64,000 nucleotides of DNA from a bacterium (GTDB lineage: Bacteria > Cyanobacteriota > Vampirovibrionia > Gastranaerophilales > Gastranaerophilaceae): NCBI GenBank assembly GCA_017403285.1, contig JAFQOI010000023.1, positions 1 through 64,000 of the forward strand, read 5' to 3'. The position numbers were made by a program, and so were the translations under genes. The notes under the pieces were generated by a model, which was not told where the DNA came from, did no database searches, and worked only from the letters and a program-made list of their open reading frames with translations. The first letter of the stretch is position 1. Every line of letters starts with the position of its first letter. Of the stretch, positions 1 to 64,000 are shown in pieces.

Positions 1-91
1 AATATAAATAAAATCTCATTCAAATAGAGGTATTTAAAAGTAAAAAAAAACAACATAATTCTTGTAGTAAACGTATAAAATCGGTTAAGGT

Positions 92-550
92 ATGCCATTT
101 CGCTATAGACTGCAAAAAGTTCTTGATTTTAGGATAAAAAAGAAAGAAGAACAACTGCAAGAGGTAATAAAAGCAAAGAATGAGGTAGATAGAATACAAG
201 GACTTATTGATGATAATAACCGCGAGATAGCAGGTGTAATCCATACAATGAGAACTACAAATGATTATAGGCAAATGGATGCCTATGATAAATACCTAAA
301 ACACTTATATGTAAAAGGTGAAGAGTTAGAAAGGCAGAAGCAAGAAGCAATAGAAAAATTAGAAATTGAAAAACAAAAACTAGTTGAACGTGAACAAGAA
401 GTTAAAGTTCTTGAAAAACACAAAGAAAAGATGCTTGATGCTTACAAAGAAGAACAAAAAATAATAGAAAATAAAACATTGTCGGAAGTGGCTGTTCAGA
501 AATATTTTAGGTTAAAACAAGAAAGAATCGAAGAAGAAGGCGAAGACTAA
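92..550 (+). CDS. fliJ: Flagellar export protein FliJ
   Basis: A 152-residue, highly charged and almost wholly helical protein, which fits FliJ in length and composition. FliJ is the cytoplasmic coiled-coil component that works with the FliI ATPase and FlhA in flagellar protein export. It opens with the family pattern F-x-Y-x-L-Q-x-V-L-D-x-R (residues 3-14), and the rest is long Lys/Glu-rich coiled coil. An AAGG ribosome-binding site precedes the ATG. A FliK-like gene and a hook/basal-body gene follow with very short spacing, so this is the tail of a flagellar operon whose earlier genes would lie before position 1. FliJ sequences diverge strongly, so the call rests on the N-terminal pattern, the coiled coil and the neighbours. 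Confidence 0.82.
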   Translation: MPFRYRLQKVLDFRIKKKEEQLQEVIKAKNEVDRIQGLIDDNNREIAGVIHTMRTTNDYRQMDAYDKYLKHLYVKGEELERQKQEAIEKLEIEKQKLVEREQEVKVLEKHKEKMLDAYKEEQKIIENKTLSEVAVQKYFRLKQERIEEEGED

Positions 551-560
551 AGGATAAAAA

Positions 561-1181
561 ATGAATATTACATCCAAACAAGAAAAAAACAATGAAATAA
601 AACCAGAAAATAATATACAACTCAATGAGCAGGATGTTGCTATACTTGAGCAAAATGTTAATATGCCATTTTCAAATATATTATCCCAACAGCTTACGGG
701 TTCTGCTGAAATTTTAAATAATAGTATGGATTATTTTAACTATGACTCAATAAATATGAGCTTTGAAGATGCAATGTTCTTCGTAAATCTTACGAAAGAA
801 GGACAATTTACTGTTAATGCAACTCCAGAAGGAACTTTTCAGTCAATAGTACAAACACAGATAGCACAAACTACTGCCGTACAAAAAACTGTAGAAGTTA
901 CTAATCAAATAACAGAGTTGATTACAAAAGCGCAAAGCACACAACGACCTGTTAGAATTTCTTTTGATAATGATGTATCTGTAATTATCAAGATTGATAA
1001 ACACGGAAAACTTACAGCAGAGTTTATTCCTGGAAGTATCGAAGTTGAAAATTATCTTAGAAATAATATCTCTGCTTTAAAACAAAAATTCGATGAACAA
1101 AATCTTCCATACAACGATTTGTTCTACAGACAAAATGGAAAACAAGGAAAAAGACAAGACAAAGAAAGAGGTGAAAAATAA
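561..1181 (+). CDS. FliK-like flagellar hook-length control protein (short)
   Basis: A 206-residue protein between fliJ and a hook/basal-body gene, the usual place for fliK. The N-terminal 120 residues are low-complexity and rich in Asn/Gln/Thr. Residues about 130-190 match the layout of the FliK C-terminal domain: a V-R-I-S-F / V-I-I-K-I-D strand pair, a K-L-T-A-E-F strand, then a helix with alternating N, L and K residues. The tail is basic (GKQGKRQDKERGEK). FliK measures hook length and switches export specificity at the FlhB gate. This copy is shorter than typical FliK (about 350-400 residues), so it could be another hook-associated protein with a FliK-like fold. Its stop codon overlaps the next start (TAATG), implying translational coupling. 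Confidence 0.55.
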   Translation: MNITSKQEKNNEIKPENNIQLNEQDVAILEQNVNMPFSNILSQQLTGSAEILNNSMDYFNYDSINMSFEDAMFFVNLTKEGQFTVNATPEGTFQSIVQTQIAQTTAVQKTVEVTNQITELITKAQSTQRPVRISFDNDVSVIIKIDKHGKLTAEFIPGSIEVENYLRNNISALKQKFDEQNLPYNDLFYRQNGKQGKRQDKERGEK

Positions 1182-2017
1182 TGCGTGATGCATTTATAAC
1201 GGCCTTAAATACACAAAAAATATCGGCGGAATGGGTAAAGAGTATTTCAGAAAACTTGATTAATGTTTATACCCCTGGCTATCGTGAAAGGAAGTTTACT
1301 TTCAAAACTTTTCTTGATGGGTCAGTTGTTGATAATACATTGAGGAATATTGGTCAAGGGAAGTCTTCTCCTGGTACTTCTGACGAAAATATTTATCTTG
1401 AAGGTTCTGGATATTTTGTTTTGAGAAATGATCACGGAAGACTTGTATATACCAGATTGGGTGAATTTAAGTTTGATGGTGAAGGTGTATATAGAAGCCC
1501 TGATGGACAAGCCGTTCAAGGCTATATTTTAAATGACAAAGGTGAAATAATGAATGGCGCAAAACCTGTAGATGCTGAATCATTTGTTGATACTGCATTT
1601 GACGGTGGCGCTGCTTCTGTGCCTACGACAAATATAAAATTATGGATAGATCCAAGTAATGGGAAATATCTTGGAAAATATGAAGAGTTTGAATTTAAAG
1701 ATGATGGAATTTTATACGGAAAGGCAGATGGTGGAAAGGTTATGACGCCATTGTATAAGGTTGCTGTTATAAACTTTCATAATCCACAACAGTTATTTGA
1801 AGTCGCTGAAGGACAGTTTATTGAAACCGCGGATTCTGGTAGACCAATTGTAGGTCGAGGCGAAGTTAGAGGTGGTTTGATCGAACTTTCAAATGTCGAT
1901 TTTGATGCTAATACTGCATATTATCAACAAGCACAAATGCAGCTAGAACTTGCTAATCAGTTGATAAAATCCCATAAGCAACTCTTGCAAAATGCCATAG
2001 AATTAATGAGTGGCTAA
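1181..2017 (+). CDS. Flagellar hook-basal body protein (FlgE/F/G family)
   Basis: A 278-residue rod/hook-type protein. The N-terminal helix (residues 1-35) carries the family pattern of an Asn-containing segment followed by NVYTPGYRERK, equivalent to the N-x-x-T-x-G-[YF] motif of FlgB/C/E/F/G proteins. A GSGYFVL stretch at about residue 75 matches the G-x-G-F-F-x-[VL] motif. The C-terminal helix contains LSNVDFDANTAYYQQAQMQLE, the conserved L-S-N-V-[ND] motif followed by the export/assembly helix. Length fits FlgF or FlgG rather than a full FlgE. It probably forms part of the distal rod or proximal hook. The start overlaps the FliK-like stop by one base, and a strong terminator follows, making it the last gene of the operon. 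The exact paralogue cannot be fixed from this window. Confidence 0.8.
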   Translation: MRDAFITALNTQKISAEWVKSISENLINVYTPGYRERKFTFKTFLDGSVVDNTLRNIGQGKSSPGTSDENIYLEGSGYFVLRNDHGRLVYTRLGEFKFDGEGVYRSPDGQAVQGYILNDKGEIMNGAKPVDAESFVDTAFDGGAASVPTTNIKLWIDPSNGKYLGKYEEFEFKDDGILYGKADGGKVMTPLYKVAVINFHNPQQLFEVAEGQFIETADSGRPIVGRGEVRGGLIELSNVDFDANTAYYQQAQMQLELANQLIKSHKQLLQNAIELMSG

Positions 2018-2035
2018 GAAAATTATAAAAAGTAT

Positions 2036-2068
2036 AAAAATCGGCTTAAAAAATTAAGCCGATTTTTT
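2036..2068 (+). terminator. Rho-independent terminator of the flagellar operon
   Basis: A perfect inverted repeat, TCGGCTTAA and TTAAGCCGA, separated by AAAA and flanked by A- and T-runs. It ends in six T residues and lies 18 bases after the hook/basal-body stop codon. Confidence 0.9.
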
Positions 2069-2124
2069 ACTAGGTGGCAAAAAAAATTTTATTCAGTTTT
2101 TTGAACTCTTGAAGGGTTCATTTA

Positions 2125-2868
2125 ATGAAAATCTCGCAAATAAATATAATAAATAATCATATAAATAATACTAGGAATTTCAACAAACAAAATAATTTTA
2201 CGAAAAATGCTAATGTTGATAGTTCTTCTTTTTCTTCATATTCTGCTGAAAATATAAAAGCAAATTTTATGCCATCTTTTTCTGCGGCAAGAAAAGTTGG
2301 CAAAACAGGTATTATTGAAAGAGAAACAGGTAATATTGTTCAAGTGGATGTAAGAAGAGAAGAAATTGGACCTTATATTACTTATACTTTAAATTCAGGA
2401 AGAAAAGAACTTGGCTTTTTGACAATGAATCTTGATTCTATTTATCCTATTCCTGAACAAATATTTACTCTTAAAAATGATAATATTCCAAAAATAACAA
2501 ATCTAAGAACACTTGCTGGTGAAAAATATGCCGGTATCGGTACTTCCTTAATTAAATTGGCAATTAAAGAAAGCAAAAATAATGGCAGTAATGGTAACTT
2601 ATGGCTAAACGCTGAAAAGGGTTATGGAAAAACGCTAAGTCCTTATCGAAGTGACGAAAATCCTATTCCGTTCTATTATAAACTTGGTTTTAAAGCCTTA
2701 AATGAAGACATAGATCAATACATACAAACTTGTCTTGATATGCAAGAATACAATAAACTTCCAGCCATTGCAAAACTAGTTTTAATGCCAGAAGCAGTTG
2801 CAAAATTCCCACAAGACTTTACGCAATTGTCTATCTTTAAAGATGACAATCAAATTCTTGCAAGTTAA
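2125..2868 (+). CDS. GNAT-like acetyltransferase with Asn/Ser-rich N-terminal leader
   Basis: A 247-residue protein. Residues 1-50 are low complexity and Asn/Ser-rich (MKISQINIINNHINN) and end near PSFSA, resembling the leader of two other large proteins in this window. Residues about 70-200 look like a GNAT fold. The motif A region carries AGEKYAGIGTSLIK, the acetyl-CoA pyrophosphate-binding loop type, and motif B carries PIPFYYKLGFK. Substrate is unknown. GAAGGG, 16-21 bases upstream of the ATG, is the only nearby ribosome-binding candidate and sits rather far away. The 3' end overlaps the convergent LUD-domain gene by four bases, with no terminator between them. An acetyltransferase is the best reading, but no catalytic assay-level residue is certain. 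Confidence 0.6.
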   Translation: MKISQINIINNHINNTRNFNKQNNFTKNANVDSSSFSSYSAENIKANFMPSFSAARKVGKTGIIERETGNIVQVDVRREEIGPYITYTLNSGRKELGFLTMNLDSIYPIPEQIFTLKNDNIPKITNLRTLAGEKYAGIGTSLIKLAIKESKNNGSNGNLWLNAEKGYGKTLSPYRSDENPIPFYYKLGFKALNEDIDQYIQTCLDMQEYNKLPAIAKLVLMPEAVAKFPQDFTQLSIFKDDNQILAS

Positions 2869-3521
2869 AATCCTATTTCTTCTCCAGTTAGGATTATTTT
2901 AATTCTTCCTTTTGGCTTGCATAATCTTGTTATAACCATTTGAGCACATATAGAATCATTTGATGTGCAATTTGCACAAGTTCCTGTTATTACGCAAGGT
3001 GTATTTCGTTCTGAAATTTTTGCTATTTTTTGCATGTTTATTGGAGCTGCAACTGTTCTTGCTCTTTTAATTGCATCTTCAAGTGTAGGCATTATTTTGT
3101 TTACGCTTGATATTATTACTACACTTTTGGGTCCATATATTAATGCTGCAACTCTGTTGCCAGTACCATCAATATTAACAAGTTGTCCATCTTCAGAAAT
3201 TGCATTTGTTCCCATTAAGTAAGTATCACAAAGCAATGATTTTCTTATTAATTCAGTTCTTTCTTCAGGAGATTTCGCAGAATCTCTGTCAATTACAGAA
3301 TATCCATTTTCTTTGATGTGGTTGATTAATCCTGTTTCAGCAATAGAAACAGAACCGCCCCAAGCAACAACGTCAGTTTTAGGTATAAGTTCAATGGCTT
3401 TTTGTAAAGCTTCTTCTTTTGTATCTACATAATAAGCATCAAAATATCTTTTTTGAAGATTGATAACAGTTTTGTTCCCAAGCTTTTGATTTCTTTCTTT
3501 TATAAAAGCATTCTGAATCAT
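2865..3521 (-). CDS. LUD-domain protein (LutC/YkgG-like, DUF162)
   Basis: A 218-residue protein with the lactate-utilisation (LUD) fold seen in stand-alone DUF162 proteins. It shows a central TDVVAWGGSVSIAETGL segment, then LMGTNAISEDGQLVNIDG-type and NRVAALIYGPKSVVI segments typical of the family. The C-terminal third has a Cys cluster (PCVITGTCANCTSNDSICAQM) that could bind a metal or Fe-S cluster. The start was set at 3521 because GGAGGAT lies a few bases upstream of that ATG; the longer frame to 3563 has no such site. Stand-alone LUD proteins are widespread in anaerobes and their substrate is not firmly known. No lutA or lutB is adjacent, so a lactate role is not supported here. Confidence 0.75.
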   Translation of the reverse strand: MIQNAFIKERNQKLGNKTVINLQKRYFDAYYVDTKEEALQKAIELIPKTDVVAWGGSVSIAETGLINHIKENGYSVIDRDSAKSPEERTELIRKSLLCDTYLMGTNAISEDGQLVNIDGTGNRVAALIYGPKSVVIISSVNKIMPTLEDAIKRARTVAAPINMQKIAKISERNTPCVITGTCANCTSNDSICAQMVITRLCKPKGRIKIILTGEEIGF

Positions 3522-3629
3522 ATATCCTCCATAATTAATTATTGTAAATAAATTGTACCACATGCCTGATTTAATAACAAAAAAAAAAATTAGAAGATTT
3601 AAAAAAGCAAAGGTTTATGAGGATTTACA

Positions 3630-6600
3630 ATGAAAGTTAGAACAATTAATAACACCAATGTTTTCAGTTTTAAAAGTCTTAGAACTGATAAAAATAACGT
3701 AGCGACACTAAAAAATGGTAGTAATCCAATATTAGAAAATAAAAAAGAAAATATACTTACATCTCTTGCTTGTATTGCTAATAATCCAAATAGAGCAAAT
3801 ATTGAATTTTTGTTAGATGTAGCACAAAATCTCAATTATGGTCAAAATGGTAATTCAGAGTTTAGAGATATTATTGATGAAACAACAGAAGCTCCGATAG
3901 AAAGAGAAAATACAGATTGGCAACTCGTTATTGGGGAAACTATAAAACAAGCTCTTTCACAATCACCAGAAGATGTTAGCGATTTAGAAATTGCATATAA
4001 AAATCTATTTAATATAAAAGCACCTCTTTCTCAACAACAAAAAGAAATATTAGATTTGAGAAATGAGTTTAAGAAAAAAGTTGTTAATCAAAATTCATTA
4101 ACTGATACAGATGCTCTTACAAGAAGTGCTAGTGTGTCTAAAAATATTGATTATTTTATTTCATCTTCTGAAATTTCATTGCCTCAGAAAAAGGAATGTT
4201 TGGAAAAATTCTTATATCTTTTATCTGATGAATATCCAATAGAACCTCAACTCGCGGATAAAAAAATTCAAATCCTTGATGAAATGTTAAATGACTTATT
4301 AGTTAAAGTTCCAAATGAGGAAATACTTAGAACAAAAGGTGTTAACCAATTATACTCTGGTATATGTGCTGCAATATCAATATGCAGAAAAGCAGTTGCT
4401 TATGAAGATAAACCTCGTTATATAGATTTAGTTTTAGAAGAATTAAAAGATAGTCCTACTATGGAGGTTTATGATGTAACAGATTTAGAATCTGGCAAAA
4501 AAGTTCATATCCCTAAAATTAGTATAGATTACGACACTGCAATTTTGCAGGGATACAGAATATTGGATACATCAGCACATCATTGGATGCAAAATGCACA
4601 CGCATCTGGTGATGGCACTATACAGACGGAAACTTATACTGCATTTGAAGATGAAACATTTGGTATCTTCAATGACTCTAGTTGGTATGAGTGTTTTAAT
4701 CCTGAATTATCAAACGAAAAGAAACTTTTGAAAAATCTAATTAGAGAAAAAGAATTATTGGATTTTGTATTAAAGCAAAAGAAAAAAATAAAAAATGCTT
4801 CTGAGCAAATTGAAGGGGCAAAGAAACAAAGACAAGAAACACAAACTAGACTCAATGGTGAAATAAATAGAGCTTTTTCTTCAATTTTTCCTGAAATGTC
4901 AAGTGTTGATATGTCCAGTCTTATACGCTCAGTAATGGATTTTTATAAGGGGACAAAACAAAATAATGAAGTTAATATATCTAGTAAGATGTCTTTGGAT
5001 GTTAAAAAAGATGTAATTGCTGATTTTATAAAAGAACAAACAAATACTCCGGCAGAGGATGAACAAACAAACAAAGCAATAGATGAAAATGCAAAAAAAA
5101 TACTTTCATTGATTGAAGAATATGTGCAAGAAGATATAGCAGTAAAACAGTTATCTAGTTATAATTCTCATAAGGCTCAATATACTTATTACAACAGGAT
5201 GTTTCAGTTGGCTGCTGCGCATAGAATGGCTATGGAGGCAGATGTAAATCTTAATACTGGCATTGTCAGATATGAAAAACTTTCAGGGCTTCCTGGTAGA
5301 AATAAGCAAATAACATCTTATCTTGAAAGACTTGGTAAATCATTTGATAAACCAGAAATATTAGAATATTACTCCAGAGGACAATCAAAACAAGAAACTA
5401 AAAAAGAACTTTTATATGACACTATTAAAGTTAATGATATTTTAACAAGACAGTTAGATAATATTTCAAAAACTGTTTTTGGTTTTTCTACAAAAGAACA
5501 AACAAAACAAATCCTTTCAAATGTTAGAGAACAGATTAAATATGGCAATACAGAACTTGCTGCTATGGTTTCTTCTGTTGCCGGAATAAAATCAGACAAG
5601 ACTCAAATAGTAAATTATCTAGATAGAGTAATTAAGAAATTTGATACAGATATTTCTGATGATGAGATAGATGATGCAATTCGACTTTTAGGATTTGAAG
5701 ATAGAATTCACATGTTCAAATCAACATTTATGCAATTTATTTCTCATTTGACCGATGGTATTTCGCAGGAAGAAATGCAAGAACTTGCAGAAAGATTTGG
5801 TGGCGAAGATAAGGTTGCTCTTGCAATTCAGGCGGAACAAGATAAATTTATTCAAATGAATAATGAATATAATGCAATTCTTGAAAGATGGGAAGTCCCT
5901 TCTTCAAGACAATTGATTATTGAAAAACTTGAAAAAGATCAAAATATTCTTTCTCGCAAAAAATTGGAAGTATTGAAGAAAAAGTTTGATAATGTTCGTT
6001 ATCAACAAAGTCAGAATGAAAATATAGAAAATACAAAAGACCGACAAAAAGCCAATAAAAGACTTTATGAATTCACAAATGACGAACTTGATATTTTAAG
6101 ATCAATCGAAAAGTCTTTGCCATTTATGAAAAAATATTGTAAGACTGGCTATAATATGCTTAATAAAGAATTGTTCGATGAACTAGAAAAACAATATGCT
6201 ACTATTGGTATGTTAAATGGACAATTCTGGGTTAGAGAAGAAGGTTCTTCTGGCTTGTCTTCAAATGAACAAGTTAGAATCATTGAACAAATGACGGGTA
6301 AACCTTATCATATTCAAAGAGATATTGAAAAAGCAGTTAAACAAGTTAAAAAAGGTGATGGTAGCGGCATCATAAGTTATAGTGTTGACGATAAATCATA
6401 TGCATTTCACGCACAGTATGTGCCATCTGTAACATCAGAAAAACTTGATGCTAAATCAGAACAAAGAGAAGATGTTATTTGGACAGATAATTCTTGGGGT
6501 AAGGCCGAAAAAGAACATTTTTGGAATGGCAGAAATGGCTTTAATTACACTGATTATGGCTCTGGCTATGGTTGGAAAAATGGATTCATTTTAGCTAATG

Positions 6601-9446
6601 ATTTAAGAATTGGACAAGATGTAAAATCTGTTAAAAACTCTGTTGGGGTTGATTCTAAAGATAATGATGAGTTTTCATTGCTTTTAGATATGGTTTTGCC
6701 AGGGACGCCTGTTGATGCGTATCAAAAATTATATAAGATGTTTTCTTATATTCTTTCAATGGATCAAGGTGCTGAATATTTCTCTGCACTTGAAAATGTT
6801 TTAAAATCAGGTGAAAAAATTAATGTAGAATATCTGGAAGGACTTGATGGGCTCGTTGAACAAAAAACAGAAGCACTTCGAAAAGAATTAGATGGGATAA
6901 AAACAAAAGAAGATTTTGAAAAACTTCCTAAAGATAATTATTTAAGATTTGTATTAGAAGCACTATCTATATACAGTGCAACTAACAATCCTACTCTTGC
7001 TGATAGTGTTTTAATGGCAAATTCTATTGAAGAGTTAGAAGAAATAAAAGAAGAAATGCCTGAAGAACTTATCCAAGAAATAGGCGGTATTATTTGTAAA
7101 ACAGATGATACAATAGAAAAATTATTATTTGCTTGTAACGCTGATATAACTTCGGTATTTGATAAAATTGAAAAAGATTATGATGTTATACTTGATAGAC
7201 AAAAACGAGCAGAAATATTAAATGAAATATTTATGCTTAATGAAGGTTCTAGCAAATTAGAATCTTTAGATGGTTCACTCATAGAATTTGAAAAAGCATT
7301 ACTTCAACAAACAGAAATTGCTGCAAATGAAAATATTTCAGATGCTAAGGCAAGAAAATTATTTATTGAGCAGGTTCAAAGAATATTAAGAAAAGAAATT
7401 GATGAATATTTGAGAATTAAATCACTTGATACTCCAATTCTTGTTAATTCGCCATTACACGATGAATTTATAGCGGCATTAGACAAGTATCTTGCTCCAA
7501 CATCAGATAAAGATCTTTTGGATTTGATTATTGGGTTGCAAAATGCCGGCTATGAACAAGCAAATGCCTTTATTGATTTATTGACGCCAGAAGATTTGGG
7601 ACTTGATTTTAAAGATCCTTATGAATTCGTTAGAATGATTAAATCAGGAGATAGTGCGGCAAATAAGAGTTTTTCTGAAATTATTGCCAGCAATATAATA
7701 AATTCCGAATTAAAACGTTCTGGTTCAGTTGAAGTGCCAGATGAGGATGATGGAAATGTTAATGTTCAAATGTCCCCTGATGATTTGTATAGAGCATTAT
7801 ATGTTAAATTGGCGGATTTAGACGTTCAAAAATATATAAGAGACTTTAAAGCAGAAGCGTTTATGAAATACAAGGTTAGACAAGCATTCCCTCAGCCTAT
7901 TGTTATAAAAGATGAGGAAATGGAAAAAACTTGTGTTGAAATGTACCAATATTTCGATGGTATTATGCAAGATATTGATAAAAATAACTTTATTATTACT
8001 GTTTTTGATGTCTATTCTGAGATTAAAAAACAAATGGAGTCTACTCGTTTAAATGAGCTTATAAATGAGGGTAAACCTTTTGAACTGGATTCAACTTTAA
8101 GAGAAGAAATTTCTAATATTCTGAAAATTTTGCAACCTTATAGTGTTTATTTAGGACAAGATGAGACTCTTAACTTGATCAAAAAACCAGTTGATGGACT
8201 TATTACGTCATTGAGCGCAAATTCATCTGTGGTTGATGCAAAAACAGCAAAACAAATGTTTGCAGAAATACAGGGTGTTTTTGATTCTTGGGCAACATCT
8301 AACGTTGTAAGAGAACATTTTGTTCAAAATAATAAAGAGAGTGTTGAACAGATTAAAAATACAACTGCATTATTAGTTAATGCCAATATTGCTCCTCGAT
8401 ATAGAAATGAAGCATTTGAAAGAATTCATAAGATTGTTTCATTGATGAAAAATGCTGAAAATGAAAATGAATTGGAATTTAGACAAAATGAATTTATGGA
8501 TTTCTTTATTAATCGTCATATTATTAAAGATCCAACAAAATTGTTGAGTGAATGCGTAAGAATGGTTCAAGAAGGTAAAGAAGAAACTCAAGAATATGTC
8601 ATTTTAAAAAGTTATCTTTTAAAATCACTTAAAGTAGCACAGCAAACAAAAGCACAATACAAAATGGTTCAAAATGCGCATGAAGGAATAACTTCTAAAA
8701 CAAGAGAACTTTTACCAATGTTTAGTGTAAAACTTACAGATGGAACTAAAGAAAGTATGAATAGTGAAATGGGTATGATTTATTTAATCAATCAACTTGA
8801 AAATGAATCTGATCATTCAACGTTGAAGTTATTTTTAGCCCAAACAGGACTTTCTAAATTGTCTTTAAATGCTCTTATTAATCATTTTAATGGGGAAAAA
8901 TCTCTTGAAATAGTTAATGAAACCTATGTTGAGATTATGAAAAGTATTGATGATTTTGAAAAACTTAATCAACTTGCTGATAAATTTATGAACTTAGGTA
9001 AAGTTCCATTTAAAACGCTCGAAGAAGCGGTGAAATATTTAAGAGAATTTGTAGCAAGAAAATCTAAAAGAAATAAAGATAGTGGCGTTTTTGAAAAATA
9101 TTTTGAATATATTGATGCTATTCAAATAAAGAAAGAATTGCAAAATGCCTCTCCAGATATGATTCTGCCATTGGTTTCTTCTTTGAATAGAGATGCAATT
9201 GCGTATTCTGGTGAATCAGTTAATGCAAAAATTGACTATCTTGTTGGAATTTCTAAATTATTAAAGGATAGAAATGTTTTAATTGAAACAGTTGATGTTC
9301 CTGAAAATTCGGAAGAAGGTATTCGTAGAACAGAATTTAGACAAGAATATGAAAAAATTCAGCAAGAAATTCAAGACAGATTGCATAGTATTCAAGAAAG
9401 AATTGAAAAATCTGAATTTATGTCTGCATCATATGTTCAAGAGTAG
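3630..9446 (+). CDS. Giant 1938-residue protein with a probable split papain-type cysteine peptidase domain
   Basis: The largest gene in the window. The N-terminus (MKVRTINNTNVFSFKSLRTD) has no hydrophobic signal peptide but matches a leader shared with other proteins here. A candidate nucleophile lies in S-G-I-Cys246-A-A. The other boxes of a clan CA (papain/calpain-like) site come much later: YAF-His927-AQY and TD-Asn954-SWG, the latter followed by a W-x-G and Gly/Tyr-rich segment as in papain NSWG regions. The roughly 680 residues between Cys and His are helical and coiled-coil rich, with Lys/Glu/Gln bias, so the peptidase would be built around a huge insertion. Residues 1000-1938 are further acidic helical repeats without a recognised domain. 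Base composition resembles its neighbours. It could be an effector-like or structural protease; function is unknown. Confidence 0.6.
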   Translation: MKVRTINNTNVFSFKSLRTDKNNVATLKNGSNPILENKKENILTSLACIANNPNRANIEFLLDVAQNLNYGQNGNSEFRDIIDETTEAPIERENTDWQLVIGETIKQALSQSPEDVSDLEIAYKNLFNIKAPLSQQQKEILDLRNEFKKKVVNQNSLTDTDALTRSASVSKNIDYFISSSEISLPQKKECLEKFLYLLSDEYPIEPQLADKKIQILDEMLNDLLVKVPNEEILRTKGVNQLYSGICAAISICRKAVAYEDKPRYIDLVLEELKDSPTMEVYDVTDLESGKKVHIPKISIDYDTAILQGYRILDTSAHHWMQNAHASGDGTIQTETYTAFEDETFGIFNDSSWYECFNPELSNEKKLLKNLIREKELLDFVLKQKKKIKNASEQIEGAKKQRQETQTRLNGEINRAFSSIFPEMSSVDMSSLIRSVMDFYKGTKQNNEVNISSKMSLDVKKDVIADFIKEQTNTPAEDEQTNKAIDENAKKILSLIEEYVQEDIAVKQLSSYNSHKAQYTYYNRMFQLAAAHRMAMEADVNLNTGIVRYEKLSGLPGRNKQITSYLERLGKSFDKPEILEYYSRGQSKQETKKELLYDTIKVNDILTRQLDNISKTVFGFSTKEQTKQILSNVREQIKYGNTELAAMVSSVAGIKSDKTQIVNYLDRVIKKFDTDISDDEIDDAIRLLGFEDRIHMFKSTFMQFISHLTDGISQEEMQELAERFGGEDKVALAIQAEQDKFIQMNNEYNAILERWEVPSSRQLIIEKLEKDQNILSRKKLEVLKKKFDNVRYQQSQNENIENTKDRQKANKRLYEFTNDELDILRSIEKSLPFMKKYCKTGYNMLNKELFDELEKQYATIGMLNGQFWVREEGSSGLSSNEQVRIIEQMTGKPYHIQRDIEKAVKQVKKGDGSGIISYSVDDKSYAFHAQYVPSVTSEKLDAKSEQREDVIWTDNSWGKAEKEHFWNGRNGFNYTDYGSGYGWKNGFILANDLRIGQDVKSVKNSVGVDSKDNDEFSLLLDMVLPGTPVDAYQKLYKMFSYILSMDQGAEYFSALENVLKSGEKINVEYLEGLDGLVEQKTEALRKELDGIKTKEDFEKLPKDNYLRFVLEALSIYSATNNPTLADSVLMANSIEELEEIKEEMPEELIQEIGGIICKTDDTIEKLLFACNADITSVFDKIEKDYDVILDRQKRAEILNEIFMLNEGSSKLESLDGSLIEFEKALLQQTEIAANENISDAKARKLFIEQVQRILRKEIDEYLRIKSLDTPILVNSPLHDEFIAALDKYLAPTSDKDLLDLIIGLQNAGYEQANAFIDLLTPEDLGLDFKDPYEFVRMIKSGDSAANKSFSEIIASNIINSELKRSGSVEVPDEDDGNVNVQMSPDDLYRALYVKLADLDVQKYIRDFKAEAFMKYKVRQAFPQPIVIKDEEMEKTCVEMYQYFDGIMQDIDKNNFIITVFDVYSEIKKQMESTRLNELINEGKPFELDSTLREEISNILKILQPYSVYLGQDETLNLIKKPVDGLITSLSANSSVVDAKTAKQMFAEIQGVFDSWATSNVVREHFVQNNKESVEQIKNTTALLVNANIAPRYRNEAFERIHKIVSLMKNAENENELEFRQNEFMDFFINRHIIKDPTKLLSECVRMVQEGKEETQEYVILKSYLLKSLKVAQQTKAQYKMVQNAHEGITSKTRELLPMFSVKLTDGTKESMNSEMGMIYLINQLENESDHSTLKLFLAQTGLSKLSLNALINHFNGEKSLEIVNETYVEIMKSIDDFEKLNQLADKFMNLGKVPFKTLEEAVKYLREFVARKSKRNKDSGVFEKYFEYIDAIQIKKELQNASPDMILPLVSSLNRDAIAYSGESVNAKIDYLVGISKLLKDRNVLIETVDVPENSEEGIRRTEFRQEYEKIQQEIQDRLHSIQERIEKSEFMSASYVQE

Positions 9447-9501
9447 TATACTTGAACAAAAAAGTTCAATATAGTAACATATTCGTAATTCGGAGATGAA
9501 A

Positions 9502-9777
9502 ATGAAAAAAATAATAACTATACTTTGTTTGATATTTGTTATGACAGGCATGTTTTCGCAAGTACTTGCGTTAAATGTGGGTACTTACAAAACAGAAACA
9601 GAATATGGTTTATTGGATGGTTTTAAAATTAATTGGAAAAGAAAAGATAAAAACAAACCATTTATTGAACCAAGAGAAGAATCAACAAAAAAAGAGTACG
9701 AAAAAGAATATAAAGATTATACAGAAAGCGAATATGAAAGAACACAGTTTATGTATAGGGGAATGTCAGTATTATAG
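9502..9777 (+). CDS. Small secreted protein, unknown function
   Basis: A 91-residue protein with a clear signal peptide: MKK, then a hydrophobic core (IITILCLIFVMTGMFS), then a likely cleavage after VLA (about residue 24). The mature part is about 67 residues, strongly charged and rich in Lys, Glu and Tyr. The start is placed at the second ATG because the CGGAG site directly abuts the first ATG (9496) but sits six bases before this one. It follows the giant gene by about 55 bases and ends at a strong terminator, so it may be co-transcribed with it. No family was recognised. Confidence 0.68.
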   Translation: MKKIITILCLIFVMTGMFSQVLALNVGTYKTETEYGLLDGFKINWKRKDKNKPFIEPREESTKKEYEKEYKDYTESEYERTQFMYRGMSVL

Positions 9778-9802
9778 TTAAAAACGATAAGAAATATTTG
9801 AT

Positions 9803-9838
9803 AAAAAAAAGGAACTTTTTAAAGTTCCTTTTTTTATT
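9803..9838. terminator. Bidirectional terminator between the small secreted gene and tpsB
   Basis: An inverted repeat, AAAGGAACTTT and AAAGTTCCTTT, with a two-base loop, an A-run on the left and a T-run on the right. It can end transcription from both convergent sides. Confidence 0.88.
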
Positions 9839-9854
9839 TTGTATATCTTCTATA

Positions 9855-11615
9855 CTATAGAATGTTTGATGTAATGGTGAAGTGGAATCTGCAATTTCTT
9901 CTGTCCATATTGTTAACATAGTCTGGAAGACGTTTGCCGATTGGGAAGCCCCAATATAAGTTAGCAGATATGTATTTTGTAAGTTTTATAACGAGACCAG
10001 GACCAGCACTCATTAAGTAATCAGCGCTACCATCAATAAATCTGTCACCAAACCATCCGAAATCATAGAATCCTGCAAGTTGTATACTATCACTGATAAA
10101 TGCATATTTTTCAGGTAATAATTTTTTCAAGCCAGGAATTGGCGCTCTGTATTCAATGCTTGCAGTTACACCATAGTCGCCAATACGGAAACCTTCGTCA
10201 TAACCTCTAACGCTTGCTATGCCACCGAATTGCATTGCTTCAGATGCATATAAGTGTCTGTTTGCGTATTGTGTATTAACTTGTAAAATAGCAAGTTGGT
10301 TTGCAGGTAATACTTGTAAACGTGCTGCACTTGCTGTTACTTTTACGAAGTTGTTGCTTGATAAGTTACGTGCTTTATTGTAGTCAGATGCATCAATAGG
10401 AATACCGCCAGCAATACCAGTATTAAATAACCATCTTCCGTATGAATCATCTTTAACATCTGTTAAACTCGCTCTTAGCACTCTTGAACGATAAGCAGAA
10501 CGGTAAAGTCCATCCCACGCTTTAGTTTCTGTATTACGCATATCTAATGTGATATCACCGTATAATCTGTAGCCTTCGCCTTGTGCTAATCTTCTAGATA
10601 CGCCTACGAATACATCATGTGAATCACCCTTTGCGTTCATACCAGGATAGTATCTTTTTAGTGCATTTCCAAGAGCAACGTGTGAGTATGAATAACCTAA
10701 GTTTAATCTTGTATCATTTTTTGCAATTGGAATAGAGTACATACCACCAACACCTAATGAGTGGCGAGACATTGCTAATGTACCCATTAAAGTGTCGCCG
10801 TGACCTGTAACATCATGAAGACCAGCGTATAAAACACCTCTTTGTGTACCAATAGCATCACGACCTTGGTTGTCGTATCTTAAATCTAGGTTAATTGGAA
10901 ATCTGTCTTTAACGTCCAATGTAACGTCTGAAAATTCTTCTGATTCTTCGTTATCAGCGAATGAAACAGAACCTTTCATATATTCTTCAGTACTCATATC
11001 TGCTAAAGCATTACGAACATCTTTAACATTTAATACTTTTCCTGTTTCAATACCTTTATCTATAAGATATTTTTTTGCAAGATAAGATTTTTTCTCCCAT
11101 CTTCCATTGTTAACTTCGATAAGACCATATTTGCCTTCAAGAATAACAATTTCGATTTCCCCATTTTTTACTTTTTGAGGAGGAAGATATGCTATTGTTG
11201 AAATATAGCCTTTGTTTTGATAATAATCGGTAATTTCATTTGCAGATGCAATTAAATCATTGATTGTTACATCTTGACCGATTTTAAAGTCAACTAATCT
11301 CATTAAAACATAAGTTGGGAATACAGTGTTTCCTGTTATGTTTATCTTTTTTAATTTAAAAGAAACTTGTTCAGTGTTTAACAATTCCATTTTTTGACGA
11401 ATTTCTTCTTCAATAATGGCAGGATCTTTTGTTTCTTCATATTTGACTTTTTGTCTGTATTGTTGGGTCTGGATGAAGTTTGAATTGTCAATGATACCAG
11501 CATCGTAACCACTTAAGCCACTTCCGATATTTCCTGGGTCGGGGGCTGCATATGCACCTGCTCCAATTATTGCTGCAAGGCATATTAATGAAGTTTTGAA
11601 TAGTATGTTTTTCAT
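9855..11615 (-). CDS. TpsB outer-membrane transporter (FhaC/ShlB family)
   Basis: A 586-residue outer-membrane beta-barrel that exports TpsA exoproteins in two-partner secretion. A signal peptide (residues 1-23, ending GAGAYA) is followed by a POTRA_2 domain at about 85-165 (FKLKKINITGNTVFPTYVL), a second POTRA-like region and a C-terminal 16-strand barrel. The barrel has the conserved SVRGYDEG motif (VRGY/F, on the lid loop L6) and ends with an aromatic/hydrophobic final strand (FHFTITSNIL). Length fits the family (550-590). It is divergent from two tpsA genes, so its substrates are almost certainly those. AGAGAG and GGAAA precede the ATG. The presence of TpsB shows that the cell has an outer membrane. 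Confidence 0.93.
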   Translation of the reverse strand: MKNILFKTSLICLAAIIGAGAYAAPDPGNIGSGLSGYDAGIIDNSNFIQTQQYRQKVKYEETKDPAIIEEEIRQKMELLNTEQVSFKLKKINITGNTVFPTYVLMRLVDFKIGQDVTINDLIASANEITDYYQNKGYISTIAYLPPQKVKNGEIEIVILEGKYGLIEVNNGRWEKKSYLAKKYLIDKGIETGKVLNVKDVRNALADMSTEEYMKGSVSFADNEESEEFSDVTLDVKDRFPINLDLRYDNQGRDAIGTQRGVLYAGLHDVTGHGDTLMGTLAMSRHSLGVGGMYSIPIAKNDTRLNLGYSYSHVALGNALKRYYPGMNAKGDSHDVFVGVSRRLAQGEGYRLYGDITLDMRNTETKAWDGLYRSAYRSRVLRASLTDVKDDSYGRWLFNTGIAGGIPIDASDYNKARNLSSNNFVKVTASAARLQVLPANQLAILQVNTQYANRHLYASEAMQFGGIASVRGYDEGFRIGDYGVTASIEYRAPIPGLKKLLPEKYAFISDSIQLAGFYDFGWFGDRFIDGSADYLMSAGPGLVIKLTKYISANLYWGFPIGKRLPDYVNNMDRRNCRFHFTITSNIL

Positions 11616-11954
11616 TTTCCGCTCTCTATATAATTAGTAATAAAACTCTAATCTACATTATATAACAACATAGAAAAATATTGTATAAGTATATATTATT
11701 ATAATATCAATCTATCTCGAAACATAATGTATTTACATGAAATCAAGGCATAATTAATTTTGCTTGTTTTCTCAATATTTATAACATAACTTAACATTTT
11801 ATATGCGTCAAATCTTTTGATTATAAAATTTATAAAGAAAATTTAAAAAATTTTTTTCACATAGCAAAAAAAAATTTTAGGCTTTTTCAGAGTATTACAT
11901 AGAGCATGTAAAAATTCACTATATAGATATAAGTCAAATGAAATGGAGAGAAAA
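11616..11954. promoter_or_regulatory. Divergent promoter region between tpsB and the first tpsA
   Basis: A 339-base AT-rich spacer with no credible gene. It must hold the promoters of both divergent genes, but no single -35/-10 pair stands out. An A9-TTTT run follows ATAGC at 11861-11865, and a similar ATAGCAA-homopolymer-TTTTAGG element precedes the second tpsA. GGAGAG at 11945-11950 is the ribosome-binding site of the first tpsA. Confidence 0.5.
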
Positions 11955-14438
11955 ATGAAAAAACTTTTAGGTATTGCGCTTGTTATAGGTGTGATTTCTT
12001 CTACATCTTTAACTCCTGCAGTATTTGCAGCAGTTGACGTTAATGCATTGCCAAGCTTAGATAGTAAGATAAATGCAGACGTAACAACTTCTGGTTCAAA
12101 TATGAACATACAAATTACTGGTGGTCAAGGCAGTGTTGGTACATTGAACTGGAATTCATACAACGTTGGTTCTGATGCATCTGTAAACTATGAATTTTCT
12201 GCACATAATCAAACAGCATTGAACAAAGTAAATGCTGCTGGTGGATTATCTCAAATCTACGGTAAAATTACTAATTCTGGTTGTGCTGGTTGTGGCTATG
12301 AAGGAACTGGTAAAATTATTTTATTAAATCCAAATGGTGTTTTGTTTGGTCAAGGTGCTAATGTTGATGTAAATTCATTTACTGTATCAACAATGGATGG
12401 TACTTACGATAAAAATACTAAACAATTAAAATTAGAAAGAACAACATCATCACCATACGGAATTATCGTAGACAAAGATGCAGTTGTACATGGTGATAAA
12501 AACGTAACATTTGCAACTGATAACGTAACTTTATACAATGGTTCAAAAATTTCAACAAATGTTGCTCCAAATGCAAAAAATGCAAATGGTGGACTCGATT
12601 CATATGGTAAAGTTAAAATTGTTACAGCAGACGGAGTTAATTTCACATACTATAACAATGGTGCTGTAAGTAAAGTAAGTGGCATTGTAGGTGCTGCTGA
12701 AAAAATGGTTGTTTCTGCTGATGGTGCGCTTATTGATGCAGGTCACATTGATATTGCAAACTATTCATCAAATACAAACAGCCAAATCAACTTAAATGGT
12801 GCAGTTCTTAAAGCAACAAAGGCGGTTACAGGTAATGATGGAAACATTTGGCTAACTGCAGCAAACAAAGTTGTTGTTGATGGTGCTGATTTAAAAACAG
12901 TAAATTACTCTGATGCTGCATCATCAAATTCAGGTGGAGACATTAGTATTGTTGCTGGTCAAAAAGTTTCTGTAAAAAATTCTACATTAAATGCAGTTCG
13001 TGATATTGAATCAATTTCACAACAAGGTGATTCAGTTGTTGAAGCATCAACATTAAAAGCAGATAGAGATATTAGAATTATTTCAGCAAAAATTGCTTCT
13101 GCGCAAAAATCAGCAACATTAAACGCAAAAAATATTACAATTAACGGCGCAAAAAGAGCACAAGCTGTTGAATCTACTTTGACAGCGAGTGAAGATGTTA
13201 ATATTGTTTCTGCTGGTGATATGGCTTGGACAAACAAAGCAACTATAAATGCTGGAAAAGACATTAATGTTAATGCTTCTAACGGATATTTAACATTGTC
13301 AAATTCAGATTTATCTGCTCAAAAGAATGTAAATTTAACTTCTAAAGATAATGTAGTATCAGCAAAATTAGCAGGTTCTATAATTAAAGCAGGTCAAGAT
13401 GTTAATGTTGAATCAACTCAAGAAAGCATCCTTTTAACATCTACTTCTCAATTCCAACCAGTTGGTACTTTAAACTTAAAAGCAGCAAAAAATGTTGAAA
13501 TTAAAACTGCTGGTGATTTAACAACTGAAAAAATGAACTTAACTGCTGGTAAAGATGTTAAACTTGCTTCAACAGAAGGCAATTTAAATGTTAAAGATAC
13601 CACAAAATTCTTAGCAGCAGAAAGAATTTTCTTGTCAGGTGCAAAAAATGTTCAAACTACAAATGCTGTTGATATGAACAATATTCAAACAAATATTAGC
13701 GCTGGCGATGATGTGAATGTAACACTTGCAAATGTTGGTAATAGACAAAATGGTGTTGTTGCTCAAGCAGGCAAAAATATGACAGTTACTACAGATGGAA
13801 CATTATCTGTATCTAGTTTAATCGCGGGTAATAACATGACAATCAATGCAAATAAAGTTATTGCTGGTCTTCCATATACAACTGAAGAAAAACTTAACAA
13901 TGATTATGAACGTTCATACATTAAAGTTGGTGGTGAGTTTACATCTAATGTTGCAACAGATAACTATGAAGTGACATTATCAGGTGCACCTACAGATGAT
14001 GGCAAATACAATCAAAAACACCACATCCAATATGGTGAAGATGAAAAAATATTATTGGTTCAAGATAGATTAAGACCAATTGACTCTACAAATCCAACAT
14101 TACCTGATGTAAATGATGGTGACGAGGCAGATGCTATTAATCCAGATGGAACAACTGATCCAACACCAAATCCTGGAGAAAATGAACCAACAACTCCAGG
14201 TGAAGGAGAAAACCCAAATCCAAACCCAAATCCAAATCCAAACCCAAATCCAAACCCAAACCCAAATCCTGGCGAAGGTGAAGGTGAAGATTGTGATGGC
14301 GATCCAGCAGAAGATGATACTGTTGAAAATGAAGATAGAGGAACTTTATCAACAGTTTCTGGGGTTAATACTTTCGCTCAAGCGTTGTTAAATCTTTCAA
14401 ATTACACATCAAAATCAAATGTTAAAAAATCTCTATAA
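11955..14438 (+). CDS. TpsA exoprotein 1 (filamentous haemagglutinin-type adhesin)
   Basis: An 827-residue exported adhesin. A signal peptide (MKKLLGIALVIGVISS to VFAAVD) leads into a TPS (haemagglutination activity) domain at about 25-260, carrying NWNSYNVG and ILLNPNGVLFGQGANVDV, the family's NPNG(V/I)xFG motif. Beta-helix-forming repeats of the type INxxAGKDVxxxA run to about residue 680. A Pro/Asn-rich linker with ten Asn-Pro units follows, then an acidic tail. No C-terminal toxin domain or immunity gene is seen, so a CdiA role is unlikely. The start at 11955 is preferred over 11943 because GGAGAG sits five bases upstream and gives a clean signal peptide. It is short for a TpsA, and its partner TpsB is divergent. 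The TPS domain has an unusual CAGC cysteine pair. Confidence 0.9.
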   Translation: MKKLLGIALVIGVISSTSLTPAVFAAVDVNALPSLDSKINADVTTSGSNMNIQITGGQGSVGTLNWNSYNVGSDASVNYEFSAHNQTALNKVNAAGGLSQIYGKITNSGCAGCGYEGTGKIILLNPNGVLFGQGANVDVNSFTVSTMDGTYDKNTKQLKLERTTSSPYGIIVDKDAVVHGDKNVTFATDNVTLYNGSKISTNVAPNAKNANGGLDSYGKVKIVTADGVNFTYYNNGAVSKVSGIVGAAEKMVVSADGALIDAGHIDIANYSSNTNSQINLNGAVLKATKAVTGNDGNIWLTAANKVVVDGADLKTVNYSDAASSNSGGDISIVAGQKVSVKNSTLNAVRDIESISQQGDSVVEASTLKADRDIRIISAKIASAQKSATLNAKNITINGAKRAQAVESTLTASEDVNIVSAGDMAWTNKATINAGKDINVNASNGYLTLSNSDLSAQKNVNLTSKDNVVSAKLAGSIIKAGQDVNVESTQESILLTSTSQFQPVGTLNLKAAKNVEIKTAGDLTTEKMNLTAGKDVKLASTEGNLNVKDTTKFLAAERIFLSGAKNVQTTNAVDMNNIQTNISAGDDVNVTLANVGNRQNGVVAQAGKNMTVTTDGTLSVSSLIAGNNMTINANKVIAGLPYTTEEKLNNDYERSYIKVGGEFTSNVATDNYEVTLSGAPTDDGKYNQKHHIQYGEDEKILLVQDRLRPIDSTNPTLPDVNDGDEADAINPDGTTDPTPNPGENEPTTPGEGENPNPNPNPNPNPNPNPNPNPGEGEGEDCDGDPAEDDTVENEDRGTLSTVSGVNTFAQALLNLSNYTSKSNVKKSL
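14211..14270 (+). repeat. Hexanucleotide AAYCCA repeat encoding (Asn-Pro)10
   Basis: Ten tandem in-frame copies of AAC/AAT-CCA (the last is CCT) inside the first tpsA, encoding an Asn-Pro linker. Unit changes would alter linker length without shifting the frame. Confidence 0.92.
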
Positions 14439-14454
14439 TTGAGATAGAATAAGC

Positions 14455-14489
14455 AAAAGAGAGGATAAGAAATTATCCTCTCTTTTTTT
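14455..14489 (+). terminator. Terminator after the first tpsA
   Basis: A perfect stem, AGAGAGGATAA and TTATCCTCTCT, with a four-base loop followed by seven or more T residues, 17 bases after the stop codon. Confidence 0.9.
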
Positions 14490-14729
14490 GTAACAAATTG
14501 TTAATAATTCGTATGAAAATGCGCAATTCTCCAGACTCAAAATTTTTTATATAGTATATATAGGATATTAATTCCTGTTTTAGAGAGATTCAGATAAGTT
14601 TAGTAGGTTCTTAAAGTTAAAAAAACAATTGTAAAAAATCCGTTACAGAATAGCAATTTTTTTTTTTTAGGGTAGTTTCTACTATTACGGTATAAGACTA
14701 ATTAACATGATAATATAAGGAAGAAGAAC
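14490..14729 (+). promoter_or_regulatory. Promoter/leader region of the second tpsA with a T12 tract
   Basis: About 240 AT-rich bases without a gene. They contain an uninterrupted run of 12 T at 14657-14668 inside ATAGCAA-T12-AGGG, resembling the ATAGC element before the first tpsA. The ribosome-binding site AAGGAAG is at 14717-14723. The promoter itself could not be fixed; the presence of a terminator upstream implies that the second tpsA has its own. Confidence 0.5.
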
Positions 14730-16715
14730 ATGAAAAAACTTTTAAGCACAACAATCGTAGCAGGTATCTTGGCTACAACTGGCGCTTCAAATGTATTTGC
14801 AGCAGTTGATGTTAATGCATTGCCAAGCTTAAATAATTCAACAAACGCTGATATAACAACAACTGGTTCTGACATGAATATCAAAATTACTGCTGGTCAA
14901 GGCGGTGTAGGAACTATGAATTGGAATTCATATAATATTGGTTCTGATGCATCAGTTAATTACGAATTCTCTGCACATAACCAAACTGCATTAAACAAGG
15001 TAGATGCTGCTGGTGGATTATCTCAAATCTACGGTAAAATTACTAATTCTGGTTGTGCTGGTTGTGGCTATGAAGGAACTGGTAAAATTATTTTATTAAA
15101 CCCAAATGGCGTATTCTTTGGTCAAGGTGCTAATGTGGATGTAAATTCATTTACAGTTTCTACTATGGATGGCACATATGACAATGACACAAAACAATTA
15201 AAATTAGAAAGAACAACATCATCACCATACGGCATTGTTGTTGAAAATGGTGCAGTTGTTCATGGTGATAAAAACGTAACATTTGCAACTGACAATGTAA
15301 CTTTATACAATGGTTCAAAAATTTCAACAAATGTTGCTCCAAATGCAAAAAATGCAAATGGTGGACTTGATTCATATGGTAAAGTTAAAATCGTTACAGC
15401 AGATGGTGTTAATTTCACATACTACAACAACGGTGCGGTTAAAAAAGTTAATGGTGTTGTAGGTGCTGCTGAAAAAATGGTTGTTTCTGCTGATGGTGCT
15501 ATTATTGATGCAGGTCATATTGATATTGCAAACTATTCATCAAATGCAGATAGCCAAATTAACTTAAATGGCGCAGTTCTTAAAGCAACTAAAGCAGTTA
15601 GTGGTAATGACGGAAACATCTGGTTAACAGCATCAAATAAAGTTGTTATTGATGGTTCTAACTTAAAAACTGTAAACTATTCAGATGAAGCAGCAGCAAA
15701 TGCTGGTGGTGACATTAGTATCGTTGCTGGTCAAAAAGCATCTGTTAAAAATTCTACATTAAATGCAGTTCGTGATATTGAATCAATTTCACAACAAGGT
15801 GATTCAGTTGTTGAAACATCAGCATTAACTGCTGGTAGAGATATTAGAATTACTGCAGCAAAAATCGCTTCTGCTCAAAAGTCATCAACATTAAGTGCAA
15901 AAAATATCACTATTAATGGTGGTGATCGTGCACAAGTACATAATTCAAAATTAGTTGCTGCTAATGAAGCAAATGTTGTTTCTCAAAACAATGTATGGTT
16001 CTCAGGTGCTGATATCAATGCTAATAAAATAACAGCAAATGCAGTAACTGGCGACGTAACAGGTATTGCTAACGTAAATAACAAACAAACAAATATCAAA
16101 GCAGGTAAAAACATTGATGTTGAACTTGCAAACGTAGGTGAAAGAAACAATGGTTTAGTTGCTGAAGCAGACAAAAATGTAACAATTAAAACAGCAGGTA
16201 CATTATCAGTTTCTAGAATCGTTTCTCAAAATGGTGATGTAACTCTTGAATCAGATGCAGTAATAGCAGGTCTTCCTTACACATCTGAAGCACAAATTCC
16301 TGGTGATGAAACAAATCGTTCATACATCTATGTAAGAAACGGCAAATTTACTTCAAAAGCACCTTACGAAGTTAAAAATTCAGATACATTAATCGATAAC
16401 GATACAGCACAAGTTAGACACCATATCGAATACGGTGCAAATGGCGAAGAAAAGATTTTATTAATCAATCCTAGACCATATTCTGCTCCAGTTCCACCAG
16501 TAGATGAGCCTGTAACTCCACCAGCACCTCCAGTGGATGACGAACCAGCAGCAGTATTATCAGTAGATGGTGACCAAACAGAAATGTTAAACAAAATGCC
16601 TCGTCAACCAGAAACTTACAACAATAATACAATCGTAAACGATACAAGAACAACATTCGTAGATGTGTTCGCGGCAGCTAGCCAAATCGAAATCGAAGAA
16701 GACGAAGAAGAATAA
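14730..16715 (+). CDS. TpsA exoprotein 2 (filamentous haemagglutinin-type adhesin, paralogue)
   Basis: A 661-residue paralogue of the upstream TpsA. It has a signal peptide (residues 1-24, ending NVFAAVD), a TPS domain with NWNSYNIG and ILLNPNGVFFGQGANVDV, a shorter beta-helix region and a Pro-rich segment (VPPVDEPVTPPAPPVDD). It ends with an acidic tail (EIEEDEEE). The first about 400 residues are nearly identical to the first TpsA, including a 97-base identical DNA block, and the C-terminal part diverges. Both are presumably secreted by the divergent TpsB. It has its own ribosome-binding site and terminator. Duplication followed by gene conversion is the simplest explanation. Confidence 0.9.
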   Translation: MKKLLSTTIVAGILATTGASNVFAAVDVNALPSLNNSTNADITTTGSDMNIKITAGQGGVGTMNWNSYNIGSDASVNYEFSAHNQTALNKVDAAGGLSQIYGKITNSGCAGCGYEGTGKIILLNPNGVFFGQGANVDVNSFTVSTMDGTYDNDTKQLKLERTTSSPYGIVVENGAVVHGDKNVTFATDNVTLYNGSKISTNVAPNAKNANGGLDSYGKVKIVTADGVNFTYYNNGAVKKVNGVVGAAEKMVVSADGAIIDAGHIDIANYSSNADSQINLNGAVLKATKAVSGNDGNIWLTASNKVVIDGSNLKTVNYSDEAAANAGGDISIVAGQKASVKNSTLNAVRDIESISQQGDSVVETSALTAGRDIRITAAKIASAQKSSTLSAKNITINGGDRAQVHNSKLVAANEANVVSQNNVWFSGADINANKITANAVTGDVTGIANVNNKQTNIKAGKNIDVELANVGERNNGLVAEADKNVTIKTAGTLSVSRIVSQNGDVTLESDAVIAGLPYTSEAQIPGDETNRSYIYVRNGKFTSKAPYEVKNSDTLIDNDTAQVRHHIEYGANGEEKILLINPRPYSAPVPPVDEPVTPPAPPVDDEPAAVLSVDGDQTEMLNKMPRQPETYNNNTIVNDTRTTFVDVFAAASQIEIEEDEEE

Positions 16716-16744
16716 AACAAGTAACAAATTAAAGAACCAAATAT

Positions 16745-16770
16745 AAAAGGAGCCCTTAAAGGCTCCTTTT
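16745..16770 (+). terminator. Terminator after the second tpsA
   Basis: An inverted repeat, AAAAGGAGCC and GGCTCCTTTT, with a six-base loop. The T-run is short (four), so termination may be partial. Confidence 0.75.
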
Positions 16771-16837
16771 ACTGTGTTTGTTGACTTAATCTGATTGATA
16801 CGATAACATTTACTTAATTGGTTATGAGGATTTTTGT

Positions 16838-17467
16838 ATGAAGTTTAAAGTTTGTTTGTTGTTATCTGCTTTTTGTATTTTTTCTTCTTCAGTGGCTTCT
16901 GCAAGTTCTTATTATTATGAAAAACAACCATCTGGAATGCTTGTAAAATCCGTTAAAAAACCAACATCAAGTATTGTAAGAACTACTGTTAAACAAGCGC
17001 AAGATAAAACTGATTATGCAAAAGTAATTTCTGATTTGCAAAAACAGGTTTCGGAAAATCCCGATGATTTTTCTCTTTTTGTTCCTCTTGTCGAGGCATA
17101 TTTAAATACTAACCAATATGAAATTGCTTATGACGATTTAAATTTTTTAAATTCGCTTAAGAATAATGGGCGATTATCTTCTAATGTCATTAACGATATT
17201 AATAAACTCCGTTTAAAAATGGATGCTAGAAGTAAATATTTACAAAATAAATCTCTTTCTTTTGTAAATATTGCTTTGTTAAATTTGATTTGTGATGATT
17301 TTATTAGTGCGCAAAAATACATGAAAAAAGCATCTTTTAATGTAACTAATCATAAAATATATCTTGATGCACTAAAACTTATCATTGATAGTAGTACTGA
17401 TTATGAAAATGGCATTTTACTTGCAAATACTTATTTGATAAATAATGAAATTAGTACTGAACAATAA
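16838..17467 (+). CDS. N-terminal fragment of the TPR protein, with signal peptide
   Basis: 209 residues. A signal peptide (MKFKVCLLLSAFCIFSSSVASA) is followed by a basic linker and then helical repeats starting at about residue 65 (DYAKVISDLQKQVSENPDDF, a TPR-like pair). It ends prematurely at the TAA described in the pseudogene entry. If the stop is real, this would be a secreted, truncated solenoid. AGGA in TGAGGATTTTTGT precedes the ATG. It lies just after the tpsA genes, so a periplasmic role in the same surface system is possible but not shown. Confidence 0.65.
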   Translation: MKFKVCLLLSAFCIFSSSVASASSYYYEKQPSGMLVKSVKKPTSSIVRTTVKQAQDKTDYAKVISDLQKQVSENPDDFSLFVPLVEAYLNTNQYEIAYDDLNFLNSLKNNGRLSSNVINDINKLRLKMDARSKYLQNKSLSFVNIALLNLICDDFISAQKYMKKASFNVTNHKIYLDALKLIIDSSTDYENGILLANTYLINNEISTEQ

Positions 17468-17488
17468 CTTGAACTTGCTAAATTAAGA

Positions 17489-18628
17489 GTGTATTTTTAT
17501 ACACACCTAGGATTGTTTGAAGAAGCTTTGGATGAACAAGTTTCTATTCTGTATTCAAGTAATAGAGATAGTGAAACTATTTATGAAACATATAAACTCC
17601 TTGTAAGAAATGATATATCAGAAGATAAAGTTATAAAAACCTTATATCCCGAAAATAGCAGAAATAAAGAGCAGTGTTATTATGATTTGTACAAAGTACT
17701 TCTTGAAAATAACAATTATGAAGATGCAAAGATTTTTGCTGATAAATTAGAAAAACAATATCCTGATTCTTTGAATACTGCATTTTTGAAAGCAGAAACA
17801 TTGTTAAATGAAGGGCACATTAATCAAGTGGTGGAAATACTTAGTACGATATCAGATAAATTAACTAGGAATGAAGATATCACTATATATAATAGACTAA
17901 TGGCATCAGTGTCAAAAACGCCAGATAAAGAGGCATTAAAGTTATTTAATCAAGGATATCCAGACAAAGCACTTGAATTATTAGAAGGTAAAAACATTCC
18001 TCAAAATGCGAATATACTTGCATTTAAAGCAAGATGTTGCATGGAACTTAATAGAATGCAAGATGCTTTGGATTATTTGAATAGAGCAATATCTTTAGAT
18101 GGTGATAATATATTCGTTAATTTGCAATTTGGTAATTACTATTTTGCAAACAATGATTATGAATTGGCTCGAAAATATGCGCAAAGATGTCTGGAACTAG
18201 ATGCTAACAATCAATTTGCCGCTGAATTAATAGATAAACTAAATGAAATTGATGCATCTGATTATATAAGCCAAATAATTTCTACTTATGAGGCACAAAA
18301 TTATGAAGAAACTGCTAGACTCCTTTCAGAAGCAATAAAAATAGCACCAAATGCTGCTATATTGTATTATTATCAAGGACTTACAAATATAGCGGAAAAT
18401 AATTATGCTGCATCTACAGCATCTTTATACAAGTCGCTTGAACTTGATAATACCAATATCTATGCTTATTACTATTTAGGCATTGCTTTTGATAATCTTG
18501 CTGAATATGAAAATGCTTATGGTTGCTACAGCCAGTTTCTAAAACTTTTGCCTCCTGATGAACTTGGGGAAAGTGAAAAAATTCAATATGCAAGGACAAG
18601 GATAAATAAACTTCAAAATTTATTATAA
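17489..18628 (+). CDS. C-terminal fragment of the TPR protein
   Basis: 379 residues, in the same frame as the upstream fragment. It contains several tetratricopeptide repeats with the W/L-G-Y-A-P type spacing, for example ILAFKARCCMELNRMQDALD, FVNLQFGNYYFANNDYELAR and YAYYYLGIAFDNLAEYENAY near the C-terminus. TPR solenoids mediate protein contacts; no partner is evident. The GTG at 17489 is only the first possible start after the stop and lacks a clear ribosome-binding site. The fragment is therefore better read as the rest of the interrupted gene than as an independent gene. Confidence 0.6.
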   Translation: MYFYTHLGLFEEALDEQVSILYSSNRDSETIYETYKLLVRNDISEDKVIKTLYPENSRNKEQCYYDLYKVLLENNNYEDAKIFADKLEKQYPDSLNTAFLKAETLLNEGHINQVVEILSTISDKLTRNEDITIYNRLMASVSKTPDKEALKLFNQGYPDKALELLEGKNIPQNANILAFKARCCMELNRMQDALDYLNRAISLDGDNIFVNLQFGNYYFANNDYELARKYAQRCLELDANNQFAAELIDKLNEIDASDYISQIISTYEAQNYEETARLLSEAIKIAPNAAILYYYQGLTNIAENNYAASTASLYKSLELDNTNIYAYYYLGIAFDNLAEYENAYGCYSQFLKLLPPDELGESEKIQYARTRINKLQNLL

Positions 18629-18667
18629 TTTATACAAAAGCATGTTGATTTTTGTTATCATATAAGA

Positions 18668-18928
18668 ATGGATATATTAAAAACATTTGAAATATTTTTA
18701 TCTGCTCCGTTAAGTGTTATACATAGACGGAAGATAAAAATCATGCATATAGAAACTAATATATTTGTGCCTAAACTCCCAATTGACGTAGATATAAATG
18801 ATGACATAGAACTTACTGTTTATAATAATCCAAAAGTATATAGGCTACTTTCTGCGGTAATACAAAAAAGAAGAATGAAAAATGAAAATAAAGACAGCAA
18901 AATTTATAACGAGCGCACCGTCTCTTAA
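18668..18928 (+). CDS. Small hypothetical protein upstream of engB
   Basis: 86 residues with an amphipathic N-terminus (MDILKTFEIFLSAPLSVIHR) and an acidic middle (PIDVDINDDIELTV). No family was recognised. The last 47 bases overlap engB in another frame, and no clear ribosome-binding site precedes the ATG. It fills the gap between the TPR gene and engB, and its composition is plausible for a real gene, but it could be spurious. Confidence 0.42.
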   Translation: MDILKTFEIFLSAPLSVIHRRKIKIMHIETNIFVPKLPIDVDINDDIELTVYNNPKVYRLLSAVIQKRRMKNENKDSKIYNERTVS

Positions 18929-19457
18929 AGAATGTCCTTCTTTAAATTTGCCTGAATTTGCTTTAATTGGGCGTTCTAATGTTGGAAAATCTTCTTTTAT
19001 TAATGCAATTGTTAATATTAAGGGGCTTGCAAAGACTAGTAATACGCCTGGAAAAACAAAATTAATTAATCTTTTTAATATTAGTGATTTATTTGTATTT
19101 GCAGACCTTCCAGGGTATGGTTATGCAAAAGTTTCAGGAAAGACCCAAAATCAATGGCAAAAAAATCTTGAAAAATATCTTTTGAATAGAGAAGAAATTG
19201 CAAGTTTAATTCAGCTTATTGATTCTAGACATCCGATACAAGAAAATGATTTGCAAATGGCTCAATGGATAAAATATAATAATTTGCCATCTTTTATTGT
19301 TGCAACAAAGGTTGATGATATACCAAAATCTCAGGTTTTAAATGTTTGCAAAAAATTTGAAAATCAACTTGAACTTGAAGTTTTTCCATTCTCGAAAACC
19401 AATTCTTTTTATAATCAGAAAATTATCGAAAAAATAGCAAATATTATAGGTAAGTAA
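18882..19457 (+). CDS. engB: Ribosome biogenesis GTPase EngB/YsxC
   Basis: A 191-residue TRAFAC GTPase that acts in assembly of the large ribosomal subunit. All G motifs are visible: G1 GRSNVGKSS (about residues 31-39), G2 NTPGKT, G3 DLPGYGYAKVSG and G4 ATKVDD, with a G5-like FPFSKTNSF. Length fits the family (about 190-210). The start at 18882 has a weak AAGAAG site and overlaps the preceding small gene. Its stop faces the end of the RNase E operon with almost no spacer. Confidence 0.95.
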   Translation: MKIKTAKFITSAPSLKECPSLNLPEFALIGRSNVGKSSFINAIVNIKGLAKTSNTPGKTKLINLFNISDLFVFADLPGYGYAKVSGKTQNQWQKNLEKYLLNREEIASLIQLIDSRHPIQENDLQMAQWIKYNNLPSFIVATKVDDIPKSQVLNVCKKFENQLELEVFPFSKTNSFYNQKIIEKIANIIGK

Positions 19458-19458
19458 A

Positions 19459-19824
19459 TTACTTTGTCCGTTCAATAAAAGCTTTTATGCAGTCTATAAG
19501 ATTGTCTGGGGTTTCTAGTTTATTTGTACTGCTTACATATGCTTGATCCTTTTTTAATTTTTTTGTTTGTTGTTTTGCATATTCAAGCATTGGATTTGTT
19601 CTTTTTGTTATTTTTCCTAAAATTATGCAAAGAATAATAAGCAAAATAACCAATGTGCTAATTGTTGAGTATAACGTTATAGGATTTGCTTGAAAATAAG
19701 TCATGAATTGTTCTGTTGGTTTGACTTCAATTGAACTAGTTGTTGTAACATCAACATCAGAACTAGATGCTGGAATTTCCAAGCCAAATATATCCTCACT
19801 TTTTTGAATGTTTTTTTTACTCAT
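19459..19824 (-). CDS. Single-pass membrane protein, unknown
   Basis: 121 residues. An acidic, Ser/Thr-rich N-terminal half is followed by one strong transmembrane helix (LYSTISTLVILLIILCIILG, about residues 51-70), a basic stretch (KITKRTNP, KQQTKKLKKD) and a short helical C-terminus. The positive-inside rule suggests that the C-terminal part is cytoplasmic. It is the last gene of the RNase E operon, 14 bases after it, so a membrane-linked role near RNA turnover is conceivable. That is inference only. Confidence 0.62.
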   Translation of the reverse strand: MSKKNIQKSEDIFGLEIPASSSDVDVTTTSSIEVKPTEQFMTYFQANPITLYSTISTLVILLIILCIILGKITKRTNPMLEYAKQQTKKLKKDQAYVSSTNKLETPDNLIDCIKAFIERTK

Positions 19825-19837
19825 CTATTTTTCCGTT

Positions 19838-21601
19838 TTATTCTTTTGTTTCTTTTTTTGAAGTGCGAGGTTTTCTACCAGGTTTCTTTTTTGCCTTTTC
19901 CTTTGGTTCTTCAGCAACTTCTGTTATTACTTCTTTTTGTTCCTTTATTGGTTCTTCAATTTTCTTTTTAGAAGATTTTTTGCTCGTTTTCTTAGCTTTC
20001 TTTTCTTCTTTATTTTCTTTTACTGGTTCAATAGAAACAATTTCTTTTGGTTCTGCTACTTTTTCAATAACCTCAGGTTTTTGTTCTTCTTCTTTAGGTT
20101 GTTCAACTAGTGTTTGAACTTGTTTATTTTGTTCTTGAATCATTTCTTCTTGATTATTTTTATTGTTGAACTTAAAGTTTTTCTTGTTTTGATTGTTGTG
20201 TTTATTGTTATAACCATTTTGGTTGTTCTGATTATTTTGATTATTTTCGTTATTATCGTTGTTCAACGGATTATTGTTTGGATTGTTAAATACCTTGTTT
20301 TGTTTGTAATTTGGCATTTTATTTTTAATTTGTTGAACAGGAACTTTTAATTTTGCGGCTTTTGCTTTTATTTCCCCTTCTGCAACAGGTGCAGAGAATG
20401 TCAAATCTTCTGGCACATAACCCGTTCCTTGACAATGTGGGCATTTTTTTCCAAAAATTTCAGATAAACTCTGACCTTGTCTATGTCTTGTTAATTCAAC
20501 AAGTCCAAGATCAGAAAGTTGCCCTACTTGAGGTTTTGCTTTGTCTTTTTCTAACGCAAGTTCTAATTCCTCCATAATTGCAAGTTTATCGTGTCTAGAA
20601 TTCATATCGATAAAGTCTATAATTACCATACCGCCTATGTTTCTAAGTCTCAATTGTCTTGCAATTTCATGAACTGCTTCAAGGTTTGTTTTAACAATAG
20701 TTTCATCTTGAGTATCAGAACTTACAAATTTTCCACTATTTACGTCAATAACAGTAAGTGCTTCTGTTGTTTGGATGAATAAGTAACCACCGCTTGGTAA
20801 GTTTACTTTTGTTTGAAGAGCAGCTTTTATTTCTTTTACTATACCAGAAGCCGCTAGAAGTGTTTCTGAACCTTTATAAACATTAACTGCTATGTTCTTA
20901 TTCATATTCCAGTTTTGAAGTATTTGTTGGGTTCTGTGAACGCCATAAGATGTATCTAGAATGATTTCGTTAACATCTTCACTACAAGCTTCTCTCATTA
21001 CCATATAAAGTAAATCTTGATCTCTATATAAAAGACTTGGTGCAGGACGAGTTTCTGCTGCAGTGACTATAGTGTTCCATTTTTCAAGAAGAATTTCCAT
21101 ATCTTCTTGAATATCTGCATCAGACTGTCCTTCGGCTTCAGTTCTAACAATAACACCTATTCCAACCGGTTTTAATAAACTAATTATTGATTTTAGTCTT
21201 GCTCTTTCTTTTTGAGAAACAATTTTTCTTGAAACATTTATACCTGTTTCTTGTGGCATTAGTACTAAAAATCTTCCTGGAAGACTGATAAGAGTTGAAA
21301 CTCTTGGTCCTTTATGCCCTACAGGTTCTTTTACAACCTGTACAATAAGTTTTTGTTTTGGAGATAATTTCTCTTTTAATGTTCCTTTTCCTATTGCATC
21401 ATTAGCGTGCAAAAAGCCCATTTTTTCATAGCCAACATTTACAAATGCCGCATCAATACTAGGAAGAATATTATCTACTGTTGCAAGATATACATCATTT
21501 AGAAGCACATCTCCTTTATGAATATAAAATTCACTAACTTTTCCATCTTCAATTACGGCTGCTATATTGTCTCTTTCTGCTACAACTATTGCTTTTGACA
21601 T
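19838..21601 (-). CDS. Ribonuclease E/G family endoribonuclease
   Basis: A 587-residue endoribonuclease acting in mRNA decay and rRNA/tRNA maturation. An S1-like domain spans about 35-125. The RNase H/DNase I-like catalytic core follows, with Mg-binding VIDVNSGKF and IDFIDM motifs (two Asp). A Zn-link CPHCQGTGY holds the dimer. From about residue 415 a disordered tail follows: a Gln/Lys segment, then a very Asn-rich stretch, then a Glu/Lys region ending in a basic PGRKPRTSKK tail. The core matches short cyanobacterial RNase E and RNase G, and the tail makes it more RNase E-like. The arginine nonapeptide that recruits PNPase in cyanobacteria was not seen. It is downstream of the radical SAM gene by 31 bases, a common arrangement. 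Confidence 0.92.
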   Translation of the reverse strand: MSKAIVVAERDNIAAVIEDGKVSEFYIHKGDVLLNDVYLATVDNILPSIDAAFVNVGYEKMGFLHANDAIGKGTLKEKLSPKQKLIVQVVKEPVGHKGPRVSTLISLPGRFLVLMPQETGINVSRKIVSQKERARLKSIISLLKPVGIGVIVRTEAEGQSDADIQEDMEILLEKWNTIVTAAETRPAPSLLYRDQDLLYMVMREACSEDVNEIILDTSYGVHRTQQILQNWNMNKNIAVNVYKGSETLLAASGIVKEIKAALQTKVNLPSGGYLFIQTTEALTVIDVNSGKFVSSDTQDETIVKTNLEAVHEIARQLRLRNIGGMVIIDFIDMNSRHDKLAIMEELELALEKDKAKPQVGQLSDLGLVELTRHRQGQSLSEIFGKKCPHCQGTGYVPEDLTFSAPVAEGEIKAKAAKLKVPVQQIKNKMPNYKQNKVFNNPNNNPLNNDNNENNQNNQNNQNGYNNKHNNQNKKNFKFNNKNNQEEMIQEQNKQVQTLVEQPKEEEQKPEVIEKVAEPKEIVSIEPVKENKEEKKAKKTSKKSSKKKIEEPIKEQKEVITEVAEEPKEKAKKKPGRKPRTSKKETKE

Positions 21602-21632
21602 AATTTTTTCCTTTTCTGATTTTTATAAATCC

Positions 21633-24128
21633 TTATAACTTATTCATATTAACGTCATAAAATTCATGTCTTATAATTCTAAAATCAATATCAGGCGCAT
21701 ACAGTTTAATTACGTCTTCAGGTTTCACTGACGGAATTTCTAATGACTGACCAGTTTTTAATACCATGTACAATGTCATATCATTAACTGTTACCGATTT
21801 TATTGACGGTTTAATATTTATAAGTTTTCTTACACCTTTTTTATTTATCTTCTCTATGAATATTTCATCACTTGAAGATATCTTGTCTTTAATATACAAC
21901 AATTTTTCATTTTTTAAAATACCCTCTTTAAATGAGGAAAAAGAATATAATGCCCATTGTGCTGTTATATCAATTGCTGGAGCGCTTTTCTCTATTCTGC
22001 TTATGTCAATGATTTTTATATTTGTTGGTAATACATTATTAAGAATATTTTTTAGTTCTTCTGTTTCAATGTTATTGTATATTTCAATATCTATTAATTC
22101 TGCTGTCCCTTCTACAAATATAGGGAGGGCGATTCCTAAAGAAATTTTTGGTGTCGGATTAAACCCTTGTGAAAAGCATAATTCTAATCCAGAACGATAA
22201 AGCATTTTTATCATTGTATTTTGCCAATCCAAATGAGAAATATATCTCAATTCATTTTCTTTTGTTATTTTTAATCTATATTTAAATGTTTGTTGTTGAA
22301 TGGTTTCGGTTTTTTCACTTTTTGTGTTTTTAAAATTGTAAGGTTTATCAATAACCTTATGTGTTTTAAGGTTTTTGCAAACGCCACATTTTGCGCAATT
22401 AAATTCACAAGGGACAATGTTTAATGATTTAAGTGTGTTGTTATATTGCTCAATAAACCATTCTTTATCAATGCCGATATCAATAATTTCCCAAGGTAGA
22501 GTTTCTTCAATAGAATAAGTTTTTTCTGCTTCTTTATCAATATCAATACCATATTTTTGTGCAGTTTCAAGCCATAACTGACGATCTACATTTTCATCCC
22601 AAGTCGAAAGGTAAACACCTTGATTATGAAGATCTAAAATAAAATCGTTATATCTTTTGTCTCCACGAGTCATAGCACATTCTAGTTTCGATATAAAACT
22701 GTTATGATAATTGATTTTTACACCTTTTATGGTTTTAATTTCATCTAATAGAAAAGTGATTTTTTCTTTTACTAATTCAAAAGAATTTTGTCCAAACCAT
22801 TGAAATGGGGTAAATGGTTTGGGAACAAATATAGATACAGTACAGGTTAGATTTAATCCATCTTTTAATCCTAGTTCGTTTTTTATTCCTTTTGCTCTAT
22901 ATCTTATTTTCCTGAATAAATCCGTCATTTCTTTCAAGTCTTCAAAAGTTTCAGTTGGAAGACCAATCATAAAATACAATTTTACATTTGAAAATCCATT
23001 TTTGTAACAGTTTAAAATGGTTTCTAGAATTTGTTCTTCTGTAAGGTTTTTGTTGATGGCGTTTCTTAATCTTTGACTTCCCGCTTCTGGTGCTAATGTT
23101 ACTGTTGTTGATCTTACCCCTCTAACCATTTGAGCCAATTTTTCACTATAGCGATCAATTCTTTGACTAGGAAGAGAAACAGAAACTTTTTTCTTGTTCA
23201 TTTCACAAGAAAGATTTTCTATAACACTTTCAATGTTGGTATAGTCGTTTGATGATAATGATAATAAGGAATATTCGTCATATCCTGTTTGTGCGATAGA
23301 TGCTTTTACGTTTTTTATAATATTTTCGGCGTTTCGTTCGCGAATTGGTAAATTTACGTGTCCTGCTTGGCAAAATCTACACATTCTTCCACATCCACGT
23401 CTTATCTCTACGACCGTTCTGTCGTGAACGCTTGATGAATATGGAATTGGACTTTGCGCTATTAACTCATCATCTTTGAAATTATATACACGTTTTTTTG
23501 TTTTATTTTGCTTTTCTGGAGAGTATACTCCCTCTATTTCTGCAAGTTTTAGTATTATTTCATTTCTTGATAAACCTTGTTTTTTTAGTCCATCGTATTT
23601 TTCAAGAATGTCTATGATTAATTCTTCACCATCTCCAATTAAAAATAAGTCAATAAAGTTTTCTGTTGGTCTAGGATTAAAACAACAAGGACCACCTGCC
23701 ATAATTATAGGATGGTTTTCTTTTCTATCTTTTCTCAAAATAGGAATATCGGCGAGTTTTAACATTCCTAGCATTGTTGGATATGCAAGTTCATATTGTA
23801 ATGAAAACCCAACAATATCAAAGTCTATTACATCTTTCTTGCTTTCAAGTGTGGATAATTTTTCTTTTTTTATTTCAAGTGTTTCTTTATAATCAATTTC
23901 AGGTGCGTAAACTCTATCTGCCATAAATCTTTCGTCAGAGTTTACTATTCCATATAATAATTTTTGCCCCAGATTGCTTATTGCAATTTCGTACTTGTCT
24001 GGGAATGCAAATGCCATACGTACACTTGCCTTATCAAAATCTTTATTGTATGCCAAATATTCGTTACCCACATATTGATATGGTTTTTTGACTTTTAACA
24101 AATCGCATTGAGTTTCAACAGTGTACAT
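21633..24128 (-). CDS. Radical SAM protein fused to DUF2344 (TIGR03960/TIGR03936 type)
   Basis: An 831-residue two-part protein. The N-terminal half has a B12-binding-like Rossmann region (IVGFSLQYELAYPTMLGMLK and AGGPCCFNPRPTENFID). The radical SAM core follows with RRGCGRMCRFCQAG, the CxxxCxxC motif that binds the 4Fe-4S cluster. The C-terminal about 200 residues (YRLKITKENELRYISHLDW and GFNPTPKISLGIALP) form the DUF2344 domain. A Cys cluster (CEFNCAKCGVCKN) precedes it. The family sits next to RNase E/G in many bacteria, and a role in RNA or ribosome modification is assumed but not proven. It starts immediately after the preceding small gene's stop codon, so they are co-translated. Confidence 0.9.
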   Translation of the reverse strand: MYTVETQCDLLKVKKPYQYVGNEYLAYNKDFDKASVRMAFAFPDKYEIAISNLGQKLLYGIVNSDERFMADRVYAPEIDYKETLEIKKEKLSTLESKKDVIDFDIVGFSLQYELAYPTMLGMLKLADIPILRKDRKENHPIIMAGGPCCFNPRPTENFIDLFLIGDGEELIIDILEKYDGLKKQGLSRNEIILKLAEIEGVYSPEKQNKTKKRVYNFKDDELIAQSPIPYSSSVHDRTVVEIRRGCGRMCRFCQAGHVNLPIRERNAENIIKNVKASIAQTGYDEYSLLSLSSNDYTNIESVIENLSCEMNKKKVSVSLPSQRIDRYSEKLAQMVRGVRSTTVTLAPEAGSQRLRNAINKNLTEEQILETILNCYKNGFSNVKLYFMIGLPTETFEDLKEMTDLFRKIRYRAKGIKNELGLKDGLNLTCTVSIFVPKPFTPFQWFGQNSFELVKEKITFLLDEIKTIKGVKINYHNSFISKLECAMTRGDKRYNDFILDLHNQGVYLSTWDENVDRQLWLETAQKYGIDIDKEAEKTYSIEETLPWEIIDIGIDKEWFIEQYNNTLKSLNIVPCEFNCAKCGVCKNLKTHKVIDKPYNFKNTKSEKTETIQQQTFKYRLKITKENELRYISHLDWQNTMIKMLYRSGLELCFSQGFNPTPKISLGIALPIFVEGTAELIDIEIYNNIETEELKNILNNVLPTNIKIIDISRIEKSAPAIDITAQWALYSFSSFKEGILKNEKLLYIKDKISSSDEIFIEKINKKGVRKLINIKPSIKSVTVNDMTLYMVLKTGQSLEIPSVKPEDVIKLYAPDIDFRIIRHEFYDVNMNKL

Positions 24129-24464
24129 TTATGCTAAATCTTCCGGTATATATCTTTCTATATCTATGATTTCGCCGTATAATTCACTTCTTCTGAAAAC
24201 ATTAAAGAAATCTAACAACGACGAAAAGGGAACTTTATATTTATATAGCGCAACACCTATTCCATTCTTTTTCATTACGGTTATTATGTAATAGCATCCT
24301 TGAGCATATTCTCTCAATGATTCTTCTTTGAAATAGTTTCCATTATCATCTTTCACGAATTTTACATATTGAAAACCCTTAAAAAACCTCTGTCTTACAC
24401 TTTCTTCGGTTGCAGAAGATTTTTGAAATAAATTAATAACTTTATCGCTTTTATCATCCACCAT
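24129..24464 (-). CDS. Hypothetical protein, first gene of the RNase E operon
   Basis: 111 residues, mixed alpha/beta, soluble. Contains GFQYVKFVKDDNGNYFKEE and a GCYYIITVMKKNGIGVALYK strand region. No family was recognised. The stop codon abuts the start of the radical SAM gene, so the two are co-translated. The fold may resemble a small adaptor domain, but nothing definite can be said. Confidence 0.6.
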   Translation of the reverse strand: MVDDKSDKVINLFQKSSATEESVRQRFFKGFQYVKFVKDDNGNYFKEESLREYAQGCYYIITVMKKNGIGVALYKYKVPFSSLLDFFNVFRRSELYGEIIDIERYIPEDLA

Positions 24465-24542
24465 AGATTATATTGAACAAAATTTAACTAAAACAGGCAA
24501 GTTATTAACAAAATTTCATGCTTCTAAAAGCAAAAATAAACA

Positions 24543-24568
24543 AGTACTTTTAAAAAACAAAAAGTACT
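24543..24568 (-). terminator. Probable weak terminator of the 41-codon gene
   Basis: An inverted repeat, AGTACTTTT and AAAAGTACT, with a T-rich loop on the minus strand, followed by a T-rich but interrupted tract. It lies about 31 bases downstream of the small gene's stop. Confidence 0.55.
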
Positions 24569-24598
24569 CGTAAGATTTGTGATTTATAATATTACAGA

Positions 24599-24724
24599 TT
24601 AAAATCTGTCGGTATAATCACGACGAATAGGACACAAAGCCCATTCTTTTTTACTGAAAGAGAACAAGTTTGCAAAAAGGTTTGTAATCTCGCTTACAAC
24701 ATAAGAAATTGTGAATTTTTTCAT
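24599..24724 (-). CDS. 41-residue small protein
   Basis: A small gene in an otherwise empty 352-base interval. The ATG at 24724 is preceded by a very strong GGGAGGTAGG ribosome-binding site. The predicted peptide starts MKKFTISYVVSEITNLFANL, has an amphipathic helix, and ends with SKKEWALCPIRRDYTDRF, which contains one Cys and a basic patch. A likely terminator follows. No family was recognised, but the strong ribosome-binding site and terminator support a real short transcript. It might be a regulatory or membrane-associated small protein. The remainder of the interval (24465-24598 and 24725-24816) shows nothing else. Confidence 0.6.
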   Translation of the reverse strand: MKKFTISYVVSEITNLFANLFSFSKKEWALCPIRRDYTDRF

Positions 24725-24816
24725 TTTTTCCTACCTCCCTTTTGCATCCATTAGCTTTTGTATTTTAGCTCTTATTTATACATTTTACTAGTGTTTTCTT
24801 TACATTTGTTAAGATA

Positions 24817-25260
24817 TTACTTTAAAATCTTAAAAATGGCTTTTTTAACGTATTTGGGTTCATTTATTGAAAGTGCTGGCATATGAGCATCTTCTGGATA
24901 AAATATTAAAAAAGTTTTATTATCTGCTTTTAATTTATCAACATTTCCATCAAGGAAAACCACATCTCTTTCATTATCATAATCTTCTGAAATGGTTGTA
25001 TTGTCTATGTTTGTATAGCCCATATATTCTTCGCCAGAGGCAACCACTTGAATATCGATATATTTTTTATGCGCTTCTAATTTTTGAATTGGTTTTGTTT
25101 CGTATTCTTGTAAATTAAAAAATACTTCATTGCTTCTTAGTTCATGTCTGCCACATTTCATTTCGTTGATGTTGTGTGTTTTTAAAAAATCAAAAACGAG
25201 TTTAAAATCTTTATGTAAATTTGTATATTTTTCACTATTTGTTAATGCGTCAATAATCAT
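24817..25260 (-). CDS. YhcH/YjgK/YiaL family protein (DUF386, cupin-like)
   Basis: 147 residues, matching the YhcH/NanQ family length (about 150). Family members are cupin-fold proteins linked to sugar metabolism; NanQ speeds sialic acid anomerisation. Recognisable parts are EYETKPIQKLEAHKKYIDIQ (the LEAHKKYIDIQ motif with metal-site His and Asp), GEEYMGY, and FLIFYPEDAHMPAL with a conserved His. The start at 25260 is chosen because GGGAG lies just upstream; the frame extends further but without a site. No sialic acid genes are adjacent, so the substrate is open. Confidence 0.85.
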   Translation of the reverse strand: MIIDALTNSEKYTNLHKDFKLVFDFLKTHNINEMKCGRHELRSNEVFFNLQEYETKPIQKLEAHKKYIDIQVVASGEEYMGYTNIDNTTISEDYDNERDVVFLDGNVDKLKADNKTFLIFYPEDAHMPALSINEPKYVKKAIFKILK

Positions 25261-25399
25261 ATGAATTCTCCCTTTTAGAGCAATTGTAACAAAAAAATTA
25301 ACAATTGTTAAATTGAAAGGCAATTTTCTGAGCAAAAAAAACTTTATATAAATACAGGGGACAAATTTTGGTTTAGACTTTTATATTTTGGGGGAAATA

Positions 25400-25603
25400 A
25401 TGAACGAAGAGCAACTTTGTGGAGTCTTTGGCACACACTCTGAGCCTATAAATAATGTATATAAATTATCTTCACGAAAACAAGTTGATGAAATACAAAG
25501 AATTATAAGAATTTTTAATATTAATCAGCAACAAGACAATAAACACCGAATGCTGGCATTGAAAAATCTGGCAACGATGAAAGTCATGTTTAGCAATAAT
25601 TGA
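25400..25603 (+). CDS. Small hypothetical protein
   Basis: 67 residues (MNEEQLCGVFGTHSEPINN start), with a helical, charged second half (SSRKQVDEIQRIIRIFN). The start is placed at the ATG at 25400, six bases after a GGGGG run; a TTG at 25388 is in frame but overlaps that run. No family was recognised. It is convergent with the GNAT gene and stands alone, so nothing about function follows from context. Confidence 0.5.
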   Translation: MNEEQLCGVFGTHSEPINNVYKLSSRKQVDEIQRIIRIFNINQQQDNKHRMLALKNLATMKVMFSNN

Positions 25604-25611
25604 CGTATGTA

Positions 25612-26607
25612 TTATTGTAACAAGGCACTATGGTATGCCTGTGGATAAGAATAACTCTCTGTAAAACCGTTAGTTGTATACATATTTACGGCTGCAATAT
25701 TATCTGAATCGCAACTTGCATTGAGTTCTTTTAAACCCCAGCCACCAGAAATGGATGAAGTTAAAAGGCTGTCGACAAGGTGCTTTAGAAGAATTTTTCC
25801 AAAACCTTTGTGGCGATGTTTCTTCAATATCGCAACAATGGGGACATTTGCTATTTCTTCATTTGTTAAGTTTGCAAAGCAAACTCCAATGGGGCGCTTT
25901 TTGTATAAAAGTACTTTCGTTATTCCTGGTAAAAATTGACCATAAACGTTGTTTGTTATTTTCTCAAGAATGTCTTTAGCCCCATTCAATGATTTAAATC
26001 TACTGTCAAATAATGCATCAGAAGAGTCTTTAAATGCCTGATGAATTACTTCTGCTACATCTTTTGAATAGATTGTTTGCCAGTTTGTAATACTGTACTC
26101 TTTTTCCAATTCTGGAACATACATTTCTTTTGTTTTATTTATTGCGCTAATATCGGATAGATTGAAAACCATAACTGATGTGTTTACTGTTTTAAATCCA
26201 AATCTTGCAATATCTGCAACAAAAGAGGACTGTTTTCCAAGCATTGGATATGTTACAACTTTACTTCTCATCAAAAGTTTATTTTGCTCTATGAATTTTT
26301 CAAGCAATAACTTTCTTTTTGCGTTTAAGTTTTCTGTTCCAATGCAGTGAATAATGTTTAATTCAAGAGATTCAGAAATAACTGTTGTATAGGCCAAAAA
26401 TCCTGTTGGGATATTGTCCTCAAACAAAATAAGACAGTTTAAAAGTCCCTTTTCAACACTTTTGATGAATTTGTCATATTCTAATGGCGATAATTCAAAA
26501 TTATAATCAGTTGCCGCATTGTTTTTGAAATCATTGTAGACTCCTGAAAAAATACGATAATATTTACTATTATAGGGTTCAACTTTATATATAGTTATAT
26601 TCGCCAT
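25612..26607 (-). CDS. Tandem GNAT-domain acetyltransferase
   Basis: 331 residues with two GNAT-like halves. The C-terminal half (about 175-331) is canonical: VPIVAILKKHRHKGFGKILL is motif A with the acetyl-CoA loop (R-H-K-G-F-G), and NIAAVNMYTTNGF is motif B. The N-terminal half (about 1-150) keeps the fold pattern (LLNCLILFEDNIPTGFLAY) but has no clear motif A, as in pseudo-tandem GNATs. The acceptor is unknown. It starts 11 bases after ribBA with an AGGAATT site, so it is probably the last gene of the riboflavin operon. Confidence 0.8.
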   Translation of the reverse strand: MANITIYKVEPYNSKYYRIFSGVYNDFKNNAATDYNFELSPLEYDKFIKSVEKGLLNCLILFEDNIPTGFLAYTTVISESLELNIIHCIGTENLNAKRKLLLEKFIEQNKLLMRSKVVTYPMLGKQSSFVADIARFGFKTVNTSVMVFNLSDISAINKTKEMYVPELEKEYSITNWQTIYSKDVAEVIHQAFKDSSDALFDSRFKSLNGAKDILEKITNNVYGQFLPGITKVLLYKKRPIGVCFANLTNEEIANVPIVAILKKHRHKGFGKILLKHLVDSLLTSSISGGWGLKELNASCDSDNIAAVNMYTTNGFTESYSYPQAYHSALLQ

Positions 26608-26618
26608 ATTTTTAATTC

Positions 26619-27839
26619 CTATATGTCAATTAGGTGTTCCATTTTATCAACTTTTGTATGCATATATTTTTCATTGAATTCATTCATTTGGGTTTTTAGT
26701 GCAACTCTTTCTATTACCTCGAGCCCATAGCCTTTTAATGCAACTATTTTTGTCGGATTATTAGTAATAAGTTTAAATTTAGTGTAGCCTAAATCTCTTA
26801 AAATTTGTGCGCCAATTCCGTAGTTTCTTAAATCTGGTGAAAATCCTAATGAAATGTTTGCTTCAACTGTATCTTGTCCTTTTTCTTGTAAAGCATATGC
26901 TTTTATTTTATTGACAAGCCCAATCCCACGACCTTCGTGCCCTCGCATATATATAAGCGCACCTTTCCCATATTCATTAATGAGTCTTAATGCAGATTCC
27001 AATTGGTTTTGGCAGTCGCATCTGCGTGAGTGAAAAATGTCGCCAGTTAGGCATTCAGAATGGACTCTAACTAACGGTATTTTGTCTGAACCATCATCTT
27101 TTACAATTGCTGCCTGATCAACTCCTGAAATTTGGTTTATGTATCCATATACTTTAAAATCGCCAAAATCAGAAGGTAAATTTGCAACAGCTTCACGTTT
27201 CATAAACATTTCTTTTTTGAGTCTATATTCAATAAGTTGTGCCACTGTTACAAATTTAAGATTATGTTCTTTTGCAAATATTGATAAGTCATCTCTTCTT
27301 GCCATTGTGCCGTCTTCATTTACAATTTCACAAATAACAGCACTTGGATTTAATCCTGCCAATCTTGCTAAATCAACGGCTGCTTCTGTATGTCCTACTC
27401 TTTCAAGAACTCCGCCTGCTCTTGCGATTAAAGGGAAAACATGTCCAGGACGAGATAAATCTGCTGGAAGTGCGTCGTTCGCAATCGCAACTTCAATTGT
27501 TTTTGCTCTGTCATATGCACTTACACCTGTTGTTACCCCATATTTTTTTACAGCATCTATGCTTTGGGTGAAAGCAGTTCCTTTTGGGTCAGTATTGTGT
27601 GTTACCATTTCAGACAATTCAAGTTTTTCAGCTTTTTCTCTTGTTATCGCCAAGCAAAGAACACCTCTACATTTTGATATAAGAAAATTAATTGTTTCAG
27701 GTGTTGCAAATTGTGCTGGAACAATTACATCTCCCTCATTTTCTCTATCTTCGTCATCTGCAACGACGATTGGAATACCTCGTCTAAAATCTTCTATTGC
27801 TTCTTCAATTGTATTAAATACTATTTCATTTTCACTCAT
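26619..27839 (-). CDS. ribBA: Bifunctional 3,4-dihydroxy-2-butanone-4-phosphate synthase / GTP cyclohydrolase II
   Basis: A 406-residue fused riboflavin enzyme. Residues about 1-200 (RibB) carry VVADDEDRENEGDVIVPA, which binds Mg and ribulose-5-phosphate, and RPGHVFPLIAR...HTEAAVDLARLAG. Residues about 205-400 (RibA) carry RVHSECLTGDIFHSRRCDC, with the three Zn-binding Cys, and RGHEGRGIGLVNK. The two halves give the two entry reactions of riboflavin synthesis, from ribulose-5-phosphate and from GTP. The start codon directly abuts the ribE stop. ribD and ribH are not in the window. No FMN riboswitch was recognised upstream. Confidence 0.96.
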   Translation of the reverse strand: MSENEIVFNTIEEAIEDFRRGIPIVVADDEDRENEGDVIVPAQFATPETINFLISKCRGVLCLAITREKAEKLELSEMVTHNTDPKGTAFTQSIDAVKKYGVTTGVSAYDRAKTIEVAIANDALPADLSRPGHVFPLIARAGGVLERVGHTEAAVDLARLAGLNPSAVICEIVNEDGTMARRDDLSIFAKEHNLKFVTVAQLIEYRLKKEMFMKREAVANLPSDFGDFKVYGYINQISGVDQAAIVKDDGSDKIPLVRVHSECLTGDIFHSRRCDCQNQLESALRLINEYGKGALIYMRGHEGRGIGLVNKIKAYALQEKGQDTVEANISLGFSPDLRNYGIGAQILRDLGYTKFKLITNNPTKIVALKGYGLEVIERVALKTQMNEFNEKYMHTKVDKMEHLIDI

Positions 27840-28481
27840 TTATACAAATCCATTCTCGGCTAAAAAGCCATATGTTATATTACTTTTGGTGTTATTTGAA
27901 TTATAAATTTTTTCTATATATTTAGCAAATAAATCTGTCTCAATATTAACTATATCTCCCTTTTTTAATTTTGAAAGATTCACCTTTTTCAAAGTGTCAG
28001 GTATTAATTCAACGGTGAAAATATTATTGTCTATGTTTGCGATAGTTAGGCTTACTCCATTTATAGCAATAGAACCTTTATATATGACATATTTTGTATA
28101 TGAGTCTGGCAATTTGAAAAATAATTTATTGCAAAAACCATCTTCTTTGCTATTCACAAATTCTGCGGTGCAATCTATGTGCCCTGAAACGATGTGTCCA
28201 TCAAGTCTTGAATTTAATGTTAAAGCTCTTTCAAGATTTACCATTTCTCCAACTTGTAATTTTCTAAAGTTAGTAACATTTAGTGTTTCATTTGATGTTT
28301 GAACAGTAATGTAATCTTTTCCAAAACTTGTCACGGATTGGCAGGCACCATTAATACAAATGCTTGCGCCTTCTTTTACGTCTGATAAAATTTTTGAGCA
28401 TTCAATAGTTAACTCCATTCCTGCTGAAGTTATTTTTATACTTTTTATTTTGCCTTGCTCTTCAATTAAACCAGTAAACAT
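27840..28481 (-). CDS. ribE: Riboflavin synthase alpha chain
   Basis: 213 residues with two lumazine-binding domains, each about 95 residues. The first opens with MFTGLIEEQGKIKSI, the family N-terminal motif. The second contains GHIVSGHIDCTAEFV-like and IAINGVSLTIANID segments, repeating the INGACQSVTSF of the first domain. It dismutates two 6,7-dimethyl-8-ribityllumazine molecules to riboflavin. It is the first gene of the operon ribE-ribBA-GNAT. The 173 bases before it lie between divergent genes and contain no recognised riboswitch. Confidence 0.95.
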   Translation of the reverse strand: MFTGLIEEQGKIKSIKITSAGMELTIECSKILSDVKEGASICINGACQSVTSFGKDYITVQTSNETLNVTNFRKLQVGEMVNLERALTLNSRLDGHIVSGHIDCTAEFVNSKEDGFCNKLFFKLPDSYTKYVIYKGSIAINGVSLTIANIDNNIFTVELIPDTLKKVNLSKLKKGDIVNIETDLFAKYIEKIYNSNNTKSNITYGFLAENGFV

Positions 28482-28654
28482 AAAATCAGTGTATCACAAA
28501 AGCCGAGCGGTTTTTTGTATATTCTTAATTATTATTACAATTATTAATTTAAAGCAAAATTTAGTTGTAAACATAACTAAAAAATAATACAATATAACTA
28601 AAGAACACTGTATATCAGGACTGCATCCCTAAGAGAAATTTAAAAGGAGTTATT

Positions 28655-29161
28655 ATGGCGATTGCGTATTTGTGTTTAGGATCAAATATCGGTGATAAAC
28701 TTGGTTATGTGCAACAAGCAGTCAAGTTATTAACTGAGAGTAAAATGGTTACCGTAGTTCGCTCTTCTGCCTTTTATGAAACAGAACCTTGGGGGAATAA
28801 AAATCTTGAGTGGTTCGTTAATGCTGTTATTGAAATCAAGACTAAACTTTCACCAAGAGAACTTCTAGATTTGTGCAAAAATACTGAAATTCTTATGGGT
28901 AGAAAAAAAGTAAGCACAAAAGAATATGAAGCAAGATGTATCGACATAGATATTTTGTTTTATGGGGATATGGTTATTGAAGAACCAGATTTGATTGTTC
29001 CTCACCCTCATTTACATGAAAGAGCATTCGCAATTGTACCTTTGCTTGAATTAATTCCTGATTATGAACATCCTAAATATAAAAAATCATTGCTTGAATT
29101 GCACGAAGAATTAGAAACATTGGATGACGTTTACCTTTATGGAACAAGAATCGATATCTAA
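28655..29161 (+). CDS. folK: 2-amino-4-hydroxy-6-hydroxymethyldihydropteridine pyrophosphokinase
   Basis: 168 residues, the usual HPPK length. It transfers pyrophosphate from ATP to the hydroxymethylpterin in folate synthesis. Conserved parts are LCLGSNIGDK at the start, SSAFYETEPWG, FVNAVIEIKT, and ARCIDIDILFYGD (the D-x-D-[IL]-L Mg-binding motif). They are followed by VPHPHLHERAFAIVPL. A strong AAAAGGAG site precedes the ATG. Its 3' end overlaps the next gene's start. Confidence 0.95.
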   Translation: MAIAYLCLGSNIGDKLGYVQQAVKLLTESKMVTVVRSSAFYETEPWGNKNLEWFVNAVIEIKTKLSPRELLDLCKNTEILMGRKKVSTKEYEARCIDIDILFYGDMVIEEPDLIVPHPHLHERAFAIVPLLELIPDYEHPKYKKSLLELHEELETLDDVYLYGTRIDI

Positions 29162-30338
29162 AAATATTGCAATAGTTGGTGCTGGGGCATCAGGTGGTTT
29201 TGCTGCGATTTTGCTAGCTAAAAATCCATATAACAATATTGTGTTGTTTGATATTAAACAACCCTTCTCAACACTTCTTCCTACAGGTGGGGGTAGGTGT
29301 AATATTTCTTTTGACGAAAAAGATGTAAAAGAATTTGTTAAAAATTATCCAAGAGGTGAAAAGTTTTTGCTCTCAGTATTCTCACGATTTGGTGTCGATA
29401 AAACTCGTTCTTTATTTAAAGATTTAGGTGTTTCTACATATATACAAGATGATAAAAGAATTTTTCCAACATCTAATAGTTCTGTTGATGTGATAAGGCA
29501 ACTTACTTCTCATTTACGTGTCTCAAATGTATCTATAAAAAAAGAATTGGTAAAAGATATTAAAAAGAAACAAAATGGATTTGAAATAATAACAGAAAAA
29601 AAATCTTACTTCTTTGATTATGTTGTAATCGCAACTGGAGGGAGGGGAAATGGTTTTGATTTTGCTGAAAAGTTAGGACATAAAATAATTGAGAAAAAAC
29701 CATCTTTGAGCGCACTTGATATAAGTGAAAAATTTATCTATTCTCTTTCTGGTTTAACTTTTAAGTCGGTTAGGGCAAAAGCTGTATTTATGAAGAAAAA
29801 GTACAATGTAGAGGGTGATTTACTTTTTACTCATAAATCAATATCCGGACCATTAATTTTTAAAATTTCTGCATTATCTGCTTATGATGACTTTACAAAA
29901 GAAAATCCTTTAGAAATAGCTCTTTGTTTGACAGACTCCTCTATCGACTGTGTTGAAAATGCAATAAAAAATAATTCAAAGAAATCTATAAAAAATGTGT
30001 TTTCTATGTTCGCTCCAGAAAGTTATATTAATGCGGTCTTACAAGAATATAACATTGATGCAAATAAACAAATTGCTCAAATAAAGAAAAAAGAAAAAGA
30101 AGTCTTAATTGATGCTTTGTTTAATTTGAAAATACACGCAACTGGAAGAATAAAGGATTCTGAAATAGTAACTGCTGGCGGTGTTGATTTGAATGAAATA
30201 AATTCAAAAACAATGGAGTCAAAACTTGTAAATGGTCTGTATTTCATTGGTGAAGTTATGAATATAGATGCTTTTACTGGTGGGTTTAATCTTCAAAGTT
30301 GTTGGTCAACTGCGTTTATCTGTAGCATTAGTATTTAA
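29139..30338 (+). CDS. BaiN/YhiN-like FAD-dependent flavoprotein (HI0933 family)
   Basis: About 400 residues. An N-terminal Rossmann FAD site (IAIVGAGASGGFAAILLA) is followed by LPTGGGRCNISFD, the HI0933-family G-G-G-R-C-N motif. Other family segments are VVIATGG, TAGGVDLNEI and the C-terminal GLYFIGEVMNIDAFTGGFNLQ. Some members (BaiN) reduce bile-acid intermediates in gut bacteria, but most are uncharacterised. The window gives no bai cluster, so that role is not claimed. An in-frame ATG at 29124 is an alternative start; neither has a clear ribosome-binding site. The gene overlaps folK at its start and overlaps the convergent polymerase gene by 33 bases at its end. Confidence 0.85.
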   Translation: MEQESISKNIAIVGAGASGGFAAILLAKNPYNNIVLFDIKQPFSTLLPTGGGRCNISFDEKDVKEFVKNYPRGEKFLLSVFSRFGVDKTRSLFKDLGVSTYIQDDKRIFPTSNSSVDVIRQLTSHLRVSNVSIKKELVKDIKKKQNGFEIITEKKSYFFDYVVIATGGRGNGFDFAEKLGHKIIEKKPSLSALDISEKFIYSLSGLTFKSVRAKAVFMKKKYNVEGDLLFTHKSISGPLIFKISALSAYDDFTKENPLEIALCLTDSSIDCVENAIKNNSKKSIKNVFSMFAPESYINAVLQEYNIDANKQIAQIKKKEKEVLIDALFNLKIHATGRIKDSEIVTAGGVDLNEINSKTMESKLVNGLYFIGEVMNIDAFTGGFNLQSCWSTAFICSISI

Positions 30339-31538
30339 TGTACTTTTATATTTGTGTTTTTCCATAATGCTTTTTAATCCAGTCCTTCCAATTGATAGCG
30401 TGCCTTTTCCATATTTACTTTCAAGTTTATCTATGACTTCTGATATTTTTTTGTTTTTCTTGTCTTCGTTTCTTTCAAAAAGTGAAAGTTGTTGTTTTTG
30501 AATGTCTACAAGATTTGATGCCCATATACCTGCGGAGCGATATACTATTCCCTCTTTATAAATAATATTGAATAATTTGTTTACTATTTCGCTAAGAGTT
30601 AATTCGCTATTTGTTGGATTTAATACAGAATCTCCAAAATATACAATTTTAAAATCTTTTGTCCTCAGCATTACAGAAATAGCTCCGGTTTCCAAATTGT
30701 TTGAGCGGAGTTTTTTGCATAAATTATGTAAATGTAACATAATTTCAGTTTTTATATATTCTTTATTAGCTGAAAACTCGGGGAAAGCCCTTGTTCTTTG
30801 AATTGATTTGGGTTTTTGAATAATTCCGGTAATGGGAATTACGCTTTCTCCCATTAGTTCATATTTTAGTTCTAGTCCTTTTTTTCCTAATATAGTTCTA
30901 TAAAAATTGTCTTCTTTTTTTAATATGTCAATGCCATAAAAAATGCCGTAAGAACGTAATTTCCTAGCAATATTTTTACCCACGCCCCATATTTCTTCAA
31001 CTGGTAAGTTTTGCAATTCATTTGAAATCATGTTTTTTTCTATAATATATACACCAGCAGATTTTTTTGCTATATGATTCGCTGTTTTTGCTAGTATTGC
31101 TGTTGGTGCAAGTCCAATAGATACACTTAGTCCAATATTCTTTTCAATGTCTTGCTTTATTTCTTTTATTAGATTTTGATAAGATTTTTTGAAAATTTTA
31201 TCCATTCCTGTAATGTCTAAAAATGCTTCGTCTATGGAATAAATGTCAATTAAATCAGAATATTTTGACAAAAGTTGCATCATTCGTTGAGACATTTCGT
31301 GATACAAGGTAAAGTTTGAACTTTTATAAATAGCATTAGGAAATTCTTTTTTTGCCATGAAATATGGCATTCCCATTTTTATTCCAAGTCTTTTTGCTTC
31401 ATTTGATCTTGCAATAATGCAACCATCATTATTACTTAATATGCATAATGGTTTGTTTCTTAATGATGCGTCAAAGACCTGTTCACAAGAAGCAAAAAAG
31501 TTGTTTCCATCTACTAATATTATTTTCTTTTCGTTCAT
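30306..31538 (-). CDS. Y-family DNA polymerase (UmuC-like)
   Basis: 410 residues of translesion polymerase. The palm begins with ILVDGNNFFASCEQVFD (catalytic Asp). A steric-gate region and SIDEAFLDITGM (the S-[IM]-D-E-[AV] catalytic motif) follow. A helix-hairpin-helix region (LPVEEIWGVGKNIARKL) and a little-finger domain complete it. The tail QKQQLSLFER resembles a beta-clamp binding motif (Q-L-S-L-F). UmuC-like placement comes from length and from being downstream of a LexA/UmuD-type gene in the same direction. A terminator-like hairpin in the 80-base gap may limit read-through. AGGATTAAT is the ribosome-binding site. It overlaps the convergent flavoprotein gene by 33 bases. Confidence 0.92.
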   Translation of the reverse strand: MNEKKIILVDGNNFFASCEQVFDASLRNKPLCILSNNDGCIIARSNEAKRLGIKMGMPYFMAKKEFPNAIYKSSNFTLYHEMSQRMMQLLSKYSDLIDIYSIDEAFLDITGMDKIFKKSYQNLIKEIKQDIEKNIGLSVSIGLAPTAILAKTANHIAKKSAGVYIIEKNMISNELQNLPVEEIWGVGKNIARKLRSYGIFYGIDILKKEDNFYRTILGKKGLELKYELMGESVIPITGIIQKPKSIQRTRAFPEFSANKEYIKTEIMLHLHNLCKKLRSNNLETGAISVMLRTKDFKIVYFGDSVLNPTNSELTLSEIVNKLFNIIYKEGIVYRSAGIWASNLVDIQKQQLSLFERNEDKKNKKISEVIDKLESKYGKGTLSIGRTGLKSIMEKHKYKSTLNTNATDKRS

Positions 31539-31547
31539 ATTAATCCT

Positions 31548-31589
31548 AAAAAAAGACTAGCGGGGTCTTGGGAGGAAGAATAACCCCGC
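31548..31589 (-). terminator. Terminator/attenuator between the lexA-like gene and umuC
   Basis: On the minus strand GCGGGGT pairs with ACCCCGC across a 16-base loop. A short TAGTC spacer and seven T residues follow, running straight into the AGGATTAAT ribosome-binding site of the polymerase gene. It may act as a partial terminator or attenuator. Confidence 0.62.
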
Positions 31590-31618
31590 AAGGAAAAATT
31601 ATAAAATTTGTTGGAAGA

Positions 31619-32194
31619 TTAAAATTTTCTTACAATTCCCTGTGCAACACCGAAAATAATTAGTTGTTCTTTGGGATACAAGTTTGGATAGTTTGGATTT
31701 GCTGGCTCTAACCATATTTTTGAATTTTTATCTCTATAAGTTTTAATAGTATAGCCTCCGTCTATATAAGCAACAACAATATCACCATTTTTTGCAGTAT
31801 TTGTTTTCTTTACTATTACTTTATCACCTTCAAATATGCCAAGATCTATCATTGAATCACCAGAAACAGTGAATAAAAATGTTGATGCTCCATTGATATC
31901 AAAACTCTCATCTAATGAAATTCTTTTTTCAATGTAATCATCTGCTACAGAAGCAAAACCTGCTTTTACGGATGAAGAAAATAATACTGCACCAAACAAA
32001 TCTTTGTTGATATAAAATCTATTATTTTTTTCTTGTATAAGATTTTCTTCTTTTAGTTTATTGAAATACTGCCATACTGAATTTTTATGTTTGAAACCAA
32101 AGTCTTTTGCAATTATATCAAAGCTCGGAAGAATTTCTTTTCCATATAATTCTTTTAGTTTTTCAAAGAATATTTTTTGTTTCTCTGTAAGCAT
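31619..32194 (-). CDS. LexA/UmuD-family self-cleaving transcriptional repressor
   Basis: 191 residues. Residues 1-65 form a winged-helix-like DNA-binding region (SFDIIAKDFGFKHKNSVWQYFNKLKE). Residues about 70-191 form the S24 peptidase domain, with cleavage site Ala78-Gly79 in VKAGFAS, nucleophile Ser114 in SGDSM and base Lys151 in GYTIKTYR. In LexA proteins RecA filaments trigger this self-cleavage and switch on the DNA-damage response. The gene lies upstream of a Y-family polymerase, giving a UmuDC-like layout. The promoter is near-consensus, is overlapped by a perfect palindrome, and leaves no room for a leader, so the mRNA is probably leaderless. It could be a lexA paralogue rather than the global LexA; no other gene with this operator was searched. 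Confidence 0.86.
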   Translation of the reverse strand: MLTEKQKIFFEKLKELYGKEILPSFDIIAKDFGFKHKNSVWQYFNKLKEENLIQEKNNRFYINKDLFGAVLFSSSVKAGFASVADDYIEKRISLDESFDINGASTFLFTVSGDSMIDLGIFEGDKVIVKKTNTAKNGDIVVAYIDGGYTIKTYRDKNSKIWLEPANPNYPNLYPKEQLIIFGVAQGIVRKF

Positions 32195-32198
32195 ATTT

Positions 32199-32224
32199 AT
32201 ATTATAGACAAATGTCTATAATAT
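32199..32224 (-). promoter_or_regulatory. Perfect palindromic operator of the lexA-like gene
   Basis: A 26-base palindrome: 12-base arms ATATTATAGACA and TGTCTATAATAT around a central AA (TT on the other strand). It covers the spacer and -10 box of the promoter, as expected for autorepression. Confidence 0.85.
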
Positions 32225-32229
32225 GTCAA
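32201..32229 (-). promoter_or_regulatory. Sigma-70-type promoter of the lexA-like gene
   Basis: On the minus strand TTGACA (32229-32224) and TATAAT (32206-32201) are separated by 17 bases, matching consensus exactly. The -10 box ends six bases before the ATG, so transcription should start at or next to the A of the start codon. Confidence 0.88.
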
Positions 32230-32262
32230 CATGGTTTTTTCATGAAATTTTTTAGAGTACAA

Positions 32263-32294
32263 AAAAAGTAGATACAATTCGTATCTACTTTTTT
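32263..32294. terminator. Bidirectional terminator after the acyl-CoA synthetase gene
   Basis: A perfect stem, AAAAAGTAGATAC and GTATCTACTTTTT, with a five-base loop and A/T runs on both sides. It lies just beyond the synthetase stop codon. Confidence 0.88.
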
Positions 32295-32311
32295 CTATTG
32301 TTATTTTTTAG

Positions 32312-34003
32312 TTATGCTTTAACTAATTCTTTTACTTCGTTACGTTTAACTTTTCTTGTTGCTGTTTTTGGAAGTTCATTTTCTCTAATGATAACAGTTG
32401 TTGGTCTTTTGTATGAAGCAAGACGATTAGATAATGATTTAACATCAAGTTTAATCAATTTCTCAAGTTCTTCTGGCGTGTGTGATTTTAAAAACTCTGC
32501 TTTAGGAACAATAACTGCTGTTATTTCTTCAGTCGCTTCTTTAGAGCCAAATGTTCTTGTTATACCAAGTACACAAACTTCAGCAACATAATTACTTTTT
32601 TCAATTACGGCTTCTACTTCTTCAGGGAATACTTTTTTACCACCTTGTAAAACTATCATATTTTTAATACGACCAGTTATAAAGATATGACCATCTTTAT
32701 CTATTTTTGCGATGTCTCCAGTATGTAGCCAGCCTTCAGGGTCTATAACTTCTGCAGTCATTTCTGGTTGGTTATGGTAACCTTTCATAACAGAAGGACC
32801 TCTTAAAAGAAGTTCTCCAGTTTTCTCATCAATTCTTGCCTCAAAATGACGTAGAGCAGGACCTACAGAAGAAAGAACATCTCTCTTGTCTATATTTACT
32901 GATACAACAGGGCTTGTTTCTGAAAGACCATAGCCTTGATATACTTTTATACCTATTCTTTCAAAGAATGTTCCAACTTCAACATCCAATGGTGCACCAC
33001 CAGAGATACAACCAAAGAATCTACCGCCCATGTTTTTATGTATTTTCCAGAATAATAATTTCCTTACACTGTAAAATGGGATATATTTTGCCAAATCATA
33101 TAAAAATTTAAATGCTTTTTTTACAGACTTTGGAGAACTTTCTATTTGTTTTTCAATTCCAGCCTTTAATAATTTTAAGAATGCAGGAACTACTATCATA
33201 AATTGTATACGTTTTTCTTGCATTACACTTGCAATGTCTTTTGGCTTTAAACTATTTGTATAATATATTGTATGTCCAAAGTTTAGGAAAGTTGAAAAGC
33301 CAACAGTCATTTCGAATAAGTGGTTCATAGGAAGAATAGATAAGATATTTATTCTTCTTCCTTTTTTAATAACTTTGTCTATTATTTCTGCCAAGTCTTG
33401 AAGTTGTGCATTGACGTTTCCAAATGAAATCTCAACACCTTTTGGCGCTCCAGTTGTTCCTGATGTATAAATAATAAATGCAGTTGATTTTGAGCTTCTT
33501 TGACGCCATTTTGCATCATATTTATCAGGCAATGAATAAATATCACGAATACCACCTTTTGCGCCATACTCATCATTGATAATAATATGTTTGATTTGTG
33601 GGATTTCTTTTTGCAATTCTAAAGCAGTTTCTAAAAATTGTGGTGAAACAAGCATAACTGTTGGAAGACAGTCTGATAAAATTGATTTTAGTTCGTAAAT
33701 AGATAATTTAATATCCAAAGGAATTGTTACACATCCAGATAAAACAGAAGCGAACACACAGGCGCCATATTCTGGTTTTGACTCTGATAAAATTGCAAGT
33801 CCTTCGCCTTTTTTTATTCCCAAATCTTCAATTAAGTACCTAGCAATTTTTCTTGATAATAGACCGATTCCTTTATAAGAAAATTCTCTCCAGCCATATT
33901 GTCCTTTGATGCCAAGTGCAACTCTGTCTTTATAATCTGCTGTTTTATTTTCAAGATGTAGTAATATTCCACTATTTCTTTGTTCCATATTTCCTTTTAC
34001 CAT
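32312..34003 (-). CDS. Long-chain acyl-CoA synthetase / AMP-dependent acid ligase
   Basis: 563 residues of the ANL superfamily. The phosphate-binding loop is IIYTSGTTGAPKGVE (about residue 180). Other motifs are YGLSETSPVV, GWLHTGDIAKID (the hinge region A8 precursor), GRIKNMIVLQGGKKV and a C-terminal catalytic Lys in the TATRKVKR region. It activates fatty acids to acyl-AMP and then acyl-CoA or acyl-ACP. FAD/long-chain specificity is inferred only from overall layout. The start at 34003 is preferred because an AGGA site lies eight bases upstream. An acyl-ACP thioesterase gene just upstream on the same strand suggests a joint role in fatty acid release and reactivation. Confidence 0.9.
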   Translation of the reverse strand: MVKGNMEQRNSGILLHLENKTADYKDRVALGIKGQYGWREFSYKGIGLLSRKIARYLIEDLGIKKGEGLAILSESKPEYGACVFASVLSGCVTIPLDIKLSIYELKSILSDCLPTVMLVSPQFLETALELQKEIPQIKHIIINDEYGAKGGIRDIYSLPDKYDAKWRQRSSKSTAFIIYTSGTTGAPKGVEISFGNVNAQLQDLAEIIDKVIKKGRRINILSILPMNHLFEMTVGFSTFLNFGHTIYYTNSLKPKDIASVMQEKRIQFMIVVPAFLKLLKAGIEKQIESSPKSVKKAFKFLYDLAKYIPFYSVRKLLFWKIHKNMGGRFFGCISGGAPLDVEVGTFFERIGIKVYQGYGLSETSPVVSVNIDKRDVLSSVGPALRHFEARIDEKTGELLLRGPSVMKGYHNQPEMTAEVIDPEGWLHTGDIAKIDKDGHIFITGRIKNMIVLQGGKKVFPEEVEAVIEKSNYVAEVCVLGITRTFGSKEATEEITAVIVPKAEFLKSHTPEELEKLIKLDVKSLSNRLASYKRPTTVIIRENELPKTATRKVKRNEVKELVKA

Positions 34004-34069
34004 ATATACTATCCTATCTCTCTAAAATTCTAATATTTATTGTATAAAAGTTCAATTTCTTAATATATT

Positions 34070-34810
34070 TCAAAATTTTGCCCATTCGCATTCAACTAAA
34101 CACAAATCTTCCCCATTTCTATTTCTTAAACAGTGAAGAGTCGTTGTTTCGTTTTTATATTCGACTTGAGAAATTATTGTTTCTCCATATTTCGCTTCTT
34201 TTTTATAAATGATATCAAGAGTTTTAATTCTATGAGAATTTCTAAAATCAAAACTTAATGGTTCAAATGCCCATACAATGTAGTTCCCATTGTTTGCATG
34301 TCCGTTTACATCAATATCATTGTATCTGACTTCAAATTCTTTTTCTTCTTCAACATTTTGTATTGGTGTGATTTTTGCAAATGTTAAATCTTCATCACCT
34401 TTTTTAAATACTGGCATATTGGGATTATTAACAATATTTTGTATTGGAAGAATAGAATGATCTACAGTGTCAATTATTGACCACATGCTAGACATTCTTG
34501 CAATGATTTTGTCTCCTTTTTTTAGTACAAAGTTACGATATGCAAAAATCTTGTTGTAACCACGAGGTTCTGTCAATAAAGTTAAATCTTGAACATCAAA
34601 GGGATATTCTTCAAATTCCATTCTATATTTTATCAAGAACCAAGCATAATTTTTGGGATGCATAAAAGAGTATCCGAACCCATAATCTTCTGCGTTTTTG
34701 CTTGCTATATCCTGTAAAAAATTCAATAAAGCAAATGGCTTCATAGATAAATTTTGGTCTGTTTCTGAATATTTTACAGTAATTTTTTCTGAATATTTCT
34801 TTCCACCCAT
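34070..34810 (-). CDS. Acyl-ACP thioesterase (FatA/TesA-like hotdog fold)
   Basis: 246 residues with two hotdog halves. The N-terminal half begins ITVKYSETDQNLSMKPFALL and includes SMWSIIDTVDHSILP. The C-terminal half has RYNDIDVNGHANNGNYIVW, the catalytic Asn/His motif (D-x-D-x-N-x-H-x-N-N) of plant and bacterial acyl-ACP thioesterases. It releases free fatty acids from ACP. The adjacent synthetase would reactivate them. Length fits bacterial members (about 240-260). Confidence 0.9.
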   Translation of the reverse strand: MGGKKYSEKITVKYSETDQNLSMKPFALLNFLQDIASKNAEDYGFGYSFMHPKNYAWFLIKYRMEFEEYPFDVQDLTLLTEPRGYNKIFAYRNFVLKKGDKIIARMSSMWSIIDTVDHSILPIQNIVNNPNMPVFKKGDEDLTFAKITPIQNVEEEKEFEVRYNDIDVNGHANNGNYIVWAFEPLSFDFRNSHRIKTLDIIYKKEAKYGETIISQVEYKNETTTLHCLRNRNGEDLCLVECEWAKF

Positions 34811-34879
34811 ATTAATGACCTTAAAAAGTAATTAATCCCTAGAAACAATACGTTTAGCATAACATCTATAAAAAAATAG

Positions 34880-35623
34880 TCAATTCTTCAATTCGTCGAT
34901 TTGGTTTTGTTCTTCTATTTTTAAGTTTTTTGAAAAAAATAATCCAAGTTCAAATAATAAATATGTGGGAGTAAAAAGCATTGTTTGGCTGATAATATCA
35001 GGTGGCGTTATAATTGCGGCTATAATCAGCAAACCTATAACAACATAAGGTCTTTTGGATTGTACGGATTCGTATGAAATTATTCCCCATTTTATCAAAA
35101 AATACACAATTAATGGCACTTGAAACATCAAACCGAAAGTAAAACTTAACCACAGTGCAAGTGAAACTACGTTTGATATACCAAAAACTGCTTGAATGTT
35201 GTTGCTGGCAAAACTCATACCAAAATTTATAAGCAAAGGAAGAATGGTAAACATGCAAAAAATAACACCCAAAGTAAATAGTATGCTTGATGTTATAACC
35301 ATTGATTTTATTATTGTCTTTTCTTTTTCATATAGTGCTGGCAAAATGAAATTCCATAGTTGTTTTGAAATATACGGAAAACAGATTATTACATCTATTA
35401 AAAAAGCAAGTTTTATTTGTAGGATAAAAACTTCCATAGGTGTAAAATAATTTAAGGTTATATTATTATTGCCTACAAGAATTTTAATTATAAAAGATAA
35501 TGCTTTTGGGGATATTAAAAATGCAAATGGCAAAACAATTCCGACAGCACAAAAGCACTTTATTAAAGTGCTTCGTAATTCTTCAAGATGAGTTATTATA
35601 CTTTCATCTTTAGCATCAGGCAT
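34880..35623 (-). CDS. tatC: Sec-independent protein translocase TatC
   Basis: 247 residues with six transmembrane helices. The conserved N-terminal HLEELRSTL cytoplasmic motif binds twin-arginine signals. LWNFILPALYEKEK and the later FGLMFQVPLIVYFL helix match the family, and the PDIISQTMLFTPTYLLFE segment forms the last helices. It starts two bases after tatA, so tatA and tatC are one transcript with the polyferredoxin gene upstream. It translocates folded proteins across the inner membrane. Confidence 0.96.
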   Translation of the reverse strand: MPDAKDESIITHLEELRSTLIKCFCAVGIVLPFAFLISPKALSFIIKILVGNNNITLNYFTPMEVFILQIKLAFLIDVIICFPYISKQLWNFILPALYEKEKTIIKSMVITSSILFTLGVIFCMFTILPLLINFGMSFASNNIQAVFGISNVVSLALWLSFTFGLMFQVPLIVYFLIKWGIISYESVQSKRPYVVIGLLIIAAIITPPDIISQTMLFTPTYLLFELGLFFSKNLKIEEQNQIDELKN

Positions 35624-35625
35624 TT

Positions 35626-35823
35626 TTATACTTCCTGATTTTCTTCTTCATTTTTTATTGCGTCAGTTAATTCTTCTGCTTCTTTTTGAATTGTTTGTTT
35701 TGCTTTTTTAAATTCATAAGAAGCGCGACCAAATGCTCTCGCAATTTCTGGTATTCTTTTTGCGCCAAATAATAGTAAAGCAACGGCTAAAATTAATATT
35801 ATTTCTTGGATTCCGATTGACAT
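35626..35823 (-). CDS. tatA: Sec-independent protein translocase TatA
   Basis: 65 residues. One short N-terminal transmembrane helix (IGIQEIILILAVALLLFGAKRIPEIA) includes the FG-x-K-[RK]-[IL]-P-E hinge, followed by an amphipathic helix (AFGRASYEFKKAKQ) and an acidic tail. This is the pore-forming TatA/E type. No separate TatB is next to it, so this may be a minimal TatAC system as in many Gram-positive bacteria and some others. It lies between the polyferredoxin gene and tatC. Confidence 0.95.
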   Translation of the reverse strand: MSIGIQEIILILAVALLLFGAKRIPEIARAFGRASYEFKKAKQTIQKEAEELTDAIKNEEENQEV

Positions 35824-35844
35824 ATTTTGACTCCTTTTTACTAA

Positions 35845-37122
35845 TTATATAACAGATTGCTCGTTTACTGCAAAGATTTCAATAGCATCGTGGAAACAGT
35901 TTATTTTGCATATTCCGCAACCAATACATTTTGAATCGTCTATTCTTGCAATATTCTCTTCAAAACTAATGGCATCTGTAGGGCACTTACCTTCACAATC
36001 TTTACATCCAGTACATTCATTATTTATAGTGGCAATTGCAATTTTTGTTTTTTGTTTCTCTTCTAAAGATATTTTCTTGATTGCACCAGAAGGACATACT
36101 TCTGAACATCTGTTGCAATTGTATTTACAGTATTGAAATCCCTCTTCAAAATTAATATGAATGGCATTAAATTCTTTAGTCGCTTTTGTTAATATTTTTG
36201 TTGGACAATTGTTTATACAAAGATTGCAATTTAAACACGTATCTTGCATTCTTTGTGCATTTTTGCTTCCTGCTGGAAGAATAATACCTTGTATTTTTTT
36301 TGAAACTTTTTTTGCAAAGTTAATGCCTAATGCATATCCAGCGCCTATTGCTGATAAAAAGGCAATGCTTCCTATTATATTTCGTCTTTTTAAACTGAAT
36401 TTAATTTCTTTTTTGTGTTCAGTACCATATTCTATAGCGTTTTTAGGACAAGTATTTATGCATTTTAGACATTTTAAACACATTTCATTGTCAATTTTGC
36501 TTTCGCTTGAGTTAATGCAACCAGCAGGACAATCTCTTTCGCAAGAACCACAAGCAATACAGTTGTCATTAACATAGAGTTTATTCAGCGAATTTTTTGA
36601 AATTAAGCCTAAAATAGTTCCAACTGGGCATATGTTTGTACAAAAAAACCTGTTTTTTAAAAAAACAATTGCAGCGATTAAAATGATTGCTATAATTCCT
36701 GTTTTTTTTAAACTTAGCGCTGAACAAAATAATGTTAATGGGTCGATATATTTTAGAGTTAAAGTGCTTCCTGAGATTAAAGAACCAATAACTAGTCCTA
36801 AAATAATGTATTTGAAAATATAGTTGTCCGTTGGTTCATTATTTTTTTTGTGTGCAATAAAAGAAATGAGTTCTTGAAATATCCCTAATGGGCATAAAGT
36901 TGAGCAAAAAAATCTTCCAAATAATAATGTTAAAATGATTAATCCGACTAATAAAATTATTGCAAATATCGAGAAATCAACAAATATTCTTTGTAAAAGC
37001 ACAATAATTTCAATGTTTAAAAATTTTATTGGATAAAAAATGCCTGCAAAAGCAGTTATTGACAATGATAAAATAATAATTGCGACTAATAATCTTATGG
37101 CGTAAAGATTTTTATTCTCCAT
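35845..37122 (-). CDS. NapH-NapG-like polyferredoxin membrane fusion with an internal Tat-type helix
   Basis: 425 residues. The N-terminal half resembles NapH: several transmembrane helices with two FC-x-x-x-CP motifs (FCSTLCPLG, FCTNICPVG), then two 4Fe-4S clusters (CIACGSCERDCP, CLKCLKCINTCP). Next is a twin-arginine motif, Arg246-Arg247 in LKRRNIIGSIAFLSA, at the head of a hydrophobic helix. Four more ferredoxin motifs follow: CLNCNLCINNCP, CKYNCNRCSEVCP, CTGCKDCEGKCP, CIGCGICKINCF. NapG itself is a Tat-exported four-cluster ferredoxin, so this looks like NapH and NapG joined into one chain. It would pass electrons from the membrane pool to a periplasmic partner, which is not encoded here. 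tatA and tatC follow 21 bases downstream. Confidence 0.88.
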   Translation of the reverse strand: MENKNLYAIRLLVAIIILSLSITAFAGIFYPIKFLNIEIIVLLQRIFVDFSIFAIILLVGLIILTLLFGRFFCSTLCPLGIFQELISFIAHKKNNEPTDNYIFKYIILGLVIGSLISGSTLTLKYIDPLTLFCSALSLKKTGIIAIILIAAIVFLKNRFFCTNICPVGTILGLISKNSLNKLYVNDNCIACGSCERDCPAGCINSSESKIDNEMCLKCLKCINTCPKNAIEYGTEHKKEIKFSLKRRNIIGSIAFLSAIGAGYALGINFAKKVSKKIQGIILPAGSKNAQRMQDTCLNCNLCINNCPTKILTKATKEFNAIHINFEEGFQYCKYNCNRCSEVCPSGAIKKISLEEKQKTKIAIATINNECTGCKDCEGKCPTDAISFEENIARIDDSKCIGCGICKINCFHDAIEIFAVNEQSVI

Positions 37123-37305
37123 TAATTATGCTTCTTTCATATTTTGCTAATATAGATAATATCATTAAATGTAATTTACGGATATTATTAAGTTCAAGAT
37201 TTTATAAGGGAAATTCAGATGAAACTTTTTTGAATTAAATAAGTCATGTATCTGTAAGCAAATGTGAAAATTTATACTATAATAAGGAAGTATAAGGAGA
37301 GAGTT

Positions 37306-38535
37306 GTGAAAAAAATTCTAAAGAAAGCCATATTATTTTCTTTTGTACTTTTATTTATATGTTTGTCTTTTCCTGCTAACAATGTTGCAGTAGCAGGTTC
37401 TGATGCTATGCAATATGATTTGGTATGGAAGATTATAAACTCTAAATATTTAGATCAAACAAATAATGGTCAAAATTGGAATAGATGGCGTCATAAGTAT
37501 GATTCAAAAATTAAAACCCCAGAAGATGCTTATGTCGCAATAGATACGATGGTTGCAAGCTTAAATGACCATTATACAAGATTTGTACCTCCAAAAGAAT
37601 TTGCAGAAGAACAAAATATGATAAAGGGTTCTTTGTTTGGGATTGGTGTGCAAATTGGAGCAAGAAATGGGAAAATTTTAGTTATTTCTCCTATCGAAGA
37701 TACACCTGGAGAAAGAGCAGGTATTTTGCCAGAAGATGAAATCTTGGCGATAGATGGTGTTTCGACTAAGGACATGACAGTTGATAAAGCGGCAGATAGA
37801 ATTCGTGGGGAAAAAGGTACTACTGTTAAATTATTAATAAAAAGAAAAGGTGTTCCTGACAAGACATATAGTATTGTTAGAGATGAAATTACTATCAAGT
37901 CCATTTCTGTTAAATTGCCCGAAAATTTTAAATTGGATGACAAGTTGGGTTATATAAGAATTAGCTCTTTTATGGGAAAAAATTCTGGTAATGATTTTGA
38001 AAAAGAACTTATTAATTTAAAGAATAAAGAAGGAATTATAATTGACCTTAGAGCAAATTCTGGTGGATTACTTTCTAACGCAATCCAAATAGCAGATATG
38101 TTCCTTGATAATTCATATATTGTTAGTACCGTAGATAGAGATGGTTATAAAGAAACATCAAAATCAAGAAGAAATTATATTTCTGAACAACCGATGGTTG
38201 TATTAATAAACAAAGGAAGTGCTTCGGCTAGTGAAATTTTATCAGGTGCGTTAAAGGATAATCAAAGGGCTCTTCTAATCGGAGAAAATACTTTTGGAAA
38301 AGGACTCGTTCAAGAAGTTAAACCGTTAACTCCATATGGTTCTGGGCTAAATATTACAATTCAAAAATATTTGACACCAAATGGAACAGATATAAATAAA
38401 AAAGGTATAGCACCGGATATAGAGGTTAAGATAACCGAAGAAAATATTAAAAATAAAGATGATGTGCAACTAAAAAAAGCACAGGCCGTTCTTCTTCAAA
38501 TGATTGAAAATGAAAAAACATCATCTAATTTTTAA
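37306..38535 (+). CDS. C-terminal processing protease (S41, CtpA/Prc type)
   Basis: 409 residues. A signal peptide (GTG start, KKILKKAILFSFVLLFICLSFP, to about AVAG) leads to an exported serine protease. The PDZ domain is at about 85-165 (FGIGVQIGARNGKILVISPIEDTP and RAGILPEDEILAIDGV). The S41 core follows with RANSGG, KGSASASEIL (nucleophile Ser) and ENTFGKGLVQEV (general-base Lys). The start is placed at GTG 37306 because AAGGAGAG lies just upstream; the ATG at 37264 gives a longer, poorer N-terminus. It trims or degrades exported proteins in the periplasm. The 3' end overlaps the convergent flavoprotein gene by 11 bases. Confidence 0.93.
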   Translation: MKKILKKAILFSFVLLFICLSFPANNVAVAGSDAMQYDLVWKIINSKYLDQTNNGQNWNRWRHKYDSKIKTPEDAYVAIDTMVASLNDHYTRFVPPKEFAEEQNMIKGSLFGIGVQIGARNGKILVISPIEDTPGERAGILPEDEILAIDGVSTKDMTVDKAADRIRGEKGTTVKLLIKRKGVPDKTYSIVRDEITIKSISVKLPENFKLDDKLGYIRISSFMGKNSGNDFEKELINLKNKEGIIIDLRANSGGLLSNAIQIADMFLDNSYIVSTVDRDGYKETSKSRRNYISEQPMVVLINKGSASASEILSGALKDNQRALLIGENTFGKGLVQEVKPLTPYGSGLNITIQKYLTPNGTDINKKGIAPDIEVKITEENIKNKDDVQLKKAQAVLLQMIENEKTSSNF

Positions 38536-39889
38536 GTTTGCTACAAATTATCTGTGCAGCATTTAAAACAGGATCGATAGCTGGAGAATGTTCAGGAGAA
38601 TATGGTAAATCCAAGTTCATGAATGTCTCCAGTTTCGTTTTTCCAATCATTGCAGGGATAACAGCATTTATTCTTTGATTTACATTGCCTTCTCCAACTC
38701 CTTGTATTCCAAGCAGTAAATGAGTATTTTTATCTGCAATTAATTTTAAAGTTATAATTCCAGAGTTTGGCATGTAACCAGATTTGTCTCTTTTTGTTAC
38801 TGTAGCAGACTCGGGTTGAAACCCATATTTAATTGCATCTTTATAACTTATTCCAATCATCGATATTGTGTAATTGAAAAATTTTGTTGTTGTTGAATTC
38901 ATTACTCCATCAAAGTAACAGTGTCTACCTGCAATATTAATTGCGGCACATCGGCCCTCTTTGTTTGCAGTAGAGCCCATTGGCGCCCAGAAACGTCTAT
39001 TTGTTACGAGATTAAAATTGTCTGTGCAATCACCAACAGCATAAATGTTGTTTATTGATGTTTGCATTGTTTCTCCAACGTGAATACTATTGTTTATTCC
39101 AAGTTCAATGCCACTTCCTACAAGAAAATCGGTGTTAGGTCTAATGCCTGTTCCAAGTATAACAATATCTGTTTCTATTTCTTTCCCAGATGCAGTTATT
39201 ACTTTTTTTACTTCACCTTTTTCGTTCCCTTCAAAGCTTACTATGTTTTCATTTGTAAGTATTTTTATTTGATTGGGGAATTTGTTTAGAATGTATTCTG
39301 CTATCATTTGGGAAAAATCTTCATCAAACATTTTCAATACTTGTGAGTTTTTTTCAATCAAAGTAACAGTTAGGTTATTGCTTACAAAAGCTTCAAGAAG
39401 TTCAATTGATATGTAGCCGCCACCTACTAAAACGGCTTTTTTAGATTCTTTTATACGTTTTTTTATGTTTATCCCATCATGGATGGTTCTAAGTTTAAAT
39501 ATATTTTTTAATTCTATATTTTCTATATCTGGAATAATAGGAATGGCTCCAGTCGCAAGAACAAGAATATTGTAACCCACTTCATATTTATTGCCAGATA
39601 AAAGGTCTTCTATTAAGACAGTTTGTTTCTCTGGATTGACTTTTAAACAGCGACTTTTTGTGTATACTTCAATATTTTGTTTTCTAAAATCATCAGGGCT
39701 TCTCAAAATAAGAGTATTAACTTCTTTTATTACATTACCGATATAATATGGTAATCCACAAGCAGAATAAGAAATAATATCATCTTGCGTGTACATTTCA
39801 ATCTTAATATTGGGGTTTTCTCTTCTTAATTTAGCAGCGGTTTTTGGACCGGCAGCACCACCACCAATAATAACAACTTTATTTGACAT
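38525..39889 (-). CDS. CoA-disulfide reductase / NADH oxidase-like flavoprotein
   Basis: 454 residues of the pyridine nucleotide-disulfide oxidoreductase class with a single active Cys. FAD site VVIIGGGAAGPKTAAKL; redox Cys44 in SYSACGLPYYIGN; NAD(P) site AVLVGGGYISIELLEAF; second FAD motif NIYAVGDCTDN; C-terminal dimerisation region (GIQGVGEGNVNQRINAVIP). Family members include CoA-disulfide reductase, NADH oxidase and NADH peroxidase, and the motifs do not separate them. It could help handle oxygen or thiol stress in an anaerobe. A small ACT-like gene is 11 bases upstream on the same strand. Confidence 0.88.
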   Translation of the reverse strand: MSNKVVIIGGGAAGPKTAAKLRRENPNIKIEMYTQDDIISYSACGLPYYIGNVIKEVNTLILRSPDDFRKQNIEVYTKSRCLKVNPEKQTVLIEDLLSGNKYEVGYNILVLATGAIPIIPDIENIELKNIFKLRTIHDGINIKKRIKESKKAVLVGGGYISIELLEAFVSNNLTVTLIEKNSQVLKMFDEDFSQMIAEYILNKFPNQIKILTNENIVSFEGNEKGEVKKVITASGKEIETDIVILGTGIRPNTDFLVGSGIELGINNSIHVGETMQTSINNIYAVGDCTDNFNLVTNRRFWAPMGSTANKEGRCAAINIAGRHCYFDGVMNSTTTKFFNYTISMIGISYKDAIKYGFQPESATVTKRDKSGYMPNSGIITLKLIADKNTHLLLGIQGVGEGNVNQRINAVIPAMIGKTKLETFMNLDLPYSPEHSPAIDPVLNAAQIICSKLKN

Positions 39890-39900
39890 TTTTTCCCCTT

Positions 39901-40140
39901 TTAAAAAATCATTCTTTCAAGTTCAATGCCACTTATATCAATTAGTGAATTTTCTAACCGAATAGCACTTTCTCTGTTTTCTATTTGAAGCAAAATAATT
40001 CCTGTGTTAGAACACAAGAAAGACTCGTTATTTATTCCTATTCGTAGTTTTATATCGCAGTTAAATTCAGTTAAAATTCTTTGCAATTCAACCGCATTGT
40101 CTTCTTTCTCTTTTAGTTTTATTCCGATAATTATTGTCAT
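39901..40140 (-). CDS. Small ACT/TM1266-like protein
   Basis: 79 residues from the ATG at 40140 (88 if a TTG at 40167 is used). Its layout resembles the TM1266 family, described as an iron-only hydrogenase system regulator with a ferredoxin-like ACT fold. It has an initial IIIGIKL strand, a helix VELQRILTEFNCDI, an LRIGINNESF strand, a GIILLQIEN strand and a final ISGIELERMIF. No hydrogenase maturation genes are nearby. It probably shares a transcript with the flavoprotein gene 11 bases downstream. Confidence 0.55.
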   Translation of the reverse strand: MTIIIGIKLKEKEDNAVELQRILTEFNCDIKLRIGINNESFLCSNTGIILLQIENRESAIRLENSLIDISGIELERMIF

Positions 40141-40211
40141 ATCTTTAGTCTTTACTAAAGCAAACAATACTTCATTGCCAGATTGACTATATAATAGAAT
40201 ATACTTTAATT

Positions 40212-40523
40212 TTATTTAATATCTTTTATTGTAGGAACACTTTTTAATTGATTCTTTTTTAGTTTGTTAACGACAGAATCAACAAGGAAATCATAAGACT
40301 TAATGTTTCTTATTTCAGGAGAAAATTCTTTTTCTAGCATTTCTTCAACCATTGCTCTGATTCTTAAATCTTCGCGCACAAAACTGTTATCCGCAGCAAT
40401 CTCTTGAAGAAAATCATTTCTCGCTTTTTTTAAATTGTTTGAAGCAGAAAATCTAAGCCACTTTAACTGTAACTTTAAATTAGATAATTCTTTTACAAGT
40501 TTAACGTTCTTTAAACCGAACAT
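40212..40523 (-). CDS. Hypothetical protein, paralogous to the next gene
   Basis: 103 residues, basic and helical. Contains RAMVEEMLEKEFSPEIRN and YDFLVDSVVNKLKK, which align with MVKAVLEEELPQLKNN and YDLVLYSLVEKMN of the upstream neighbour. No known family was recognised. The start overlaps the upstream gene's end by 13 bases, so the pair is translationally coupled. It may be a small complex or a flagellum-associated pair, but nothing proves that. Confidence 0.6.
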   Translation of the reverse strand: MFGLKNVKLVKELSNLKLQLKWLRFSASNNLKKARNDFLQEIAADNSFVREDLRIRAMVEEMLEKEFSPEIRNIKSYDFLVDSVVNKLKKNQLKSVPTIKDIK

Positions 40524-40846
40524 TTTATGTGTACTTCTCCTTTTCTGAAGGATACATCCTGTACTTCTTTTACATTATTGTCCTTAATATATGATAAAAC
40601 ATTTTCAACGTTTTGTACAGTGTTCATCTTCTCTACAAGAGAATATAATACCAAGTCGTATAATAAAGAATTATTTTTTAATTGTGGAAGTTCTTCTTCT
40701 AAGACTGCTTTTACCATCATTGCAAGTTTATCTTGAGCAGTGAATTTATTATTTAAAGGATTGGTCATTTTCGAATTGGCAGATATTGATCTGTCTCCGC
40801 TTTTGTTTACCAATTCAATTGTTACTTTTTTTTCTGAGTTTAACAT
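40511..40846 (-). CDS. Hypothetical protein, paralogous to the downstream gene
   Basis: 111 residues. A Lys/Ser/Asn-rich N-terminus is followed by the shared module LAMMVKAVLEEELPQLKNN ... YDLVLYSLVEKMN and a beta-like end (VSFRKGEVHIKCSV). The last 13 bases overlap the next gene. A good AAAGGAAAGG ribosome-binding site precedes the ATG. Function is unknown. Confidence 0.65.
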   Translation of the reverse strand: MLNSEKKVTIELVNKSGDRSISANSKMTNPLNNKFTAQDKLAMMVKAVLEEELPQLKNNSLLYDLVLYSLVEKMNTVQNVENVLSYIKDNNVKEVQDVSFRKGEVHIKCSV

Positions 40847-41131
40847 ACTTACCTTTCCTTTACATTTACTATGTCATGTTTTTTTCTTTTCCTCTGAAAT
40901 TAAGAGGTATGAATATTCAAAATTTACTCATATTGATAAATCTGTTACATTTCTTAATTTTGTTTTGTTATTTATGATTAAGCCTTTTAATTTTGACTTG
41001 TAAATATTTATGAAAGAAATGTTTTTATATATTTAAATAGACTAAAGTTTTTTAAATTTTGGTCGATAAATAGCATAAGTTTTAATGTGAATGTAAAAGA
41101 ATTGTGCTTTCGCACAAGAGAAAAGGAAATT

Positions 41132-42775
41132 ATGAAAGATTTTTCTATCAAACAGACAAGTGCTTCTAATCCTAGTAATGGAACTAATTCGAAAACTGAT
41201 AATTATTCTAAATTGTATAAAGAATATGAACGTACAAGAGTGCAGATGAGCAAATCGGATTTTGCAAATTCTCCAGTTGCAATCGAAAAAGAACTTACGA
41301 TGATTGCTCAGCTTAAGATTGCAGCAAAAGAACAAGGAAAGAAAACCGAATTATCTGTTTTAGAAGAAAGAGAACAGGCATTGTATACTAAACTTGCGAA
41401 TAGTATGCTCTCAAAATCTGCGCCATCATGTTATGGTCAAGTTTCTTTTAGTGGACGTTTCTCTCAGAATCTTTCAAATCCAACAGATGAGAAACTTGAT
41501 TTTCAACAAGATAGATTTTTTAGACTTTTTAATCAAGGATTTAAGGACGAAAACGTAATTAAATCTAATTTGCAAGTTATGCATGACATGGGTATGGACA
41601 TTGATTCTGCAATTAAAATACTTGATGCAATTAAATTTTCTGACTCTGATACAGGTAACTACGATGTTAACCAAGAAACCTTCAAAAAACTTGTAACTAT
41701 CAAAAAAAATCTTGCAACATCAAGAAATTTTGAAAAAGAAGAATACAACAGTCCTATTAACCAAATAGGGGTGCAAAAAATTTCTGTTGGAAATAGTACT
41801 ATTATTTTTAAAAATGGAAAGGCAACATATGTTTCCCCTTTCTACGAACGAAGTGTTCAAAGTATGCAGGAAGAATATGATAGTTCTGTCTCTGATGATG
41901 AAGATAAATTAATCTATGATTTTGCAAATAAATATGTTGATAAAAATGGTGAAATTAATAGTAATTATATTCGTGCAATGCTACAACTTAGACAAGCAGG
42001 AATAGTAAGAAATCAACTTCTTGAGATGCTTGAAATGTGTACATCAAAAGATGGTGCAATTGATAAGAACATGCTCAGTGCCATTTCCCAACTAAAAAAT
42101 GCAGGTACTTTAAGCCATGAAATAAAAATTATATTAAATGCTATTGGTAAAGATGAAGATGGTCATTTTGATAAAAATGATATAGAAAATGCAAATGCTC
42201 TTACTAAATCTGTTATGGAAGGCAAAGATGTTGTTTCTTTTCTTTCAGATATGAGAACAGGTGAAGAAGCAAGAGATTATATCGTTGATTTCGCAACTCG
42301 TTTTGGTGCAGAACGTCTTTCTGAACTTTTGGCTATTGTTAAAAATTCAGATGGGATCCCTGATGAAAATGCAATGGATGTTGTTAATTCTTTAATTCAC
42401 AATAGATCTATTTATGATGAAAATGGTGAAATTACTGCAAAAGATTTTGTAGGTATTTCTCAACATATGGTGCAAGTTGCAAAAGATTTTAATATGTCTG
42501 GAGAAGTCAATGATGGTGCGGTAGAGACGATATTTCAAATGAATGCGGCAAATATTCCTGTTGAGGATATTGAAGAACTTCTTAAAAAATGTGTAGATGA
42601 TGATGGAAAGATAAATAAAACTTTGACAAAAATCCTTTGGCACATGACTTGGGATAACGAAAGTGTATCTAAAATGCATAAAGTCATGGATTTATGTCGG
42701 GAAAAAGGTTCTATTGATACAGAAAATTCTGAAAGATTACTTCAGTATATAGAACATTATTCTCCATCTAATTAA
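41132..42775 (+). CDS. EF-hand-like repeat protein, unknown function
   Basis: 547 residues from the ATG at 41132, which has AAGGA just upstream; a 15-codon extension to 41087 has no site. Residues 1-90 are low-complexity and helical, and a QVSFSGRFSQN patch follows at about 100-115. From about residue 265 the sequence consists of helical units of about 35-40 residues, each headed by a loop like D-x-[DN]-G-x-[IF]-[DN] (DKNGEIN, SKDGAID, DEDGHFD, NSDGIPD, DENGEIT, DDDGKIN, REKGSID). These resemble degenerate EF-hand loops and might bind calcium. No signal peptide or catalytic motif was seen. Confidence 0.65.
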   Translation: MKDFSIKQTSASNPSNGTNSKTDNYSKLYKEYERTRVQMSKSDFANSPVAIEKELTMIAQLKIAAKEQGKKTELSVLEEREQALYTKLANSMLSKSAPSCYGQVSFSGRFSQNLSNPTDEKLDFQQDRFFRLFNQGFKDENVIKSNLQVMHDMGMDIDSAIKILDAIKFSDSDTGNYDVNQETFKKLVTIKKNLATSRNFEKEEYNSPINQIGVQKISVGNSTIIFKNGKATYVSPFYERSVQSMQEEYDSSVSDDEDKLIYDFANKYVDKNGEINSNYIRAMLQLRQAGIVRNQLLEMLEMCTSKDGAIDKNMLSAISQLKNAGTLSHEIKIILNAIGKDEDGHFDKNDIENANALTKSVMEGKDVVSFLSDMRTGEEARDYIVDFATRFGAERLSELLAIVKNSDGIPDENAMDVVNSLIHNRSIYDENGEITAKDFVGISQHMVQVAKDFNMSGEVNDGAVETIFQMNAANIPVEDIEELLKKCVDDDGKINKTLTKILWHMTWDNESVSKMHKVMDLCREKGSIDTENSERLLQYIEHYSPSN

Positions 42776-43583
42776 ATTCAGAATAGTTGGTTAATTTGAA
42801 GCCTAAATCTAAAATTTCTTGTTTTAGTTTTGGGCTTTTTATTGCCATAAATTCCTTATAATTATTTACGTTTGAAGGATTTATTGTTGGATGAATTATT
42901 ATTTCTGTAATTTCTGTTTGTGTTTTTATTGTTTTTAATCCTTGTAAAATACTGTTTTCATCCATATAACCAGTGTATAAAATGCCTATAAATTTATCGT
43001 TTGTGTATGGATATTTATTTATATTTGATAGAGAGTTGAGAACTATACTTTTTAAAATATTTGCATAAAATTTCATATCTAATGTCTTTGATGGAACAAT
43101 GTATGGAACTTCCTTTTGTGTCCTTATAAATTTTATATTGTATTCTTTTGCTAATTTAACAATAAGATTAAATATCGGAGGAATTGCGTGAATGTGTCTA
43201 TGTGAATCTATATGTGAGATATTGATGGATTTTAGAATTTTTTCAATTTGAAGTCTAAACTCAACTTCAACCGCATTAATAAATTTTTTATCAGTTGATT
43301 TTATTAATGCAGAAATAAATCCGTTGTTGAAATGTCCATTTTTATCGCATAGCAAGGGTGAATTTGATAGGCACATTCCTTCTGTTATATTGAAGTGAAA
43401 GCCTAAATCTAACGTTTTTGTTTGTGGAAAAATTTGGTTTATTGCGTGGTCAAAGCCATCCATATTCACGATTAAACTGGCAGAAGTTATTATTCCTTCT
43501 TTGTGTCCGAGCATAATGGCTTCATTTGTACTATTTGAATATCCGAAATCATCGGCATTTATGATAACCTTTTTCATTTGCAT
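42768..43583 (-). CDS. YdjC/ChbG-family carbohydrate deacetylase
   Basis: 271 residues. The N-terminal VIINADDFGYSNSTNEAI carries the metal-binding Asp-Asp pair of the family. HIDSHRHIHAIPPIF contributes two metal His, and LGFHFNITEG and EIIIHP complete the site. ChbG-type enzymes remove acetyl groups from diacetylchitobiose and similar sugars, and YdjC proteins also act on sugars linked to hopanoids or teichoic polymers. A GT2 glycosyltransferase is divergent next door, hinting at surface glycan work. The 3' end overlaps the convergent repeat-protein gene by eight bases. Confidence 0.9.
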   Translation of the reverse strand: MQMKKVIINADDFGYSNSTNEAIMLGHKEGIITSASLIVNMDGFDHAINQIFPQTKTLDLGFHFNITEGMCLSNSPLLCDKNGHFNNGFISALIKSTDKKFINAVEVEFRLQIEKILKSINISHIDSHRHIHAIPPIFNLIVKLAKEYNIKFIRTQKEVPYIVPSKTLDMKFYANILKSIVLNSLSNINKYPYTNDKFIGILYTGYMDENSILQGLKTIKTQTEITEIIIHPTINPSNVNNYKEFMAIKSPKLKQEILDLGFKLTNYSEFN

Positions 43584-43636
43584 ATTTCTTCATCATATTC
43601 TATTATGATTTATATTAGCACAAAGGTTTGAGTTAT

Positions 43637-44590
43637 ATGAATTTACCGGTTTTATCTATTGTTATACCTTGTTTTAATGAAGAGGCGTGTATTGAACATA
43701 CAACAACAAGATTATTAGAGGTTTTGAAAGAATTAGAAGATGAAAATCAAATTTCATCGGATAGTTTTATTTTTTTTGTAGATGATGGAAGTAATGACAA
43801 TACTTGGTCTTTTATACAAAAGGAAAATGAAAAAAATAATAAGGTAAAAGGAGTCAGTTTTACAAGGAACTTTGGAAATCAAATGGCTATTCTTGCTGGT
43901 TTGACAGAAGCAAATAAGTTAAAAGCTGATTGTTTTATTACTATAGATGCGGACTTGCAGCAGGATGAAACAAAAATAAAAGAGTTTGTACAAAAATATA
44001 AATCTGGTATTCAGATTGTTTGTGGTGTAAGAAACGATAGAAAAACAGATGGGGTTTTTAAAAAAACAAGTGCGCTATTTTTTTATAAATTAATGAATTT
44101 ATTCGGAGTGAATATAAAGCCAAATCATTCAGAATATAGGTTGCTAAGTAAAAAAGTTGTAGATGCGCTTGAAAATTATACTGAACGTAATATGTTTTTG
44201 CGTGGTATTTTTAGCGAGATTGGATTTAAAAAAGACTATATATTTTTTGATGTTAAGCCGCGGAGAGAGGGGGTATCAAAATTTACACCATTCAAAATGT
44301 TTACTTTAGCGCTTAATGGGATAACATCATTTAGCATTGTGCCTTTAAGAATGGTTATGTTCTTAGGTTTGATAGTTGCATTTATTAGTTTTTGCATTGG
44401 CATAAGTGCTTTAATAGATAAAATATTTCTAGATAAAGCAGTTTCTGGTTGGGCTACAATTGTTACTGCGATAGGATTTATCGGTGGAATACAAATTCTT
44501 TGTATTGGTATTATTGGTGAATATTTAGGTCAACTTTTTCAAGAGGTGAAAAATAGACCTAGATATATAATTGAAAAATCAATTACTTAA
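43637..44590 (+). CDS. GT2 family glycosyltransferase with two C-terminal membrane helices (DPM/GtrB/ArnC type)
   Basis: 317 residues. The GT-A domain spans about 1-225: LSIVIPCFNEEACIEHT, FFVDDGSNDNTW, SFTRNFGNQMAILAGL and TIDADLQQDE (the DxD-type metal motif in DADLQ). Two transmembrane helices at about 230-255 and 270-300 anchor the enzyme. Such enzymes move a sugar from a nucleotide donor to a polyprenyl phosphate on the cytoplasmic face. The start is put at ATG 43637; TTG 43628 is in frame but too close to the AAAGG site. Confidence 0.9.
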   Translation: MNLPVLSIVIPCFNEEACIEHTTTRLLEVLKELEDENQISSDSFIFFVDDGSNDNTWSFIQKENEKNNKVKGVSFTRNFGNQMAILAGLTEANKLKADCFITIDADLQQDETKIKEFVQKYKSGIQIVCGVRNDRKTDGVFKKTSALFFYKLMNLFGVNIKPNHSEYRLLSKKVVDALENYTERNMFLRGIFSEIGFKKDYIFFDVKPRREGVSKFTPFKMFTLALNGITSFSIVPLRMVMFLGLIVAFISFCIGISALIDKIFLDKAVSGWATIVTAIGFIGGIQILCIGIIGEYLGQLFQEVKNRPRYIIEKSIT

Positions 44591-44738
44591 TTTTTTCATT
44601 GTCAATCCATACATAAGTCCTTGGTAAAACACGAATAAATGGGTTATCAATGTCTTTGTAGTTTTGCGGATTTGATATGAATATATTAAGTCTTTTTATC
44701 CTTTTTATAATTGTTAAAAAGTAGTTTTTTATTTCCAT
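44583..44738 (-). CDS. 51-residue small protein
   Basis: A short gene in the gap between the glycosyltransferase and the response regulator. The peptide starts MEIKNYFLTIIKRIKRLNIF, is basic and ends VLPRTYVWIDNEKIK. A GGAAA site lies about seven bases before the ATG, and a TATAAT box sits further upstream at a reasonable distance. The last eight bases overlap the convergent glycosyltransferase. No family was recognised. The rest of the gap shows only promoter signals. Confidence 0.45.
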   Translation of the reverse strand: MEIKNYFLTIIKRIKRLNIFISNPQNYKDIDNPFIRVLPRTYVWIDNEKIK

Positions 44739-44815
44739 AGTTATTTCCAACAGAATATTCCGTTTATATTATAGAAATTCCTGAATATAAAAAACATCAC
44801 CAAATTATTAATAAA

Positions 44816-44845
44816 TTGATTTAATTCATTATGCTTATGTATAAT
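44816..44845 (+). promoter_or_regulatory. Promoter of the response regulator gene, probably leaderless
   Basis: TTGATT and TATAAT separated by 18 bases. The -10 box ends seven bases before the ATG, and no ribosome-binding site can fit. Confidence 0.65.
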
Positions 44846-44852
44846 CTTATAT

Positions 44853-45272
44853 ATGAATAGAATATTGATAGTAGATGATACAAAAACTTGGTTAGTTTTT
44901 CATAAAACGACAATAGAAAGTGCGTTTGGTGATTTCTTTGAAATAACAACTGCTGATTGTGCGAAAGATGCTTTAAATATTATTAAAAGAAATGTTTCAA
45001 ATCCTTTTGATGTTATTATTACCGACTTGCAAATGGAAAATGATTTTGAACCCGAACTTGCTGGGGAATGGCTTGTTCAGCGGATACAGGACATAAGAGA
45101 ATATTCAAGTGCTAATATTATTATTGTTTCTGCTATGTACAATATAGAGTTTATTGCTAGAAAATATAATGTTGAGTGTATTTCAAAAAGTTTACTTGTT
45201 AGAAACCAGCTTTTGCTCAAATATATGTTTGAAAAATTAATGCCAGCACTAAATAAAATAGAAAATAATTAA
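44853..45272 (+). CDS. Single-domain response regulator (CheY-like receiver)
   Basis: 139 residues, one receiver domain with no output domain. It shows ILIVDDTKTW (acidic pair), phosphorylatable Asp58 in VIITDLQM, Ser93 in IIVSAM and Lys112 in CISKS, so it should be phosphorylated. A longer-than-usual segment after the Asp (MENDFEPELAGEWLVQRIQD) is typical of divergent receivers. No histidine kinase is adjacent. The promoter lies directly before the ATG, so the transcript is probably leaderless. Confidence 0.85.
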   Translation: MNRILIVDDTKTWLVFHKTTIESAFGDFFEITTADCAKDALNIIKRNVSNPFDVIITDLQMENDFEPELAGEWLVQRIQDIREYSSANIIIVSAMYNIEFIARKYNVECISKSLLVRNQLLLKYMFEKLMPALNKIENN

Positions 45273-45311
45273 TTTAAAAAATATTTTGTTTGTGTTAGCA
45301 TAAATTTGATT

Positions 45312-46058
45312 ATGGTTAATTCAAACATGTCGAAATATTCAATAATTACACTAGAAGAGGTACATTCTACAAATAGTTATGCACTCGAAAATGTATCTTT
45401 TCTTGAAGATAAAACAATCGTTTTTTCTCCTCATCAAATCGAAGGAAGAGGAAGGTATAAAAGAAAATGGATATGTGATGATACAGAAAATATCTATATG
45501 TCCTTTGTACTTAAACCACAAGAAAACTTTTTCCCATACACCAATTTGACTCAATATTTATCTTTTATAGTTTGTAAATATTTGGAAAATAAATTTAGTT
45601 TGCATCCTGAAATTAAGTGGCCTAATGATATATTGATTGATGGTCATAAAATATCGGGGATTTTAGCAGAAACAAATATGCAAAATAATCAAATAAATGC
45701 TGTTATTTTGGGTCTTGGCTTAAATGTAAATTTACAACAGCATACAATTGATACAATAGATCAAAAAGCAACGTCACTTGCTGTTTTAAAAAACTCTTAT
45801 TTCGATTGTGAGGAAATCTTGAGAGGAATATGTGATATGTTCTTTGAAAAGTACGATGCTTTTGTAAAGCAGGGGTTTAGTTTTATAAAGGAAGATTACA
45901 TAAACAGATGTGGTTTTCTTGGGAAAAATATAACAATCAGAGAGGCTGAAGTAAAAAAGAACTATTTTGCCAAAAAAATAGATGATTATGGGTTATTGAT
46001 TGTTGATGATGAATATGGAAATGAATGTCAGATAATAACAGGAGATGTATTATGTTAA
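45312..46058 (+). CDS. birA: Biotin-protein ligase (BirA, class without DNA-binding domain)
   Basis: About 248 residues. The catalytic core shows EVHSTNSYALEN, then EGRGRYKRKW (GRGRxxRxW, the biotinyl-AMP loop), IKWPNDILIDGHKISGILAE and VILGLGLNVN. There is no N-terminal HTH, so this is a monofunctional ligase, not a repressor. Its job in context is to attach biotin to the OadA subunit encoded two genes downstream. The start is uncertain among TTG 45306, ATG 45312 and ATG 45327; none has a clear ribosome-binding site. The 3' end overlaps oadG. Confidence 0.92.
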   Translation: MVNSNMSKYSIITLEEVHSTNSYALENVSFLEDKTIVFSPHQIEGRGRYKRKWICDDTENIYMSFVLKPQENFFPYTNLTQYLSFIVCKYLENKFSLHPEIKWPNDILIDGHKISGILAETNMQNNQINAVILGLGLNVNLQQHTIDTIDQKATSLAVLKNSYFDCEEILRGICDMFFEKYDAFVKQGFSFIKEDYINRCGFLGKNITIREAEVKKNYFAKKIDDYGLLIVDDEYGNECQIITGDVLC

Positions 46059-46270
46059 ATGAAGGTATTGGACTTATGCTTACTGGCATGGGAACAGTTT
46101 TCTCTTTTTTGGTAGTTTTGTGGATTGCTGTTTCTTTAATGGGACAAGTTGTAAGAAAACTAAATGAGATATTCCCTGAACAAGTTGCAACAGTTCAAAA
46201 GACAGTAGCAAAAATAAGTTCAGATGTTGAAGTTGCTATATCAATTGCAGCGGCAAAAATGAAAAGATAG
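46052..46270 (+). CDS. Sodium-pump decarboxylase gamma subunit (OadG-like)
   Basis: 72 residues. One N-terminal transmembrane helix (GIGLMLTGMGTVFSFLVVLWIAVSLMG) with the family G-[LIM]-x-[ML]-x-G-M-G-x-V-F pattern is followed by a charged helical tail. OadG anchors the alpha and beta subunits. The start at 46052 has an AGGAG site upstream and overlaps birA by seven bases. The next gene is oadA. Confidence 0.85.
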   Translation: MLNEGIGLMLTGMGTVFSFLVVLWIAVSLMGQVVRKLNEIFPEQVATVQKTVAKISSDVEVAISIAAAKMKR

Positions 46271-46302
46271 TTATTAGATAGTACATAAAAGAGGGAAAAG
46301 AA

Positions 46303-48111
46303 ATGGCTAAAAAACAAATTAAAGTTATGGATACGTCATTCAGAGATGGTTTTCAATCCATATATGGAGCGAAAGTGTTAGTGGATGACTTTATTCCGGC
46401 ACTTCAAGCGGCTGTTGCTGCAGGTATTAATCATTTTGAAACTGCGGGTGGTGCAAGATTTCAAGCACCTATTTTCTTTTGTAACGAAAATGCATTTGAA
46501 ACAATGGATAAAATTAGAGCAGCAGTAGGGCCTGATGTTAAATTACAATCTCTTTCAAGAGGTGTTAACGTTGTAGGTTTGAATTCTCAACCACGTGATG
46601 TTATCGATTTACACGCTAAAATGTTTGCAAAACATGGTGTTAATGTTATCAGAAACTTTGATGCATTGAATGATGTTGATAACTTGATTGACTCAGCAAA
46701 CAGTATTAAAAAACATGGACTTTTGCATGAAGTAACAATTACAATGATGGAACTTCCATTTGGTTGTGAAGGTGCTCATGATGTTGCATTCTATGAAAAA
46801 GTTTTAAGAAATATTTTAGATTCAGGTCTACCATTTGATTCTTTAGCATTTAAAGATGCTTCAGGTACTTCAAATCCAAGAAAAGTATATGAAACAATTA
46901 AAATGGCAAGAGAAATTTTAGGTCAAGATGCTCACATTAGATTCCATTCACATGAAACAGCAGGTACTGGTTTGGCAGCATATTTAGCAGCCCTTGATGG
47001 CGGTGCTGATGGTATTGACCTTGCCATGAAACCAGTTTCTGGTGGTACAGGACAACCTGACATCATTTCTATGTGGCATGCATTAAAGGGTACTGAATAT
47101 GATTTAGGTATCGACATTAAGAAAGTTATGGAAACAGAAGAAATCTTCAAAGAATGTATGAAAGATTATGCTCTTGATCCAATTTCTTTAGCAGTTAATC
47201 CAATATTAATTCAAGCCCCATTGCCTGGTGGTGCTACAGCGACAACAGTTAACCAATTAAAAGATATGGGTATGTTAGATAAATTCCCTGCTTTAATTGC
47301 GGCAATGAAAGAATGTGTTGAAAGAGGTGGATTTGCTACCAGTGTAACTCCAGTTTCTCAATTCTATGCACAACAAGCATTTTTAAACGCTGTTCAAGGT
47401 CCTTGGGTACAAGCAAATCCTGGTTATGCAAAAATGTTATTAGGATATTTTGGTAAAACTCCTTGTGCTCCTGATTCAGAATTGGTTAAATGGGCTAGTG
47501 AAAAATTAAATATGCAACCAACTACTGAAAAAGTTGTTGATTTAAACGAAAAAGATCCAGAAAAAGGCTTAAAAGCTGCTGAGGAAAGATTAGTTGCTGC
47601 AGGTCTTCCTGTAACAGATGAAAACTTATTTATTGCTGCTGCTTGTAAAGATGGCAATGTTGATAAAGGTATTGATTTCTTACTTGGAAAAGGCGTTGTA
47701 TCTGTAAATAAATCAGCACAAAAAGCAGAATCTGCTTCTGTAAGTTCATCTTCAGATGGTTGTACAGTTACTGTTAATGGTAAAAAATATGGTGTTAAAT
47801 TTGAAAATGGCAAAGCAATAGTTAACGGTAAAGAATATAATGTTGATGTTAAAGATGGTATCGAAGAAACTGCTTCTACATCAACGGCAACTGGGGAAGG
47901 TGTTGAAGTGAAAGCTCCAATGCCAGGTGCTGTTTTAAGAGTTGAAAAGAGAGTTGGTGATACTGTTGAAGAAAATGAAGAAATCTTTGTTATTGAAGCA
48001 ATGAAGATGGAAACTCCAATTAAATCACCAAAAGCAGGTACTATAACTTCTTTGGCAGTATCTCAAGGTGATAAAATTGCTACTGGTCAAGTGATGGCAA
48101 CTGTAGGCTAG
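46303..48111 (+). CDS. Oxaloacetate decarboxylase alpha-like carboxyltransferase with biotinyl domain
   Basis: 602 residues. The carboxyltransferase TIM barrel (about 5-290) starts [18 protein letters not shown] (the D-T-x-x-R-D-G-x-Q motif) and has metal-site HSHETAGTG (H-x-H). A conserved carboxylase domain follows. The C-terminal biotinyl domain has [13 protein letters not shown] with the biotinylated Lys, reached by a linker rich in Ser, Ala and Thr. It transfers the carboxyl group of a keto acid such as oxaloacetate to biotin. The barrel is distinct from classical Klebsiella-type OadA (KDASGT instead of KDMAGL), so the substrate is oxaloacetate by context but not proven. Confidence 0.88.
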
Positions 48112-48121
48112 GAGGTATAAT

Positions 48122-49309
48122 ATGCAATTATTAGATGGATTAAAAGAATTATGGTACTCAACAGGTATTTATAATTTTGTTCAAACAGCGCAAAGTCAAG
48201 TAGAAGGTACTTGCGTGGAACAATTTTTGACTCATTTTGGTCAGCCAATAATGATTCTTATTTGTTGTTTTCTATTGTGGCTTGGTATCAAAAAACAATT
48301 TGAACCATTATTATTAGTTCCAATTGCATTTGGTGGTTTGTTATCAAACATTCCTATGCCTTTAGGTGAAGAAATAGCAGGTCCGAATGGATTTTTAGGT
48401 ATAATATTTGCGGCAGGTATCGATAAAGGGTTATTCCCATTGATTATTTTCATGGGGGTAGGTGCAATGACGGACTTCGGTCCATTAATTGCAAATCCTA
48501 AAACATTACTTTTAGGTGGTGCAGCACAATTTGGTATCTTTGGTGCATTGTTGCTTGCGCTTGCTTTAGGATTTGATGCTCAAGCGGCAGGGTCTATTGG
48601 TATTATCGGTGGAGCAGATGGTCCTACTTCAATCTATGTAACAGCCAAATTAAAACCAGAATTACTTGGTTCTATTGCTGTTGCGGCATATTCATATATG
48701 GCTTTAGTTCCAGTTATTCAACCACCAATTATGAGACTATTAACAACAAAAGAAGAACGTATGATTCAAATGACTCAATTAAGAGAAGTATCTAAACGTG
48801 AAAAGATTGTTTTCCCAATCTTAGTTTTAGTTCTTTGTTTGATTTTCTTACCTTCTGCTTGTCCATTGGTTGGGGCACTTACATTTGGCAACTTGTGTAA
48901 AGAATGTGGTGTAGTTGATAGATTATCAGATACTATGCAAAACGCATTAATCAATATTGTAACTATATTCTTGGGCTTGACAGTTGGTTCAAAATTACAA
49001 GCAGATCACTTCTTAACTGTTGAAACACTTAAGATATTAGTTCTTGGTATAACTGCTTTTGCATTAGCGACTGCTGCCGGTTTAATAATGGCAAAGATAA
49101 TGAATTTATTCTTAAAAGAAAAAATCAATCCGCTTATTGGTTCTGCGGGTGTATCTGCTGTTCCAATGGCTGCACGTGTTTCTAATAAAGTTGGTTTAGA
49201 GGAAAATCCTCAAAACTTTTTATTAATGCACGCAATGGGACCAAACGTAGCGGGCGTAATTGGTTCTGCGGTTGCAGCAGGTGTTCTTTTGGCATTAATT
49301 GCACACTAA
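48122..49309 (+). CDS. Sodium-translocating decarboxylase beta subunit (OadB)
   Basis: 395 residues, multi-spanning membrane protein. Conserved parts include [18 protein letters not shown] (the G-G-A-D-G-P-T motif with the sodium-site Asp), [13 protein letters not shown] and [19 protein letters not shown]. It decarboxylates carboxybiotin and pumps sodium out. It lies ten bases after oadA, has a GGAGG site and ends at a strong terminator, so birA-oadG-oadA-oadB is one unit. Length is close to other GcdB/OadB proteins (370-430). Confidence 0.94.
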
Positions 49310-49323
49310 TATTTTTAATAAAT

Positions 49324-49356
49324 AAAAAACGGCTTATTTTGAATAAGCCGTTTTTT
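49324..49356. terminator. Bidirectional terminator between oadB and the CHAP gene
   Basis: A perfect stem, CGGCTTATT and AATAAGCCG, with a three-base loop and A/T runs on both sides, serving two convergent genes. Confidence 0.92.
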
Positions 49357-49358
49357 AT

Positions 49359-51434
49359 TTATTTTTTCATTGAATATATTCCAAGTACGGTATTACGATA
49401 TCTTGCTTGTTCTTCAACACAACTGCTACCACCTTCACCTGACGTATTACCTTCGATAGTTGTAATTGTGCTAGAACCATCACCATTATCTATAAATAAT
49501 CCAACATGGTCTGCTTCGCCGTCACCATCCCAGTCAAATAGAACGATATCACCAGGTTGAGCGTCTTCCGCACTTACTTGATGGCCTTCGCCACTACTTT
49601 GAATTGATGGACAGTATGCTTTATTTGGACAATTTTGATACCATTCTGGCAGATTTTCATCCCCGACACCTTCACCTAATGCCATTCGAACAAAGTCTGC
49701 ACACCATAAATTTTCATCAAATTGGTAACCGAGTTCGGCAAAAATACCTCTTATTTCTGATTGGCTATAATTATCATATTTTCTTGCCCAATCGATAGCG
49801 CCTTGTAAGTCATTTATTGTGTAATCTTTTTCACTTTCTCTATTGTCGAAGTTATTTATTGCAGTTTGAACTTCATTTACATATGATTGTGATTCTGCAA
49901 CTGCATTTTTGGCATTTGTAGTCATTTCTGCTTTTGTATCAGAATACTCTGTTTTTGCATCATCATATGCTTTCATATACTCTTGTAGTTCAGGATATTT
50001 TTCTGCAATTTGAGCTTCTAAGTCTTGCATTTGCTGATTTAAAGCATCAAGGCAGGTTTCATCATCACCTGATATTAATTTTTCTTTTTCTTCTTTTAAT
50101 GCATCAAGTTTTTCCTTTGCTGCATCTTTCTTTTCTTTTGCTTCAGTAACTGCTGTTGTTGCATCTTGAAGTTTTTGTCTTGCATCTGCAAGTTTTTGAC
50201 CGATTTCACCTTTCTTTTCATCACTCATTTCCGAAGTGTCGGTTGCTTCAAGAGAAGAAACGATATCTTCCCAACTTTCTTTTGTTGAGACAGCATTGTC
50301 ATAAGCAGCCTCACTTTCTGAAACAACGGTTTCTTGGTTTACGATTTCTTGTTCTTTTGCATCAATTTCTTGTTCTTTGGCGCTAATTGCATCTTTCAAT
50401 GTTTGCAATTCTTCTGCCATGTCCTCATCAACTTTTGCTAATTCTTCTTGATATACTTCAAATGCATTTTCCATTGTTTCTTTTAATCCGGAAATCGTTG
50501 GATCCGAACCATCAAGAATGCTTGATAATGCATCTTGTTTTGTTGTCAAATCAGATTCTGCGGTATTTAATTCTTCTGTTAACTCTTCTTTTGTCATATC
50601 GTCTAGAGTTTTTTCAACTGGTTCTGATGTTGTTGGAGTAGAACCACCAGATGAACCGCCAACGCTACGATTGCCACCACCACCAGATGCTCCACTTGCA
50701 CGATTTGAAGGTGCTGTTGTTTGAGTTTCTTGTGGTTTAGTTATAGGTTCTTCTTTTTCTTCTTCTGTAGTCTCTTCTACTTCAGGTTTATTGAATGTTC
50801 CTGCTTGTATTTCTTCTAAAGCTTTCATTATATCGTCAAGTGAAATAGATTCTTCGTCTTTATCGTAACCTTTTATTTTCTCTATGAAATCTGTAACTTC
50901 TTCATCTGAAAGTTCGCCATCTGTGTCTATATCAATGACCCCTTTTACAGTATCGTCTTGCATTAAGTCATTTAAAATGCCAGTAATCATATCAATGTTT
51001 TCAAGATTTATCGCATTCGCATCTTCTTCTGTTGGTGCAACATTTTCTGCTATTTCACCTTCGACAGGAGCAGTTTCTATTTCTTCTCCATTTGAAGTTC
51101 CTTCAGTAGGAGTTGCAATTTCTCCTTCTGGTGTTTCAGCAGTTTCATCGGGATTTTCGACAGGATTATCTTCATTGGCATCTTCTGTCTTTTCGTCAGG
51201 ATTAACCAATTTGCCATTTTCTATATCCATTTTTAGAATTTCACTTAAATCCATTGAAAAAATAGACACATCACTGCAATTATATTCGGATTTAAGGTAT
51301 TGCTTAAATTCCGTCATGTGAGAAAAAATACTTACTCCTGAAGTATCGTTATCATATTCTTCTTGGGTAATGTCTCCATTAGTAAGTAAATATTCCCTAA
51401 AATCTGCCTGTAGTTTAGAAAACTCAATACCCAT
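49359..51434 (-). CDS. CHAP-domain amidase/peptidase with EF-hand and coiled coil
   Basis: 691 residues, very acidic. N-terminal helices are followed by Glu/Thr/Pro-rich linkers and a canonical EF-hand loop (DIDTDGELSDEE) near residue 168. A Gly/Ser-rich linker and a long coiled coil (about 280-520) come next. The C-terminal CHAP domain (about 540-691) has Cys578 in LWCADFV, His643 in DHVGLF and Glu661 in IEGN, the family's catalytic triad. CHAP enzymes usually cut peptidoglycan peptides or amidate glutathionylspermidine. No signal peptide is visible, so export must use another route or the enzyme is cytoplasmic. AGAAAGGAAAG precedes the ATG, and a large palindrome lies just upstream. Confidence 0.85.
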   Translation of the reverse strand: MGIEFSKLQADFREYLLTNGDITQEEYDNDTSGVSIFSHMTEFKQYLKSEYNCSDVSIFSMDLSEILKMDIENGKLVNPDEKTEDANEDNPVENPDETAETPEGEIATPTEGTSNGEEIETAPVEGEIAENVAPTEEDANAINLENIDMITGILNDLMQDDTVKGVIDIDTDGELSDEEVTDFIEKIKGYDKDEESISLDDIMKALEEIQAGTFNKPEVEETTEEEKEEPITKPQETQTTAPSNRASGASGGGGNRSVGGSSGGSTPTTSEPVEKTLDDMTKEELTEELNTAESDLTTKQDALSSILDGSDPTISGLKETMENAFEVYQEELAKVDEDMAEELQTLKDAISAKEQEIDAKEQEIVNQETVVSESEAAYDNAVSTKESWEDIVSSLEATDTSEMSDEKKGEIGQKLADARQKLQDATTAVTEAKEKKDAAKEKLDALKEEKEKLISGDDETCLDALNQQMQDLEAQIAEKYPELQEYMKAYDDAKTEYSDTKAEMTTNAKNAVAESQSYVNEVQTAINNFDNRESEKDYTINDLQGAIDWARKYDNYSQSEIRGIFAELGYQFDENLWCADFVRMALGEGVGDENLPEWYQNCPNKAYCPSIQSSGEGHQVSAEDAQPGDIVLFDWDGDGEADHVGLFIDNGDGSSTITTIEGNTSGEGGSSCVEEQARYRNTVLGIYSMKK

Positions 51435-51449
51435 TTACTTTCCTTTCTA

Positions 51450-51491
51450 CTAATCCCATATATGCGAATATATCGACATATATGGGATTAG
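51450..51491. repeat. Perfect 15-base inverted repeat upstream of the CHAP gene
   Basis: Arms CTAATCCCATATATG and CATATATGGGATTAG with a 12-base spacer whose CGA/TCG ends can extend the stem. It lies before the CHAP gene's ribosome-binding site and after the dehydrogenase stop. No T-run follows, so an mRNA hairpin or protein-binding operator is more likely than a terminator. Confidence 0.8.
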
Positions 51492-51525
51492 ACATAAAGA
51501 TTTCAATGTATAATTTTACAAAAAT

Positions 51526-52521
51526 TTACAAATTTTTAATAATTTCTTCAGTAAAATCCTCAGTTGTTGATGTTCCACCTAAATCTGGTGTTAAAACTTT
51601 CTTTTCTTTGATTGTTTTATATAGTGCAGTTTCAATTTTTTGTGCAACATCTTTTTGATTAATATACTTAAGCATTTCTATCCCAGAAAGTAATAAAGCA
51701 GTAGGATTTGCTTTGTTTTGACCTTTTATATCTGGTGCACTTCCATGAACTGGTTCAAATACGGCAGAATCAAGACCAATATTCGCACCTTGAGCTATCC
51801 CAAGTCCTCCAATTAGTCCTGCACATAAATCTGATACGATATCGCCATATAAGTTTGGAAGAACAAGAACGTCGAATTTTTCAGGATTTTGTACTAATTG
51901 CATACATAAATTATCTACAAGAATTTCTTTGTATTCAATTTGCGGATATTCTTTTGCAACTTCTCTTGCGCAGGTTAAGAATAAACCATCTGCTAATTTA
52001 CAAATGTTTGCCTTTGAAACGGCAGTTACAGTTTTTCTTCCATTCTTAACAGCATAGTCAAATGCAAATTTTACAATTCGAGTCGATGCTTTTCTTGTTA
52101 TAAGTTTTACTCCTTCAACAGTATCTTCATCAACTTTTCTTTCAATTCCTGCATATAAATCTTCTGTGTTTTCTCTAACTATAATGATATCAACATTGTT
52201 ATAGCGAGTTTCTATTCCATCTACATTTTTGCAAGGACGTAAGTTTGCATATAAATCAAGAGTCTTTCTTAATGCAACATTTACGCTTCTAAATCCTTCT
52301 CCAATTGGAGTTGTAACAGGTGCTTTTAATGCAACCTTATTCTTTTTTATTGATTCAATAACTCTATCAGGAAGAGGGGTTCCTTCTTTATCTATTATGT
52401 CAGCGCCAGCCGTTTGTACATCCCATTCAACTTGTGCGCCTGCTTTTTCAAATATTTTTACAACTGAACTTGATATTTCAGGTCCGATACCATCACCTGG
52501 AATTAATGTTATTGTTTGCAT
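51526..52521 (-). CDS. Isocitrate/homoisocitrate dehydrogenase-type enzyme (NAD-dependent, IDH/IMDH family)
   Basis: 331 residues. ITLIPGDGIGPEISSSV, SVNVALRKTLDLYANLRPCKN and IIVRENTEDLYAGIE are the substrate and cofactor motifs. The RENTEDLY form is typical of isocitrate and homoisocitrate dehydrogenases rather than isopropylmalate dehydrogenase. DNLCMQLVQNPEKFDVLVLPNLYGDIVSDL and FEPVHGSAPDIKGQNKANP complete the site. It oxidatively decarboxylates the hydroxy acid made by the two-subunit dehydratase upstream. The product is probably 2-oxoglutarate. It is last in a four-gene operon. Confidence 0.85.
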   Translation of the reverse strand: MQTITLIPGDGIGPEISSSVVKIFEKAGAQVEWDVQTAGADIIDKEGTPLPDRVIESIKKNKVALKAPVTTPIGEGFRSVNVALRKTLDLYANLRPCKNVDGIETRYNNVDIIIVRENTEDLYAGIERKVDEDTVEGVKLITRKASTRIVKFAFDYAVKNGRKTVTAVSKANICKLADGLFLTCAREVAKEYPQIEYKEILVDNLCMQLVQNPEKFDVLVLPNLYGDIVSDLCAGLIGGLGIAQGANIGLDSAVFEPVHGSAPDIKGQNKANPTALLLSGIEMLKYINQKDVAQKIETALYKTIKEKKVLTPDLGGTSTTEDFTEEIIKNL

Positions 52522-52532
52522 TTGTCTTTCCT

Positions 52533-53033
52533 TTATACTAAGTCAAAATCGCCGTGCAATTTAATGTGCTCGATTAATCCACCTTCGTTTAATAGTTTTA
52601 TCATTACATCTGGTAATGGTGGTATTGGCAATTTAATATCTTGGGTTTTGTTGTAAACAAAACCATTTTTTATGTCTACTTCTAATTCGTCTCCAGCATT
52701 TATTTTATCAGTATCACACTCAATTAAAAGCAAACCAATATTTATTGCATTGCGATAAAAAATTCTTGCAAAACTTTTTGCAATAACTGCACCAACTCCT
52801 GCAATTTTTATAATTTGAGGAGCATGTTCTCTAGAAGAGCCCAGTCCAAAGTTATTGCCAGCAACAACAAAATCACCTTTGCTCATTTTTGAAGCAAATT
52901 CTGCATCTGCATCTTCAAGTACATGCTTTGCAAGTTCAGGAAGGTTTGAACGTAAGTGGAATAATCTTCCTGGTGCTATATGATCTGTAGATATATCATC
53001 TCCAAACTTAAATGCTTTTCCTGTTAATGACAT
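52533..53033 (-). CDS. Aconitase/isopropylmalate isomerase-type small subunit
   Basis: 166 residues of swivel domain. It has KFGDDISTDHIAPGR, FVVAGNNFGLGSSREHAPQ (GSSREHA motif) and AKSFARIFYRNAINIGLLL. The substrate loop reads LFHLRS. An Arg in this loop (as in YLRT of homoaconitases) favours tricarboxylate substrates, whereas isopropylmalate isomerases carry a hydrophobic loop such as YLVY. This supports aconitate or homoaconitate. Its start overlaps the large subunit stop by one base. Confidence 0.85.
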   Translation of the reverse strand: MSLTGKAFKFGDDISTDHIAPGRLFHLRSNLPELAKHVLEDADAEFASKMSKGDFVVAGNNFGLGSSREHAPQIIKIAGVGAVIAKSFARIFYRNAINIGLLLIECDTDKINAGDELEVDIKNGFVYNKTQDIKLPIPPLPDVMIKLLNEGGLIEHIKLHGDFDLV

Positions 53034-54286
53034 TATAAAACCTCCCTTACATCGGCAATATATCCTTTTATTGCACTATATGCAGCAGTTGCTGGTGATG
53101 CAAGATATATGAACCCTTCAGTATTTCCCATTCTTCCTTTGAAATTTCTATTTTGAGTTGCTAAGCAAACTTCTCCGTCCCCTAATATTCCTGCGTGAAC
53201 CCCTACACAAGCACCACAGCCTGATGTTGCTATTGCTGCACCAGCATTAACAAAAGTTGTTATTAAGCCTTCTTCAAGCGCTTGAAGGAATACTTGTCTT
53301 GATGCTGGGGTAACTATCAATCTAACACCATCTTTTACTTTTTTATTTTTTAATATGTCAGCAGCAATTCTTAAGTCTTCAATACGTCCGTTAGTACAAG
53401 TTCCGATGTATACTTGGTGTATATTCGTGCATTCCATTTCATCAATTGTTTTTGTGTTATCAACAGTGTGAGGACAAGAAATTGTTGGTTTTAAATCATT
53501 TAAATTAATGTTTATGATTCTTTCATATTCAGCATCACTATCTGCTTTGATTTCTTGGAATTTATCTGCTCTGCCATGTTCTTTTAGGTATTCTAATGTT
53601 TTTTCATCTGTTTCAAAAAGACCTACTTTTGCACCTGCTTCAACTGCCATATTTGATATGGTAAATCTATCTGCCATCGTCATATTTTTAATGGCACTGC
53701 CTGTAAATTCAAGTGCTTTATATGTTGCACCATCGGCACCAATTAAACCAATAAGGTGAAGAATTAAGTCTTTTGCGTATACCCCTTTAGGGAATTCTCC
53801 ATCCACGACTATCTTATAAGTAGATGGAACTTTTAACCAAGTTTTTCCAAGTGCCATTACGATTGCTATATCTGTTGAACCAACGCCAGTAGCAAATGCG
53901 CCAAGAGCACCAGACGTACAAGTGTGAGAGTCTGCGCCTAATAATACTTCACCAGGGTTTACAAAGCTTTCAATCAAACGTTGGTGACATACACCATCGC
54001 CAGATTCTGATAATATTGCACCATATTCTTTTGCGAAATCTCTCAAAACCATATGCGAATTTGATAATTCTTTTCTTGGGCTTGGAGCTGCATGGTCAAT
54101 AAATAAGATTGTTCTTTCTGGATTAAATAACTTGTTTTTATTTAATTTTTTAAATTCGTTAACTGCTAAAGGACCCGTTCCGTCTTGAACCATTACAACA
54201 TCTATGTTTGATATGATTAGTTCCCCAGGTCTTACTTGCTTACCTGCATGTGCAGATAATATTTTTTCTGCAATTGTTTGTCCCAT
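53033..54286 (-). CDS. Aconitase/isopropylmalate isomerase-type large subunit
   Basis: 417 residues, the short LeuC2/HacA type. It binds a 4Fe-4S cluster through Cys in the VYIGTCTNGRIEDL and ATSGCGACVGVHAG motifs. DHAAPSPRKELSNSH, LGADSHTCTSGALGAFATGVGSTD and the C-terminal NRNFKGRMGNTEGFIYLASP match the family. With the small subunit it isomerises a hydroxy acid via a dehydrated intermediate. The neighbouring synthase and dehydrogenase point to citrate or homocitrate. Confidence 0.9.
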   Translation of the reverse strand: MGQTIAEKILSAHAGKQVRPGELIISNIDVVMVQDGTGPLAVNEFKKLNKNKLFNPERTILFIDHAAPSPRKELSNSHMVLRDFAKEYGAILSESGDGVCHQRLIESFVNPGEVLLGADSHTCTSGALGAFATGVGSTDIAIVMALGKTWLKVPSTYKIVVDGEFPKGVYAKDLILHLIGLIGADGATYKALEFTGSAIKNMTMADRFTISNMAVEAGAKVGLFETDEKTLEYLKEHGRADKFQEIKADSDAEYERIININLNDLKPTISCPHTVDNTKTIDEMECTNIHQVYIGTCTNGRIEDLRIAADILKNKKVKDGVRLIVTPASRQVFLQALEEGLITTFVNAGAAIATSGCGACVGVHAGILGDGEVCLATQNRNFKGRMGNTEGFIYLASPATAAYSAIKGYIADVREVL

Positions 54287-54297
54287 GTTTTATTCCT

Positions 54298-55611
54298 TTA
54301 TACAAATAAATGTGGCTGTGCGACGATGTTATCGTCGATTCTGCGTTTAAGATTTCCTGTTGGCATGTAATAAGGTGTTACTGTCATTATTTTTGCCGCT
54401 ATATCAGGATAATAATATATAAATTTAAGTTCACTCTGTGTTAATGGTTTTTGAGTATGAACGTTTGCATATCTTGCAAGTTCTAGAATGTTTCTTGCTT
54501 CGTCTTCATCTTTAAACTCAATTTCCATTTTTTCATAAACATTTCTAAACCCTTTGATACCACCATATTCACCAGTAGTAATCATTCTTCCTGTTTCAAC
54601 AATTTCAGGTTCGCCTCTTCCCAATTCTTCATAATCGTAAAGTTCGTAGTTTAAACGATCTTTTAAAGCGCCATCAGCGTGAATGCCAGATTCATGTGCG
54701 AAGGCATTATCACCAGTTGCAGGTTGGTTAATTGGAATTGGAACGTTAAATGCATAAGCAGTGTATTTTGCAAGTTTCCAAGTTTTTGACAAGTCAATAT
54801 TTGGGTCAATCTCATATTTGCCACTCATGCCGCTTGATTTTAATACTCCCAATAAACAAGAAATTAAATCAGCATTACCAGCACGTTCACCCATTCCATT
54901 TACCGCAGTGTTTATGTATGCGTTTACACCAGCATCTATTGCCGCTTTTGCCCCCATTACAGAGTTTCCTGCGGCCATGCCCAAGTCGTTATGAAAGTGA
55001 AGTTCTATATCCATCTTCGTTGCATCGGCTATTTTTGATATTCTTTCATAGGCACTTATTGGATCATCATAACCTAAAGTATCGCAATATCTAAATTTTT
55101 CTGCACCATGCTTTTTTGCTTCTAGCGCAAATGTTATTAAGTAATCTAAATCAGTTCTTGAAGCATCTTCTGCATTTACGCCAATTGATTGAGCACCATA
55201 GGCTTTTGCAGTGTCCAATGCTCTTATTGTTGATTTTATAATGTCATCTCTAGTTTTCTTTCCGCCAAATTTCCCTTTTATCATTTGGTCTGATGTAGAT
55301 ACCGACATATTTATATACTGAAGTCTTGCTACATTTTGGAAAGATTGAATAACGTCTTCTTCAATTCCTCGCATCCAGCCAGAAAGTCTTGTTTTTGTTA
55401 TTACTCCTCTGTCAACAAGTTCTAAGTTGCCATTTAGGTAGTTGATTTCGTGTCTTGTTGTTGGAAATCCAAATTCTGACTGCGTAATCCCAATATTATC
55501 TAACATTAGGTTGATTATAGTTTTTTGTAATTTTGCTAAACCAAGTCTTGATGTTTGAACACCATCACGGTTTGTTACATCAACAAAATAAATGTATTTT
55601 TTATTCGGCAT
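54298..55611 (-). CDS. Citrate (Re)/homocitrate synthase-like DRE-TIM enzyme
   Basis: 437 residues of the HMGL/isopropylmalate synthase family. The metal-site motif is VDVTNRDGVQTS, and HFHNDLGMAAGNS gives the H-x-H. NTAVNGMGERAGNADL and HESGIHADGALKD complete the barrel. The C-terminal leucine-feedback domain of LeuA is absent. The family also contains homocitrate synthase, citramalate synthase and clostridial Re-citrate synthase. Being first in an operon with an aconitase-like pair and an isocitrate-type dehydrogenase makes Re-citrate synthase or homocitrate synthase likely. No Si-type gltA was seen in the window, but the rest of the genome is unknown. Confidence 0.82.
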   Translation of the reverse strand: MPNKKYIYFVDVTNRDGVQTSRLGLAKLQKTIINLMLDNIGITQSEFGFPTTRHEINYLNGNLELVDRGVITKTRLSGWMRGIEEDVIQSFQNVARLQYINMSVSTSDQMIKGKFGGKKTRDDIIKSTIRALDTAKAYGAQSIGVNAEDASRTDLDYLITFALEAKKHGAEKFRYCDTLGYDDPISAYERISKIADATKMDIELHFHNDLGMAAGNSVMGAKAAIDAGVNAYINTAVNGMGERAGNADLISCLLGVLKSSGMSGKYEIDPNIDLSKTWKLAKYTAYAFNVPIPINQPATGDNAFAHESGIHADGALKDRLNYELYDYEELGRGEPEIVETGRMITTGEYGGIKGFRNVYEKMEIEFKDEDEARNILELARYANVHTQKPLTQSELKFIYYYPDIAAKIMTVTPYYMPTGNLKRRIDDNIVAQPHLFV

Positions 55612-55678
55612 ATGTTTCCCTTCTCAATATAAAAACTATTATATCATATTTGAAACATCTTTATAAAAATTTAATTTT

Positions 55679-56128
55679 TTAATTTGTTTTACTTTTTAAG
55701 AAAGAGAATATAATTGCGGATACTGTTGCAATGGGAATAAGAATGAAAATTATAATTCTATCCAGTAAAAAAATTATTATTGGCAAGAAATCAATTAGTT
55801 CTCTTGCAAATCCTAAATACACGAATGGAACAAAATAAAATATTATAAAAAAATTTTTCATTTTTTTACTGAAATTTGATATGTCTGAAATTCTTCTGTA
55901 AACAATTGATATTATTGAGGCAACTATTGTAAACTTTATTATTCCTATTACGAATATAACAATAATGTTTACTAATTGGGAAGACGAGTATTGCAAAAGC
56001 GAATTAAAATTGGTAAATGTCAATAAAACAAATAATGCAACAAGAATAAGCATGTTGATTATATAATCTTTTCTGCTTATTCTTCCTGCAAAACTTAAAA
56101 AATCGCTATTGTACTCTTTTTTTATCAT
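55679..56128 (-). CDS. DUF805-like membrane protein
   Basis: 149 residues with about four transmembrane helices. FAGRISRKDYIINML resembles the DUF805 start (F-x-G-R-[IA]-x-R-x-x-[YF]), and IVYRRISDISNFSKK matches its R-R-x-x-D motif. DUF805 proteins are of unknown function and some sit near envelope genes. It starts two bases after the thioredoxin stop, so the two share a transcript. Confidence 0.7.
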   Translation of the reverse strand: MIKKEYNSDFLSFAGRISRKDYIINMLILVALFVLLTFTNFNSLLQYSSSQLVNIIVIFVIGIIKFTIVASIISIVYRRISDISNFSKKMKNFFIIFYFVPFVYLGFARELIDFLPIIIFLLDRIIIFILIPIATVSAIIFSFLKSKTN

Positions 56129-56130
56129 AT

Positions 56131-56457
56131 TTATTGCAAGTGTTTATTTAAATTAGCGACTATTGTTGATTTTGGAACCATGTTTACCATTCTTTCGACA
56201 GGTTCCCCATTTTTAAATATTAAAAGACTTGGTACACCACTAATGGAGTATTTTTGAGCAGTTGTTAGGTTCTCATCTGCTTTTATTTTTACAAATTTAA
56301 CTTTACCTGAGAATTCTTCTGCTAATTCATCGATTAATGGAGCAAGTTTTCTGCAAGGTCCACACCAAGTAGCCCAAAAATCAACTAGAGTTAATTGATT
56401 TTCTGTTAAAACTTCGCTTTCAAAATTTTCATCAGTTATTTCAAATACATTTGCCAT
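56131..56457 (-). CDS. trxA: Thioredoxin
   Basis: 108 residues, standard thioredoxin length. The active site is ATWCGPCRKLAP (Cys32, Cys35), and the cis-Pro lies in ISGVPSLLIFKNG. It reduces disulfides in cytoplasmic proteins. A GGGGG site precedes the ATG. It is upstream of the DUF805 gene and divergent from the tRNA-tuf cluster. Confidence 0.96.
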   Translation of the reverse strand: MANVFEITDENFESEVLTENQLTLVDFWATWCGPCRKLAPLIDELAEEFSGKVKFVKIKADENLTTAQKYSISGVPSLLIFKNGEPVERMVNMVPKSTIVANLNKHLQ

Positions 56458-56601
56458 GATATATCCCCCTTTTTATATATAGTAAATGATTTTAAAAAAA
56501 AGTAAATCACCAAAATATTAACATTTTTTCTATAACATTACAGCATTATTTTTTAGGGATATTGTCTGAAAACAAGTCAGGGCTTGAATTAAATATTTTT
56601 C

Positions 56602-56630
56602 TTGACATTGGATTATATTGTTTATATTAT
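56602..56630 (+). promoter_or_regulatory. Promoter of the tRNA-tuf cluster
   Basis: TTGACA (56602-56607) and TATTAT (56625-56630) with exactly 17 bases between, 20 bases before the first tRNA. AT-rich sequence lies upstream as an UP-like element. Confidence 0.85.
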
Positions 56631-56650
56631 ACAAGAAGCATAATTGATAT

Positions 56651-56722
56651 GCCGGTGTAGCTCAACGGTAGAGCAACGGTTTTGTAAACCGTAGGTTGTA
56701 GGTTCGATTCCTATCACCGGCT
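56651..56722 (+). tRNA. tRNA-Thr (anticodon TGT)
   Basis: 72 bases, full cloverleaf: acceptor GCCGGTG/CACCGGC, D-arm GCTC...GAGC, anticodon stem ACGGT/ACCGT with loop TTTGTAA (anticodon TGT), T-arm with TTCGATT. No CCA is encoded. Confidence 0.95.
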
Positions 56723-56750
56723 ATTTATAAATTGTACATTATAGTTTTAT

Positions 56751-56833
56751 GGGTAGGTGGCCGAGTGGCTAAAGGCGACAGACTGTAAATCTGTTCACGA
56801 GAGTGTACGGTGGTTCGAATCCACCCCTGCCCA
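56751..56833 (+). tRNA. tRNA-Tyr (anticodon GTA)
   Basis: 83 bases, class II with a long variable arm. Acceptor GGGTAGG/CCTGCCC, anticodon stem ACAGA/TCTGT with loop CTGTAAA (anticodon GTA), T-loop TTCGAAT. No encoded CCA. Confidence 0.95.
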
Positions 56834-56939
56834 AACTCTAACAAATGAACCTTTGTGGCGAGGGGAAACACATTAGAGATTAAATTCTTTAGTTTCTACA
56901 CTCCCGAAGAGAGAAGCAATAATGTCGCGCTTGAAACAT
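56834..56939 (+). other. 106-base spacer in the tRNA-tuf cluster, no gene recognised
   Basis: Between the Tyr and second Thr tRNAs. It contains CTCTAA and TTAGAG arms that can pair, an internal TGTG/CACA pair, and a CCTTTGTGGCG stretch that repeats the start of the following tRNA-Thr. No T-arm motif or cloverleaf was found. In E. coli a tRNA-Gly gene occupies this place. Confidence 0.6.
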
Positions 56940-57011
56940 GCCTTTGTGGCGCAGTGGTAGCGCACTCCCTTGGTAAGGGAGAGGTCACGGGTTCAAGTCC
57001 CGTCAAGGGCT
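56940..57011 (+). tRNA. tRNA-Thr (anticodon GGT)
   Basis: 72 bases: acceptor GCCTTTG/CAAGGGC, anticodon stem CTCCC/GGGAG with loop TTGGTAA (anticodon GGT), T-loop TTCAAGT. No encoded CCA. It precedes tuf by 67 bases. Confidence 0.95.
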
Positions 57012-57078
57012 ATTAAAATACCTAATATAGAAAAAACATAGGATAAAGTAGAATAAACAAAAAAAGGAGTTTAAACTC

Positions 57079-58287
57079 ATGGCACGCGAAAAGTTTGAAA
57101 GAAACAAACCGCACGTTAATATTGGTACTGTTGGCCACGTTGACCACGGTAAAACAACATTAACTGCAGCAATCACATCTTGTATGGCAGCTGTTGGTAA
57201 AGCTCAAGCTAAAAAGTTTGATGAAATCGACGCAGCTCCAGAAGAAAAAGCAAGAGGTATTACTATCTCTACAGCTCACGTAGAATATGAATCAGATGCA
57301 AGACACTATGCACACGTTGACTGTCCTGGTCACGCTGACTATGTAAAAAATATGATTACTGGTGCAGCTCAAATGGACGGCGGTATTCTTGTTATCGCAG
57401 CAACAGATGGTGCAATGCCTCAAACAAGAGAACACATTCTTCTTGCAAGACAAGTTGGTGTTCCAAAATTAGTAGTATTCTTGAACAAATGTGATATGGT
57501 TGAAGATGAAGAGTTATTAGAATTAGTTGAAATGGAAGCTAGAGAATTGTTATCAAGCTATGAATTCGATGGTGACAACACTCCATTCATCAGAGGTTCT
57601 GCTCTTAAAGCACTTGAAGCAGTTCAAGCAAACGGCTCAATTGGTCGTGGTCAAGATAAATGGGTTGACAAAATTTGGGAACTTATGGATGCAGTTGATA
57701 CTTGGATTCCAACTCCTGAACGTGATGTTGACCAACCATTCTTAATGCCAGTTGAAGACGTATTCTCTATCACAGGTCGTGGTACAGTTGCTACTGGTAG
57801 AGTTGAACGTGGTAAAATTAAAGTTGGACAAGAAGTTGAACTTGTTGGCTTTGGCGAAACAAAGAAAACAACTGTTACAGGTGTTGAAATGTTCCGTAAA
57901 CTTCTTGATGAAGGTATCGCTGGTGATAATATCGGTGCTTTATTAAGAGGTATTGATAAAACTGAAATCCAAAGAGGTCAAGTTTTAGCAGCACCTGGTT
58001 CAATTAAACCACATACTAGATTTACTGCTAACGTATACGTTTTAACTAAAGATGAAGGCGGACGTCACACTCCATTCTTCCCAGGTTATAGACCTCAGTT
58101 CTATATCAGAACAACTGACGTTACTGGTTCAATCAAATTCGACGGCGAAATGGTAATGCCTGGTGATAACGTTGTTATGGACGTAGAATTAATTTCTCCA
58201 GTTGCTATTGAACAAGGTATGAGATTCGCTATCAGAGAAGGCGGACGTACTGTTGGTGCTGGTGTTGTTGACAAAATTACTCAATAA
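57079..58287 (+). CDS. tuf: Elongation factor Tu
   Basis: 402 residues. The GTPase domain shows [16 protein letters not shown] (P-loop), [12 protein letters not shown] (switch I), [13 protein letters not shown] (switch II) and NKCDMV. Domains 2 and 3 follow, ending with [17 protein letters not shown]-Tu delivers aminoacyl-tRNA to the ribosome. Codons look more favoured than in neighbours, as expected for high expression. AAAAAGGAG precedes the ATG. The tRNA genes upstream are co-transcribed from the strong promoter, as in the E. coli tufB operon. Confidence 0.98.
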
Positions 58288-58307
58288 TAATTTTTCAATA
58301 ATAATAG

Positions 58308-58340
58308 AAAGAAGTCGAGTTTTACTCGACTTCTTTTTTT
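58308..58340 (+). terminator. Terminator after tuf
   Basis: A perfect stem, GAAGTCGAG and CTCGACTTC, with a five-base loop and seven T residues. Confidence 0.92.
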
Positions 58341-58451
58341 ATTAAAAATATATCTTTTATTACGTTTATTTCTGTAAAACTTTTTTAATATATTAACAAA
58401 AAATATTTTATTTCAATTTAAAACTATAAAAGGTAAATTGAGAGTTTTAGC

Positions 58452-60371
58452 TTGAAAATATTTAGTATAAATAGTTTATATATTAATAATAAAGTGAGTC
58501 CTGCATTGCAGAAGACAAATAATCCTGTATTTATGTCAAATAATTCTTCTGGTGATGTGGTAAGTTTTAAAGCCAAAAAATATGATTCTGAAACAATAAT
58601 AAATCCTACAAATCACTGTGGATATTGTGGTTGTAAGGTTTATTCTGAAGACCAAATAAGTAGTATTGCAAAAGAAATACTTTCTTCTAAATATGATAGA
58701 ATGAATGGTCAAATTAGAAGTGTTTTAGAAAAACTTGAAGGTGCAAAAAGTTCTGAAGAATTGGCTTTGGCAAAAAGGCTAGAAAATGAAGAAGAAATAA
58801 AATTCTTTAAAAATTTAGCAGAAGTCGCCTCGAAAAAAGCTTTTTTGAGAGGGGATGCTATTTTTTCTCAGGTTTATTCTACTGATAGTTCAACTGCTTT
58901 AGAGTTGGTTAAAACAAATCTTAGACCACTGTTAAAAACTGTCGACCATATTTCTCCTCAAAATGAAGGAAAAGATAATAATAATTCTGATATAAATCTT
59001 GTTGAAGCTTGTTGGTGTTGTAATCATGATTTGAAAAAAGGAACATCATTTGTTGAATTTTATACAATGTATCCTTCAATTAAAAATAATATGCCATCAG
59101 AAAAATTTGAATATGCAGCCGCATCTTTACTAGATTCACAATCTAATGGAATTATTCAAAGATTATCTGCTGCAAATTTATTAAAAACAATTCAACGTCT
59201 TTTTATTCAAAGAACTGAGGCCAAATCTTATCTTGATTCAATAGATTTTAGAATTAAGACAAGTATTTCTGCAATTGATGATGCTATTGCGACATCTAAA
59301 GCTGAATTGCAAGTCAAAGAAGATGAATTGGCACAAAGGCAAGAGCAACTTACTCAAATTCAAACTGATCCTGAATTTGTTGCGATTATGGATAGGCTTT
59401 CTTATTCTAAAGCAATTGAGGTTCAAAGAGGAATTATTTCTCAGTTAAAATCGAAACAACAAGCGACTAGTAATCAAATAAATGAATTGAGAAATCCACA
59501 AAAGAAAAAATCTAATAAATCTCAAAAAGAACAAAGAAAAGAAGAGTTAAGTCCTCAAGAAAAGAAAGACAAAATTGACTCTTTAAAAGCGCAGATTCAT
59601 CTTTTAGATGAACAAATTCTTGAACATGAAATTTCAAAAGAAGATTATGAAAATAAAATTAAAGCGCTAGATAAGCAATTTTTAACTGTTCCAATGATGC
59701 AGCATCTTAAAAACCAAGCAGATACAGTAATTAGTGCTCATCTTCAGTCTGCAAAATTGGCAAGAGAAATAAGTGATAAAAAATTAGAAATTAGTAGGCA
59801 AGAGGATAAAAAAGCACAATTAGAAGATGAACTTTCTCAATTACCTGAAGAATTTGATGTTCCAGATTCTTTTCCAGAAGATGCTCAACAAAGATACAAT
59901 AGGTATCTTGAATTAGTTGATGCTCTTAATTATCTTTCTGACCACCCAAATGGCGGTGGAGTAAATTTGGTTATTAAACAATCTGCAAGAGTTGCTATAG
60001 AAAAAGAAATAGAAACGTTAGATAATGATACTTTGGTTGTTCAATATAAACAACAGCAAGAAAGAAAAAGATTAGAAGGTGAAATTGCTACTGTTACGAA
60101 AAATATAAATAATCTTAATTCTTCAATGTCTATACTTAAAAATAATAAAGAAAGATCTGATAGAACGGCTTCCGCTATGAGTCATGATGAAGCAGTTCGT
60201 CAATCTGAAGATTATGCAAATAGAATCAGAATTACAAATGAAAAAGAACAATATACAAAATTACCACAAGTTATTGATTCAATAAAAGCAGAAATAATAT
60301 TAATAAATCAAACAATTTCAGATTTACAGGCAAGGCTACGTGATATAGATTCTCAATTCCCTAAATCTTAA
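58452..60371 (+). CDS. HNH-nuclease-like protein with long coiled coil
   Basis: 639 residues with a TTG start; GAGAG lies eight bases upstream, and the N-terminus MKIFSINSLYINN matches the leader of other proteins here, which supports the TTG. VVSFKAKK follows at residues 36-43. An HNH-like zinc finger spans 55-200: CGYCGC (Cys56, Cys59), VDHISPQNEG (Asp165, His166), Asn182 in DINLVEAC, then CWCCNHDLKKG (Cys187, Cys190). Residues 250-639 are coiled coil, rich in Lys, Glu and Gln. HNH domains usually cut DNA or RNA, so a nuclease on a long helical stalk is the best reading. No immunity or partner gene is next to it. Substrate and target are unknown. Confidence 0.75.
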   Translation: MKIFSINSLYINNKVSPALQKTNNPVFMSNNSSGDVVSFKAKKYDSETIINPTNHCGYCGCKVYSEDQISSIAKEILSSKYDRMNGQIRSVLEKLEGAKSSEELALAKRLENEEEIKFFKNLAEVASKKAFLRGDAIFSQVYSTDSSTALELVKTNLRPLLKTVDHISPQNEGKDNNNSDINLVEACWCCNHDLKKGTSFVEFYTMYPSIKNNMPSEKFEYAAASLLDSQSNGIIQRLSAANLLKTIQRLFIQRTEAKSYLDSIDFRIKTSISAIDDAIATSKAELQVKEDELAQRQEQLTQIQTDPEFVAIMDRLSYSKAIEVQRGIISQLKSKQQATSNQINELRNPQKKKSNKSQKEQRKEELSPQEKKDKIDSLKAQIHLLDEQILEHEISKEDYENKIKALDKQFLTVPMMQHLKNQADTVISAHLQSAKLAREISDKKLEISRQEDKKAQLEDELSQLPEEFDVPDSFPEDAQQRYNRYLELVDALNYLSDHPNGGGVNLVIKQSARVAIEKEIETLDNDTLVVQYKQQQERKRLEGEIATVTKNINNLNSSMSILKNNKERSDRTASAMSHDEAVRQSEDYANRIRITNEKEQYTKLPQVIDSIKAEIILINQTISDLQARLRDIDSQFPKS

Positions 60372-60437
60372 TATTTGTAATGTATTTGTCTTTAATATTA
60401 ATCTAAATTATTATTTTAGTGGTGGAGTGTTATAGAA

Positions 60438-61982
60438 ATGCCATTAGAATATAAAATATTAGTATTAGATGATGACACACTAGTTACATCTTCTTTGAAG
60501 TCTTTGCTAATGATAGAGGGCTTTACTAATGCTGTGTTCTTTAATTCCCCATTTGAAGCGGTTTGTTATTTGAAAAATAATAAAGCAGATGTAATAATTT
60601 CTGATTTTATGATGCCAGAGATGAATGGACTTGAGTTTTTGTCGAAGGCAAAAGAGTTATGTCCTAATTCAAGTAGAATTTTATTAACTGGCTATGCGGA
60701 CAAAGAAAACGCAATAAAAGCGATAAACGAGGTAGGATTATATAAATATATTGAAAAACCTTGGGATAATGATGAGTTTATATTAAATATAAAAAATGCG
60801 TATGAAAGAGCGCATTTAGTTGATATTCTTGAAAAAAAGAATTTAGAACTTGAAAAATACTCTAAGCATCTCGAAGAATTAGTCAGAGAAAAAACTGCTG
60901 GAATAGTTGAAATAAATGAAAAATTATCGGCAGTTATAAATAATTGCGCCGATGGTATAATTATTTTTTCTTCGGACAAAAGACCTATTGATATAAATCC
61001 TGCGGCAGAAACTATATTTGGTATGTCAAAAGATATTATAGAAACAAAAACTATAGAAGAAATGTTTATTACAAAGGATTTGTCTTGGGATGAAGTGTTT
61101 TTTAATCAAGACAACCAATTGTTGAGAGAAATATTTATTCAAAATGTTGTTAATGGAAATAAAATTCCTGTTGAAATAAGTTCTGCATACATTCCACCTA
61201 AAAAAGAAACGGAAAAAGGTAGTTTTATTTTTGTTATTAGAAATGTAAATCTTCAAAAAGAAATGGAGAGATTAAGAGAAGATTTTATTGCCACTTTGAC
61301 TCACGATTTGAGAACTCCGGCTTTGGCTGCTATACAAACTCTTGAGTATTTTCTAAATGGTATGTTAGGAGAGTTAAATGAAAGGCAAAATATGCTTCTT
61401 TCTGCAATGAAAAAAAGTCAAGAAGATATGCTTGGACTTATAAATACATTGCTAGAAGTTTATAAATATGAGGCTGGCCGGCTCCAACTTATTAAAACTT
61501 CTTTTAATTTTAAATCTTTAATTGATGAGTGTGTTGAACAGGTTTCTTCTATTGCATTAAATAAAAGACAGACAATAGAGAAGAAATATACTAATCTAGA
61601 AGCCGAAGTATATGCTGATAGAAACGAGATTAGACGTGTTATTATCAACCTACTTGGGAATGCTATCAAATATACAAAAGAAGAAGGTTCTATCGAAATA
61701 AAAGCCGAAATAGAAGCAAATGATTTGCATTTTTCTATAAAAGATAATGGTGATGGCATATATAAACAAGACATCCCTAAATTATTTAAGCGTTTTTCTC
61801 AAGGAACAATGGAAAAACGTTCGATAAGTACGGGATTGGGACTTTATTTGTCAAAACAAATTATTGATGCTCACGGTGGTAAAATTTGGCTTGAAAGTGA
61901 TAAAGGAAAAGGAAGTGAGTTTTTCTTCCTTCTCTTAGATTCAGTAAAATCGAATGAAAAGGATAAGTTATGGACAACTTAA
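60438..61982 (+). CDS. Hybrid sensor histidine kinase with N-terminal receiver and PAS domain
   Basis: 514 residues, cytoplasmic. A receiver domain is at about 1-125 (LVLDDDTLV; Asp56 in ISDFMMP; Lys107 in YIEKPW). A short coiled coil leads to a PAS domain at about 160-275 (INNCADGIIIFSS). The HisKA has His289 in LTHDLRTPALAA, and the ATPase has NLLGNAIKYTKEE, DNGDGIYKQD and GLGLYLSKQIID. It should phosphorylate itself and then the NarL-type regulator whose gene overlaps its end by 13 bases. The receiver before the kinase makes its input unusual, as it may be phosphorylated by another kinase. Confidence 0.93.
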   Translation: MPLEYKILVLDDDTLVTSSLKSLLMIEGFTNAVFFNSPFEAVCYLKNNKADVIISDFMMPEMNGLEFLSKAKELCPNSSRILLTGYADKENAIKAINEVGLYKYIEKPWDNDEFILNIKNAYERAHLVDILEKKNLELEKYSKHLEELVREKTAGIVEINEKLSAVINNCADGIIIFSSDKRPIDINPAAETIFGMSKDIIETKTIEEMFITKDLSWDEVFFNQDNQLLREIFIQNVVNGNKIPVEISSAYIPPKKETEKGSFIFVIRNVNLQKEMERLREDFIATLTHDLRTPALAAIQTLEYFLNGMLGELNERQNMLLSAMKKSQEDMLGLINTLLEVYKYEAGRLQLIKTSFNFKSLIDECVEQVSSIALNKRQTIEKKYTNLEAEVYADRNEIRRVIINLLGNAIKYTKEEGSIEIKAEIEANDLHFSIKDNGDGIYKQDIPKLFKRFSQGTMEKRSISTGLGLYLSKQIIDAHGGKIWLESDKGKGSEFFFLLLDSVKSNEKDKLWTT

Positions 61983-62644
61983 AGGTTTTATTAGTTGAAG
62001 ATCATAAAGTGATAAGGCTCGGTCTTTCATTGGTTTTTGAGCACTGTCAAGATATTGACCTTGTTGGTGAAGCAGAGGACGGCAAACAGGGCGTGAAAAT
62101 GGCGCTTGATCTTAAACCTGATGTTGTTCTTATGGATATTGGGCTCCCAGAAATGGATGGGATTCAAGCAACATCTTTTATTAAAAAATCAAATCCCAAC
62201 ATCAAAATTTTAATATTTACCTCTCGTGAGTCAGAAGATGATGTTTTTGATTCATTATCTGCTGGTGCAGATGGGTATATTATGAAAGGTGCAAATGAAG
62301 AACAGATGATTAATGCAATTAGAGCAGTTGCAGAAGGTACTGCTTGGCTGGATCCAGCTATTGCTAGACTTGTTTTGTCAAATGTTAGAAAACAAACCAC
62401 ATCTAAAGTAGCGTCTGTTTTAGATTCAAATAAAGTGGTTAGTAAAAATGTCTATGGCTTAACAGATAGGGAATTAGAAGTGCTTGCTTTAATTGTTGAA
62501 GGAATGAATAATATAGAAATTTCTAAAAAATTGTTTATTACTTTGTCAACAGCAAAGGCTCATGTTCATAGTATTTTGCAAAAATTATATGTTTCAAATA
62601 GGACACAAGCCACAATACAGGCTGTTAAAGAAGGTCTTGTGTAA
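61970..62644 (+). CDS. NarL/LuxR-family response regulator
   Basis: 224 residues. Receiver domain 1-120 (VLLVEDHKV; Asp56 in VVLMDIGLPEMDG; IFTSRES; YIMKG). A GerE/LuxR-type helix-turn-helix lies at about 155-220 (LTDRELEVLALIVEGMNN, IEISKKLFITLSTAKAHVHS). It is the DNA-binding output of the kinase gene upstream, with a 13-base overlap. Its stop overlaps the next start (TAATG), so the secreted protein gene is co-translated and may be part of the response. Confidence 0.95.
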   Translation: MDNLKVLLVEDHKVIRLGLSLVFEHCQDIDLVGEAEDGKQGVKMALDLKPDVVLMDIGLPEMDGIQATSFIKKSNPNIKILIFTSRESEDDVFDSLSAGADGYIMKGANEEQMINAIRAVAEGTAWLDPAIARLVLSNVRKQTTSKVASVLDSNKVVSKNVYGLTDRELEVLALIVEGMNNIEISKKLFITLSTAKAHVHSILQKLYVSNRTQATIQAVKEGLV

Positions 62645-63699
62645 TGAAAAAATTTTTCATTGGATTATTTTTAATTCTTTTTCTGCAATCTTCTTCTTTT
62701 GCAAAAGATGAAATGCTTCCAGATCCATTGTACCTTTCTTCTCCAGTATTAGAGTACGAAGAAACGGAAGAACCTCCGAAAGAATATAAAACTTTTAATG
62801 AAAAATTCAGGAATTTTTTTCATCTCCCCCCAACAAAAAAAATATATTTTCATAATATTGATAAATCAAAACAACCAATTACTGTTGACGACTATTATAT
62901 TGCTGCAAAGGATGTTAAGCGTTCTGAATTTGCTCTGCCAGAGCCAGTTTTTACTGCTAGCGCTGAATACAATATCCCTGATTCTCATTATAGAGTTGTT
63001 AGTTATAATACTCCCCCAGGACAAAGAAATATTGATATTTCAAGTATAGTAAGGGATAAAACAGCAGTATCTGCTGGAATATTATCTCCGGATAAGAAGA
63101 AAATGGTTTATACGAAAGCATCTTTTTATTCAAAATTTGCACAAACGGCATCATCTGCATATTATATTCCAGTTTCTGAAACGTCAAATGCTTATGATGC
63201 CCTATTTATGACTAATGTAATTCAACAAAATTGGTACCCAATTGTAAGTGTTGGAATGGAAGAAATCGTAAAATATCGTTTTGTTACGCTTTTCCCAATT
63301 GATTGGTCCAAGGATAGTACTAAAATTGCTTTTAAAGAAAAAATAGGTTCAAATCTTGCTGAAACTTGGCAAACAAATGTAATTGTATATGACTTTAAGA
63401 CAAAATCTTGGAAAAGATTAACAGCAGTTAGAGAAGCAATCATATATTGGTGGCGTCAAAATAAACAAATTGAACTAAAAGATTATATGTGGGATATTTT
63501 TCCAATTGGTTGGGATAAAAATAATCCTGAAAGACTTATCGTTTATGCGTATGCATTTACTTCGAATAAGCCCAAATTTCTTGGTACTTGGAGTATAGAT
63601 TACAACGAAGAAAAATCACAACTTGTATCTATTTGCTCAACTGACGTACAAATAGATTTAAATGGATTTGGGTTAAAAGAAATAAAATTTGAAAACTAA
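62644..63699 (+). CDS. Secreted protein, unknown function, in the two-component operon
   Basis: 351 residues. Signal peptide MKKFFIGLFLILFLQSSSFA, then a mature part with beta-rich patterns (KKMVYTKASFYSKFAQ, WSKDSTKIAFKEKIGS, NPERLIVYAYAF) that vaguely resemble WD40/TolB-like blades: short strand groups with D-x-x-x-[IL]-[AV]-[FY] ends. No family is certain. The start overlaps the regulator gene by one base. The 3' end meets the convergent partial gene with a four-base overlap. Confidence 0.65.
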   Translation: MKKFFIGLFLILFLQSSSFAKDEMLPDPLYLSSPVLEYEETEEPPKEYKTFNEKFRNFFHLPPTKKIYFHNIDKSKQPITVDDYYIAAKDVKRSEFALPEPVFTASAEYNIPDSHYRVVSYNTPPGQRNIDISSIVRDKTAVSAGILSPDKKKMVYTKASFYSKFAQTASSAYYIPVSETSNAYDALFMTNVIQQNWYPIVSVGMEEIVKYRFVTLFPIDWSKDSTKIAFKEKIGSNLAETWQTNVIVYDFKTKSWKRLTAVREAIIYWWRQNKQIELKDYMWDIFPIGWDKNNPERLIVYAYAFTSNKPKFLGTWSIDYNEEKSQLVSICSTDVQIDLNGFGLKEIKFEN

Positions 63700-64000
63700 T
63701 TATTGATTTCATTGAAAAATTTATAACTGTTTCTTATGTCTTCTTCAGAATACATTTCGAAGACAAATGATGGTGATGCTTGGGTCTCTTTTAAACAATT
63801 GAATATTTCATAAAAATCTAATGTCCCATTTGATAAATTAGCATGGTCATCATTTTCTCTAAAATTGTTGTGTATGTGCATATGATAAAGATTTTTTCCA
63901 TATGCTTTTACCCAGTCGATAACTTTAGTTTCTTTTGCATATAAATTTACATGACCTGTATCTAGTGCTAGTTTATAATTTGGTGAATTTATTTGGCTAA
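63696..64000 (-). CDS. Sugar phosphate isomerase/epimerase-like TIM-barrel protein (partial, 3' part)
   Basis: The C-terminal 100 residues or so are present; the gene runs off the window end, so the start is unseen. LALDTGHVNLYAK, YHMHIHNN and DDHANLSNGTLDF match the AP-endonuclease-2 / xylose isomerase-like TIM-barrel family (PF01261), with metal-binding Asp, His and His. The frame ends with TAG at 63698-63696. It may isomerise a sugar or act as a base-excision enzyme; the substrate cannot be told from this part. Confidence 0.78.
   Translation of the reverse strand, partial: SQINSPNYKLALDTGHVNLYAKETKVIDWVKAYGKNLYHMHIHNNFRENDDHANLSNGTLDFYEIFNCLKETQASPSFVFEMYSEEDIRNSYKFFNEINN

Follow-up and report, generated by a model that had tools for sequence, protein, structure and literature searches.

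A fused polyferredoxin gene next to tatA and tatC

The window, by which we mean the whole 64,000-nucleotide stretch of DNA from a gut Gastranaerophilales bacterium analysed here, carries on its minus strand a gene (35845..37122, ATG start) for a 425-residue, fused NapH-like/NapG-like polytopic polyferredoxin (PFD). On the same strand, tatA (35626..35823, 65 aa) follows about 21 bases later, and tatC (34880..35623, 247 aa) about 2 bases after that. Both tat genes, named as the next genes in the original prediction, are confirmed above the model cut-offs: tatA by PF02416 (65.9 versus 21 bits) and TIGR01411 (59.2 versus 53.9), tatC by PF00902 (189.6 versus 25.1 bits) and TIGR00945 (168.7 versus 132.7). 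Elsewhere in the window (30306-32194, minus strand), a putative UmuC-like polymerase gene adjoins a LexA/UmuD-like gene.

The NapH-like half of PFD (residues 1-238; 36409..37122; all PFD features are on the minus strand) has four predicted transmembrane (TM) helices and two Cx3CP motifs, one at residues 73-78 (36889..36906) within FCSTLCP (72-78) and one at residues 161-166 (36625..36642) within FCTNICP (160-166). A pair of ferredoxin cluster motifs, predicted to be cytoplasmic, follows at residues 188-225 (36448..36561), with CxxCxxCxxxC at 188-198 and 215-225. The twin arginines R246-R247 (36382..36387; TCGTCT on the plus strand) stand directly before TM5 (residues 249-267; 36322..36378), a weakly hydrophobic segment with four lysines within the 15 residues after it. 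The NapG-like domain, predicted to be periplasmic (residues 291-425; 35848..36252), contains four 4Fe-4S motifs, at 296-306, 332-343 (CxxxCxxCxxxCP), 370-380 and 399-409. Pfam matches comprise Fer4_5 and many Fer4 families, and the 28 motif cysteines would give seven 4Fe-4S clusters if both Cx3CP motifs share one. All motifs listed in the original prediction are present, and the Tat-type helix that it placed inside the protein corresponds to the arginine pair and the segment 249-267.

R246 and R247 are present in every one of 63 aligned homologues (58 distinct), and the motif cysteines are likewise invariant except C373 (54/63), which argues that the motif set did not arise by chance; relatives without the arginine pair, which had been named as evidence against a Tat-type signal, did not occur among them. 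The 18 residues past TM5 hold a mean of 3.7 K/R in these 63 proteins. On a simplified Hessa per-residue scale (instead of the dGpred server), TM1 of the window protein scores -2.88 and TM5 +1.34. The AlphaFold model of PFD is weak (pLDDT 67.9, pTM 0.44); compared with the PDB it gave local ferredoxin-like matches and no full-length match, and a sequence search of the PDB returned, among the matches listed, only ferredoxin-type proteins. Named contigs that hold PFD homologues belong mostly to Candidatus Gastranaerophilales. Two homologues (L037:1569-2870 and L038:4890-6200) lie on short rumen contigs labelled Alphaproteobacteria, with no adjoining reductase or tat genes, and raise a question of horizontal transfer or binning.

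NapH and NapG make up the quinol dehydrogenase of periplasmic nitrate reduction. Each half of PFD matches the corresponding model, and to this extent the proposed NapH-NapG fusion holds; PFD differs in being a single polypeptide and in scoring far below the curated cut-offs. The NapH models NF007013 and TIGR02163 gave 87.4 of 234 and 84.7 of 213 bits for the whole protein, and 81.2 and 77.1 bits for its N-terminal half, while the NapG models TIGR00397 and NF007012 gave 44.0 of 178.85 and 42.2 of 269 bits for the C-terminal half, all below cut-off. Hence PFD is homologous to NapH and NapG and is no member of either family by those models. Nitrate reductase is reported absent from this order in published reconstructions.

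Polytopic polyferredoxins with a conserved RR pair before TMD5 were described by Tooke et al. 2017 (PMC5449189), who termed the PFD of the delta proteobacterium MLMS-1 NapH fused with NapG. There, insertion and translocation of PFD TMD5 required Tat and the RR pair, as judged with MBP and AmiA reporters; release by Sec was credited to the weak hydrophobicity of TMD5 and to C-terminal positive charges, and the family was assigned three 4Fe-4S clusters in the cytoplasm and four outside it, seven in all. The fusion and the internal Tat helix, the main novelty of the original prediction, are therefore already published. The TM1 and TM5 scores of the window protein have the same signs as those of the PFD proteins in Table 5 of that work. 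Like MLMS-1 Q1NSB0, as published, the window protein combines a NapH-like four-TM half, RR before TMD5, a weakly hydrophobic TMD5 followed by positive charges, and four clusters in the C-terminal half; unlike it, it is shorter, with TMD5 at about 249-267 versus 338-359. A further difference lies in the neighbours of the window-type PFD, which are tatA-tatC and, in relatives, also a gene for a Tat-signal aldo/keto reductase; the passages of Tooke 2017 consulted mention neither. Judged by its sequence features, the product of ORF 35845-37122 is of the PFD family, here in Gastranaerophilales, and would be expected to depend on Tat.

A Tat-signal aldo/keto reductase is encoded upstream of PFD in relatives

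An aldo/keto reductase (AKR; PF00248) gene lies directly upstream of PFD in 59 of the 61 loci of the order that have sufficient sequence to either side, and tatA-tatC lies downstream in 56 of the 61; these counts include near-duplicates (e.g. L004 and L043) and related species, so that the loci are not independent. PFD-tatAC occurs with AKR absent upstream at L005 and L006, and adjacent tat genes are missing at L028, L032, L036, L069 and L071. At L036:5821-6981 the C-terminal cluster motif of AKR is continuous in frame with PFD (CTACKYCMEVCPFGIFQELV), through either a deletion fusion or an assembly join.

The AKR N-terminus, of the form MKRREFIINSALAxGGTALLSGCG, is a Tat-type signal in which KRR at residues 2-4 is invariant; a lipobox was found by pattern in 41 of 47 sequences. 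Eight invariant cysteines at the C-terminus putatively bind Fe-S. Residues D84, Y89, K115 and H149 are invariant as well and would presumably correspond to the catalytic tetrad of the family. Among Bacteroidota, Bacteroides finegoldii and Parabacteroides distasonis (L206, L207) have AKR-PFD pairs too, with an RR motif in both proteins. These pairs resemble the loci described above in having RR before TM5 of PFD and an adjoining AKR with N-terminal RR, and differ from them in the lack of adjacent tat genes, an extra TM3-TM4 segment and a longer linker before RR. Another Parabacteroides PFD gene has a Tat-signal DUF362 gene as its neighbour, and PFD partners may therefore vary. Overall, AKR is likely the periplasmic partner of PFD in relatives, a function suggested by its fold and gene neighbourhood. 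The periplasmic reductase that the original prediction proposed is thus plausible in relatives, but its gene is missing from the window genome. We found no description of an AKR-polyferredoxin system in the open-access literature searched.

PFD and TatC co-occur within the genus

We compared 41 genomes of the same genus, of which 34 have PFD and 35 have TatC. The two co-occur strongly, as the original prediction had suggested checking: 34 genomes have both, six neither (G002, G004, G008, G018, G021 and G032; completeness 82% for G002 and 70% for G032), one TatC only and none PFD only (Fisher P-value 1.6e-6, kinship and incomplete assemblies ignored). The genome with TatC only, G024, carries tatA-tatC without PFD or AKR on contig C15 (L174) and has no Tat-signal match by TIGR01409 or PF10518. 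Beyond the genus, PFD and TatC occur together in G040, G044 and G045, and G037, G039, G043 and G057 have TatC with full-length PFD absent.

Other Tat substrates were sought with TIGR01409 and PF10518 only, weak models by which signals can be missed. With TIGR01409, no Tat signal turned up in the window genome; 12 other genomes of the genus had matches above cut-off, several of them to an FMN-reductase family protein (PF03358). PF10518 gave one match in the window genome, a lipoprotein-like protein below the cut-off (20.0 versus 22.7 bits). This Tat-lipoprotein-like protein, encoded on contig C110 (L131:1501-2679), has 393 aa, a weak relation to peptidase U32 and a C-terminal cysteine cluster; G009 has 19 matches to proteins related to this U32-like lipoprotein, many without the N-terminal part. 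In several relatives (L105:952-2150, L103, L108), a membrane-anchored or exported Flavodoxin_4 protein and a Tat-signal FMN-reductase family protein share one operon. The idea that PFD is the only Tat substrate was rejected in view of the other candidate Tat-signal proteins in relatives and in the window genome. As for the "dedicated" Tat system originally proposed, the co-occurrence of PFD and TatC speaks for it, whereas TatC without PFD in G024, the Tat-signal proteins of relatives and the Tat-type lipoprotein candidate of the window genome speak against it; Tat use appears narrow rather than exclusive.

No AKR gene found in the window genome

In the nearest relatives (L004, G014) the AKR gene occupies the position of the window's PFD-ctpA gap (37123..37263), where we found no AKR remnant. 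The window has the gene order of L004 (CoADR, ctpA, AKR, PFD, tatA, tatC, and later thioesterase and acyl-CoA ligase) minus AKR. No AKR match at E 1e-10 was found elsewhere in the window genome, a 2.23 Mb assembly of 162 contigs that is 96.67% complete and in which a copy elsewhere could be missed. With AKR-PFD as the usual arrangement, it is simpler to suppose that the window lineage lost AKR, and given its absence both from the site and from the genome search, the window PFD is probably orphaned or feeding another acceptor.

Discussion

We suggest, with a probability of about 0.72, that the window protein is a PFD-type polyferredoxin inserted by Sec and Tat that passes electrons to a Tat-exported Fe-S enzyme, which would be AKR in relatives and would have been lost in the window lineage. 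Sec would insert TM1-4, with the result that the Cx3CP motifs and the pair of ferredoxin clusters stay on the cytoplasmic side. Weak hydrophobicity of TM5 and the lysines after it would make Sec let TM5 go, whereupon Tat would carry it, together with the folded domain of four clusters, into the periplasm. PFD probably carries electrons across the membrane, to judge from its predicted architecture, and they would flow through its clusters, from a donor that is either cytoplasmic or a quinol, to the exported periplasmic Fe-S enzyme. In relatives the acceptor would most likely be the lipoprotein AKR, whose gene immediately precedes PFD, and the translocase genes come immediately after PFD. In the window lineage, where the AKR gene would have been lost and PFD, tatA and tatC are intact, PFD may serve another acceptor or slowly lose its function. 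Possible donors are quinol and a cytoplasmic ferredoxin. The lineage has been described as fermentative and devoid of respiratory chains (Di Rienzi et al., PMC3787301; Soo et al., PMC4040986), which makes a quinol donor uncertain; vitamin K synthesis was suggested for one gut genome (Di Rienzi et al., PMC3787301). With the UbiA family as a proxy for quinones, we found one such gene in the window genome, whose best matches are MenA-type models, far below cut-off.

It is very improbable that TM5 is inserted by Sec, with the C-terminal clusters cytoplasmic or exported without Tat. The weak structure model and the purely predicted topology of the window protein leave room for this arrangement, but the invariant RR, the low hydrophobicity, the lysines after TM5, the adjacency to and joint loss with tatAC, and the Tat-dependent reporter data for a PFD family member (PMC5449189) all argue against it. 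We also consider it rather unlikely that the window PFD passes electrons to some other exported acceptor, for instance the U32-related lipoprotein of Tat type or a protein resembling flavodoxin. The 393-aa protein of the window genome, which starts with MDRRELLKSGLLVAGAAAVGLTGCS, ends in a cysteine cluster and also occurs in G014, would be a candidate, and the Parabacteroides PFD beside the Tat-signal DUF362 gene and the PFD-tatAC loci without upstream AKR (L005, L006) point the same way; however, its Tat-signal match falls short of the Pfam cut-off, its gene is unlinked to PFD, and G014 has both the U32-related protein and AKR.

Alternatively, PFD-tatA-tatC in the window could be a decaying remnant, expressed after AKR loss with no useful acceptor, which we regard as unlikely. 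Besides the missing AKR, the branch of the window PFD is long (0.68 versus 0.33 for its sister), and its relative-rate excess stands out most in the periplasmic domain (e.g. 16/3, 15/3 and 17/5 changes with different outgroups). This excess is modest, though, and falls short of significance with some of the outgroups, which are not independent; tatC and CoADR also show some excess with some outgroups. Moreover, PFD has an uninterrupted reading frame with RR and every one of its 28 motif cysteines, and tatA and tatC are intact as well.

Three observations add to published work on PFD: its co-occurrence with TatC, the upstream AKR, and the lack of AKR in the window genome. For the PFD family the export route is proven, and Tooke 2017 (PMC5449189) proposes no enzyme partner; the order AKR-PFD-tatA-tatC and the Bacteroidota pairs name a testable one. 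The shared absence of PFD and TatC in one genus suggests a translocase kept for very few substrates, which would stand in a lineage published as being without electron transport chains. We tentatively propose that Gastranaerophilales may keep Tat mainly for one extracytoplasmic chain, from the polyferredoxin to an Fe-S AKR without a soluble nicotinamide donor, and that the window lineage lost the enzyme and kept the conduit and the translocase. With its enzyme gone, the window species would offer a natural test of the conduit acting alone.
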